Position numbers and translations under genes: made by a program. A stretch of DNA of 64,000 nt from Mycteria americana (lineage: Eukaryota > Chordata > Aves > Ciconiiformes > Ciconiidae). The notes beneath the pieces are model-generated. The model made no database searches, had not been told where the DNA came from, and saw nothing but the letters and a program-made list of their open reading frames with translations. The stretch is taken from the NCBI RefSeq assembly GCF_035582795.1, contig NW_027445436.1:1052770-1116769 (forward strand), in the 5' to 3' direction. Below are positions 1 through 64,000 of this stretch, one piece after another. Every line of letters begins with the position of its first letter. Within the stretch, counting starts at the first letter, position 1.

Positions 1-3959
<3,959 letters not shown>

Positions 3960-3962
3960 TTC

Positions 3963-3968
3963 TAATAA
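3963..3968 (+). promoter_or_regulatory. Polyadenylation signal of ODF3
   Basis: A canonical AATAAA begins 3 bases after the TGA stop at 3957-3959, giving a very short 3' UTR. Confidence 0.75.
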
Positions 3969-4189
3969 AACAACATACCCCCAAAGGTCTGGTCTGTCCA
4001 CCTTCAGCTCTAGGGAGAGGAGGTGTGCGTGAGGGAGTACAACCGTCTCTCTCCATTTCATGTTTATGCCTCAGCCAAAACACTGCAGGATGAGGACGAG
4101 GGGAGAGCACTGGTATCCTTAGTGTCATCAAGGCAGAGAGCTCTGACAGCATGCTTTCACCCGACTGGAGCTAGAGCTCAATCTGGCTG

Positions 4190-6013
4190 CTGCTGTAAAA
4201 CACAACAAAAAATAGTTCTTCCAATACATTAGCAGCAAAAGGAGAGCTAAGGAGAATCTCCAGCCCCTAGTAGATGGGGGAGGAAACACAGTGACCAAGG
4301 ATGAGGAAAAGGCTGAGGTACTTAATGCCTTCTTTGCCTCAGTCTTTAAGAGCAGGGCCAATTGTTCTCTGGGTACCCAGCCCCCGGAGTTGGAAGATAG
4401 GTATGGGGACCAGAATGGAGCCCCCATAATGCAGGGGGAAATGGTTAGTGACCTGCTGCACCACTTAGACACTCACAAGTCTATGGGGCCTGATGAGATC
4501 CACCCGAGAGTGTTGAAGGAGCTGGCAGAGGTGCTCACCAAGCCCCTTTCCATCATTTACCAGCAGTCCTGGCTAACTGGGGAGGTCCCAACTGACTGGA
4601 GATTAGCAAATGTGATGCCCATCTTCAAGAAGGGCCGGAAGGAGGACCCGGGGAACTACAGGGCTGTCAGCCTGACCTTGGTACCGGGGAAGCTGATGGA
4701 GCAGATCATCCTGAGTGCTATCACATGGCATGTAGAAAATAACCAAGGGATCTAGCCCAGCCAGCATGGGTTCAGGAAAGGCAGGTCCTGCTTGACCAAC
4801 CTGATCTCCATCTACGACAAGGTGACCCGCCTAGTGGATGAGGGGAAAGCTGTGGATGTTGTCTATCTAGACTTCAGTAAAGCCTTTGACATGGTTTCCC
4901 ACAGCATTCTCCTGGAGAAACTGGCTGCTCATGGCTTGGACGGGTGTACTCTTCGCTGGGTAAAGAACTGGCTGGATGGCCGGGCCCAAAGAGTGGTGGT
5001 GAATGGAGTTTACTCCAGTTGGTGGCCGGTCACAAGCGGTGTTCCCCAGGGCTCTGTGCTGGGGCCAGTTCTGTTTAATATCTTTATCAATGATCTGGAT
5101 GAAGGGATCGAGTGCACCCTCAGGAAGTTTGCAGATGACCCCAAGTTGTGTGGGAGTGTTGATCTGCTTGAGGGGAGGAAGGCTCTGCAGAGGGACCTGG
5201 ACAGGCTGGATCAATGGGCTGGGGCCAATTGTATGAGGTTCAACAAGGCTAAGTGCAAGGTCCTGCACTTGGGTCTCAACAACCCCATGCAACGCTATCG
5301 GCTTGGGGAAGAGTGGCTGGAAAGCTGCCTGGTGGAAAAGGACCTGGGGGTGTTGGTTGACAGCCGCCTGAATATGAGCCAGCAGTGTGCCCAGGTGGCC
5401 AAGAAAGCCAATGGCATCCTGGCTTGTATCAAAAATAGTGGGGCCAGCAGGAGTAGGGCAGTGATCGTGCCCCTGTACTCGGCACTGGTGAGGCTGCACC
5501 TCGAATGCTGTGTTCAGTGTTGGGCCCCTCACTACAAGAGAGACATTGAGGGGCTGGAGCGTGTCCAGAGAAGGGCAACGAAGCTGGGGAAGGGTCTGGA
5601 GCGAGGAGTGGCTGAGGGAACTGGGGTTGTTTAGCCTGGAGAAAAGGATGCTGAGGGGAGACCTCATCGCTCTCTACAACTACCTGAAAGGAGGGTGTAG
5701 AGAGGTGGAGGTCGGTCTCTTCTCCCATGTAACAAATGATAGGACGAGAGGAAATGGCCTCAAGTTGCGCCAGGGGAGGTTTAGACTGGATATTAGGAAA
5801 TTTTACTTCACTGAAAGGGTTATCAAGCATTGGAACAGGCTGCCCAGGGAAGTGGTTGAGTCGCCATCCCTGGAATTATTTAAAAGATGTTTGGATGAGG
5901 TGCTTAGGGACATGGTGTAGTGGTGGTCTTGGTAGTGTTAGGTTTATGATTGGACTCGATGATCTTAAAGGTCTTTTCCAACCTATATGATGTTGTGATT
6001 CGGTGATTCTGTG
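4190..6013 (+). mobile_element. CR1 LINE, 5'-truncated, nearly open reverse transcriptase
   Basis: Chicken-repeat-1 non-LTR retrotransposon, sense on the plus strand. It enters just before the RT domain (residues like YISSKRRAKENL) and shows [57 protein letters not shown] and the catalytic FADD box (palm), followed by the thumb region to about 5,920. The endonuclease domain is missing. A stop at about 4,753 and a frame change near 5,590 interrupt the frame, so it is dead but fairly young. The 3' end carries the CR1-type short repeat (GATTCGGTGATTCTG). It abuts the next retroviral element directly. Confidence 0.95.
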
Positions 6014-9000
6014 TTTTACCCACCCCCAAGTGCACCCAAAGTAATAATGGGTCGCATTTCACAGCCACTGTGCTGCAAGACTGGGCTCGACGGGAAGGCA
6101 TCGAATGGGTGTTGCATACACCATATTATCCCCACGCCAATGGGATTAATTCAGAGATATGCTGATGTCTCACGCCACAACTGGGACATGCGATTGCCAC
6201 AGGTGGTCTTTATTGTTAACAACTGCTGGGGAATTTACGGAAACCCCAAAATCCGAGCGTTCTGTCCTGCGAGACCATTAACGGGCAATGACCCTATACC
6301 GGACGATAAAAGGGACCAGTTCCCACTACGGGCATATGTGGGCCAACCTGTAATGGTGAAACTACCTTCCATTGGCATCGTGCCCATGACCCTGCAAAAC
6401 CCAGAGGCTTATATGCCTGGCAAGCTCTGGACAGGAGCAGAAAATCCCACCGTATTAGTGCTCGGTGGATAATCCCTGACTTCTAACCCTGAAAGCCCGG
6501 TCCAGGGGATTGAGGCGGGGGTTTTTTTGTAGTCTCTTAAAGACGATGGAGGGATGGACCATTCTGTTGCTCCTACTGGTGGCGACGGCAACTGATGTGG
6601 ACAACTCGGACCTGGATGGCAACGTAGTGGCAAAGCTGATGGTAAGATTTGCACGGATGATGAACCTAAGATGGGTAACAGTCTGTTTACCCACCCCCAG
6701 GTCAGCGGAGGACCCCTCACCCATTTTTGTCCAGGACATCATCATATCTCTAGCCCTTGAATTAACATGGCGTCGATATAACAATTATAGCTGGAAGTTC
6801 CGGGAAAGCATAGGGGACGTAGGCTATACCTGTATTGTTTATAGCTGGCCACCAGGCACAATAAATGCTAGTTCGGTATGGGATGCTAAATGCAATTACA
6901 TTCTCCAGCCAACCCATAAAGCCACAGGGTGGGCGTCAACGGCACCACACCTGTCCTGAAGTTCTCTGAGGAACCACCGAACGCGGCTTTCTATGGGACA
7001 TTGCTGATCACTCACTGGTGTATACCAAGCCACTGAACGCTTCTTGGTATATCAAACATCCTGACAGAGATGGTACCGAATGCCCTAGCGCATGCAATAA
7101 CAACTCATTCGACTGCCCGCCCAGTTGCACGTGGGCCAGGTACACCTATGCACCTGGTTGGTACGGGGGAAGAGATGAGGCACGCCCGACAGGGGCATGT
7201 CCACTCTGGGACTGCCAAGTGGAAATGGGGTGCGAGGCTATAGGTAAGATGCCCCTGGTGTGGCTATATCCACCGGCCCAAGAAGCCTTGGTACAAGGCT
7301 GCTTATGCAGCAATACCAGCTATTCCCGTCCCTCTGTCCTACGTTGCCATAAAAGAGACTATCGTCGCCCCCTCACCAGCACTCCAGGTTCGTGCCAAAC
7401 ATCTTTTGTCTCCGCACCTCCTAATTTAGTGTGGGTGTGCTCTGATGGCCGCCTATATTCCCAGCTATACCCAACTATCCCCAAACTGGCCTGCACGTTA
7501 GCCACGCTTTCCCTCTGTCCTATCACCCGGGAAGGGCCCGTACCGCAGCAACGGTGGGATCGTGTGCCGAGGGCTGTATGGAAGGTGTGGAAAAATGCTC
7601 CAGTGAGGACGGGGTGGTGGTTAGAGTCAATCTTTGGAATGGGGATCGCTCCACTGCAAAACAGACACGCTATTCTAGAGCTGAGCCTACATCTAGAGGT
7701 GCTAATAAACTCTACGCATGACAGCATGGGCTTCTTAAGCCATCAATGACAAGACAACGGCAAGATGACCATTCAAAACCGAGCCATGTTAGACTGAATC
7801 CTATTGAAGGAGAAAGGTGTATGCAGGAGGCTGAATCTATCGGTAGACGACTGTTGCATCCACATCCCGAACGCTTGGCTGCCACTACAAGAACAGATGA
7901 AGAAGATGAAGAAGATAGCTAAAGACATGACAGAAATGGCTGCTGCGCTAGGGACTAATTGGTTGGGGAAAGTTTTTAACGCATTTGGGGTTTTCCATGT
8001 CAGGGAGGCTAACTAGCCTCCTTCAATCTCTGATAACGATCATAATTGGGATTGTTGTAATCTGTATTATTATAAACTGCATTAAGAGCACCAGAACGAA
8101 ATCCACGCCCACTGTGAAGTCCACTCCCTTAAAACCCACCCCTGAAACTCCCGCTACCCTGAATCCCACTTGTGACACTGACATGCCCCTAAACCTGACC
8201 CATGCGACTGGCATTACCCCCCCGAGCCCCGTCCGTATCTCAGACGTCCCAATACAAGCCCAGGATGGTGCTCACACGTTCGCCCGTTGCTATTGTTAAT
8301 TGGTGCTAGAACGTTGGATATTGTTACGTGGCTGATAGTTTATTGTGGGGTGACTGCTTGGTTGCTGACGATACCTTGCGAGAGCTGAAAGACGCTTAAA
8401 GAATGGTGATCCACAGTGGGTGTTGAACTCACCAACACTGTGCCCCCTTTTAACTCTGGAGGCAAGAGGTGACTGTGCCACCACTCCAAATAAACCGGTC
8501 AGATCATGACTGTGGTCACGGGATGGACTGTGGGACAGGTAGGATTCACCCCTCCCCCCGTCCCCCCCGATAAAGATCGTGGCTTTTGTCACGGCGATCA
8601 TCGGCTTTTCGCACCTTTTGTGCTCTGCCGTGCCCCCTGGCACGTACACACTGCGGCAGGGGGAGCAGGAGAAGTGGGTCCCCTTGGCCACCAGACAGGG
8701 TCCACAGCCACGGAGGCGCCTCGGCTCAGAGAAGCTTCTAGTTCATGACCAATTCTGACCACAGCTCAGATCCAACCCAGGGTATAAATGTAGCACCGCC
8801 AGAGATCCCCTTTGAGTGTGGTCTTCTCGGAGCAGCGGGCGGGTGTTCGGGTCCTCTCCCCTCGTGTTCGGACGCCACCTGAGGAAACTTCTTGGGATTG
8901 AGTGCCCTCACCTGCTTTGGTGAGTGATTTCTTCTGGATATATCCTCGAGTGAGCCCTCAGTCCTCCTCACCCCCCAGGTGAGCAATTGTACCTTCTGGG

Positions 9001-9260
9001 TACCCACAAGGGAGAGAGTTTCTCCCTTTGCGAGTGAGTGTGTGCGCGCTTTGGGTCATTATTCTAGAGCCACGTGGTAACAATAGCCCGATGGACACCT
9101 CGAACCTGTTACATGTTAAATGTTATCGGAGTGTTGGTTGGTTTTGGTTTACCCCCGTTTCTCATTTGGTTTGTGTCATGTGGTTTTGGCTCCTTTGTGA
9201 AATAAAGTTGTTTGACCTTTTCCCTCATTCGAGTTAGTTTTAGCGTACCTCCGTGCCACA
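6014..9260 (+). mobile_element. Endogenous retrovirus fossil: integrase end, env and 3' LTR
   Basis: A 5'-truncated retrovirus copy. In order it holds the C-terminal part of an integrase (about 6,030-6,470), an env region (about 6,546-8,250) with a signal-like hydrophobic start, a Cys-rich surface part and a transmembrane part, and a 3' LTR. The transmembrane part has a QNR-type heptad region followed by Cys and a CC pair, the arrangement of gamma-type envelopes. A hydrophobic anchor follows at about 8,025-8,085. The element is broken in several places and lacks gag, protease, RT and the 5' LTR. Its left end coincides with the 3' end of the CR1. Class is uncertain: the env is gamma-like, while the pol remnant is too short to assign. 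Confidence 0.82.
8470..9260 (+). repeat. 3' LTR of the env-bearing ERV
   Basis: The LTR follows a purine tract (GGAGGCAAGAGG) and begins TGACTGTG. It has a TATA-like GGTATAAATG at about 8,779, a polyadenylation signal AATAAAG at about 9,200, and ends GTGCCACA at 9,260. The right boundary is supported because a CR1 open reading resumes immediately at 9,261. The left edge could shift by a few tens of bases. Confidence 0.65.
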
Positions 9261-9350
9261 GGTCCAGCGGAGCACCTCTCCTTCTTGCTTCCTCCATCAC
9301 CCGTGCCAGGAAATGCACTAGAAGAACTCTGGAAACCTCCTAGATTGCTT
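9261..9350 (-). mobile_element. CR1 LINE endonuclease fragment, left part
   Basis: On the minus strand this encodes residues like VMEEARRRGAPLDL, which match the CR1 endonuclease C-terminal region (typical EEPTRRGALLDLV). It is the downstream part of the CR1 that continues at 11,307-11,560; the two are separated by a long LTR insertion. It is cut on the left by the end of the retroviral LTR. Confidence 0.7.
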
Positions 9351-9355
9351 GAGCC

Positions 9356-11301
9356 TGTTGCGTTAAGAGTTACTGTCAAGTTACGAATAGGAGTCTGAGG
9401 AGTGGCTGGGGAGGGGGAACCCTCCCGTTGAGTCACAAGGTTCAGACAGGACCCCCTTGCGTTCTAAACTCCTTCTCAGAGAGGAGTCTAGGTGCGGCTA
9501 AGTCCAGTCCTAGTCTCAGACATGGTCAACGGTTTATTTTCTAAGGACGGTATATGCAGCCACCTGTCCTGGTTTCGGCTGGGATAGAGTTAATTTTCTT
9601 CCTAGTAGCCGGTATAGTGCTGTGCTTTGGATTTTAGTATAAGAATAATATTGATAACACGCTGATGTTTTGGCTGTCGCTAAGCGGTGTTTACACTGGT
9701 CAAGGATTTTTCCCCCTTCAGCTCCCCATGCTCTGCCAGGTGCCCAAGAAAAGGGAGGGGGCACAGCCAGGATAGTTGATCCAAACTGACCAAAGGGCTA
9801 TTCCATACCATATGATGTCATGCCCAGTATATAAACTGGGGGGAGTTGGCCAGGGGGTAGCGATCACTGCTCGGGGACTGGCTGGGCGTCGGTCGGCGGG
9901 TGGTGAGCGGTTGTATTTTTTTTTTTATATATATTTTTTTTCCCTTTTTTTCCCTTCCCTTGGGTTTTGTTCCTCTCTCTCTCTCTCGTTGTTTTTTTCC
10001 CTCTCATTATAATTCATTATTATTATTACTATTATTTTGTTCCAATTATTAAACTGTTCTTATCTCAACCCACGAGTTTTCTTACTTTTGCTCTTTCGAT
10101 TCTCTCCCCCATCCCATCGGGGGGGGGGGAAGTGAGCGAGCGGCTGCGTGGTGCTTGGCTGCCGGCTGGGGCTAAACCACAACACCACCCATCAGAGTCA
10201 ACCTTTGCTTGCCAGAGCCCTCTCAGGGCTTTCAATGAAAGCGTCAGTGACAGCGTCAATTTGAAAACATTATAAGTCCGGTCGCGTTCAGTGTACTGAA
10301 CTCTCACGATCACAGATTCACAAATAACGCGATGCACCCCCAGTCTAGTCACGTTCCATGAACTACCATGGCCACACTTAAAGAGTCTGGTCGCATTCAA
10401 TGAGAACTATCATGGCTAGATTAATGCAGAGTGCAGCTTATCAGAGCAACAGACACACGGGTTCTTTGGATTACCACTGATAAATTCACTGTCTGCAAAG
10501 CACGTGCAAATACCAAGAGTATGAGTGACACTGCCAGCTATAAACACGTTAAAGATGATAAAGCAACTCTAGAGAGATTTCTAAGTTTCCTGGGGAGGCA
10601 CTTGGTATAACCAAGTGTTCGAATCTTACCCAAAGGCGTCCTGATGGGGGGGAAGAGAGGCTCAGCCCGTCGACTGATCCCAGAGGTCAGAGTGGTACGT
10701 GATGGTATCTTCTCTAGCATTCTCTGTCTCTTAACCTATTTTATACTATTTTTTACCTTCCAGGTGGAGTTTGAGTGACTCTAGTCATACATACCTTTGT
10801 TAGGATTCGTGTAAAATTTTCTTGCTTTGTTTTTAAAGATATAAGGTAGGAAAATTCAAAGTGCAAGCTGAGTGAGGGGTGGTTGCACCTCGGAGGTGGG
10901 TAGCTTTTGGGACGGAGGTGTGCTTTTGTATTGGAACTATGTTATAATGAGCAAAGTTCACCAAAAGGACAGCATTTTGTCAGAAACGTGACAGGCTGTT
11001 GGCCCAGGGTAGCAAATATGCAGCTTATGGGTTCTGTGGTACCTTCAAGTTCCCATGTTATCACAGAGCCTGGCCGCGGTGCCTCCACACCGCTCCACCC
11101 TCCGGGCAGTGCCTCTTAGAGGCAACACACCAAGTTCCCCTGGCGTTGCCGACATCTAAGGTTGCAGGCCTAGGGACCTTCCATGGAATGGATTCCTTGC
11201 ATGTCAGCCGCACTCCACCCGGGAAGCTTCTTCAATGCTGTGCCATACCTAAAAGTGTGAATATAAGTTTAATTTCTGTCACCTCCAGCAATTATCCCAC
11301 A
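9356..11301 (-). mobile_element. Long solo LTR, interrupted by a nested LTR
   Basis: This sequence is bounded by TGTTGCGTTAAG and TTATCCCACA and flanked on both sides by GAGCC (9351-9355 and 11302-11306), a 5-bp target duplication. It sits inside a CR1 whose reading resumes on both sides, so it is a solo LTR. On the minus strand it has a TATA-like TATAAAAT near 10,745 and an AATAAA near 9,535, so transcription would run leftwards. A second copy of the same family lies at 37,340-38,544. Without the nested element the length is about 1.3 kb. I do not recognise the exact family. Confidence 0.8.
9565..10184 (+). mobile_element. Solo ERVL-type LTR nested in the long LTR
   Basis: Classic avian ERVL-type LTR beginning TGTCCTGGTTTCGGCTGGG and ending AACCACAACA, with an ATTAAA signal near 10,048 and the usual CCCATC G-run tail. 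It is flanked by CCACC at 9560-9564 and 10185-10189, a 5-bp target duplication. The related copy at 37,340-38,544 lacks it and shows the uninterrupted site. This makes it younger than the host LTR. Confidence 0.92.
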
Positions 11302-11306
11302 GAGCC

Positions 11307-11560
11307 CTGCTGGATTGTCCTTCCAGCAGGTAGCAGGGTGGTGCAGGTCCCCCAGCAGGACCAGGCCCTGCGAATGTGAGGCTTCTTTCACTTGTTTGAA
11401 GAAGGCCTCATCTACATCTTCCTCCTGAACAGGAGGTCTCCAGCAGATACCTGCTAACACAGCACCCATGTTGGTCTGCCTGCTGATCCTGACCCATAAG
11501 CTGGCTCCTGTCCTGCCCCAAGCCGGAGGCAAGTCCACCTCCTCGCCTTCGCAGAAAGTC
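11307..11560 (-). mobile_element. CR1 LINE endonuclease fragment, right part
   Basis: Minus-strand residues like AGICWRPPVQEEDVDEAFFK and LVLLGDLHHPATCWK match the CR1 endonuclease (YRPP and GDFN/H signature region). It is the upstream half of the CR1 piece at 9,261-9,350. The upstream boundary is approximate. Confidence 0.8.
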
Positions 11561-12049
11561 CTTCCCGAAGAGCCCGTGTCCCTCCAATGCAGCCCTCGCG
11601 CTGCGGTCCCAGTGTGGTCACAGTCCCATAATCACACACAGACTTCTGGCCCTGCTGCTGCTTCTCCACGCTGCGTGCGTGAGCCTGCAGGCCCTTCAGG
11701 GAGGCACCGGCTGTTCTGGTTTCCTGGGAAGAGTGCGAGAGCCTCCTCTGTCGGGCTGCCTGTGTGTTGGGATGTGCAGGAGTGGGGCTGCACGTCTTCG
11801 AGCTGTGTGGTACGCGTGGACTTTCTTCCCTCCTGCCCCTACAGCAGTGCTGGGATCACACGTGGGGTGTGCATAATCCCATCCATCCCCAGGCACAGGT
11901 CAGTCAGTCCAGCTGGGAACAGCCCCAGAGCTCTTTAATTTGTATTTATAGGGGGATCTTGGCAGCTGAGAAGCCTCCCAGCCCCTTTGCTAACAGCCAC
12001 TGCCACAGCCACCGCTCACGGCACCTTCCCCTCTGCTGTGGTACCAGCA
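11561..12049. other. Unassigned spacer between CR1 copies
   Basis: No gene or clear repeat is recognised. Open frames here have no known domain and look like chance frames in GC-rich sequence. Confidence 0.4.
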
Positions 12050-14160
12050 TAGAATCATAGAATCATAGAATCATTAAGGTTGGAAAAGACCATCTAGTCC
12101 AACCGTCAGCCCAACAGCTCCATGCCTACTAAACCATGTCCTGAAGTGTCACATCGACACTTTTTTTGAACTCCTCCAGGGGTGGTGACTCCAGCACCTC
12201 TCTGGGCAGCCTGTTCCAATGCTTAATCACCCTTTCAGTAAAGAATTTTTTCCTCATATCCAATCTAAACCTCCCATAGCTCAACTAGAGGCCATTTCCT
12301 CTCGTCCTATCACTTGTTACCTGGGAGAAGAGACCGACCCCCACCTCTCTACAACCTCCTTTCAGGTAGTTGTTGAGAGCGATGAGGTCTCCCCTCAGCC
12401 TCCTTTTCTCCAGGCTGAACAACCCCAGGTCCCTCAGCCGCTCCTCATCAGCCTTGTGCTCCAGACCCTTCCCCACCGTCGTTGCCCTTCTCTGGACACG
12501 CTCCAGCCCCTCAATGTCTCTCTTGTAGTGAGGGGCCCAACACTGAACACAGCATTCGAGGTGCGGCCTCACCAGTGCCGAGTACAGGGGCATGATCACT
12601 GCCCTACTCCTGCTGGCCACACTATTTTTGATACAAGCCAGGATGCCATTGGCCTTCTTGGCCGCCTGGGCACACTGCTGGTTCATATTCAGGCGGCTGT
12701 CAACCAACACCCCCAGGTCCTTTTCTGCCTGGCAGCTTTCCAGCCACTCTTCCCCAAGCCTGTAGCATTGCATGGGGTTGCTGTGGCGCAAGTGCAGGAC
12801 CTTGCACTTGGCCTTGTTAAACCTCATACAATTGACCTCGGCCCATCGATCCAGCCTGTCCAGGTCCCTCTGCAGAGCCTTCCTCCCCTCAAGCAGATCA
12901 ACACTCCCGCATAACTTGGTGTCATCTGCAGACTTACTGAGGGTGCACTCGATCCCTTCATCCAGATCCTTGATAAAGATATTAAACAAGACTGGCCCCA
13001 AAACTGAGACCTGGGGAACACCGCTTGTGACCGGCCGCCAACTGGATTTAAGTCCGTTCACCACAACTCTCTGGGCTTGGCCATCCAGCCTTCTTTATGG
13101 GTGTCACATTAGGAAGCCTCCAGTCATCTGGGACCTCCCCTGTTAACCAGGACTGCTGATAAATGATGGAGCATGGCTTGGCAAGCTCCTCTGCCAGCTC
13201 CCTCAGTACTCTCGGGTGGATCCCATCTGGCCCCATGGACTTGTCAGTGTCCAGGTGGTTTAGCAGGTCGTTAAATGCTTCCTACTTGATTATGGGAGGT
13301 TTATTCTGCTCTCTGTCCCTGTCTTTCTGCTTAGGGGCCTGAATTCCCTGGGGATAACCGGTCTGACTATTAAAGACTGAGGCAAAGAAGGCATTAAGTA
13401 CCTCACCTTTTTCCTCATCCTTGGTGCCAATGTTCCCCCCCCTGCATCCAATAAAGGAGGGAGATTCTCCTTGGCTCTCTTTTTGTTGTTAATGTATTTG
13501 TAAAAACATTTTTTCTTATCTCTTACAGCAGTGGCCAGCTTCAGTCCTAGCTGGGCTTTTGCCTTTCTTATCTTCTCTCTGCTTGACTTAACGAGATCCC
13601 TGTACTCTTCTTGACTTGCCTGCCCCTTCTTCCAAAAGTGGTAAACTCTCCTTTTCTTCCTGAGTTCCATCAAAAGCTCCCTGTTCAGCCAGGCCAGCCG
13701 TCTTCCCCGCCGGTTCGTCTTATGGCACACGGGGACAGCCTGCTCCTGTGCCTTTAAGACTTCCTTCTTGAAGAATGCCCAGCCTTCCTGGACCCCTTTG
13801 CCCTTCAGGACTGTCTCCCAGGGGACTCTCTCAACCAGTGTCCTGAACAGGCCAAAGTCTGCCTGCCAAATTCTGTCCATGGTAGTGGTTTTGCTCACCC
13901 CCCTCCTTACTTCGTTGCAAATCGAGAACTCTATCATACCATGGTCGCTAAGCCCAAGACGGCCTCCAGCCACCACATGTCCCCCCAGTCCTTCTCTGTT
14001 TGTAACCAGGAGCTCAAGCGAGTCACCTCCCCTGGTAGGCTCACTGACCAGCTGTGTCAGGAAGGTCTCTTCCACACACTCCAGGGACCTCCTAGACTGT
14101 TTCCTCTGCTGTGTTGTATTTCCAGCAGACGTACGGTAGGTTTAAGTCCCCCACAAGAAC
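12050..14160 (-). mobile_element. CR1 LINE, internally deleted
   Basis: CR1 in antisense orientation. Its 3' end is at 12,050 (three ATAGAATC-type repeats on the plus strand), and the sequence reads upstream through thumb, palm and linker into the endonuclease end (14,075-13,290; residues like FLTQLVSEPTRGGDSLELLVTN). The RT is internally deleted: after IYQQSWLTGEVPDDWRL and TPIKK the sequence jumps near 13,095 to the region before SGVPQ, so the DFSKAFD block is absent. The palm box reads SADD. Several frame changes occur. It is a separate insertion from the split CR1 to its left. Confidence 0.93.
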
Positions 14161-14246
14161 AAGGGCTAGCAATCGTGAGACTCCTGCCAGCTGTTTATCT
14201 AGTGCTAGGGAGGAAGAAAGAGAAGCGTGTGATCATATGGACAGGG

Positions 14247-15004
14247 TGTGAGAGACTGAACCCGTTAATGTCTCAAACATTGTGGCGACGTGAGGCGCAA
14301 TTTGCATGGCGACGTCAGGTTGGCGAGCACGGGGTGGGGGAGAGCGAGAGCGGGAGCAGGACGTGCAGGACGTGGGGAGCGTGTCGGACCGCGCGGTTCC
14401 GGGTTCCATCGGACCTTAAGGGGGTTTGCAACTGCCTGAGAGACCCCTTGTGACCATCCCCCTCCCCCAGCGCCTGCGCAGAAGATTGAGAACTTTCTAG
14501 AAGAAGAACCATGTAAGTCCTGAAGGGGTGTACCTGGAGGCGGGGATTAGTTTATAAAAGACATACCCTCCCCCCAGGGAAGCGCGCACGTGCCCACCAC
14601 TGGAGGATTGCCATGTCTGTCATCGTCATCGCGGGATACAAGGGTGGTGATACTTTTTCTTTCTCTTTCCTCCTCTCTTTTCCTTTCCTTTTCTCGCTTC
14701 CCTCTCCCTCTACTCTTCCAATATATGCAAGTTTGGGATAAATCGTGACAGGTTGCCCGGAAAATAGCTCCATTGCCAAATCACCTTTGTTCGTTTGTTA
14801 AGCTCGCCAGTTCGTTAAGTTTGTCCATTTGTGGAATTCACCAGTTAATAAAGTTGCTGGCCAGACTGTTCCTCTGAGCCATTGTTATGACTCTAAAGAC
14901 CATGCGGCTCTGCCGAGCAGAGATTGGCTTTTGTCAGTACAGAAACCGTCAGGGAATCGAAAGGATTCACCCCTCTCGAAACCCACCAAGTGGGACGAGA
15001 CACA
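14247..15004 (+). mobile_element. Retroviral LTR, plus orientation
   Basis: The sequence begins TGTGAGAGACTG after a short purine run and ends near GAGACACA. It has a TATA box (TTTATAAAAG, about 14,551), a pyrimidine-rich stretch typical of an R/U5 leader (14,650-14,715), and AATAAAG at about 14,846. No internal coding region is adjacent, so it is a solo LTR or LTR fragment. The family is not recognised and the ends are approximate. Confidence 0.6.
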
Positions 15005-15929
15005 GGGAGAAGGCAGAGAAATCCTGCAGGCGTAGCTCAGGCCACCTGTGATGGGAGCTGTTGAGATGAAGCCTCAACATGTCTGTGAAGTGGGAGAGGC
15101 CCCTGAGGCCCAAGGCCATGAGAAGGTCCCAGGTGCAGCTGATCAGCCTGGGGCTGAGTCAGGCTGGGCCAAGACCTTGAGTGTCCCTTACAGGTGTCCC
15201 CCCTTGGGGCAAGGTGTCTTGGCCCAGGGCTCTGCAAGGGAAGGACAAGCTCTCTGGTTTGGAAAGGGGAGAGCCAGCCATCAGAGGATCCCTCTGTCTT
15301 CAGCCAGGACTTGCACATCCCACATGGAAAGCCAATTCTGGCTGCCCAGGCAGTCCCCTTGGGTGTCAGGGAGGTCCAGCCCAAAGGCAGCCTCCAGAAC
15401 CTGCTTCTGTCTCGTGAGGGCTGTCAGAGCAATGCCCTCTTTCCCCCAGGGCTGCCCTCAGTGGAGGGATGGGTCTTGCAGCTAGGGGAAGCACCATCCC
15501 TTTTTGGAGATAGTTACCAGGGGAGCTGCCTCTGCTGCTCTTGATGCCGCCTCTTGTTCTCAGCGACATTCCTGTAGATTTCCCTCCGTGCTTGATGCGG
15601 CTCCAGCCTTCTGAGGACCTGGACTGCTCGTGGGGAAAGGTGGCTGCAACAACAAGGAAACATCATCCCTCAGCCTCTGCCAGAGACCCCTTCTGCCGCT
15701 CCCCTCGTCCAGCCCTTGCACCCACCCGGTCCCGCGTGTACCCACCCTTCCACCCTGTGGTGAGTTTTGGGCTTTGGCTGTGGGGGTAACCCAGGTCATG
15801 CCTGTGTTGGGAGACATCAGAGGGCGTCCTATGCAAGGCCAGGATGCAGGGACGGGGGTCCTGGACATCTCTGCAGGGTCACGGCTGCTCAACTGCCCCA
15901 GGCTGTGGACAGAGCTGGTGCGCACTTAC
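15005..15929. other. Spacer 3' of the CCDC81-like gene
   Basis: No exon can be supported. Open frames on both strands lack recognisable motifs. It may include the 3' UTR or terminal exon of the CCDC81-like gene on the minus strand. Confidence 0.35.
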
Positions 15930-18900
15930 TCAGGCTGGAGTCTGTCCAGCTGGGCTGCTGCTGCCATCTCCTCTGCTGGGAGAGGGTGTTCAGCCTTCCT
16001 CCACCTCTTGTTGACCTTCTTTCTCCTGGGCTGGGCTGGAGGGTGGGGAGTCCAAGTGCCTCCAGGCCCGAATGCCTGCCAAGGAGGAGATGCTCTCAGC
16101 AAACCAGATGAAACAGAGGTGCTGTTTCCCAGAGGATCTCTTGAAAGGAGCCTGCAGCAGGACCTGGGAGCCGGGAGACTCAGCACCGCATGCCCGTCAT
16201 CACGGCTGATGGCTGCTTTTGCCCCTCAGGTCCTGCTGCCAGTCTCTCCCTGACAGGGGTGAGCAGGCAAACCCCTGCCCTGCAGCTGGGTGTCAGTCCT
16301 ACTCCCACCCCCTGGAGACCTGCCGCCCCCGGTGCCCCGACAGAGAGGGTCGCTGCTGTGCTCGGCGGTGTCAATCACTGCCCGTACCTGGGGCGGCTGT
16401 CGGTCCTCCCCTGCAGACCAGGCTTCCCACGCCGCCCATTCTGCCTTTGCTTGCTCCCGCTGCTCTTGCCACCTCGGCTTCACTTGCTCCCACTCTGCAG
16501 ACAGCTGCCAGACCTCCTGGAGGGGATGGAAACACAGCCACAGGCAGGATTAGTCTCAGCTCCTGGAGGGGCTTCCTTCGGGTCTGACCTGCATTGGTGC
16601 CCCTTGCCTCAGGCGGTCGGTCGGTCGGCAGCGCTTTGCCCCTAACAGATCAGGGGCCGTGGAGTCATGCCAGGCTCCTCAGCTCATGGCAAAGACAGCT
16701 GAGTGACCAAAGACCTGCACTGTCAACGACCTAGAAAGGACTTGTCTGTTGTCCATAGCCCCTGGCCAGAATACAGTGTTTCATGACAGCCCGGAGGACA
16801 AGAACTGGCGGGAAGGGTGTGCAGCACCTTCCTTTTCATGAAGAAGATCTGAAGGAGGTGACAGCCAGGTTACAATGGACGCACGCCAAGGGATCCTTTC
16901 AGGATGGCTCTCTGCACAAAGAGGCTTTTGCCGAGTCTCAAACAGCACGGTAGTTGCAGCAAGGCAGCGCACGTACCTGCAACGCTCTCCTGCAGCCTTC
17001 AGAGGACGGGAGTGCAGCGGTGGGCCTGGCTGGAGGACCTGGCTCCTGCCTGCCTGCCTCCTTCATCCTGGGGGAGCTGCCTGGACATGGCGGGAGCACA
17101 CTGCAAAGAGACACCAGGAGGAGTCGGCATGAGCACGGGGCAGGTTGGTCTCCCATTTTCGTCTGGTATCAAAGCTCCCCCGGCTGGCAGAAGAAGCGGG
17201 GGAGGTGGGGCCGTTTCCCATGGCACAGGGGAGCCTTTCCTGAGCCCCATCAGATGCATGGGAGAGGAGGGCCCCTCAGGTCTGTTGTAAGGGCAAGCAA
17301 AGTGCTGTGGGGTGCATACAACATCCTCTGCCTACCCCACTACGGGGCCTGCAATGGGGGAAACAAGCTCGTAAAAACCATGGGGCATGTGTCAGGGACC
17401 TTCCCGAGTCCCTACAGCCGGACTGTCCAAAGGGGATGTCTCTCCTACATGGGTGCAAGGATCCCTTTCTTCCCTTCCCACAAGGGTCTCACCTGGCAGA
17501 AGACTTCTTCCGCGTGTCTTGCTGCCTCATGCCTGGCCCCTGGCTTGGCAGCACGGGGAGGGAAAACTTTGCCCGCCTCTGCAGCAGCTTGTCAGGATGC
17601 CCCTGTGCACCTGGGAAAGGAGGAAGCTCTTCAGAGCAGCCCCGTGGGGAGTGCGTTTTAGTGGGGCTGTGGTCACCCAGCGTGGGGCAGGGCCCCACCT
17701 GGACAGCAGGGACCCGTTCCCGTACGTCTTCTGATCTTGTGACTTTCTGCAGCCTTCTTGTGCCAGGTGGAGAAAGCCTCGGCCACCGCTCTGCTGAACA
17801 CAATGAACCGAAACCTGGAGAGCAAATGATGACACAGGCTTGAAGAAGGGTGACCCCCTACCCTCTGCAGCTTCCCCGCACTAACCCTCCTGACTGTCGT
17901 GCGAGGCATGGCATCCCTTCTCCTTTGTGGCCATGCACAGGGTTTACTGGCAATCTCCCCCCAACACCAGAAAATGTAGCTTAAAGTCCTCTCCGTGTGC
18001 AGTCGGTTCTCTCTGATGGGAATGACGCCAGGCTGGGCATGAGAAACACAATCACGACGCCCGGTCACTCCAGGAGAATACACGCGTATTCCCAACTCGG
18101 CATTAGTTAACCAGAAACCAGTCACTTCAGGATGGATCCCTGACTCGATGCTGAGTGTTGAGCCCCGACAACATGCACTGCTGAGCAGGAACTGGAAAGC
18201 CGCCCGCTCAGTCGGTCAAGGGCCGCGGAGGAAACGCACTCACCTCGGGAACGCCTCGGCAGGAGCAGCCTGCATCCCCCGAGCGGTGGTCGCTCCACCG
18301 GAGACAGCTGCAGCTGGCATCCACAGCCTCTGCAAAGTGACCCAGAGCTGTTAGAAGGTTTCCAAGGCAGTCTTCTCTTGGCTCCCAAAGGAAGCAGAGC
18401 TGTCTCCTGCTCCAAAGGAACGGCACTTCTCCAAAGCCCTCTTCCAAATCCTCCTCCATGAACATTAGCCCTTGCTCTGCTCTGGAGAAGCTGCACAGCA
18501 AACACTGAGACTGCGCAAGAACACTGCCGGGCTTTTTTTAGGGCAAGGACCCAGAAACTCAGAAGAAACTTTCTTTGCTGATGGAGGAGTCAGTCAGGGT
18601 GAGCATAGGGAAAGGTGTTTGGCTGGCCTGCCACGTCCAGGCTGGCCAACGGTGATTGGGTTGCTCCCCCTTCAATAGGCTTCCCAAAGACATTGAAGCA
18701 GCCCTCAAAACCTCAGCAACTTACAGTGTGCAGCAGTGCAATCCGGCTGGCCTTGCTCTCCAGCCCTGTGACGCAGTCGTAATAAAACCGCATGCACAGG
18801 ACATCGTCTTTGCGGGACAAAACGCCAATGTCCTTGAAGGCGAAGGCGAGGCGCTGCCTGTTCCTCAGCTGGAAGGAGTACAAGAGTATGGTCTCTTGCA

Positions 18901-20725
18901 CACAGTCCTCCACCACGTGCCGCGGGAAGGAGGTGGCTTGCGATAGCCACTTGTAGTTCAGCGGCTTGATCTTGACATCGTCTGCAAGGAGGAGGAACAT
19001 CGTCAGTGCCACAGCAGGCCAAATTTCCATGGAAGATTCATAACAAAAAGTCATCGAAAAGGTGGTTTATAAAAACAGCTTTTGGGGAGTGGTTTGTTTT
19101 GGGGGAGCTCAAGCCTTCCCCCGACCTTTGGAGGCAATTCCCTACTTCTCCCAGCCCTTTCCAAAGAGCAGCGAGCACGCACCCCACCCCCAGACACGGA
19201 GGAGGAAAGCGGAGGGTGGCCGCTGCCTTCTCACCAGGGATAACCACTGTGGGGAACGCGAGCTCCTGCACACATAACACATCAATGTCCAGCCGGAAGA
19301 CGGGTCTTCGAACCGTATATGCCTCTTTTTCGCCGAGGAATTGCTCTTGGACCATAGCGAAGGTCCCGAGTCCTGTGACCATGACACCCTGCCCAGGAAA
19401 AAGACAAAAAGGCTGATGAGTGAGTATTTTAGAGATGGGAAAAGTGAAAGCTTTGGAAAAGGCCCGTGTTCTGCATTTGTTTTCTTCCCCTCCTCAAAAT
19501 ATTGGCTAACATCCCGTGGCTAGAGAAGATCCCAGGCATTTCCAGCACAAGGAATACCTATGGGACTGGTTCCCAGGGATTATCCTTGGCACGGACCCAG
19601 CATAATGCCCAGGCTCTCTGCTTGGTGTCTCCACTCTGACCATAGCGAAGGGTGAAGCCCTATCAGGCACCAAGTGCTTTCTCAGACTACATCTGGACTT
19701 GGTTTCTCTCCTGGTGACCAAGAAGCAGCTCTGGGCACACAGGGTGTCTCGGTGTGCTGCCATGATGCTGAGGGAGGGATTGCTCCCCGGGGTCCAGGCT
19801 CTCTCTCCAGGGCAAAAGAGGGCCGAGATCCCAGCCCACCTTGTCCAGCTTCAGCTGTCCCAGGATGTACGCAGACACAGCATCCCAGATAGCCACAACC
19901 TCTGGAAAGCAAGGGAAAGAGGTGTCAGGCTGCGGGCCAGCCAGCTCACAGCCCATCGCCAAGCTCCTCGCCCAGGGGGTGACAGATGCAGGTGTCCACA
20001 AACAGCCCAGACAAACACTGCCATGGCTGCGGAGCTGGGCTGTGCCCCACTTTCAGCCAGCCAGCCTTACTCTGCTCCCAGGGCAGGGCTGGAGCAGAAA
20101 TGGGGATGTGGGAAGGGCTCAGGACCAGGACTGTGGCCATCTAACCCCCAGAAAAGGATTGGCACCCCAGAGCCCAGGGTATGAATATGGTGGCACAAGA
20201 GGATCCCGTGGGAAGGAACAGAGGTTCTCCCAAAGGAGACTAGTCCAAGGTAAAGGGCTGATTTACAGCAGAGACATTTCCAGCTGGCACGTGAGAGCCC
20301 TGTGGGAGCTGAAGGACACCTCAGCCCCGGGGACGCAGGACCCCTTTTCATCCCAGAGCCAGAACGCCACGAGGTACCAGCTCCCAGGGAAAGCTGGCCC
20401 TGCATGGCCCCCCTCGCGAGGGGACTGAGCCATTCCCATGGGAGCCTTGGGGCTCAGGGCAGTCCCAGCACCATGACCCGGGAGTCCTGGTTGCCACATT
20501 GTCCCCCGAGCCCAGTGGGAGCCTTGGTCAAGCTCTCACAACAGCCCCCAGCCCTGTCCAGCCACCCCTACAGCCCAGCAGCTGCAGCTTTTGACAGTGG
20601 ATAGCTCTGCTGCGACCCCTCGGGAAGGAGCTCCCCAAACCCTTACCCTTGGTGGAGAGTTGCAGGAGCGTGGGGAACAAGCTGCTCAGCTCCAAGCTGA
20701 CGGCCACAGTGCAGCAGCCTTCCAT
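15930..20725 (-). CDS. CCDC81-like protein with paired HU-type domains, at least 9 exons
   Basis: Relative of CCDC81, a centrosome/cilium-associated protein with N-terminal HU (bacterial DNA-bending-like) domains. Exons from the ATG at 20,725: 20,647-20,725; 19,840-19,901; 19,235-19,388; 18,725-18,981; 18,244-18,329; 17,699-17,814; 17,493-17,610; 16,977-17,100; 16,388-16,516; perhaps 15,930-16,030. Splice sites are GT-AG and phases chain through the first nine. Diagnostic residues are AIWDAVSAYILGQLKLDK, GLGTF, RRPVF and PLNYKWL in the first HU region and CVQETILLYSF, FKDIGVL and MRFYYD in the second. The downstream exons are Arg/Pro/Ala-rich, and one (16,388-16,516) is charged and helical with repeated EQ and WAAWEAW. 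The family's long C-terminal coiled coil is not seen, so this is probably a short avian paralog. The stop codon is not located. Confidence 0.8.
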
Positions 20726-21370
20726 CGCGCTTGCTGCTTGCCCTCAGCTCACGGAAAGGGATGCTCTTCGCAGCTCCTCGCCCAAAACTCCTCTCTGACG
20801 TGCCCCTGCTCTGCCTGCCAGCAAGCGTCCTGCCTGCCAGCGAGGGTCCCCCAGCGCAGCCCCGCTGCCTCCCGACCCTGCTCCTGGCTGTGGAGTAGCT
20901 CTGAAGGGCAGCAGTGGGGAGCCCCTGAGCAGTGCCCAGCAGTGCCCAGGCCTCGCCGGGAAGTGCCGTCACTGCCACGGTGCTGGGGAGACCTCCCTGT
21001 GATGTGGGGCATCCCCCTGTGACATCAGCCCGCAGCATTTGAAGGTGCATTATGACACCAGCAGGGAGACAGCATAACTGGGGAGGGAGGAGATGGATTT
21101 CCCCTCTTGTCCTGGGAAACAGTCATCCCCTTTCTCCCCAGTCCTTTTCCAAAAACCCTGTCTGTCCCCTGCACCAAGAAGTCTCTGCTACTGGGAGCCC
21201 ATCCAGGCAGGTGGGGTTTGGGGGTTGGCTGTGTTTGGGTAGCTACAAGAGATGGGATCGAAGGATCCCAACAGCAGGATGGCTGTGGGATGCAACAGCC
21301 CCTCCGGTGTGCCCAAACACTCCTCTCTGCTGCGTGTCGCTTGTGTGGTAGGAGTAGGATGGGCTTTCTT
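20726..21370. promoter_or_regulatory. Probable 5' flank of the CCDC81-like gene
   Basis: A GC-rich stretch directly upstream of the minus-strand ATG. I see no clear TATA box or exon. It is labelled as promoter only from position. Confidence 0.3.
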
Positions 21371-21670
21371 GCCCTGGTTTTGGCTGGGATGGAGTTAATT
21401 TTCTCCATAGCAGCCCATATGGTGCCGTGCGTTGGATTTGTGACCAGAACAGTCCTGGTAACACCCCGATGCTTTAGCTATTGCTCAGCAGTGCTTGCAC
21501 AGCATCAAGGCCTTCTCTGTTTCTCATGCTGACCTACCAGCAACTAGGCTGGGATGGGCAAGAGGCTGGGAGGGGACACAGCCAGGACCGCTGACCCAAT
21601 TGACCAAAGGGATATCCCACACCACATGACATCGTGCTCAGCAATAAAAGTTGGGGAAAGAACGAGCAAG
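21371..21670 (+). mobile_element. ERVL-type LTR, 3'-truncated
   Basis: The first ~300 bp of an avian ERVL-type LTR (CCTGGTTTTGGCTGGGATGG, then AGTTAATTTTCT and the conserved ATGACATCGTGCTCAG region). The R/U5 end is missing. It is more diverged than the copies at 9,565 and 46,153, so it is older. Confidence 0.85.
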
Positions 21671-22800
21671 GTGTGGGGGGTGTGTGTGTTTGCGTCTATG
21701 GTGTTTGTCTCTCCAAGTTACCGTTATGCGTGATAAAGCCTTGAACGTAATGAGTAGCGAAATGTTCAGTTGCCCTAAATTTTGGCATCTGCTGTCATTT
21801 CAATTGGCCAAAGAAATTGCCCAACAACCTCCAAGAAGATGCCCCCAGATGTTGCCCAGTCTCTCAGAGCTGCTCCAGTAGAGCTTGCAGTTCCCTGCAC
21901 ATGTCTTGGGCCATCTCTAGGACCTCACATGGCACCAGGTGTTGGTGTCTGAGCAGCTCACTGCTGCCCTCCATCTCCAGGAATTAGCATCAGAGCTGAG
22001 ACAAGGAGCTCACATGCAGGTGGCCATTTTGTGCACACCTGAACTGAGGCAAGAGGAATCCCACCTCCTTTGATGGATTTAGATCATAGATTCTGGTGTG
22101 CATGGGAGGGACACAAGTCCCTTTCTGGGCCCAGGACTAAAAACACAGGAGGAGGTGCCTCCATTGACTCAGCTGAATGCCTTCCCTCTGCAGGGGTAAA
22201 GGAGATCCCTCCCTGGCACTCTCTGGGTGTCCTGCCTAACGATGGGACAAGGAAAGGCAATGTTCCTGCCCAGTTTTTTTCCTGATAGGAGAAATGGCAC
22301 TGCTGGAAAGAAGTCTGTCTCCCGCAATGAGAAAGGGAACCTCAGTGATTCCTTCAGCCTGTTTCACAGCAGGTTCCCCTGGAGCCCCAGGGACACCTGA
22401 AGGGAGCCCAGATGGGCAAGAAAGTTGGCGCCTTGGGCTGGTCCTTGTGCTGAGCTGGGCTGGGCTCCTGGGACAGAGGGAGCTCCTGGCAACTGGGCAG
22501 TGCTGCAGTGACACAGCTCTGCCCAGGAGCAGCTCCTGCGCAAAGCACAGCAGCCCCACAGCCTGACCCTGAGCCCGCAGTCCCCGAGATGTGCCCCTTC
22601 CCCACTGCCATGTCTTTGTGCTCTGCTCCCCCCAGTCAGCCTCAGGGGACACCTGGGCAGGCAAGCACCAGCTCTGGCTCAAACCCCAAAGCCTTTTAAT
22701 AAGAACACACATGAAGGAAGGTGTAAAGCAGGCAATAAAAATAGAGGAAATCCCAGCTCTTTCTGCTGCCCGTTGGAAAAAGGAGATGGTTTCCTGATGC
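21671..22800. repeat. Intergenic segment with two dispersed repeats
   Basis: No gene is supported. About 21,840-22,260 is similar to 39,780-40,150 in the same orientation. About 22,300-22,700 resembles 52,620-52,850 in inverted orientation. On the minus strand an ATTAAA near 22,697 could serve as the polyadenylation signal of the SRCR receptor whose stop is at 22,801. Confidence 0.55.
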
Positions 22801-25800
22801 TCACGGCTTTCCCAGCTGCACAGACCTCTCCTCCTGGCTGGCTGCACCCAGCTGCACGGCAGGGACGGGCTCTCCGTGCCCAGGGCTCAGGGACTGTTGT
22901 GCACTGAGCTCTGGTGTCACAGCCTTGGTGCCCTCAGGGGAATGTACTGGAGACACGTCTTCAGCATCGTCATAGCCTGTGCTCTCCAGGGACAGGGACC
23001 GGGCATCTCCCTCAGCTCCAGGGACCCCAGCACTTCTCTGGGAGCGCAGGTTGGCCCCTGCAAGCAGCAAGGCAGGCCATTGCACGTTCACCCCATGGGG
23101 TGTCCCTCCTGGTCTGTACATCACCTTCCTCCCTTCTCCTCACCAGTCCTGAGATGTTCAGCTCTCCCTCCCAACCGCGGTCTCCCCAAGGAAAACTCCC
23201 GGGGCAGGTTCCCCCATCCCAGGAGGCTGGGCTCTCAGTACAGCAGCAACTCGCTGGCAGCAGGGATGGCACCCCAGGAACCAGCAGTGCTATCTTTCCC
23301 TCTCACCTCTGGATGCATCCTGGGGCCCTGCTCCCTCCTCTGGCACCCTGGACTTTTCCCAGTCTCCCTGCCCAGGGGCAGGATCCTCCGCAGGGTCAGA
23401 AACCTCCCTGGCATCATCATAGCCATCCGCTGGGTCACCTCCGGGCAGGATCCTCCGCAGGGTCAGAAACGTCCCTGGCATCATCATAGCCATCCGCTGG
23501 GTCACCTCCGGGCAGGACAGGGATGTCTGAAAGGAGAGGGGAGCTGGTGACAGTGAGAAGAGACATCCTGCAGAGTAGCGGATGGGAGGATGCACAGGGA
23601 CATGGGGCTCAGACAATGGTGTTAGCAGCACCACAGGAGACCCCCCCGCCATGTCCTACCCAACTGTGAGGGTGACACTCAGTGACACTGCTGTCCATCC
23701 CATGGCTGCAGGGAGGAGAGATCAACCTCTTCTTGCCCCCTGTCAGCTGGTGCTGGCCCCGGACCATCTTCCTCCTTGCTGTCCCCAGGGTAGGGCTGCA
23801 GCTTGGTAAGGGACCCCTCTGAATAGGAGCCTGGAGAGAGGCGCAGCAGCTTTTATGGGTTGAGCCCCACTGACCTGGCTTGCGGACAGTGCTGCTGGTG
23901 ACAGGGGAGCTCCAGAGCCAGGGCTGAGGGGAGAGGAGCACTCAGAACTCAGCCTGCTCCCCTGGGACAACCCCCATCTCAAAGGGGCTCCCAGAGATGC
24001 CCTGGGACAGCACCTTCCCTCACCCCTCAGGCGTCCCATGGGGTGCAGGGGCAGGCAGAGAGGGGCTGTCCCAGGCTGGGACGGGCAGAGCTGGTGGGGA
24101 GGAAGCTTCTCTCCTGGGCCCGGGACCTGCCTGCTCTCCCCACACACCCCACAGCCCCAGTGCTGCAGCGACCAGGGGGCTGCAGGGGGTCAGCCCTGGG
24201 TGGGGGCCAGGGGAAAAAGCCCTGCAGATGGGTCCCCCATGAGGGACCCTCACCCACCTGAGCCGCGGAACCTCGCCTGCTTCTCCCATGCCGGGCCGTA
24301 AGCGATCTCTTCATACACGGCGTCAGGGAAAGGCTCCCAAGCTCTCTCGGAGCCTGCAGACAGAGGCAGGGCTGGCCCAGGAATGGGCAGAGAGGGGAGG
24401 GGATCCTGCTCTGCTCCCCCAGCCCTGTTCCCCTGGGCCAGCCCAGGGCTGTCCCCACAGCACAGACCCGCTGCGCTGTCCGGTCACTGCTGCCACTTCC
24501 TCAGTGAGGGCAATGTTCCCATGGAGACGGTCTGGGTCAGTGACACCCTCGCACCATCCCCTCAGAGACAGCCCTTGTGCCCCTCTGGACCCTGGGTCAG
24601 GCCCCTGGTGCTGAGCTGGGAGCAGTTCCACCTTTCCTCTGCCCCTGGAGCTGCTCCCTCTCTGCCCCATGGATCCATAGCACGGCCCCTGCCCTGCCAC
24701 GGGGAGGTCAGGGATGGGTGGAGGAACAGCCTGGGGGCCTGACACCACAGGGATGGACCCTGCTGCCCCACGCTTCTCCCAGCATCTCCCTGCCCCAGAG
24801 CGCCCTCCAGTGCTGCCCAGAGCGCTGCCAGTGGCTCGTCCTCATCTGTCTCCCCTCTCCTCCCATCTCCCCCAGCCCCACTCTGCCATTTCTCTCTTCA
24901 CCCCATCCCTACATCTGCCCATCTCTGCACTCCCCCTACCCCTGGCCCATGCTCAGGCAGTCAATGGGGCGGTACGTGGGACAGCAGGCAGCACACACTC
25001 TTGTCCCCTCAGCTCTGCCTGTACTGCTCACTGACACCCCACAGCACCCCGGCCTTGCCAGGAGACACATTCCCCCGGGATCGCGGGGGAATGACTCACC
25101 TCTGCGCCCAGCCCTGGCGATTCGCACTTGCCCGGCCAGGAGGGCCAGGAGCAGGCAGAGAAGGGCTCCCAGGATGATGCAGATGATAATGGGCAATGAG
25201 ACTCTCCCGCTGCCGGTCGCACGGCCTGGGGTGGGATCTGCATGGCAGGAACACAGAAAGGGCAGCACCGGGTCTGAGAGAGGTGGGGGGCCGGGATACC
25301 CCAGTGCTCACCCCCATTACACCAGGGGTAAGGGACCCCTGGGGGGAGTGATGGGGAAGCACCCACTCTGCTGGTTAAACGACAGCCCTCCCCAACCTCC
25401 CCCACCGCTACCCCAGTGCCTCCTCTTGACAGTTTCCCACCCCAGCAAGGAGCCCCATCCCTCTGGCCATGGGTCACAGCCCGGCCTCGGGAGACCCAGC
25501 GCTGGCAGGAAGGAGAGGTTACCTGCTCGGGGAGTTGGTGCTGCTGTCCTGGGTGCAGCTGCAGAGGAGGAGAAGGAGAGCTGGGCTGAGAGGGTGGGTG
25601 TGCAGGTACCAGGGAGCCTCCTCTCTGACACGCATTGTGTGTGTGCACGTGTGTGTGTGTGTGCAGACATCCCTGACACATCCCACCCAAATTGCCTCTC
25701 CTGCAGGGCTGCTCAGGGTCTCTGGGACAAAGCCCAGGGCCCTGCTCTGGGCCATGGACAGGATGGCGTGGGCAGCCCCAGAGATGCCCCTGGCCGTGTC

Positions 25801-28800
25801 TCTGCAGAAGGAAATGCTGGGGTGAAGGGGCTGCTGCAGGGGGTCGTGCAGCAGAGAGTGGGGCTGAGCTCTGCTTGTGCCTCCCCATGCAGCCTCGCTC
25901 ACAGCAGCAGCTGAACCCCGGTCATTCAGGGACACGCACGGCACTGTGGGGCACCCTGACTGCTCAGCCCCAAAGGCTCCCTGGTTCACAGAGCAGCAGG
26001 AGGGCGTCCATGGAGGGGACGCTCCTCAGAGCCCTAGCTGGGCTCTTCTGAGACCTTGCCTGGAGACACCTCTGCCTCCCATGGGTGCTGCTGGGAGCCC
26101 AGCTGGCAACTGCTGGTGAATGTGTGGGGCTCTGAGAGCTGAAATCCTGTTTGTGCCCCCAGCAGCAGAAGGGTCTGGCATGGAAAGGAAAAGCCCCTGC
26201 GGGCTGTGTCTCTGCGTTTGACAATGCCCAGCAGGGAGCAGGAGCTGGGGTGACGCTGGTGGCTGGGGGGGTGAGAGTTACCATTGCAGGTGATGTGGAT
26301 CTCATCTCGCAGGTCATCGCATGACCGTGGGTCCCAGGACACGGAGGGACACTTCCAGAAGGAGCTGTTTCTCTCCCCACACTGCACGCGATCCAGCCAG
26401 GCGGGGCCAGGCAGCCTGCCATAGGTCGGGTATGGTTCCAGGTACCCTCCGTCCCCACAGCCCAGCTCCTTGCATGCCAGCGACACTGTTTTGGGAGTCA
26501 TTGAGTTTAAGCAGACGCTCCCCCACGTCCCGTTATAGAAAACCTGCAGGCGCCCAGAGCAGTTGCTGCTGTTCTCCAGCCTCAGGGCCACGAACTCTGG
26601 GAGGAAAGGCACCGAATGGGAACAGGCTGGTTCGGGGCTGTGGGAGCAGGGATGCCCCTGCACCCCCAGGCCCTCAGCCAGGCAAAGGCATGGCCAGCAA
26701 GTCCCCCTTGCACCCATGGGCAGAGAAAAATCCCTGACTGACAGACACCCCTGCCCTCCACGCTAATCCTCCAGGATGGCTCAGCTCCCCAGGGCCCCCC
26801 GGGTGGGACTGAGGGGACCCATGCGTGGGCGTACCCAGAGTGGGCTTGGGCAGGGGCTCAGAGGCGGCCATGAACAGCCTTGGCCGTTGCCAGCTCTCCC
26901 CTTGTCCTGGCCTCCCCGGGCACTGGGCTCCCGGACCAGGTCCCAGCACAGACCTGAGCAGACGACTCCTGCGTCCTCCTTGCGCCCGCAGTTGTCTTGC
27001 GCCCAGGACCCTGCCAGGCAGTCCCAGAGAGCAGCTTCGGCCCTGGAGCAGTTCATGCCCTGCAGCCAGATCCAACCGGAGCCTTTCCCGAACAGAGCAG
27101 AGCCAACCGCCTCTGCCGCCCCTCCGCAGCCCAGCTGGTGGCAAACGACAGTGGCGTCGGGCAGGTCCCAGCCATGATCACAGATGGTCCCCCAGCTGCC
27201 CTGGTAGTAGATCTCCACTCTGCCAGCGCAGCGCCCGGGCCCATTCACCAGCCGGACCTGCCAGCTCCCTGCAGCAGGAAGAAAGCCCAGCTGCCATCAG
27301 GGGCCGGCTGCCCACCCAGCCCAGAGCCTGGGAGGGCCCGTGCAGTGCCACTCACCCCAGCAAACGACCCCCACGTCCTCTGCAATCCCTGCTGCCAGTG
27401 CGCTCTCGGGCACGGAGGTGTTGCAGAGGGTCAGCTTGGCCTCGTGCCCTGCGCACCACACCCCTCGCAGCCCCACAGGACCCGTCCCTCTCTGAGGCTT
27501 CGGGGGGATGTAGGCTGCCTCTGCCTCTCCGCACTGCAGCTGCCGGCACACCACGCTGGTCTGCATGTCCCACTGGTCATCCAGAACTCTGCCCCATGTC
27601 CCGCGCTGCAAGATCTCAACTCGCCCGTCGCACCGGCTCCCTCCACCCACCAGCCGCAGGGATGAGGAGCTGTCTGGGCCTGGGGAGAGCAGCCATGCCC
27701 CAGCCCTCAGCAGCACCAGACAGCCCAGAAACCTGCAGCACCTCTCCAGGCTCTGGAACCCTCACGGTGCCCTGAAGCTCACCCACCTACCCCCAGCCCT
27801 CTGTGGCGAGCTTCAGGAGCAGCTTTCCACATGGCTGGTTTCCCCGTCCCTCAGCCTTCCTGGGCAAGACCCTCTCTGCTCTTGCTGGGCCAGAGCCACC
27901 CAACACGTCCCTGGCTGAGGCAGCTGGGGCAGCTCCCGCAGGAGGGAGCAGCAGCCGGTGGTGGCCTGGGGACAGGCAGCACCAGGACAAGCCTTGCCCA
28001 ACCTCAGTGCTGGCATTGGCACTGCTGAGCCATGGGGCAGAGCCCACACGTCTCTGCCCTCTGCATCCCTGGGGACCTGGGACTGGGAGCCTGTGTCGCT
28101 GGCAGGGATCAGAGCAAGGGAGACCTTCCCGATCAAACAGGAACAGTTTGGGACTTGTGCTGACCAGGAGTGAGGGCAAAGCCCAGCCCTGCTCTGCAGC
28201 TCACAGCCCTGCTCTGCTGCTGCTGCTGCTGCTGGGGGCACCCAGACACCCCTGTGGGTGTGGGATTGGGCTCTGTGGGACTCACCTGAGCAAATGACAG
28301 CAGCGTTGCTCTCGTGGGAGCACGGCGAGGCCCCCAGGGCGGCCACTGGACACTGTCCCAGGTGGGCTTCAGTCCCGTTGCAGTGGAATGAGTCTCTCCA
28401 GACAGGGCCGGGTCCTCTCCCAAAATGCCCTCCTCTGGGAATGGACTCCGCAAACCCGCAGTTGAGGTGACGACAGAGAACGTGGGCGTCCGAGAGATCC
28501 CAGCGGGAGGCACAGAGGGTGCCCCAGGTCCCCAGCACCTCAACCTCCACCCTTCCCTCACGCCGTGCTGCCGTTCACCAGCCTGAACCCTGTGTACTCT
28601 GCGGACAGAGAATGATGAGAGAGGGCGGACTTGTGCTTTTGCTCCCTCGGGAGGTGGAGGAGTGGCCAAATGGAGGAGAACCTGCCATCCTCCTCCTTCT
28701 GCACGATTTTAGGGCTGCAGACAACCACATCACCACTTCTGTCCTCATGCCCAGCACAGCACAGTCCCTGCCCTGCTCCCCTTCTCCTAGCACAGCCCCA

Positions 28801-31396
28801 GATATGTAACACCCCACCCAGAGTCCTTACGTGTGCAGGTGACACCAGTGGCGTTTGCGTGGGTGCAGGGCTGGTCCCTGGGAGATACCCTGGGGCAGAA
28901 GATGAGAAGGGATTCATTCCCCACACACTGCAGCTCTCTGTCCCACATGGCACCAGCCCCTTCTCCAAAGTGAGCTGCCCCAGGGACGGACAGGGCTGTG
29001 CCACACTGGAACTCCCTGCAGACCACATCGGCAGCTTTGGGACCAAAGTCTGAGTCACAGACAGTTTTCCACTGGTTCCCATCACGGATCTCCACGCGTC
29101 CTGAGCAGGGACTGTGCCCTCCGACCAGCTGGACAAATCCTGGAGCAACCAAAGACCCCTGTGAGTTCCCAGAGCCCTCTGGCAGTAACCTGCCCACATC
29201 CCACCTAATCTCCAAGGAGGCCATAGGCAAAGAGCCCCACAAGCACCCCAGCAGCTCCCAGTGGGTGCTGATGGCACAAACGTACCAGGGACCCCCTGCC
29301 ACTCCCCATGCATCCTCACAGCACTTGTGGGTTTGCTTCCCTCCCAAACCCCCAGCCGCAGGCACTGCTCAGACAAACTGCTGCCATCCTGGAGACCCTG
29401 GGCTTCCTGGCACCAGCCACAGGCACTGCAGCACCCGGGGCACAGGGAGACTGGCCAAGGCACTGTTGGCTGCTGCAGCCTGCTCTGCCTGCTGAGCTCA
29501 GGGCCAGGCTGAGGAACCCCTGGAACCGCCAGAAACACACCCTGGTCTCAGGGTGGTCTCAGGCTGTTGGGACACTGCTGTTAGATGGACCATGCCACAG
29601 GGTACAGGCATGGCACAGCTGTATCTGCAGTCGGTGTCTGCACCAGCCCCCCACTCTGGCACCTGTCCGGGGAGGGGGTCCTCAGCCAGGGCCAGAGTGC
29701 ACTGCCAGGCACGCACATCCCCATCAACGGGCAGGCAGAGGGCAGGAGAGCGGGCAGAGGAGCAGCCCTGGGCTGACATGAGCTCCCCGTGCAAGGAGAG
29801 GCACTGAGGACAGTGCAAGTGCTGGCAAAGCCCCTGTGGCACAGGGCAACCAGGGGCTGGGGTGGGCAGGAGAGGCTGGGCAGCGGGTCATCACTGACAA
29901 CATGGGGCCATGTCCATGTGGGCTGGTTCTTGTGGGGTGACCCTGGGAGAGGAATGGGGTGCCCTGTGCCACCCTGCTCCTCTGCCCAAGGCCAGCACTT
30001 TTCCCCTTTGAGCAGTCCCTTTGCTTATGCCGAGGGACACATGCCTGCCAGGAGGCAAAACCCAAAAATCCCCGGACACTCTGTGCCCTTCCCTGGGGCT
30101 GTGGGTGGCCTCATGAGCAGCTCTCGGTGCTTCTGGCATGGTGGGACCTGGCCCCTGGCAATGCCAGACAGGTCCTGGCTGAATGGGAGATGAAAGATGG
30201 GAACCAACAGATGCCAAGGGGCAGGGAGGAGGATTCATCTCCCAGTGCAGGCAATGACCAAGGGTGGGCTGAGCCACCTCAGGGGCCAGGCACGGGGTGG
30301 GCACCCGGGGTGGGTTTCCCCTGGTCTTTCCTCAGGGACCATGGACACCAGCAATGACAGTCCCATCTTGGCAGTGTGACCAACCACCCTGGGCCCTGCT
30401 CTGGTGTCCACTCGTTGTCCCTGAGGGCACAGCCAGGTCCCTTCCCCGCCCTGGCCTCAAAGGTGGGGAACAGGCTGGCCCCTCACCTGAACACGTCACT
30501 CCAGCATCCCAACTGTGATCACAGTCGTCGATACCCCATCCGCTGTGTGTGCAGTCAGACAGGGCAGACTCGGTGCCATGACAGTCAACCTCATCCATCC
30601 AAATGGGGCCAGATCCTGCCCCAAAATGTCCATATGTAGGAGCTTCAAGAGCAGACCCACAGCCCAGCTGCTTACAAACCACTGCAGTATCATTCATGTC
30701 CCAGAGGAAACTACACACAGTCCCCCACCAGCCCTGGTGTTTCACCTCCACTCTTCCAGCACAGCGCCAGCCGCCATTCGCCCGCCTCACCTCCGCAGCC
30801 CCTTCAAACATCAACACAGGAATGGTCAGGAGAGTGCTGAGCCCCAGAGTGCAGGTCTGGAGGTCCCCCCTGACTGGGCCGAGTCACAGGCACCAGGGTG
30901 GGATCCCTCCCTCCCCCTTCCGGGCTGTCCCTGGGGCAGTGTGGGGGTCCCCCCTCTTCCCATGGGCTGCAAAGTGCTGGGGGTGCCCAACAGCAGACCT
31001 CTGGGCCCTTCACCACCCCACAGCCTGCGGCACCTCCTCCCAGCTCAACGACCCCTTGCCCATGCCCACCCGCACACTGTGCCCGGCCCTGCACAGGGCA
31101 CCCTTTCCTCACCAGCCCAGCAACCCCTGTACAGCCCCATGCTCACAGGCCCACAGCTCCCTCTCCCACCCATAGAGGCACAGGGAAAGGCACAGGGTCG
31201 ATTGACTTGAGCACCTTCTGCCCCTCGTCTCAGTGGCACCTGCAAAGAAACCCCATTCTCAGCGGTATCCTGCTGACCCCACTGGTGCCTGCTGGACCCA
31301 GGCAGTGGGACAAGAGAACAGGCACTTACCCCTGCACTGCTGCACCCAGAGGAGCAGCCACAGCACCCGAGGGGACAGGAGTCCCTCCATCTCCAT
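22801..31396 (-). CDS. Six-SRCR-domain scavenger receptor, WC1/CD163-type, with two lesions
   Basis: Type I membrane receptor with group B SRCR domains. Exons: 31,330-31,396 (signal peptide, Leu-rich core [13 protein letters not shown]); SRCR1 30,487-30,801; SRCR2 28,831-29,139; SRCR3 28,286-28,598; SRCR4 27,356-27,673; SRCR5 26,954-27,268; SRCR6 26,282-26,596; linker 25,523-25,558; membrane exon 25,100-25,237 ([20 protein letters not shown]); tail 24,258-24,353 (VYEEIAY), 23,307-23,526 and 22,801-23,057 (GYDDAEDV). Every recognised extracellular and membrane exon is symmetric, phase 1 to phase 1. YEEIAY and YDDA motifs resemble the WC1 tail, which signals in gamma-delta T cells in cattle. 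SRCR3 has a frameshift at 28,558-28,562 where its first Cys should be, and the YDD exon holds a 67-bp tandem duplication. It is either a decaying paralog or carries assembly errors. CD5/CD6 are less likely because six domains are present. Confidence 0.85.
23380..23513 (-). repeat. 67-bp tandem duplication inside a cytoplasmic exon
   Basis: Two adjacent 67-bp units (23,380-23,446 and 23,447-23,513) differ at one base. They encode the GYDDAR motif. Because 67 is not a multiple of three, the two copies fall in different frames. Confidence 0.95.
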
Positions 31397-32400
31397 CCTG
31401 AGCCTCCTGCCCTGCTGGCACGGCCCTGTTGCGGTCCTCTCCCTCTCACGGCTCCTGGGGACTCATGGGGACAATGACGATGGGAGGGTAATATATCTCT
31501 GCAGATGCCGACCCAGCTGCAGGAGGAGCCAATCGAAGCAGAAGCACCTTTTTAGACATTATCGGGAGCTGTCTCCCCTCTGACAGAGCCCAGTCCTCCA
31601 ATGAACTTCTCCAGTGCCGTTCATGACCATATATGAGGGACATATATGTCCCGCTGCGGGTGTCATGATCGCTGTGATGGGGGATCGTCATGGGACACGC
31701 TGGGTGTGGAGGGGAAATGGGTCTGTCACCCTTGCACCCTGCTGTGGGACTGGAAGCACTGAGCACCTCCTATGCGGGGCTCATTCAAGAACCCATGAGG
31801 CAAGTGTCCAGCCAAGCCCGAGCCGTGGGAACCACGGAGCTGGGACTGCACCGGGACCTGTATCAGGACGGGAAGGAAACAGCCCCTGCCCCTGCTACAG
31901 ACCCCACTGTGCTGGGAGCAGCAGCTGGGAAAAGGCTTTGGCCAGGGGAAGAGCTCCATGCCAGGAGTGCTGGCTCGCGCACCCGTCCCTGGAGAGCCCC
32001 ACGGTGAGCCCCTCGCAGGAGCCGGAGCTGGGACATGTCCCTGCCCCGGCAGCAGCCATGCAGCCCAGAGGCTCAGCCATGTCCCTGACTCTCAGCCTGT
32101 CAGCGAGGGGCCGTTATTCCCCACGGGTGGATCAGGAGCTGGAGCCTGCAGGTGCACAAACCACAGCCCACGTGGCCTCGCAGCACTCGCCGCGCTCCCC
32201 GCGCAGCGCCCGGGCAGGAAGTCTGTGGTTTCCTCCTGGCACCGTGCCCAGGCACATCCCTGTGGTGCCCCCGAGCCACCCCCACCCCGACTGCCCCAGC
32301 CAGGGCTGCAGGGGCTGCTCCTTTGGCCTTGCAGACACGGGGCCGGGCAGATCCCGTCCCCCGTGATGCCCCTCTGCTACACACGACCGCTCCACGCTCA
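31397..32400. other. 5' flank of the SRCR receptor
   Basis: No exon is recognised. It should include the receptor's 5' UTR and promoter on the minus strand. Open frames here show no domains. Confidence 0.35.
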
Positions 32401-33690
32401 GCCACGGGGTGCCATCGGTGACGTGACCTCACATCCCTCCGACTGCCATCGCTGTATGCTCAGGAGTTTTACTGACAGTGACCTCACACCCTCCTGCTTC
32501 TGCTGCTGCATGCTCATGAGTTACACTGTTACACGCGTGTGTGTGTGCTGTGTACGGGCTTTTGCTGACGATGGTTCTTCCCAAAAGCCATATTTGGGTG
32601 GGGTCTAACGATTATGTTGATGACATCAGGAGCACCCACACAAGCCATAGGCCTGCTCTTGGCCTAAAAGCTACTCTGGCACCAGAGAAATCACAAGCTC
32701 GTACACAAGCCATGTGCATAGTCCTGGCCTATCCGCCACTCAGCCGCAGGTGATGTCATAGCATCTAAACCTGCCAAGTGCCTGCTCCTGGCCTATCAGG
32801 TATTCAGACACCAATGACCTCACAAACACCTACACAAGCTATTGATCTGCTCCTAACCTATCATCTACTCAGGCACCAGTGACACCACAACAACCTCCAC
32901 CACCCCTGGGCCTGCTGCTGGCCTATCAGATACTAGGGCAGCAGTGACTTCACAAGCACCTACACAGCCCTCGTCCTGGCCTATCAGCTAATCAGTCACA
33001 AATGACCTTGCCAACACCTACGCAAGACAGATGCTTACTCCGGGCCTACCAGCTTCTCAGGCACCTGTGACCTCAAAAAATCCAACTCAAGACATGTTTC
33101 TCCTGGTCTACCACTTACTCAGGCATCACTGACATCACCAAGACATTCACAAGCCATGTGCCAGCTCCCGGCCTATCATCTACTCAGACACCAGTGACCT
33201 CACAAGCACCTACACAATCCATAGGCCTGTTCCTGTCCTACTAGCTACTCAGGCATGAGTGACCTCATAAGCACAGACACAAGCCATGGGTTGGCTCCTG
33301 GCCTGTCAGGTATTCAGCCGAGAGTGAACTCACAGGTACGTATCTGCCTATTTGCCATGTACTTGCCGTTGAGGTACTCGGGCTCCAATGACCTCACAAG
33401 CACCTTTACAAGCTGTGTACCTGGTCCTGGCCTATCAGCTACTCAGCCAAGAGTGACATCACAAGTACATACCCAAGCTGTGTCTCTCCCTCTTGCCTAT
33501 CAGCTGCTCAGGCACCAGGGACCTGACCACCACATATCCACCTCTTTGCTATCTGCTTGCCTATGAGATACAAGGGAACAAGTGACCTCACAGGCTCCTA
33601 CACAAACCATAAGCCTACTCTTGGCCTATCAGTTGCTCAGGCAGCAGTGACCTCACAAGCATATACCAACCTATTTGCAACGTGCTCGTC
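32400..33690. repeat. Degenerate ~66-bp minisatellite carrying TGACCTCA
   Basis: About twenty diverged units share CTGCTCCTGGCCTATCAGCT, then ACTCAGGCACCAGTGACCTC, then ACAAGCACCTACACAAGCC. Spacing is roughly 62-70 bp. The block TGACCTCA (reverse complement TGAGGTCA) is one of its best kept parts. High divergence between units suggests an old array. Confidence 0.85.
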
Positions 33691-33699
33691 TTTTGGAAT

Positions 33700-34226
33700 T
33701 ACCACAGCCAACAGCTAAACCCCCACCCACTTCCTCGCTCTCTCCCTCCCAGCACGATGGGGGAGACAACTGGAAGGGCAAAAGCAAGGAAAAAACCCAC
33801 ATGGGTCAAGATAAAGACAGTTTAATAAGTGGAGGGGAAAAAAATAAAAGGAAACAAGGCATGGAGAGGCAATCACTCACACCAGCAGACCGATGCCCAG
33901 CCACTCTCTGAGGAATGGCTACTTTGTGGAAACTCCCCTCCAAGTTTTAGTACTTAACAGGGCACCGTATGGCCTGCAATATCTCTTTGGTCCGTTCGCG
34001 TCAGCTGTCCTGACTTTGTCCCCTCCAATCCTCTCGCCCACCCCCAGTCCCCTCGCTGGGGGGTCAGAATGAGAAACAGAGAAGGCCTTGACGCTATGCC
34101 AGCACTGATCAGCAATAGCTACAACAGCAGTGTGTTATCAACACTGTTTTAGCCACCAGCACAAAGCACAGCACCATGAGGGCTGCTATCAAGAAAATTC
34201 ATTCCGTCCCAGCCAGACCCCGGACA
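33700..34226 (-). mobile_element. ERVL-type LTR, minus orientation
   Basis: Reading leftwards from 34,226 it begins TGTCCGGGGTCTGGCTGGGA and continues with the ERVL-type body (GTTGATAACACACTG region, AGTACTAAAACTTGG, ATTAAACTGTCTTTATC) to about 33,700, where the end is degenerate. No internal sequence adjoins it. Probably an old solo LTR. Confidence 0.85.
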
Positions 34227-36124
34227 ACCTCCAGCCCTTATTCCATACCGTTTGCACCCTGCTCGGGTCCTGCAGTATTCAATGAATTTGCATCAACCAC
34301 CACCACGCCCTTTCCCATCCTTTGACATGACAGACACTGTACTGGGTTTGGCGGGTGTGGCTCCGGTGGACCTGGGCAAGTCCCAGCCCACTCCTGACTT
34401 CTCCCCTCACTCAGTCAGATGGAGTTTTTGAAACATTTGATCAGCTCATCAACCTAAGGACAAGGAAAAACATGTAGCACCAGCCTGCACCCCACAATGG
34501 TCTTGCATATAGCTGTGAGATCCCCCAAACCATGGAGAAAGTTCCCCACCACCACCCTTCTTAGTGTGACACCTCAAAATGCAGTTTGCAGTTCACAGGC
34601 CCATTGGCTGGTTTTTCTCATTCATGTGGTTCTCGTGGGGATCCCCTTCAGGCCTTTTCCTCTTTGTTCCCCTGAACATGTTCTTCTGAGGTTGGCATTT
34701 TGTCCTGCTTTTCCATTTTCACAGCCCACATGGCCTGTGCCTTGCTGCCCCATGCAAAGCCCAGAGTCTGTCCCAGTAACCCTGCATGGCCGCCCTGCTG
34801 GGCTGGGCTGGGATGTGGGGGCCTCCCAGTCCAGCTCACAGGACTGGGCTCTTCTTTGCACGTGTCCGCATTTGTTATGGGGCCCCTTGGAGGCCTCCTA
34901 GCAGGGGGCCACCGCCCATGGGCATGTTCCAGCTTGTCCATGCCCCAGCACCTTTTTGGCACCCCTCCGCCCTCTTGAGGCCCCCCCCACCCCAGCCCTG
35001 TCAGGGCTTGTTCTGCAGCCTGGCAAAGTGGGGGACCCTGACCTGGCCTTTCCCTTTTGTTTCTATTCACATGTAAACTGTAATTGCTCACTGCATTTGC
35101 TCTTATTGAAAAAGGGTTTTTCCATTTCATACCTATGTTTTTATGGCTGTATATACTTACTTTCTATAGCTTTATAAATGTTTACACACATATATAAATC
35201 TATACATAAATACAGCTATAGGGGTACATATATAGAAATACTGTATTATTAATACCTATTTGTACACCTATTTATAAATATATCTATAGATATTCTATAA
35301 ATTTATCTATTTTTATATGTAAGCACTTCCTGGACCAAAGGAGCTGGGCAGCCAATCACAAGGCTGCCTGAGAATGATGGTGTCAAGAAATGGCTGTCAG
35401 CCAATCACAATGCAGGATGAAAACACATGGGGAATGAGGCTGTCAGACATAGAAGCCTCCCTGTATGTCGTGACAGGGGGCTTCCTTTGTGACGTGTCCC
35501 TGGGAACACTGGGACAGGTGGCCAGTCCTGCCGGCCAGTCAGAGGGGCTGCCTGAGAACCCGCGAGTGTGACGGTGCCGAGAAATGGCCATTAGCCAATC
35601 ACAGAGCACTGTGATATGTAACAAAATGGCAGGTCACTGCCATGGAATGGTGTGTCATAAAATGGTGGCCCAACCAAAATGGCAGCCCTTGCGTATATAG
35701 GCGAAGGGCCTTCTGGGTGTGATGCACTTCTGGGTAACTGGAAGGGGTGGCCGGTCCTGCCAGCCTTTCACAACAGAGCACATGGCCGGTAGAGGAGAGT
35801 GGCTTCCGGGGCAAATGGCCCCTGTGGCTGCTGGGAGGGGGCGGGACTTCCACCGGAAGCTGTTGGGCGGGGCACCTGCACATCGTGTCTCCCGTAGCAG
35901 TGGTGCCTGTGCTCCTGGCGTGTTCTGGGGCAGGGATCCCAACGCGCAGCAGGAAGGCATGTGGGGAGGTGAAAATGCTCCTCTTGAGCCGTGGTCAGAG
36001 AAGGGGTCAATGTGCTGCCAGAGCTTCCAGGTCTGTGCCTGACGTAAGAACTTTCCCACCCTCAAGCCTGCCCACGCTTCTCACAACCAACCAACCAACC
36101 CATAAGCCTCAAAACATCATCTTT
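34227..36124. other. Gene-poor segment with AT-rich tract and CCAAT repeats
   Basis: No gene is supported. 35,120-35,330 is an AT-rich low-complexity tract of TATA and ATAAA runs. 35,345-35,615 contains AGCCAATCAC three times within an imperfect duplication. The remainder has chance open frames only. Confidence 0.5.
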
Positions 36125-37339
36125 GCAAATTCATGGCAGTCAGGCAATGTCCCCAGTGTTTGGAAAAGAGGGAAACATCACACCCATTTTTAAAAAGGGT
36201 AAAAAGGAGGACTCTGGGAACTACTCAACAGCCAACCTCACCTCCGTGCCCAGTAAGATAATGGAACAGAATGTCCTGGAAGCCGTGTTGAAACAAATGG
36301 AAGACATGTTAAAAGAAATGGAAGACAGGGAGGTGATCAGAGAAAGCAAGCATGGCTTCACCAAGGACAAATTGTGCCTGACTGATGTAGTGGCCTTCTG
36401 TGATGGAGTAACTGCATCAGTGGAGAAGGGAAGAGCTCCAAGTGTCATCTACCTAAACTTCTGTAAGGCCTTTCAGACGGTGCCCCAAGCATTCTTGCCT
36501 CTAAATTGGAGAGCTATGGGATTGACAGGTGGACTATTCCATGGACAAGGAACTGTCAGGATGGCCGCATCCAAAGAGTTACAGTCAATGAACTCAGTGT
36601 CCCAGTGGAAACCAGTAACGAGTGGTGTCCCTCAAGGGCCCCTGCTGGGAGCAGTACTGTTTAATATCTTCATCGGTGACATAGACAGTGGCATTGAGTG
36701 CACCCTCAGCAAGTGTGCAGATGACACCAAGCTGAGTGGTACAGCTGATACTCTAGAGAGAAGAGATGCCCTCCAGAGGGACCTTGACAGGCTGCAGGAG
36801 TAGGCCCATGTGAACCTCATTGAGGTCAACAAGGCCAAGTGCAAGGTCCTGCACTGGGGTGGGGCAATCCCCAAAATCATTACAGACTGTGGGATGAAGG
36901 GATTGAGAGCAGCCCTGCAGGGGAGGACTTGGGGGTACTGGTGGGTGAGAAATTGGACATGAGGCGTCAGTGTGTGCTTGCAGCCCAGAAAGCCAAGCGT
37001 ATCCTGGGCTGCATCAAAAGAAGCGTGGCCAGCAGGTTGAGGGAGGTGACTCCCCCCCTCTACTGTGGTCTTGTGAGACCCCACCTGGAGTACTGCTTCC
37101 AGCTCTGGGGTCCCCACCACAAGAAAGACATGGACCTGTTAGAGCAGGTGAAGAGGAAGGCCACAAAAATGATGCGAGAGCTGGAAAACCTCTCCTGTGA
37201 AGAAAGGCTGAGAGAGTTGGGGTTGTTCAGCCTGGAGAAGAGAAGGCTTTTGGGAGACCTTCTTGCGGCCTTTCAATCTATAAAGGGGGCTTATAAGAAA
37301 GACGGAGAGAGACTTTTACCGAGGCCTGTAGTGACAGGA
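36125..37339 (+). mobile_element. CR1 LINE, RT portion, cut by an LTR
   Basis: Sense CR1. Residues such as [49 protein letters not shown] and the palm box CADD are present, then the thumb region to 37,339. The match starts inside the RT fingers. A stop after RDLDRLQE (about 36,801) and a frame change break it. The right end is the junction with an LTR at 37,340; the expected 3' end is not contiguous. Confidence 0.92.
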
Positions 37340-38544
37340 TGTTGCATTAAGAGTTACTGGCACATAGTAGTCCGAGGTGTGGCTGAGGGAGGCGGGAACC
37401 CTCCCGTTGAGTCACGAGGTTCAGATGGGACCCCCTTGCTTTCTAAACTCCTTCTCAGAGAGGAGTCTAGGTGCAGCTAAGTCCAGTCCTAGTCTCAGAC
37501 TTGGTCAATGGTTATTTTCTAAGGACGGTATATGCAGCCATTCATCAGCGTAAAGGCGACAGCGTTAATTTAAACGCGCTGCACCCCCAGTCTAGTCGTG
37601 TTGCATGAACGATCACAGCCACACTTAAAGAGTCTGGTCGTGTTCAATAACTACCACGGCTAGATTAATAAAGAGTGCAGTTAGAGCAACAGATACACAG
37701 GTTCTTTGGATTACCACTGATAAATTCACTGTCTGCAAAGCATGTACAAATACCAAGAGTATGAGTAACACTGCTGTCTATCAAGGCGTTAAAGATGATA
37801 AAGCGACTCTAGAGAGATTTATAAGTTTCCCGGGGAGGCACTTGGTATAACCAAGTGTTCGAATCTTACCCAAAGGCGTCCCGATGGGGGGGAAGAGAGG
37901 CTCAGCCCGTCGACTGATCCCAGAGGTCAGAGTGGTACGCAATGGTGTCTTCCCTAACATTCTCTTTCTCTTAAGCCATTTTATACTATCTTTCACCTTT
38001 CGGGTGGAGCTTGAGTGACTCTAGTAATACACACCTTTATTTAGGATTGGTGTAAAGTTTTCTCGCTTCGCTTTTAAAGGTATAAGCTAGAAAAATTCAG
38101 TGCGCAAGCTCAGTGAGGGGTGGTCGCACCTTGGAGGCGGGTAGCTTTTGGGATGGAGGTGTGTTTTGGTATTATAATGATGTTATAATGAGCAAAGTTC
38201 ACTAAAAGGACAGCATTTTGTCAGAAACGTGGCAGGCTGTTGGCCCAGGGTAGTAAATATGCAGCTTATCAGTTCCATGACACCTTTAAGTTCCCCTATT
38301 ATTGCAGAGCCTGGCCGCGGCATCTCCACACCGCTCCACCCTCTGGGCAGCGCCTCTTAGAGTCAGCACACCAAGTTCCCCTGGCGTTACCAACATCTAA
38401 GGTTGCAGGCCTAGGGAACTCCCATGCAATGGATTCCTTACATGTCAGCCGCATTCCACCTGGGGAGCTTCTTCAATGCTGTGCCTTACCTAAAAGTGTG
38501 AATATAAGTTCTAATTTTTAAGTCACCTCAGCCATTATCCCACA
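37340..38544 (-). mobile_element. Long LTR, second copy of the 9,356 family
   Basis: About 1.2 kb bounded by TGTTGCATTAAG and TTATCCCACA and similar throughout to 9,356-11,301 minus its nested insert. It has the minus-strand TATA-like TATAAAAT near 37,985. No matching 5-bp repeats flank it (CAGGA against CTTGG), so one side may have rearranged, or it may be an LTR of a deleted provirus. Confidence 0.8.
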
Positions 38545-38777
38545 CTTGGTAACTTTCATTTTTGCATTGGTAACTTTGGTTCTGTACTGGTAACTTTGAA
38601 TCATTGTTATATCCTTTGTGCAGTAAGTAACGGAGTGAAGCTTGGCATTGAACTTTGTTAAGTTTCAAGAAAACCACTTTTGCTGATACCTTTGGCAGTG
38701 GTTCTTTAAGAGGTCTAAATCACCCATCTGTGACAAATTTCTGTAGTTGGCAGGATTCTAAATCAGGATCCATGTCA
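38545..38777. other. Unclassified ~230 bp between LTR and CR1
   Basis: AT-rich sequence with TGGTAACTTT repeated three times at 38,549-38,609. It could be a remnant of another retroviral element, but nothing diagnostic is visible. Confidence 0.35.
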
Positions 38778-39131
38778 GGAGACCTTCTTGTAGCCATACA
38801 ACATATCTAGAAGGCTTGTAAGAAGATGGAGAGAGACTTTTTACCAGGGCCTGTAGTGATAGGACAAGGGATAATGTTTTTTAAAAGAGAGTAAATTTAG
38901 TTTGGATATTGGAAGAAATTTTTTATGGTGAGGGTGGTGAGACACTGGAACAGGTTGCCCAGAGAACTTGTGGATGCCCCATCCCTGGAAGTGTTCAAGG
39001 TCGGGTTGGATGGGGCTTTGAGCAACCTGACCTAGTGAAAGACGTCCCTGCCCATGACAGGGGGGTTGTACTAGATGATCTTTAAAGGCTCCTTTCCAAC
39101 CAAAGCCAGTCTATGAGTCTATGAGTCTCTG
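38778..39131 (+). mobile_element. CR1 LINE 3' end fragment
   Basis: Typical CR1 3' region (GAGGGTGGTGAGACACTGGA, GTTGCCCAGAGAACTTGTGG, GTTGGATGGGGCTTTGAGC). It ends with the unusual short repeat TATGAGTCTATGAGTC. About 110 bp of its content repeats the end of the CR1 at 37,230-37,339, so it is a separate copy rather than the other half of that one. Confidence 0.9.
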
Positions 39132-40250
39132 ATTCTGTTCTTATCAACTTCCCTTTTCTTAGCATCAGGCAGGTGAGTAGAGGTTCAGAGAGAGGAGAAT
39201 AGCCAAGGGCTGAGAACACAGGTACAGGGCAGGGCACCCTGGTTGTGATCTGCCTCCCAGCCCTGCATCACCCCGGCTGTAGATGGCATGGACCTTGCAT
39301 CAGCACCATGGTGTTGTCATTCAGGTAGTGGCACGCAGTCACTGGACCCCTTTGGGAGGCCCTGGGTGTCTGCCCCACACCAGCTCTAACAGGGCACGGC
39401 TTTCCTGCGCGTTCGGTGCTGTGTTTGCCTACTGAGTGGAGTTGCGTTTGGCACCCAGGCACCTGGCATGGCACTAGAGGCTTTTTTTTTTCTTTTTTTA
39501 ATGGCATTAAAATGAGAGCTCTGAAAGAAAAGTCTTCAGTGCAGGGATGTGGATGTGTCTTAGCTTTACGGTGACTGGAGCTTTAGTGAGTCCATTGGAG
39601 AGAGAGAGACCTGGGTCTCCTTCTGGGGCCCTCCTTGCTTTGATGAGCTCAGGGAGATATTTTACAAGGCACATTCAGGTTCCCTAAATGTCTGGGGTCA
39701 TTGTGGGTGGCCAAGGAGATCCCCATTCCCCCTCTGGCCCTCAGCTGATGCTCAGGAAGGAGGTGGGTATTCTCAGAGATTTTCCATCAGGGCTTGCAAA
39801 CCCTTGCACAGGTCTTGGACCACCTCTGGCACCTCCGTCATCACAAAGGATCTGTATGTGAGCACCTGAGTCCCTGCTCAATAAAGGTAAGGGGCTCAGA
39901 GCAGGGGCTCACGCGCTGCCAACTCTTTTGTGCACACCGGAACCGAGCCAGGAGAATTCCCAGCTCCTCTGGGTCTGTGAAGTCAGAGGGGAGCTGAATC
40001 CTGCTTCAGCCCGAGGGCTTCCTGGTCAGGATGAGATGCCTGCATTGCCTCAGCTGAATCCCTGCCCTGCACAAGGGAAGCCAACCCCCTCCCTGTCCCT
40101 GTCTGTGTGTTCTTTTTGTTATGGGACAAGAATACCGGTGTCCAGAGGGGAACACTGACACCTGTCATAGAGAACCACACTCTGCTAGGACAAACCACGC
40201 TGCTGGAATCAGTCTCTCTCCACTGTTGGTGATTACTTCAGGCGATGTTG
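39132..40250. other. Intergenic segment, partly paralogous to 21,840-22,260
   Basis: No gene is recognised. A T-rich run lies at about 39,480. The stretch 39,780-40,150 aligns by eye with 21,840-22,260, sharing CTTGCA, TGTCTTGG-type and ATGGGACAAG blocks. Confidence 0.45.
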
Positions 40251-40600
40251 CAGCATGTTCCCCAGGGCTGACCGCAGCCGCTCGCAGCCGCTCGCTCACT
40301 CCTCCCTGGTGGGATGGGGGAGAGAATCAGAAGGGTAAAAGTGAGAAAAGTCATGGGTTGAGATAAAGACAGTTCAATAGGTACAGCAAAAGCCGCACAC
40401 GCAAGCAAAGCAAAACAAGGAATTCGTTCACTACTTCCCAATGGCAGGCAGATGTTCAGCCATCTCCAGGAAAGCAGGGCTCCATCACACGTAACGGTTA
40501 CTTGGGAAGACAAATGCCCTAACTCCAAAAGTCCCCCCCTTTCTGCTTCTTCCCCCAGGTTTTGCTGTTGAGCATGACGTCATATGGTATGGAATATTCC
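40250..40600 (-). mobile_element. ERVL-type LTR fragment, minus orientation
   Basis: It contains the reverse complement of the ERVL LTR 3' half: CCCATCCCACC tail, GAGATAAAGACAGTTCAATA (R region), then GAGCATGACGTCATATGG and TATGGAATATTCC. The U3 start is missing beyond about 40,600. Confidence 0.85.
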
Positions 40601-41164
40601 TCAACAAGGGAGGGAGAGTTATTACACTCACTAAAAGCACAGCTGGGCTGAACTAAGTCAATACTTACCGAGCCACCTCTCTTCGTCCCACACAAAGCTA
40701 TACGGGCCACGTGTTCCTCTGAAAGTAACCTGCTCAGGCATCAGCTTTTCTTATCGCGTCCCGTCGCGGTGTCACCTTTAAAAAGCACCGACAAAACATC
40801 AGTTGTGGTGTCAGCTCGGTGGGTTTCCGTGCCCGGGGGCAATTCGGGCAACTCATCAGCAGTAAGTGCCTCTTTGGACACAGACCTTTCTCCGCCCACC
40901 CCGACCGCGGGCACATTTCCTGCCACACTTCCTGGCCTGGCAAAACCCTCTCTGGGGAAACCTCCCAACGAGGCCGAGGTGAACCACCAGCTCGCTGCTG
41001 ACCGCCCCGACCAGCAGAAGACCTAGACCCCGCTGAGGGGGCCCAATGCAGGCCCCGAGGCCTCCCCGGGGGCAGGCAGCCACCCAGGGCCACTACAGTG
41101 GGGTCCTGCCAGGACCTGGATGAGCAGAGCCATCCTGTGGATGAGCAGAGCCAGACCATCTTCG
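40601..41164. other. Unassigned, overlapping open frames on both strands
   Basis: Both strands are open over about 40,740-41,020, but neither frame has a recognised domain or convincing splice sites. I do not call a gene. Confidence 0.35.
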
Positions 41165-41860
41165 CCTTTGAATGGGAGAATCCAACTACAGGATGAAAGA
41201 CTCAACTCTGCTGGACTGTCCTTCCACAAGGATTCAAGAACAGCCCTACCTTGTTTGGTAAGGTACTAGCCAAAGAATTGGAACTATGGCAAAATGATCA
41301 TGATGCTGTAACATTGTTGCAATATGTTGATGATTTGCTAATTGGTTCTGACAGTTATGAGGTATGTCTGGAGGCCACCATCAGTTTGCTTAACTTTTTG
41401 GGCTTGGCAGGGCATTGGGTTTCTAAAGAAAAAGGCTCAGATTTGGAAATAAAAGGTCCAATATATGGGGTTTGAAATCACCAAAGGACAGAGAGAATTA
41501 AGTACTGAGAGAAAAGAGGCAATTTGTAGAATTGCTGCAGCTACATCAAAGAAGCATTTAAGAGGATTTCTGGGAGTGGCTGGATGGTGTCACTTATGCA
41601 TTCCCAATTTTGGATTAATTGCCAAACCATTGCATGCTGCTGTGAAAGGACCTGAGGGGGTTCTGGAATGGACACCTGAATGTAGGAAGAGTTTTGACAA
41701 AATAAAAAGGAAACTCATGCAGGCTTCTGCTTTGGGACTCCTGAATTTGAGGAAGCCTTTCCAATTATATGTACATGAACGCCAGCAAGTGGCATGAGGA
41801 GTTTTGACACAAGAACTGGGGAGCTGGAAAAGACCGGTGGGATATTTTTCAAAGCACTGA
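41165..41860 (+). mobile_element. Retroviral pol fragment (gamma/ERV1-type RT)
   Basis: Residues such as QYVDDLLIGS (RT catalytic YVDD box), FLGVAGWC and ALGLLNLRKPFQLY match the palm, connection and RNase H start of gammaretrovirus-like polymerases. It lacks gag, env and LTRs on either side. It is broken in a few places and truncated at both ends; an old fragment. Confidence 0.85.
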
Positions 41861-41929
41861 GATGAGGTCAGTAAAGGCCAGCCTGCTTGTTTGAGGGCAG
41901 TAGTGGCGACTGCGGCTTTGATTGAAAGT

Positions 41930-43140
41930 CTCGGAAATTGATGTTAACCCCGCCGATCGCTGTGCTTGTACCTCGGGCTGTGTCTTCTCCCACGCCCTCC
42001 TGCATCACATGCCCCGCGGCACAGGGTCCCGTGGGGAGGGGGGAGAGGAGGCGGTGGCCTGGCACCACGTGGTCCCCCCTCACGTGCATAACATGGCGTG
42101 CGAGCTGCAGCACCGCCATGCGGACGCCGGGCGGCGTGCCACCACGCATGTGCTGTCGAGGCGCAGCCGCATGGCTGGTCAGAGAGCGACCGCAGCGGGA
42201 AGCCCCCAGAAACCCACATGGAACCGGCAACAAAACTACACCTCGTGCCGCGCTGCGGGGGCTGCAGCGGCAGCACGGACTATGCCGCGCCCCATGCGCC
42301 CAGGAGCAATGCGGCCGCCCGGCAGCCCAGTCCGCAAAAACTACAGCTCCCGGCATGCATTGGCAAACACAGCATGGCCACCCGGCAGCCGAGGGCCAGA
42401 AGACTATGGCTCCTGGCAAGCTCCGGGGAACCAACATGGCTGGCCGGCAGCCCCGTGCCCCAGCACTACAGCTCCCGGCACGCCGCGACAGGCCGCCTTC
42501 CCTGCTCTCTGACCCCGTGGGGACACCGTTCCCCACCGCTCCCCCCCCCCCCCCCGAGCCAATGCACCTGGAATCCCTGCCAAGCCCCCCCAGCCCTGCT
42601 CCGTCTCCAGGCAGCCCCCGCCACCCGGCTCCAACACGGCGCGGCCCCCCCACACCCCTGCCAGCCCTTGCCGCTGGCACAGCACTCTTTCGCCCCCCCA
42701 CCGCCGCCACTCCGTGCATCCGACACGGACCCTGCCGGCCTGGCCGCCCCCCCGCAGGCACCGCTGCCCTCCTCGGGGCTTTCCCCGGGACCTGCTCACC
42801 TTCTCCCTCAGTGCAGCCGCAGCCCGGCGACGCTCGGCAGCCGCTCCGCCCCTCCTTTCCCTCGCACCAGCCCCTCCGTGGCCACCCGGGCAGGGCAGCA
42901 CCAGCCTCTCCACCGGCAGCCATCCCGTGACAGGGATGGGCTGTCACCATCAGCCTCGCCGCTTGCCCCTGGGGCTCCTTCAGCCCCAGCCCACAGCGGG
43001 AGGCCAGCAGGAACAGGGGCCATCGCCCGACCCCCGCAGTGCGTCACCTCCTCCCCTGGGCTCCCTCACAGCCCCTGGCCCGGGGCAAAGGGAGCGCAAA
43101 CACAGCAGGGAGGGCAAAGGAGACAGACGGCAAGTGTTCA
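41930..43140. promoter_or_regulatory. CpG-rich segment with ZNF143-like site array
   Basis: This stretch is very GC-rich with many CpG dinucleotides, in contrast to the flanking purine minisatellite. At 42,340, 42,403 and 42,465 it carries ACTACAGCTCCCGGCATGC or close variants, spaced 63 and 62 bp, inside tandem units. That motif matches the long ZNF143/Staf (SBS) promoter element. A 14-base C run lies at about 42,541. Long open frames on both strands are expected from composition and are not called genes. A promoter of an unmodelled gene is likely. Confidence 0.5.
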
Positions 43141-43389
43141 TTCAGTCACGCACGTAACAAGTCCCCGGAGCGAGTCTGCTCTGGGGCTTGGGGGCCCTGA
43201 CACTGCCCCTGCTCCTGGGGCACCTCGGCAGTTGTTCCCGCAGCCACGCTTGTCAGTTCGGCAGGGAACGGATGGTCGGTCAGCTGGCTGCTGGAGCGAT
43301 GGGGTGCTGGGCAGAGGTGGAGGCCCCCAAAAACGAGGAGCAGGGCGCAGGAGGCTAGACAAGAGGAGAAAAGTGGCAGCTGGCTGGAC

Positions 43390-45330
43390 AGTGGGGTGTA
43401 GCGAGAAAGCATGAGACAGGGAACAGGACAGTGAGAGAAGGACCGGGACAGGGAGCCCAATAGAGGTGGAGAAAGACGCAGCAGGGAGAGACGAAGAGAG
43501 GTAACAGAAAGAGGGAGAGGGAGCAGGATGGAGATGCAGGAAAAACCTGGGATGGACAGCACGACGGGAGGAAAGAGGGAGGACAGAGAGGGAGGAAAGA
43601 AGAATAGAGGCAGGAAGATGGACCAAGAGAGATGGGGAAAGACAAAAAAGCAACAAGAACAGGTCAGAGAGGGAGGAATGAAACAACAGGGACAGGGAGC
43701 CAGAACAGCGAACACTGGAGGGAAGGGGCGGCAGGGAGAACACCACCAAACAACCCCCATAGCTACCCGCTGCAGGGCAGAGAGGGAAGAATTAAGAAAT
43801 AGGGACAGGGAGATGGAAAAGAGAGCTGGAGAGCAAAAAGCATAGCAATGCATACAGAAAGAAGAGGGGGGGAATTCTAAAATAGTGTCATTGGGGAGCC
43901 AGAGACAGTGAGATGGAGAAAGCACAAAAGCAACAGGCTACAGGGCGGGGAGGGAGGAATGAAAAAACCAGGGAGGGGGAGCCAGGCAGAGAGGCAAAAA
44001 TGAAATGGGGAAAAGCAACGAGCCACAGGGCAGAGAGGGAGGAATTGATAAATAGGGACAGGGGACCAGACAGAACACGGTGTAGAATGGAAAAAAATAG
44101 CAGTGGGCTACAGGGAAGAGGGAGGAATTAAAGAACAGGGAGTGGGAGCTGGACAGAGAGACATGGAGAAAGGGGGGGCAAAAAACAGTGATGGGCTACA
44201 AGATGGATAGGGAGGAAATAAAAATTGGTGGCAGGGAGCTGGGCAGAGAGCGATGGAGAAAGGAAGAAAAAAAAAAAACAAAAAACCTGCAACAGGCTAC
44301 AGGGCAGAGAGGGAGCGATGAAAGACTCAGGACAGGGAGTGGGCCAGAGAACGGAAAGATAGTGACAGGCCACAGGGCACAGAGGGAAGAATTAAGAAAT
44401 AGGGACAGGGAGCTGGACAGAGAGAGATGAGGAAAGACAGATAATAGCATTGTGCTACAGGGCCGAGAGGGAGAAACTGAGAAATAGGGACCAAGAGCTG
44501 AAAAAAGGAGAGACAGAGAAAGGACAAATCGCAATAGGCCACAGGGCAGAGAGGGAGGAATTAAAAAAACGGGACTGGGAGCAATCTACAGAGAAGATGT
44601 CGGGGAACGAAAATTTAAAGAGCGACGCATACAGGGCAGAGAGGGAGGAATTTAAAAAAATAGGTAGGGACAGGGAGCTGGAGAGAGAGACTGAGAAGGG
44701 GAAAAGTCATGACGGGCTTCCAGAGACAGAGGGAGGCATTAAAAATTAGAGACGGGGAGTTGGGTAGAGAGAGAGGAAGAAAGAAAAAACACTGCGGCAG
44801 GCTATTGGGCAGAGAAGGAGAGCTTAAAAATGAGGACAGAGAGGGAGGGAGAAAGGAAAGAAGCAACGGGTGATGTGGCAGAGAGGGAGGAATGAAGAAA
44901 GAGGGACAAGGAGCCAGGCAAAGCGAGACAGGTAAAGAAACATATAGCGATGGGCTACAGGGCAGAGAGGGAAGACTTAGAAAAACAGGGACAGGGAATA
45001 AGACAGAGTGAGATGGAGACAGGAAAAATACCAACGGGCAACAGGACAAAGAGGGAGGAATTCAAAATGAGAGACAGGGAGCAGGATAAAGAGAGACAGA
45101 GAAAGAAATAGACTTGCGATGTGCTACAGGGCCGAGAAGGAAGACCTTGACCAGCAGGGACAGGGAGGCAGACAGAGAGAGACAGAGACAGCAAAAATAC
45201 CAACAGGCCAGAGAGAGGGAGGACCTAAAAGATGGGGGCAGAGTGCTGCTCAGAGCGAGATGGAGAAAGGAGGTACGGGGAGCAAAAAACTCTCGCAGCA
45301 GCATGGGAAGGAGACGGGGCCAGGGGAGGG
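43390..45330. repeat. Purine-rich ~85-bp minisatellite
   Basis: About twenty-two units on the plus strand share CTACAGGGCAGAGAGGGAGG, then AATTAAGAAATAGGGACAGG, then GAGCTGGACAGAGAGAGATG. Unit starts are spaced about 70-99 bp, mostly 82-87. Open frames rich in Arg, Glu and Lys arise from it, but the usual unit is not a multiple of three and no single frame runs through, so it is not coding. Confidence 0.92.
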
Positions 45331-45389
45331 GCAGGGAGGCACTGGGACACAGAAGAGGGGTGACAGACCACTGAGGGCCCTGGACTCAC

Positions 45390-45501
45390 TGCAGCTCTTG
45401 CTCTCGGCGCTGCCGGGAGAATTTGCCAGTTCAGACGCTTCTTTCTCCTTCCCTCCTGCCTTCCTCTTTTCTGTAACTCCAGTCACTTGGCTGTCCTCCA
45501 C
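45390..45501 (-). CDS. Orphan coding exon, gene unknown
   Basis: A 112-bp minus-strand open stretch with a strong acceptor (TATTTTCTTAG before GTGGAGGACAGC) and a strong donor (GTGAGTCC). It reads EDSQVTGVTEKRKAGGKEKE and continues with Ser, Glu and Lys-rich residues, a hydrophilic disordered sequence. No family is recognised and no neighbouring exon could be chained to it. It lies just beside the purine minisatellite. Confidence 0.4.
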
Positions 45502-45989
45502 CTAAGAAAATACGTGGGTGTCTTACAGCTCTTATGAGACGAGGCTTCCCAGACACATAGCCTCGCTCACTCGTGCACTACGCAGCCATACCATGCCTTT
45601 GGGTATGCATACAGACCCTGCGGTGCACGCTGGCGGTCTGGCCTGCTGCGGACTACGAGGAGGGATCCTTCCTCACCCGGAGAGGCAGGCTCTCTCTTGC
45701 CTGCAGTGGGAGGCAGCTGCCGGCCAGCCGGCCTTCGATTTCTTCTACTTTACCCTTCTCTGGCCTCTCCGGCTTCAGCCGTGGCAGCTCCTGTCCACAG
45801 CCAGTAAGCGCTCCGCCCGTCCCTTTTTGCCCCCACGCCACAAGGAGAGTGAGGCCAGGCAGAGACAACCCATGCAAGCCTGAGGCGGGTGCAGTCAATT
45901 GCATCCCCAGGGGAGGAACGGACAACCGTGTCCTCAGCGTGGCCTCTGGGGGAGGGAGAAGGTGTTCCTCAGGTTTCCTATGTGATTGA
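45502..45989. other. Unassigned spacer
   Basis: No gene or repeat is recognised. Confidence 0.35.
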
Positions 45990-46773
45990 GGAACCTCAGT
46001 CTAAAAATGTGGACTGGAATGATATCCGTGTGTGTGTGTATATATATATATATATCTCAAAAGACAGGGAAAGTGGTGGAGATTAATTGGAATGTACTGG
46101 AAAGAGTAGGACCTGGGCATGACGTAGATGGTATAGAATAAGGGGTGGATACTGTCCTGGTTTTGGCTGGGATAGAGTTAATTTTCTTCCTAGTAGCTGG
46201 TATAGTGATGTGTTTTGGATTTAGGATGGGAATAATGTTGATAACACACTGATGTTTTAGTTGTTGCTGAGCAGCGCTTACACCCAAGTCAAGGACTTTT
46301 CAGCTTCTCATGCTCTACCGACTGAGAAGGCTGGAGGTGCAGAAGAAGCTGGGAGGGGTCAGCCAGGACAGCTGACCCAAACTGGCCAAAGGGATATTCC
46401 ATACCATATGGTGTCATGCTCAGTATATAAACTGAGGGGAGTTGACCAGGGGGGAGCAATCCCTGCTCAGGGACTGGCTGGGCATCGGTCAGCAGGTGGT
46501 GAGCAATTGCTTTGTGCATCACTTGTTTTGTACATTATTTTATCATTATTATTATTATTGTTGTTGTTGTTGTTGTTGCTGTTCTTGTTGTAGTTGTTGT
46601 TATTATTATTATCCCTTCCTCTGCTGTCCTATTAAACTGTCTTTATCTCAACCCGTGGGTTTTAGTTGGGTTTTTTTTCCCCCAATTCTCTCCCCCATCC
46701 CACCAGGGCCAGGGGGGAGGGCGAGCAAGCAGCTGTGTGGTGCTTAGTTGCTGACTGAGTTTAAACCACAACA
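45990..46773 (+). mobile_element. ERVL-type 3' LTR with a short internal remnant
   Basis: The LTR is 46,153-46,773, from TGTCCTGGTTTTGGCTGGG to AAACCACAACA, with a GTT/ATT microsatellite at 46,545-46,612 and ATTAAA near 46,631. It is preceded by a purine-rich tract (GAATAAGGGGTGG) that fits a polypurine tract, and by about 150 bp of probable internal sequence including a TG/TA microsatellite at 46,029-46,055. The flanks GATAC and CTATC do not match, consistent with a 3' LTR rather than a solo LTR. Confidence 0.8.
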
Positions 46774-47800
46774 CTATCATATTGTTATCATTACCATTTT
46801 CTGGTAATCTGTGGTTATTTTGTTCCTACACAAATGTTTAGATTCAACTCACTTCTACTGAGAAATGAATCTGCTCTGCATCCTGGAGCCTGTATAAAGG
46901 TATGTTTAACACTGGGTCAGAGCTGCCTCTCTCATAGGGTGTCTCTAATAAAATGGGATCGCCCCAGGGCACTGCCAGAAGGTTGGGGTCTTCTTCCAAA
47001 GTTGGTGCCAGGAATAGGCATGGGCAACTTCTCCCCAAAAGGGCCTGTTGCTCCATGGATTCAGGAGGCAAGAGCTCAATGCCATGTTATGGCCTGTTAG
47101 AGGGCTGGATTTAAGACTAACCCATCGTTGTCTAGTGACTGGAGATGGTGAATGGCCACTGAATTGCACTGCAATGGCTGTCGCACACATGACATGCAGA
47201 TGATGTCCTTAAGGAGGGGAGTCTGGAGCTGCCTGAAGAGCACGGGGTGTCTCCATGGACAGCATGTGCCTGGGGCGGGCAGTGACTGGAGCCCCGCAAA
47301 GTAAGAGATCGCCCAAGGTGGAGTCACTCCAAGGGAAAGCGCTAAATCTTGTCTTCCTTGTCTTCAGGAAAACAAGGACTCTGCAATCCCAGAGGAGGCC
47401 ATGGGGACCCAGCAGGCACAAGAAAGGGAGGCTGAAGAGTGAGTGGTGGCCTAACATGAAGAAGGATGTAGATTGCTGGTGTAAGAACCGTCTTTCTTAT
47501 GCCATGACCAACGCACATTACACTGGAGTCAAAGCCCCAGTCCAGCACCAACGTATTGAAGGCCCATGGACACAACCGCAGATTGACTTCGAAGGACCTC
47601 TGCCAGTGACAGCTTGAAACACCAAATGCATCGTGGTAGGAGTAGATCCTTTTAGTAAACGGTCATAAGCCCTCCATTGCAAAACCAACACAGTGGCCAC
47701 CACTGCAAATCTGCTGTTTAACAACATCTTTTCTCAGTGGGGTCAGCTCCACAGCGTCCAATCAGTAGTGTCCGATCTCAGCACCCCATATTGTTGCATG
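46774..47800 (+). mobile_element. Deleted retrovirus copy: LTR end, primer site and integrase piece
   Basis: A TATA-like TGTATAAAGG near 46,890 and AATAAA near 46,948 are followed at about 47,003 by TTGGTGCCAGGAATAGG, which resembles a leucine-tRNA type primer binding site of ERVL-like elements. Near 47,440-47,800 lies part of an integrase (zinc-binding end and start of the core; KKDVDCWCKN, GPWTQPQIDFEGPLP). Everything between is lost and the coding piece is broken. Whether LTR and integrase come from one element is inference. Confidence 0.65.
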
Positions 47801-48019
47801 AGCACAACGTAACATGTCCCACCCTGGCTCTGTCATCCCATGGCACAGGGAAGAGGGAGATGCCAGTAAAGGGGGTGCGTTTGGCTGTTGAATGTAGGGT
47901 CCAATGTGGGGTGATGCAGGTGAAAGAGACCCACCTGGGTGCTGATTCTGGAGGCACCCCTGTTACAGCCTCCGGTGCCAGGCAGGAGGTCAGGCAGGGC
48001 TCATGGCCACTCTGCCCAG

Positions 48020-48700
48020 GACTAGCCCCGAGCTTGGTGAAAAATCTTTTCCTTATCTCAGGATTGAACATCTCCTGTTTCACCCAACAGCTGTTGTCTT
48101 TCATCCTCCCACCATGCACCATGGTGGAGAACCTGGCTCTGTATTGTCCATAACCTCCTTGTAGGTGCTGGTAGGCTGCGATGAGGTCCCCCTCAGGCTT
48201 CTCTTCTCCAGGTTGAACAAACTCAGCTCCTTCAGCCTCTGCTCAAAGGCAAAGTGCTCTAGCCCCTGACCATCTCAGGGGCCCTTTGCTAAAGCTCCTC
48301 CAGTTTGCCAACATGTTACCTGTATTGGGGGTCCCAAAACTGGATGCAGTATTCTGGATAATCCTTTCCCTTGATCTCCTGGCCGAGCTCCTGGTCATAC
48401 AGCCCAGGGCACTGTTGGCCTCCCTTGCTTCATCGCACACGGCTGCCTCCTGTCCAGATTGCTGACCACCAAGACATTCTCCACAGAGCTGCTCCCCGGC
48501 CCAGCAGCCCCCAGCCTGCACCATTGCCAGGGTTAGTCCCCTACAGGGGCAGAAACTGGAATTTGTCCTTGTGGGATTTCATGAGGTTCCTGCCAATATG
48601 TTCTCACCTGCTCCTTGAACCCTTTCCCTAAGCACAGAGTCCTGGAGACCTTTTCAGTAAAGACTAAGGCAAAGAAGGCATTGAGTCCCTCACTCCCATC
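48020..48700 (-). mobile_element. CR1 LINE fragment, old
   Basis: Antisense CR1 thumb and 3' sequence (AGGCTTCTCTTCTCCAGGTT on the plus strand, GGGGTCCCAAAACTGGATGC, ATTCTGGATAATC). It is more diverged than the other CR1 copies and lacks a clean 3' terminus. Confidence 0.8.
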
Positions 48701-49748
48701 TACGTCTGATGTTATTAAATCACCCTCCCCATGCAGCAGCAGCCATGCATTTTCCTTGTTCAGCCTTTGTCTCTATCGAGCAATAACTCAGTCTCACCAG
48801 GGTGAGCATGGAAATGGGGGGTGACGAGTGCCCTGGGCCACCTTCGTGGTCTGGCCATGCCACCAAGGGCACAGAGCAGTCTCCTCTCCCCTGAACCTGC
48901 ATGTCTTCAACCCCCTCCAGGAGACCAGGCTTTGCAGCACAAACCCACTGGTGTGTGCCCTCACCCTCCATGGCCACAAGCTATACACTGATGACTTTAT
49001 CTCCTGGGCACATTCTAGCCAAGCCCAGCTGTGTCCAAGCTCTCTCACCTCCCCTCTGCCCTCTCTCCACCTCCCCTGCCCTCTGCCCAGCCCAGCCCAG
49101 TCTCAGGTGGCCCCATGGTGATGCCCGTTGCAAGGTGCTGCAGACCTCTGGGCACTCACACCACAGCCCCAGCCCCTCTGAGGGGCACAGCAGCTGCTGG
49201 GGGTCAGCCCCAGAGATGGGGGACATCTGTAGCACAGGGAATCAGAGGTCAGTGGCACCCTCTGTCCCCTCTGATCCCCTCCAGGAGATCCTAAGAGGGC
49301 TGCAGCCTCTCCGTGCCATCCCCTCTCCCCAGGCCAGCACAATAGCCCTGGCTCTGGGGGTCCTCAGGCTGCTCCTGCTGCCCCAGGGCCAGAGCAGCCT
49401 GCCCTGAGCTGGTGCAGCTGGAAAGGGGTTTTCATTTCCCATTCAATCCTGCTCCACTGAGGATGGATCTTAGACAAAGATGTTGCTGCAGGTTCATTTA
49501 TTTTGCTAAAATACAGAGAGCCTGGCTCCTCATTTAAACAAAGTCTCTGGATCACACAAGACAGGTGGATACATTGGTAGGAGGGGATGAATAATGGCAT
49601 TTCCTTGTAGACAGCATCATCACAAGAGGAAAAAGATAAAAAACCTCAACAACAAAGGAAAGGCAGGCTTGGCCTGTCACAACACACACAGGGAGCCGCT
49701 TGCAGAGGAAAGTTGGCAGTCTATGGTTGCTGAAATAAATCCAATCAG
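48701..49748. other. Unassigned segment 3' of the olfactory pseudogene
   Basis: No exon is recognised. It probably includes 3' flank of the olfactory receptor copy. Chance open frames occur on both strands. Confidence 0.35.
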
Positions 49749-50650
49749 TTACCTCAGGTCATCCTTGAGCTCCTTGTTCCTCATGCTGTAGAAGAGGGGG
49801 TTCACTGTTGGGAGCATCACCGCATACAGAACTGCCATGACCAGATTCAAAGAGGGTGAAGAGATTGAGGGGGGCTTCAGGTTGGAAAACATGCCAGTGC
49901 TGAGAAATAGAGAGACCACGGCCAGGTGAGGGAGGCACATGGAAAAGGCTTTGTGCCATCCCTGCTCAGAGGGGATCCTCAGCACAGCCCTGAAGATCTG
50001 CACATAGGACAGCACAATGAAAATAAAAGAGCCCCAAAATAGAAAAGTACTGAACACAAGAAGCCCAGCTTCCCTGAGGTAGGAGTTGGAGCAGGAGAGC
50101 TTGAGGATCTGGGGAATTTCACAGAAGAACTGGTCAACAGCATTGCCTTGGCAGAGTGGCAGTGAAAACGTATTGGCAGTGTGCGGCATGGCGTTGAGAA
50201 AACCACTGCCCCAGGCAGCTGCTGCCGTTTTGACACAAGCTCTTCCTCCCAGGAGGATCCTGTAGTGCAAGGGTTTGCAGATGGCTATGTAGCGGTCATA
50301 GGACATGATGGTGAGAAAATAAAACTCTGCTGACATCAAAAAGAGAAAGAAAAAACCTGGGCAGCACATGCTGAGAAGGAAATGTCCCTGGTGTCCCACA
50401 GGGAAGTGGACATGGGTTTGGGGACAGTGGTGGAGATGGAGTCCAGGTCAAAGAGGGAGAGGTTGAGGAGGAAGAAGTACGTGGGGGTGTGGAGGCGGTG
50501 GTTGCAGGCTATGGCTGTGATGATGAGGCCGTTGTCCAGGAGGGCAGCCAGGTAGATGCCCAGGAAGAGCCAGAAGTGCAAGAGCTGCAGCTCCCACATG
50601 TCTGTGAATGGCAGGAGGAGGAACTCGGTGATGGAGCTGCTGTTGGACGT
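49749..50650 (-). pseudogene. OR14-like olfactory receptor pseudogene
   Basis: Single-exon class II olfactory receptor of the bird-expanded OR14 (gamma-c) type: SNSSSITEFLLLPF, LLNLSLFDLDSISTTVPK, MSYDRYIAICKPLHY (family MAYDRYVAIC), SYVQIFRAVLRIPS, KAFSMCLPHL and NPLFYSMRNKELKD. Full family length of about 300 residues is covered. Two lesions are visible. The usual initiator Met before SNSSS reads ACG (50,648-50,650), with no nearby in-frame ATG. A one-base frame change lies in a homopolymer at about 50,350-50,356, at the start of the third membrane helix. HTPTYFF replaces HTPMYFF. It is likely nonfunctional unless the frame change is a sequencing error. Confidence 0.92.
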
Positions 50651-53050
50651 TTGCTGCCTCAGGGCATGGGGCACTGTCCAAGAAGGAAAAGGCAGTGACA
50701 GGCTGGGGGAGACGTCTCGGAGCAAAATAAAGGTATTTCTTACGGATCTTCCCCCTGCTACTCTCACCCCCTTTCCCTTTCCCAGGAGACCTTCCTTCAG
50801 CTCCATGGCTGGAGCTCTGGATTGTGCTGGCTTAGTGTCCTGTAAGGAGCAGAGCTTCTCCTCACTGGCTACCCAGGAGTCAGCCCTGCTCTGCAGCAGT
50901 GGGTTCATGGGAATGGTAGGGGCAGGAGCCAGACCTGGTCTTTGAATTTGTCAGATCAAACCACTCCTAATTCAGAAGGGCTTGTCAGCATCTGCACTCC
51001 CACTGTTAAGGAATGTGAATGGCAGAAAGCATTTGCAGGGGGGCAGGGGGGTGTTATTTTTACAGCTCCCCCCCTTCTCACCTGCAGAGTGTTCTTGGCA
51101 GTGACAAGCTAGGGGAGATTTATCTGAGCAAAATCCGTTATTTCTCATAGAACCCCCTCCAAACTGCCTCTCCCCTTTCAGAGGCCTTTGTGCAGCTCCC
51201 TTGCCTGAGTGCTGGCTTGTCATGGCTGAGGTTGCCACTGGGAGGAGGGGACTCCGCAGTGGGCTCTGGAGGAGTTAGTCCTGCCCTACAGCAATAGGTA
51301 AATAAGAACCAGAGAGCTGTGCGCTTCCATTCAGATATCCTGAAGGGAGAGTCAGCTTTTTCCTACCCCATACACTGCATTGCCCAGAGGCCCACTGGTT
51401 AGAAAAGGGTTTGGACATCTCCCTACCATGGAGATATTTGCACGGCAGGACTCACGGGTGTCTGAGCTGCAGCTGAAACCCTCATCCCCAGAGAGCCTCA
51501 AAACCAGAACCACAGCAGCACAGGCGTGGGAGACACAAGGAAAATACCACAGTGCTTCTGCTAGGGGAGGCAAGGCCAGGGAGGGAAAGATGGACACTCA
51601 GGAGCATCTGCTGTGCTGGAGGTCTGGCTTCCAAGGAGTTGATTCATGCCCGTCAAAACCATGCCTTTGAGGGCTGACAAGGAGCTTCTCCCATGGCCCT
51701 GCTGGACTATTCTGTTAGCTCTGTCCTCTCATTCCCGGCCCATGTCTCTGCTGCCTGGAGCTTCCCTGCCTGAGTTGTTTTGATGTCCCTGGGTCTCTTG
51801 CCTGTCGTTGCTCACAGACCCCATCCCACCCGCTGTGTGCTCACCTCTGCCCTGCAGACACCTCCTGGCAGCAGGGCACTGCCCAGGGGCATCTCTGTGC
51901 GTGCAGGGGTGAAGGAGCAGCTCAGACAAGTCCTAATGAGAGCTGGGGTGTCAGTGCCTTGTCCAGAACAGAGAAATAAATCCCCATCACCAACTGCCCA
52001 CCCAGACAAGCAAGAGGAGAAAACTCTAAGCACACCTTCAGGTAACCCCCACCTTGACCTTCCTCTTTAAAACTCCCCTCCAAAATGTCCTGGGGGTGAT
52101 GTGGAGCTGTGAGCGGCCCTGACCCACACAGCACCCTCTCGACAGCAGAAGGACCCTGCCCTGCTGGGGGTCGCTCCTTCCACCCACAGCTTCTCCCCAC
52201 AGCACTGTGAGGAGCTCCTCAGGCAGGCTGAGTGCTGACCCTGGCAGGCGGCAGAGTCGCTGCCCCAGCACACAGCCCCCTGGGGTGCAGGGACCCTGCT
52301 CTGAAGGACAGCCCTAGGCACCCCTTGCTGCACACGCGGCTTCACAGCACTGCATCCATTCCTGGAAGAAGGGAGCTGTGATGCCCTGTCCCTCTGAGGG
52401 TGCAGCAGGGAATCACTGCTCATGAGTACATTCTCCTTGAAACTGGAGAAACTGTGAGGCTTGTTCTGACAGATGCTTCGGATCTTTTGGAGACCCCTCC
52501 AGGATACTCACGTGCACTGCCCTGCAGCCTGAGTCCTACCATATAAAGACCTGTGAGGATTTCTCCCACACTGAGAGCTCAGCCGTTGTCCTACTTCTCT
52601 CCACCTCACTCATCTCCCCTCGGTGCCTGCAGGCAATGCCCTCAGCCCTGCTGCACTTTGCAAATGAGCTGCTCCTGGGCAGAGCTGTCTCTCTGCAGTG
52701 CTGCTTGCTTGCCATGAGCTTCCACCAGGAGCCCGGCCCAGCTCGGCAGCAGAGGACCAGCCCAAGGCATCACTTCCTCTGCCCCTTCTGGACTCCCTGG
52801 AGATGTCCCAGGGGCTCCAGGGCTGACAGATCCTGAAAGGCAGAAGGGTCATCCCTGGGGAATGTACCTTTTAGCACCAATTATTCCTCTCTCAAGAGTG
52901 GAGCGAGACTGATCTTAGAAGCATGGTCTGTCCTATCAAGGTGTAACTTGTAGCGAAGCTGAGCACGCATCCCAGAGATGCGCACAGACACACAGACACA
53001 CACATGCAGAGGACACTGACACGGCCAGGCACATAGACTGCCACAGATGA
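50651..53050. other. Upstream flank of the olfactory pseudogene
   Basis: No exon is supported. About 52,620-52,850 resembles 22,300-22,700 in inverted orientation (CTGCTCCTGGGCAGAGCTGT block). A TATA-like CATATAAAG lies at about 52,539. Confidence 0.4.
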
Positions 53051-53760
53051 GGTGCTGCTGTCAATAGCATTCACATGCAGGACTCACATAAAACACAGAG
53101 ACAGCCACGTCCCCTCCTCCTCTTGGGCTGGCAGAGACAGGAGGTCACCAGTGTGGGCACACACACGACACTCTCTAGGTTCACAAGCACACGCATGGTC
53201 ACGGATCCCTTGCGTACTGGCACAGCCCCTCTGTCCCCCTGATAGCCTTGCCCAGATCTCGTCCTGACCCACCCCACAGGTCCCCTACGCGCTGGCTGGT
53301 CCATCTTGGAGCTCCATGCAAACAAGCAGCACTCACACATTTGTCCCGCAGGCACTCCACACTTGCGTACCTCCCCAGGTGCCAGCACAGACCCTTTGCT
53401 CGCCTGATACCCCAGCCCGAACCCAAGGCCCCCCTAGTCACCAGCTGGTCCAGCTTGAAGTTTGCTGGTGAATGCACACGCACATCCCATGCACACCAGG
53501 TTTGGGGAAGATACAGACTCTCACAGAGCCTCTCACTCGCCTCACTCATGCTGGTCCACCCAATAGGTGGTTTTCAGGACACACACCGTTCCTGCCCTGC
53601 TGCCTGGTGGCCGAGAGCCCCACTCGCTCCAGTAGCTGCACTGGGACCCATGCCAGTAGCTGGCACCAGAAGCCAGGGGTGCCTACACCCCTCGGTTGAC
53701 TCCCAGTAGCTGGCACCCAGCCCACCCACGCCAGCCCCCCAGTAGCTGGCACATAGTCCT
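53050..53760. repeat. Imperfect tandem repeats
   Basis: About 53,200-53,470 contains two diverged ~160-bp units sharing TGCGTAC, GCCTGATA-type and GCTGGTCCA blocks. About 53,630-53,760 repeats CCAGTAGCTGGCAC four times. There is no coding potential of note. Confidence 0.6.
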
Positions 53761-53822
53761 TTCAGTTCACATACACACAGGATGGAGAGTGAGATTACAC
53801 AGAGAGATAGTTAAGAAAAGAT

Positions 53823-53830
53823 TTAATAAG
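53823..53830 (-). promoter_or_regulatory. Possible polyadenylation signal of the RIMBP3-like gene
   Basis: ATTAAA on the minus strand about 45 bases past the stop. Confidence 0.45.
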
Positions 53831-53871
53831 AAGATATAAGAAGACAGGACAGGCATCATCTGTGTCCTGCT

Positions 53872-55945
53872 ACCAATCACTTGTCTCTGGAGACTCCGGT
53901 GTCATCAGGTCGTCCTCTGAAACTTCTTCAACAAGATTAGAGGGGACAAATCCTCTTGTGCCATCAGTCAACTCTCCCACATACCAACCCTCTTCATCCA
54001 TGTCTCCAAAGACGTAAACATACTGTCCAGCAACTAGAGGAAGCTCTAGTTCAGGCTGCTCATTGGGACCATTGAAAGGATCATAGCTGTATTGAGCTAT
54101 GAATGCTCGAAGCTCTGCTGGTTGTTTTCTCATAGCCTCCAGGAGGATGGACTCCTTGTCTGCTCCCAGGGTAGCCTGGCATGGCTTGGAAATGATACGG
54201 TTGGATCTTTCTCTTTCCAGCCATTCCAGTTCCTGAAATAGCTGCTGGCATTGTTCCTTTAGCTTTTGACAAAGATCATTCAGTTCAGTCACCTGGGTTC
54301 GAAACAGTTGCAGGGTTTTTTTGTGTTCCCTGCATACTTCTGTCTGAGCCCTCCGCAAAGACTCGACTTCCTCTCCTTTCCTCTGGAGCACTAACTTTGT
54401 CTCCTCATATTCCTTCTACAGCTGTTGACTTCTTTCTGCCGTTTCTCTCATGGCTTTCAGTTCGCGCTCCGCCTCTTCCAGCTGGGTTTGAAGACAGACG
54501 TTTGTTTGGATGGCAGAATCCGCTCCTCTGCCACTCGCCTTAGTTGCCTTTTCTGTCAAACCCATCTGCCCACAGAGGCAAGCATTTTCTTCAGCCAGTC
54601 GGGTGTTTGCATTTGTCACCCCTGTAAGCTGCACCTGTAACTCCTCACATGTTCGGCTGTGGGTGCTCACATAATAGGAGCCCTCTTCATCTGCAGCCAC
54701 TTGGGCCTGAAGCTCCTCAGCCACCTTCTGTGAGAAGTCATCCTGCTCGTCCCATGCCAGCAAAGCTCTGGCAGGCTCTTCCATTTCTCCAGCCCTCTGC
54801 TGAGGAAACGATGTCATACACAGTTCCTCAGTGGCGCTTTGGATGGGCAGTGGCACCCGAGTATTGATCAGGTGATCGATAGTCTGCAGTTGCCTGGCTC
54901 TTTCTTGCAGCTGCTTGCTAATAAGACCCAGCTTAATGGTCTTCTGCTTGAGCCTCTCCCACTCCTCCCACTCTGCCTTCCTCAGAAGACAGTTCTCCTC
55001 TTGAAGGACACTGCATTGCCTCTCGAGGTCCTTCAGGGCACTCTGGAGGTGGGCGTTCTGCTCCAGCAGCCTGCTGTGACTGCTACGAGGCAGCCAGTCC
55101 TGCTGCCCTACAGTCTGAACACCCACCTCTGCCACAGACTGCCCGCTGCCAGTCCTTCCTTGCGACAGGGAGTCCAAGCAGTGCAGCACCAAGTCTTGCC
55201 CCACAGCCTTGAGCAAAATCTCCACGCTGTTCCCTTCCTCCTGGAAGCGAGTGTCTTTTAAGCTCTGACAGGTTTTCTGCTGCCCTTCTCTATCACAGGA
55301 GGAAGATGCCATGAGTGTCTCCAAAGAGCAGGGTCCAATGGCCCCAGTGCCCAGGAGGGTCTGCAGGCGGTGCCAGGCTGTAGCCTTGGCCCTGGCCTCA
55401 TTGCAGGTAGTGGGCTGCTCGCCCTCGAACCGTTCCAAGATACACTTTAGGAAGCATCTCCTCTGCAGCAGCAGTTCATCTTCAAGGCGGTGGATGTGGG
55501 CAGCCTGCTTGCCATTGGTCTCCCAGCGCAGCTTGCTGAGGACATCGTGGAGTTTCCTGTGAGCCTCGCTGCTGCTCCAGGCTCCTCTCACCAGCTTCTT
55601 GGCCAGCTGCTGCTGCAGGTCCTGTGCCTGACAGACAGCATCGTTACACTGCTGCTGCAGCATCCCCTGCACCTCGCGCAGCTCAGCCTCCTTCGAGCAC
55701 AGCAGCTGGCAGATCTCCACCGCCCGCTGCCGCTGGTTCAGCTCCTGCAACCGCTGGAGCTCCCGTGCCTGCCGCTGCTCCCATCTGGAGTGCAGCTGTT
55801 CGGCCAGGAGCTGCCGGTCCCGCTCTGCCGCCTCCTTCAGCTTGCGAGTTTCAGCGGTGAAGCGGCGGCACAGCTCTTGGGAGCGGAGTCGCTCAGCCTC
55901 CAGCTCAGCCTGCAGCCTCTCCAGCTGCCGCTTGTGCCCATCCTT
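53872..55945 (-). pseudogene. RIMBP3-like coiled-coil/SH3 gene, shortened and interrupted
   Basis: Relative of RIMS-binding proteins, closest to RIMBP3 (spermatid manchette protein) by its long coiled coil. From 55,945 it reads ERLQAELEAERLRSQELCRR, then IHRLEDELLLQRRCFLKCIL, matching the RIMBP3 coiled-coil segment. It ends with an SH3 domain (about 54,120-53,925): [31 protein letters not shown] and [11 protein letters not shown]. The start at 55,945 follows a TAG that fits a splice acceptor, so an upstream exon is expected but not found. An in-frame TAG at 54,416-54,418 (after AERSQQL) interrupts an otherwise open ~2-kb frame. The TAG at 53,872-53,874 comes soon after the SH3, so the FN3 and two C-terminal SH3 domains of the family are missing. 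It may be a pseudogene or a truncated paralog with a sequencing error. Confidence 0.75.
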
Positions 55946-58119
55946 CTATGCCAGGCCCCGGTGGGGCAAGGGGCAGCTGCATGCCATGGGCCCCCGTTCC
56001 GCACCATCCCGGCTCATGGCTGCAGGGATGGCAACCAAACGCTGCCACCAACAGCCACCAACGTCACGCATCACTCCCTCTCAGCAGCTGCTGCCTCCCT
56101 TGACCATGCAGGAGCAGAGACAGCATCTGCAATCAGCAGGTGGGCGGATATGGCCTTATATATGTGTCCAGGCCCTGAGCACAGAAAGGAGGGGTGGGGC
56201 CACATGGCCTTATGAGGTATGTCCTGGCCCTGAGCACACAAAATTTGTGTCATCTAATGCCATCTCCTGTGAAGGTGCAGTTGTGTTCATCATCTTGTTG
56301 AGTTTTTTGACTAGTCCGGCTTGGAACATCATGAGACATTTTGGTTCTTTTAATTGAAAATGACACCTCCTGGGGTGTAGAGCTGCCAGTTTTCCTCTCC
56401 ACACCCTCGAAGTCCATTTCCAAATTACATCACCCCAGGGCCCTGTCACCTCCTGCAGCCCCCTGGGTCAGGAATGGTGGTGCTGGGACAGACTGGTGCC
56501 TGTGGGGAGCTGGCGGCTGTGACATGGTGGCCGCGATGGGGTGGGTCTTAGCCCTGGGCCCGGCTGACCCCAGCCCCATTGTTTGGGCCCAGCAGCCCTG
56601 CATCAGAGTCTTTGTGTGTGGATGACGCTGGGGGGCTGTATCCCCCCAGTCCCTGGGGCCTTGCCACCCCCTCCCAGTGCCCACAGGGTCCTGACTGCCC
56701 CCTCCCACCACAGCATGGCCCCTCTGGGGACCAGCCAGGGCAGGCACAGGGGACAGCCCAGGGCAGCTCCAGCCCTGCCACCCCTCCCGTCTTTCCCCCA
56801 GTGCCCCCACCGTGCGAGGAACCCCTGCACCAAGCAGGGACATGGGAGGGAACTGAGGAGAACATAGGAATGATGGGGGCATGGGAGGCAGGAGGAATGG
56901 GCGAGTTGGGAGTTATGGGAGCACCAGGGGGGCCTGGGCAAGAGGAGCCCTGACCCAGTGACCCAAGGGATTGAGGAGCAGTGGGTCCAACCGCCCGTCC
57001 AGACCCCGCCTGGGCACACCGCCCCTGCCATGGCTGGGGTGGACACTGGCACGGGTGAGAAATGGCTCAGGGAGATGCAGGAGGAGCATGAGGGAAGGGG
57101 AGGAACATCCTCCCGAGGGGGGCAGGAAGAGTTACTCATATAAAACAACCTCAACCAAGGGCTTGATGAGCTGCTTCTTACCTGTGACCCTGGAATTCTC
57201 TCCTGCCAACCTGCAGGAGAGCGCTTAAGCATCAGGGGATGCTTTGGGGGCCCAAAAGCAATGTTGTCATTGGCTGAGTTTTCAGCACAAAAACTCATCC
57301 ATAAGCCACTGGAGGTACTCCTCACCACAGTACACGCAGCCCTGAGAAGGGGTTGTAGGAGGCCACGTATTTACTGAAGAAATCCTTTGTCTTTGGACAA
57401 AGGTAACATTTTCTTTTGAAGCAATTGTGAAATAATGAAGGTCATTATATTTGCTGACAGGAAGATTTAAATAAAAACTAAATCATTAATTTATAGTATT
57501 TGCTGACAGTGTATTTAGTGAGTCCATAATATATAACTTTCATTTTTGTGGGCAAGTCCTAACTACATTAGAACAATACTTACACCTTTTTACAAAATCA
57601 AAATTAGCCACTGACAAAATTCATTTGTTACTGGTTGCTTAATTTTAGTTTTTAAAGTTTTAATTGGCAATCAGAATTTAGAAAACAAAGAGGCTCCTAG
57701 GAAAATAGAGGACTTTATAATACACATATGAAAGAAATCACTTTTCAAATGAGCTACATCTGTTTTCAGGGAGAACAAGGAGACCAAGGAAACCTTGGAA
57801 AAACTGATGAAGCAGGAAGCTTGAATTCTCTCTCTGGTTTTATTTTTAACCCTATGTTTATTTGAGTGTGAATGAGTAATTTGTTGCAGTAACTTTTTTA
57901 TAAAGTTTCTTACACATGAGCAAAAGGAAGCAGCCCTTTTCCAAAGCTGCGTGTGGAGGGGCAAAGGAGAATAGCAGTGCTAACGCTGCCTCTACTGTGT
58001 GTTTGGGTTCCAGATGAGAGCTGGTTCTTCTGGGTGCTCCTGTGCAGAGGACTACTTTGTCAAACGCCTTTCTTCAGCCATGAGACTAGAATCTCCTTTA
58101 GCATCTGATTTCCTTGCAG
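55946..58119. other. Unassigned segment upstream of the RIMBP3-like gene
   Basis: No exon is recognised. About 56,150-56,245 has two ~65-bp units sharing CCAGGCCCTGAGCACA-like text. 57,360-57,960 is AT-rich unique sequence. GC-rich open frames at 56,430-57,330 show no domain. Confidence 0.4.
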
Positions 58120-58238
58120 GCATTAGTGAGGGAACAGCTCCGACGCAAAAGGTCCTGCTTCCTCCTGAGAAGATTTGCATGGCCTGGCAGCAAACAAACA
58201 GGCAGCGTCAGAGCAGGACTCTACAACCTGGGCAATAC
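58120..58238 (+). pseudogene. Inverted USP42-like N-terminal exon remnant
   Basis: A plus-strand exon-like block with acceptor TTTCCTTGCAG and donor GTTAGT. One frame reads EGTAPTQKVLLPPEKICMAW, matching the segment just before the Cys box in USP42. The next frame reads AGLYNLGNT, the start of the USP Cys box. A 4-base spacing between AGG and GTC, where three or six are needed, puts them out of frame. It is oriented opposite to the USP42-like gene at 59-64 kb, so it is a duplicated, inverted and decayed piece. The following exon with the catalytic Cys is not found on this strand. Confidence 0.75.
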
Positions 58239-59237
58239 GTTAGTTTGGTTTCATGTGCCATGCTCTTACTGCCAGGGAAGATCATTTCTTGCTTCCTGTG
58301 GCTAATGAATTGCCTTCAAAAGGCATGCCTTTAGTGAGCCTTTGGCATTTGGAGTTCCTGCTGCTGCTGGAAAGATGCTAAAATGGAGGATGTGGGCATC
58401 CTAGATCCTCAGAGTTGCTTCATAGCTCATTGCCATTGTGCCCTACTGCTGTGGTAAATGATACGGTGGGTGGTGAAGCATGAGGAGGGGAAAAAAAGCC
58501 AACATACAAGTCCTAGCCAGCTGAATGAGGTGGCCTCCTCATATGAACCCAATCAGAAACTTGTGTGGGATTGTAATAAAAGATGGAATTTTATGGAAGA
58601 GAAAATCATTCCTTATTTCTCAAGCCTGCTGCTTCTTCTGCTTGTTGTGAAGGACACAACAAAATTCTAAGTCCAACCCTAAGGACTCTGAATCTCCTAG
58701 TACTCCCAAAACATCCATCAATTGCTCCCACATGAAAGGTGCCAGCACTGAAAGCTGTTGCTGGTCCTCACCTTCCCTTGGCAGTGCATTCACAGCCCCA
58801 CAAACTCTGGGGCTCTGGTCTTGTCTAGCCTCCTAAGGTTCAATCACTCTCTCTCTCACTCTTGCCAGCGCCCAGCTCCAAAATTGATAACATCCAGCAA
58901 TTGCTCCCACACCAAACATGCCAGGACTGAAAGCTGTTGGTGGTCCTCACTGTCCCTTGGCACCGCATTCACAGCCCCATGAACTCTGGGGCTTGAGTAC
59001 TGCTGTCAGAGCTGTCCGAGTCTCTTTAAGGTCTCTCTGAGCTCTTCCTGTCCAGAGGCAGCACTGGGAGGAGGGACAGGGTGGGCTGCTGGTGCCCTTT
59101 GTGCAGCTTGGGCCCTGCTGGGGGCAGTTTTGGTGCTGCCTGCTTTCCTCCTCCTCCTTTTTCTTCTCCTGCTCCTCTGGCACAGCGGAAGAAAGATGCT
59201 GTGCTCCTCCTTCATCCACAGTCACAATCTGCCCCTG
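58239..59237. other. Spacer with a tandem duplication
   Basis: Two units at about 58,713-58,830 and 58,891-58,995 share GCACTGAAAGCTGTTG-like and CATTCACAGCCCCA blocks with a ~178-bp period. A minus-strand Lys/Arg/Glu-rich open frame at 59,006-59,215 might be additional tail or 3' UTR of the neighbouring gene. Confidence 0.5.
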
Positions 59238-59930
59238 TCACCACTGACGCCTCCCGAGTGTTTGTCCGTCCTGCATCTCTTGGGAAACCCTCCTCCTCCT
59301 CCCCGCTGAGAGGTCATAGTCTGTGGCAACCACAAACCAGCTGTGGCAATCAGAACCCCACAGTGGGGATCTGCTCCGCTCTCTCTGCCTCAGCAGGGTT
59401 TGTTCCTGAGCAGCCCTGCATGCGGGAGCTGACCGGGAGCTGGCGTTGGATGGCCCTGGAGCTGTGTCATCCCTGGCAGTGCGGTCACAACTTGGATGAC
59501 TAGTTCTCCTCCTCCTCCCTGCTGAGTGGTCATAGCTCATGGTGTCCACGAACCAGCTACGGAGATCATTGCCCAGCCACGGCGATCTGCTCCGCTCTCT
59601 CTGCCTCGGCAGGCTTTGCTTCGTGGGTGCAGGAGCCAACTGCAAGCTGGCATTGGAAGGCCGTGGAGCTATGTTATCCCTGGGGGCTCTTTGATGACTT
59701 GGAGGACTGGTCCTCCTCCTCCTCCTCCCTGCTGAGTGGTCATAGTCCGTGTTTTCCACGAACCAGCTGTGGAGATCATTGCCCCCCTGCGGGGATCTGC
59801 TGCGGGCCCTCTCCCTGGCACTGTTCCTCTGGCAACGGGAAGAAGGGCTGAATCTGCGCTCCTCTTTGTTGTTGTCTTCTCCCATGGTGTGCTGCACACG
59901 GTCACATGGTTGACAGGGGACTGGGCAGGT
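59238..59930 (-). CDS. Probable C-terminal exon of the USP42-like gene: RS-rich repeats
   Basis: Minus-strand open stretch ending at a TGA at 59,238. It contains three in-frame repeats of 72 and 69 residues spacing, each with a core RERSRSP, then W-FV-T-YD-SAGRRRR (for example HSWFVENTDYDHSAGRRRR). Arg-Ser dipeptides and basic runs suggest a nuclear or splicing-speckle protein region. USP42 of mammals also has an Arg/Ser/Lys-rich C-terminal tail with nuclear localisation, which, with position and strand, supports this being the tail of the gene at 61,309-63,740. The splice acceptor is not settled; an acidic exon candidate (MEDSGEDSSSSARASK, about 60,009-60,093) lies upstream. I do not know this repeat. 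Confidence 0.5.
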   Translation of the reverse strand, partial: TCPVPCQPCDRVQHTMGEDNNKEERRFSPSSRCQRNSARERARSRSPQGGNDLHSWFVENTDYDHSAGRRRRRTSPPSHQRAPRDNIAPRPSNASLQLAPAPTKQSLPRQRERSRSPWLGNDLRSWFVDTMSYDHSAGRRRRTSHPSCDRTARDDTAPGPSNASSRSAPACRAAQEQTLLRQRERSRSPLWGSDCHSWFVVATDYDLSAGRRRRVSQEMQDGQTLGRRQW

Positions 59931-60730
59931 TGCCTTCTGCACGTGTAGGAGGCGATGTCGAGCCTGCCTGACGAGATGGGGCATGGCCAGCCTGCAGATG
60001 CCTCCTGTACACCTGCCCGGGTTAGCTGGCTCTTGCTGGCTCTTGCAGAGGAGCTGCTGTCCTCCCCAGAGTCCTCCATGCCCACCGCCATGGCCTGCAA
60101 AGAGAGCTGTGAAAAGGTCCTGCCCTTTCCTCCTGAAAGGACCACAACAGTGGGGAAACCCCAGAAGCTGTGTCAGGGGACAGCTAAGGGCCTTCCAAAG
60201 GCTCTCCTGGAGGGCTGCAAAGGCAGAAGGGCCAAAGGCAGACAAATGGGATGGATCTAAGTGGGATGCTTTGAGACGGAGCAGCGTTGCGGCTGTGAAG
60301 AAAGCTGCAGTGTGGGAGGGAAAAGAGAGCAATGCCAAGATCCCAGAAAGAAAGCCACTGTCCATCTGGTGCCCTGACCCACCCCCAGAGTTACCTTAGT
60401 CCACGAGGCAGACCCTGTGGTCCCACAGAACTCACCTGCTTGCTGTTGCCCCCCCCCGACTGAGGAAGGAACGGGCATATGAAGGTGCCAGTGAGGAATA
60501 AGCCCCTTCTCCAGTTCTCAAATCAGAGCACCTGGAGAAAAAAGAGAGCGGTCTCCATTTTAGGCTGTTCTTGCAGCCTCCTCAGGGGTTCAGTCATTTT
60601 CTTGGCACAGTTTCTATGACAGAGATAAGACGTAACCAAGACTATGGAAAATACGATTGGGGTCTTCCCACCAGCTCTGCCCCTGTCGCAGCAAGACCTC
60701 GCCTTTATACCCCCTATGGCCTCCATTTCA

Positions 60731-61072
60731 TGGAACCATAGAATCATAGAATGGTTTGGGTTGGGAGGGACCTTAAAGATCATCTAGTTCCAAATGCCCT
60801 GCCATGGGCAGGGACACCTTCCACTGGATCAGGCTGCTCAAAGCCCCATCCAGCCTGGCCTTGAAGACTTCTGGGGAGGGGGCATCCACAACTTCTCTGG
60901 GCAACCTGTTCCGGTGCCTCACCACCCTCACCGTAAAGAATTTCTTCCTCATATCTAATCTAAACCTACCCTCTTTCAGTTTAAAACCGTTACCCCTCGT
61001 CCTATCGCTACACTCCCTGATAAAGAGTCCCTCCTCATCTTTCCTGTAGGCATCCTTTAAGTACTCTGCTCT
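60731..61072 (-). mobile_element. CR1 LINE 3' end in a USP42-like intron
   Basis: Antisense CR1 tail. On the plus strand it reads CATAGAATCATAGAATGG at the 3' terminus, then GGCAGGGACACCTTCCACTG, TGGGCAACCTGTTCC and CACCCTCACCGTAAAGAATT. Severely 5'-truncated and relatively well conserved. It lies between the last catalytic exon and the tail of the USP42-like gene. Confidence 0.93.
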
Positions 61073-61308
61073 ACGTTAGCCAGCTTCGGATAGCAGACAA
61101 GTAGCAGTTTACACCAGGGCAGGAGCCTAAAGCCCGGCAAGGAAAGATAAGGACTGACGGGGGGTAGTTCAGGTTTGACAGCACTGAGTGATGCAGGCAG
61201 TAATTGTCTCCTATGACAGAAAGAGAAACACTCAGGACGATGAGAAGAAAAACAGCAAAGCCAGGAAAAGGAAAGGTATTCTGGACACATTGTAATACTT
61301 GTTATTAC

Positions 61309-63740
61309 CTGACATAAAACAGTAAATAAGCTTGCTGCCTAAGAACTGTGTCGATGCCACAACCATCCACAGATGTATCGTTCATTTTGTACCACAGTCC
61401 ATTGCTGGCCTGTACAAAGAGGCAAGGATATCTGGAGATGAACTGCATGGTTTCTGAACAGTAACACAGGCAGAAAACTACAGCACCAAGAGTCCACCAA
61501 AACCAATCCAATGCAGCTGGGAAGGAGACCTTCTCCCCCCAAACCTTGGCTGCCAGTAACACTGCTGTGAATGTTTGTCTTCCTCAGCACACATTTTTCC
61601 CCTGCGAGGAAGCAAGTTGCTCTTTACCTTTGTGTAGCAGAAATAGTGTCCTGCACAACAGCTGCCGCCACGATGTACCAGGACAGCATATAAGGCATAG
61701 AGGAGAGGTTCTCCAGCTGTCTGAGATGTGTATGGCCGAAGATCCAAGTACTCAGGATACTTCACAACCTACAGAGAGAGCAAGAGGGCTCAGAAACGAT
61801 TCTGAAATACTACATGAATTAGCCTTCAACATGTGATGGTTTGGGTGGCAGGAAACTGCTCTTGGCCAAAGCAGCTCCGTTGGAGCAGAGTACATGCTTC
61901 TCTTCCCATGGGAACCCTCCTCTCCTTGGAAGGGAACACGAAACATGAACGGCTTGTGAAAGGGCGTGCTGCTGTGGGAAACCTCCCGCTCCAGGAAGAG
62001 AAAGTTGCACTCCAATTGTGTACACACCTTGCCGATCTTCCCGCCGGTGAAATCTCCAAACCTTTTCAGACACAGCGTGAGAACCTTGGGCACGCAATGG
62101 ATTGTAAACCTCTTGGAGGCGGCAACCATCTTGTCACACCTTGAAACCAAGCACAGAGCCAAAAGCTGAAAAGCCCTATCTTCCTCCAAGAAGGCCACAC
62201 AACCTTTCATGTCTCACACACCCTTACGCTATTTTAAGGCTATACAGTACCATAGGGCCATATTAAAAGAAGCTGCGTCTCATTATTGTGCATCTGACTT
62301 ACATGAAAAGATACCTTTTCACGCTCAATGACATGCAGCACCTTCACACAGGATCTAGCATTAATATGTCATTAGTAATCATCTTACTTGCTACATTTAA
62401 AGCAGTTTTCGCCGTCCAGCTGCTCGGGTTTCACAAAGCCCTCCAGCGCTGCAGTGACAGATGAGGCTGCCTGGGGGAGTGAGAAAGGAGAGCACTGAGC
62501 TTGAGGAAACACCCTCACCCAAACACTTCCTAGGAGTTTACGCAAAAACCCAGCCAGATGATGTGAGGAGACTCACCGTGAACCCGCAAGCAGTGTCTAG
62601 AGGGTATTATGCTGAACATTTCCCTCATTTCCCAGGAATTCCCGGGACTATCAAGAGCTACCTCTGTGTGGCACTGCACAGTTCAGCTACCAATGGTGTG
62701 CAGGGTCGTCAATAATGAAAACAGTACAACCCATCAGCCTAGGAGCCAGACGGGTGTTGAGGGAGGGCAAAAGGAAGAAGGATGAGAGTACAAGAAGGGT
62801 GCAGAGAGGATAATTTGTACTTGTCCAGCTTAAAGCCAGCACCAGCTTCCTCCAGAAGGAGGACACAGACCATTCCACTTCCCACCCACCACCAAGCTCT
62901 CTTGTATTCGCGCTATACATTATAAAGTCAACTGCATTGATTCTGGAAAGCTACAGGGACCTTGGGACCTCTTGAAACACAATTACAAACTCTCTTACTT
63001 TTATATCCAAAGGAATATCCAGGAAAGCCTCATAGGAATTGGAATCTGCTTTGCAGCTCAAGCACATGACTGGAAAGCAAATTGAAATGCTCAGCGATAG
63101 GGGAAGTCGACTGCCTGTGCCGGTTTACCCTCTTCATACCTACTGCACCAGTCACACGATCAGCTGTTTGTCACAGGCAGGCAGAAGGACACAGACAATT
63201 CCAAGGAGAGCAATAGTTGTGGAAAAGTACCTCTGGATCTCAGAAAGCCCCCAAAGATCTGATGGACGATGGTCGTTGCTTGAGAAGAGGTGTCCAAGCT
63301 GGAAAGAAATGGTGAGGCAGAGAGTTATCTCCTCCAAGAGTTTTGCTTTGTCTGAAAAGCCTGCGAGTAGGTTTTCCTTGATGGGAGTACATCAAGGAGT
63401 GTCCAAAGGGCTTGGGAACATTGAAAAGGTCATTTGCTTGTGCTTACTCGCTACTTCCACTCAGGCAGGCTCTCTGCATGGCATCGACAGTATAGCGTAA
63501 GAATTCGTGGGCGTCTTCCTGCCTGCCAGGCTCGAAATGTTCTCCTATCCCTGAGAAAGAAGGAGTTAGTAGTTCTCTCCTACAAGAACAGAAGAAAACC
63601 CATAGAAGCACCTGAAATAAATGACTTACGTGTGAAGACACTGATGACAGCCCTAGGCTGGATGGCACTGGCTGAGGAATGCAGGACATCATTAATGTGC
63701 GCTTCCATTATGCGCATCATGCAGAAGCCTTGCTGACAAC
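61309..63740 (-). CDS. USP42-like deubiquitinase, catalytic exons (partial, enters from right edge)
   Basis: Ubiquitin-specific protease, a cysteine peptidase that removes ubiquitin from target proteins, here close to USP42. Exons: 63,630-63,740; 63,448-63,550; 63,231-63,298; 62,999-63,069; 62,388-62,470; 62,028-62,139; 61,628-61,768; 61,309-61,409. Junctions are GT-AG and phases chain without a break. Residues include [29 protein letters not shown], the zinc-binding CLSC and CFKCSKC pairs, [23 protein letters not shown], the catalytic His in GHYFCY, and NGLWYKMND; it ends [11 protein letters not shown]. The Cys box lies beyond 64,000. The reading frame is intact here, unlike the inverted copy at 58,120. 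USP36 and USP17-type enzymes are relatives, but VDAMQ and the tail favour USP42. Confidence 0.88.
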
Positions 63741-63745
63741 CTGAA

Positions 63746-63790
63746 GAGGGAGGGAGGGAGGGAAGGAGGGAGGGAGGGAAGGAGGGAAGC
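63746..63790 (+). repeat. GGGA/GGAA microsatellite at a splice acceptor
   Basis: About 45 bp of GGGA and GGAA units on the plus strand. On the minus strand it forms the CT-rich tract just before the acceptor of the USP42-like exon at 63,740. Confidence 0.85.
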
Positions 63791-64000
63791 AAGCTTCTCA
63801 GGTTAGCAAAATACCCATAGTGGTGGGAAACCTAATGGAGATCTTGAAGTTGTAAGAACAGCCTCCACTCCTCTTCTCCCAAGGTGCCAGTGTCCCAACA
63901 AGCCTGGAACATTTGAGTACCTAGAAAACTTTCTTCAGAGGGATGCTAAACTGATACAAGTTTTCTGTGCAATAAGCAAAGAGAGTTTAACTTGCAGGAA

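Follow-up and report, generated by a model that had tools for sequence, protein, structure and literature searches.

The three arginine/serine-rich (RS) units on the minus strand of this window (the whole stretch of 64,000 nucleotides analyzed here, from the wood stork Mycteria americana) apparently belong to an undescribed bird gene family. Judging from sequence comparison, this family probably descends from a duplicated USP42 deubiquitinase gene whose tail joins a TOPORS-derived start to RS units, and the window probably holds a decaying member of it. The family, the join, the similarity to USP42 and to TOPORS and the frame shifts are directly supported by the comparisons below; a nuclear role of the tail, and decay rather than assembly error, we infer.

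Three repeats in one minus-strand frame had been proposed in a preliminary description of this DNA, and all three were confirmed by motif spacing and unit comparison: unit 1 at 59613..59822, unit 2 at 59397..59612 and a truncated unit 3 at 59271..59396. Measured from the positions of RSRSP, W-FV, YD and SAGRRR, the spacings were 210 and 216 bp. They are multiples of three, as proposed, and the earlier values of 216 and 207 bp were slightly off in the latter. Tandem Repeats Finder placed an array at 59289-59801 (period 216, 2.4 copies, 75% matches, score 553), and self-BLAST aligned the repeat block with itself at 74.8% over 326 bp (E 1.5e-55). In all six frames of the 64-kb window, W-FV, SAGRRR and YD-SAG did not occur outside the repeat block, and RSRSP gave a single chance match there, at 14338. 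The stop-to-stop frame with the units covers 59238-60395 (385 codons); it is partly made of sequence that is spliced out in relatives, and at either end of the repeat block it diverges from the frame of the family. This frame matched no Pfam family at E up to 0.1, so that a known Pfam domain was rejected as the identity of the unit, and a search of solved structures with two units returned one chance match only (E 0.4). Just past the repeat exon, 58710-58814 and 58889-58993 form a 105-bp direct duplication, 88% alike.

A USP gene, also on the minus strand, occupies the high end of the window, with its first exons past base 64000. Between 63740 and 61309 it has eight catalytic exons, each bordered by AG/GT; joined, they read as one open frame, which matches Pfam UCH. 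These are exon A (63630..63740), which follows the Cys box outside the window and encodes the residues of the annotated protein P0004; exon B (63448..63550), with QEDAHEFL, also seen in the Pfam scan; exon C (63231..63298); exon D (62999..63069), with CLSC; exon E (62388..62470), with CFKC; exon F (62028..62139); exon G (61628..61768; UCH E 4.7e-9), with the His box AGHYFCY; and exon H (61309..61409; UCH E 6.7e-5), the end of the USP domain. Position 61309, earlier supposed to be the join point to the protease, is indeed the end of this last catalytic exon. A search with the tail (residues 345-560 of the 560 of the joined model) found 27 proteins with E of 0.01 or lower, the best being P0004 itself (QYF61_021282, Mycteria americana), whose sequence is 100% identical across the tail region used. 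The full P0004 sequence includes the catalytic residues of the window exons, matches UCH at E 6.2e-58 (Pfam) and is a USP deubiquitinase (peptidase family C19); it keeps the Cys-box cysteine, in an exon taken from P0004 itself, and the His box lies in window exon G.

Downstream of exon H, still on the minus strand, an intron element at 60737..61041 is 81% like 38823-39123, and we take it to be a CR1 LINE. Comparison with USP42 and with relatives then places a linker exon at 60395..60531, like that of true USP42, with donors at 60436 (before gtgag) and 60395 (before gtaact). Two acceptors follow: the first base after that of the annotated model is 60132, and the first base after the one that fits the relatives' join (D/A-MAVGMED) is 60094. 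A TOPORS-like N-terminal stretch (MAVGMEDS...CRRQP, 59927..60091, 92.7% to P0003 in frame -1) lacks most of the RING core and stands in a frame different from that of the repeats. It is followed in frame -3, according to protein-versus-DNA comparison, by the end of a RING remnant and the start of the repeat block (CPVPCQPCDRV...CQRN, 59823..59927). The family tail end (PKRCRTDKHSGGVSGDRGRL, 59225..59284, 90% to P0003) lies again in the frame of 60091-59927.

Using the three units as the seed of a profile, we detected the unit one to six times in 46 of 138 collected proteins and not at all in a shuffled set at E < 0.01, and a chance repeat was rejected on this recurrence. The count is no frequency, since 27 of the 138 proteins were collected using this very tail. 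The tail search scored 7994 candidates sharing most words and a second protein search 7981, the second contributing the best 120 of 3336. In the precomputed Pfam column, 33 of the 46 unit-bearing proteins have a UCH domain, and the other 13 are tail pieces. By a hand count of names among the matches listed, these 33 come from 23 bird genera, including stork, pelican, cormorant, loon, vulture, buzzard, owls, pigeons, manakins, flycatchers and songbirds; the wood stork is a member of Neoaves. Across 107 aligned units, the consensus core reads approximately lReRerSRSp..GydLrS.FV..TDyd.Sa.RRRRtSpPsrd. The proposed joining of a USP42-like deubiquitinase to a protein repeat was thus supported at the family level, by these 33 proteins. 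The accompanying statement that the unit comes from no recognised family did not hold, as it matches the tail of bird USP42-like proteins, which appear in databases as USP42-like, USP17-like or hypothetical. Searches of an open-licence literature library, including a word search of the text of PMC4377847, gave no description of a bird USP42-like family with RS units. In P0028, a 1341-aa model from Bubo scandiacus, tail units recur in two sets, at 391-492 and 892-993 and hence some 500 residues from each other, which points to tandem gene copies or merged models.

The window model has three units behind the USP domain, but the ordinary frame to them is broken. Comparing the proteins of relatives with the window DNA, we found three frame changes with respect to P0001, P0002 and P0003: in the nine-G run of the linker (60449..60457), at 59927 and at 59284. 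The latter two cancel each other, and the repeat block is therefore out of frame with both the start and the end of the tail exon. Frameshifted units in close relatives had been named beforehand as evidence against a protein repeat; changes of frame were met just outside the units, at the three places given, and the units themselves are uninterrupted. We translated the combinations of two donors and two acceptors, and three of the four reach a stop codon no more than 89 residues from the start of exon H. With the protease exons open and the tail damaged, the product of ordinary family splicing would end soon after the protease domain. The open frame, earlier read as a sign of selection, was rejected as proof of it, because frame shifts relative to the relatives adjoin the units and because of these splice translations. 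Moreover, of 133 catalytic positions conserved at 95%, the window copy differs at 5; the corresponding counts are 0/133, 0/133, 0/129 and 0/133 in four other stork copies, and 1/87 and 0/68 in two partial stork copies. About eleven other compared rows also depart at two or more such positions, and divergence by itself is thus no proof of decay. A Met beside the catalytic Cys in P0004 was not counted as decay because 3 of the 138 proteins share it. Overall, the stork copy looks damaged between enzyme and repeats, and decay of its tail seems the most likely explanation of the compared sequences.

Assembly error ranks second. An intact copy with erroneous frame shifts would fit the uninterrupted units, which are 85-89% like those of relatives, and the linker shift in particular could be such an error, as it falls in a nine-G run. 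The shifts at 59927 and 59284 are, however, away from homopolymers, the eight catalytic exons contain no frame shift, and the RING core missing from the window copy is also missing from P0001 and P0003; we therefore regard this explanation as unlikely. Somewhat less likely again is a working copy, for which the annotated model would be right and the acceptor at 60132 would carry the protease frame into the repeats. P0004 is indeed annotated in this way, with a canonical acceptor, and of the four combinations only that of donor 60436 and acceptor 60132 reaches the repeats and stays open to the end. Yet the resulting residues (KGQDLFTALFAG...) are found in 1 of the 138 proteins, P0004 itself; none of the other 137 reads the stretch from 60132 in that frame, relatives reading the same DNA in other frames. 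The protein end also exits the family frame at 59284, and the five changed catalytic positions count against a working copy.

We then considered where the family's protease came from. Among solved structures, USP36 is the best match to P0004 (E 3.3e-132), and the linker exon, RCSDLRTGEGA..APSYARSFLS, matches the true USP42 linker RRYDLTLGERAFYLPAPSYPRSFLGQRGANSKQAGFMGPRLPPHMIK. In a tree of 55 hand-picked catalytic domains (three rows shorter than 250 residues; SH-aLRT, no bootstrap), all 26 unit-bearing rows fell within one clade of 35 rows with SH-aLRT 98. This clade adjoins true USP42 and is set apart from true USP42, fowl duplicates and palaeognath rows, so that by the tree P0004 is not a USP42 orthologue. 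The unit is lacking in 9 of the 35 rows, some of them models visibly cut short or different in the tail, and the unit label needs 8 changes on the tree; the palaeognath and fowl members without the unit are a sample. No true USP42 row has the unit, and the highest score among twelve proteins examined, including true USP42, fowl and palaeognath ones, was 1.8 bits (E 2.6), on which ground an origin of the unit as part of true USP42 was rejected. True USP42 has a long C-terminus, measured at 932-976 residues in three proteins; P0004 lacks it, its tail being replaced after the linker.

The join bears on a further explanation, in which protease and tail would be two adjacent genes fused by automatic annotation. 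The 13 tail pieces without a USP domain would agree with it, and the Bubo model P0028, with two protease-tail sets in one chain, suggests that models do get merged. Against this, the same order and join are repeated in 23 genera, and in 15 of the 22 proteins with a recognisable junction the tail starts directly after a USP42-type linker ending in SKQ, RTK or the like; in the remaining 7 models, upstream sequence continues into the tail. Fusion by annotation is therefore improbable, and ranks below the working copy.

Ahead of the units, intact family members carry a degenerate RING. With a profile built from 120 TOPORS proteins (the best 120 of 725), 15 of the 138 proteins matched at E<1e-3, the best at 8.8e-17, compared to best E values of 0.42-4.8 for five shuffled sets. 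The RING part alone scored 35 bits (E 9.6e-11), and 57 bits with its flanks; the N-terminal part alone and the post-RING part alone were not significant in the profile search. An origin of the RS unit itself from TOPORS was kept out of the claim, the post-RING part alone having reached E 3 at best. The window copy alone gave only E 0.14, and at least 31 of the 46 unit-bearing proteins are without a clear RING. Of the eight zinc ligands of a C3HC4 RING, assigned by eye, five are present in P0011 and at best six in P0007, so that this remnant would be degenerate and presumably no working ligase. In the RING-bearing members, then, a deubiquitinase is, to judge by sequence similarity, fused to part of a ubiquitin ligase. 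The least likely of the alternatives is that the likeness is a generic RING or low-complexity resemblance: a real family fragment does match other solved RINGs (best EHV-1 RING, E 1.8e-4) and family matches to Pfam RING models stay below cut-offs, but the TOPORS profile scores exceed the 24.7 bits of the best solved RING (under another scoring system and database), and the match runs ungapped through the RING beside a matching N-terminus.

Unit-to-unit dN/dS was 0.55, 0.48 and 0.45 in the proposed frame, compared to 1.24-1.74 and 0.54-0.84 in the other two frames. The excess of silent changes was significant in one of the three pairs (Fisher p 0.086, 0.105 and 0.039). Selection on a protein repeat, as had been suggested, is consistent with these values for the history of the family and not for the window copy: they are a weak sign of constraint in the family's past and say nothing on the present copy.

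The bird family tails have a net charge of +11 to +39, and three bird USP42 C-termini one of +18 to +35. SR-type RS domains extend over about 50 residues with more than 40% R+S. The best 50-residue R+S fraction was 0.42 in P0004, 0.40-0.50 in ten family tails and 0.44-0.46 in the three USP42 C-termini. Pfam scans with a threshold of E 0.1 detected no RRM domain, as an SR protein would carry. AlphaFold2 gave a mean pLDDT of 45.7 for the tail of P0007 (16 sequences), in which the RING did not fold, and of 39.2 for P0004, from a shallow alignment in which the catalytic core was poor too. According to PMC8329168, the localization of human USP42 to nuclear speckles depends on positively charged motifs in the disordered C-terminus, and on catalytic activity as well. 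Given the similar charge and R+S content, the tail appears suited to serve as a nuclear address in place of the lost C-terminus, and it may target speckles.

We propose that a USP42 duplication founded the bird (Neoaves) family, whose long C-terminus would have been lost after the linker exon, and that a new tail was attached at this exon boundary. Its first part would stem from the beginning of TOPORS (N-terminus plus RING), followed by one to six tandemly multiplied arginine/serine-rich units of about 70 residues. The protease domain would remove ubiquitin, and the RS tail, which is disordered and positively charged, would lead the protein to nuclear bodies, taking over the role of the disordered C-terminus of human USP42. 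The window copy would be a decaying member, its protease exons still open and its tail damaged. A more specific scenario is possible, and we put it forward tentatively: the chimera may have arisen in the Neoaves ancestor, when a USP42 duplicate acquired the TOPORS start and so combined ubiquitin removal with the nuclear-body address of a ubiquitin/SUMO ligase. The RS units might then have multiplied, varying in number by copy and species, as for a fast-evolving, perhaps germline, nuclear deubiquitinase acting on or against the targets of the parent ligase.

Among known systems, USP42 (USP36/USP42 group) resembles the family in its catalytic domain and linker exon (RRYDLTLGERAFYLPAPSY...) and differs in its long C-terminus, where the family has a new, short tail. 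The RS-rich RING E3 ligase TOPORS has a profile that fits the N-terminus and RING of intact members, but in the family the RING ligands are partly lost and the rest of TOPORS is missing. Chimeric genes for deubiquitinases have a precedent in USP6: like the bird genes a lineage-specific USP (hominoid-specific), it was made by fusion of two genes, although from other parents, in another lineage and with the added module at the opposite end. USP17/DUB is a multicopy family of short, lineage-expanded relatives of USP36/42, and some bird members bear the name USP17-like; the bird gene, in contrast, contains introns and has an unlike tail. If our reading is true, a bird-lineage chimeric deubiquitinase family with variable repeat number is present in widely sequenced genomes. 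It would offer a natural swap, a new disordered tail on the same catalytic domain, on which the contribution of charge and RS content versus sequence to USP42 speckle placement can be tested. It would also serve as a warning that automatic models may thread a frame through a decayed tail.

Elsewhere in the window, an olfactory receptor frame lies at 49752-50447 on the minus strand (Pfam 7tm_4, E 2.4e-29). In the crow protein P0017, RS units run into an olfactory receptor within one model, and the two may thus be neighbors in crow too. Also on the minus strand are two scavenger receptor cysteine-rich domain exons (26037-26762 and 27816-28574; Pfam SRCR) and a 509-codon frame at 54419-55945 with a RIMB1-like N-terminal domain (E 2.6e-24). 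A tandem array at 32621-33658 has a 65-bp unit in 16.2 copies (63% matches), and G+A-rich, internally similar repeats with periods of partly 85 and 169 bp occupy 43580-45290. Finally, 4961-6013 and 12048-13097 form an inverted pair, 87% alike over about 1060 bp, whose frames resemble, by eye, LINE reverse transcriptase.
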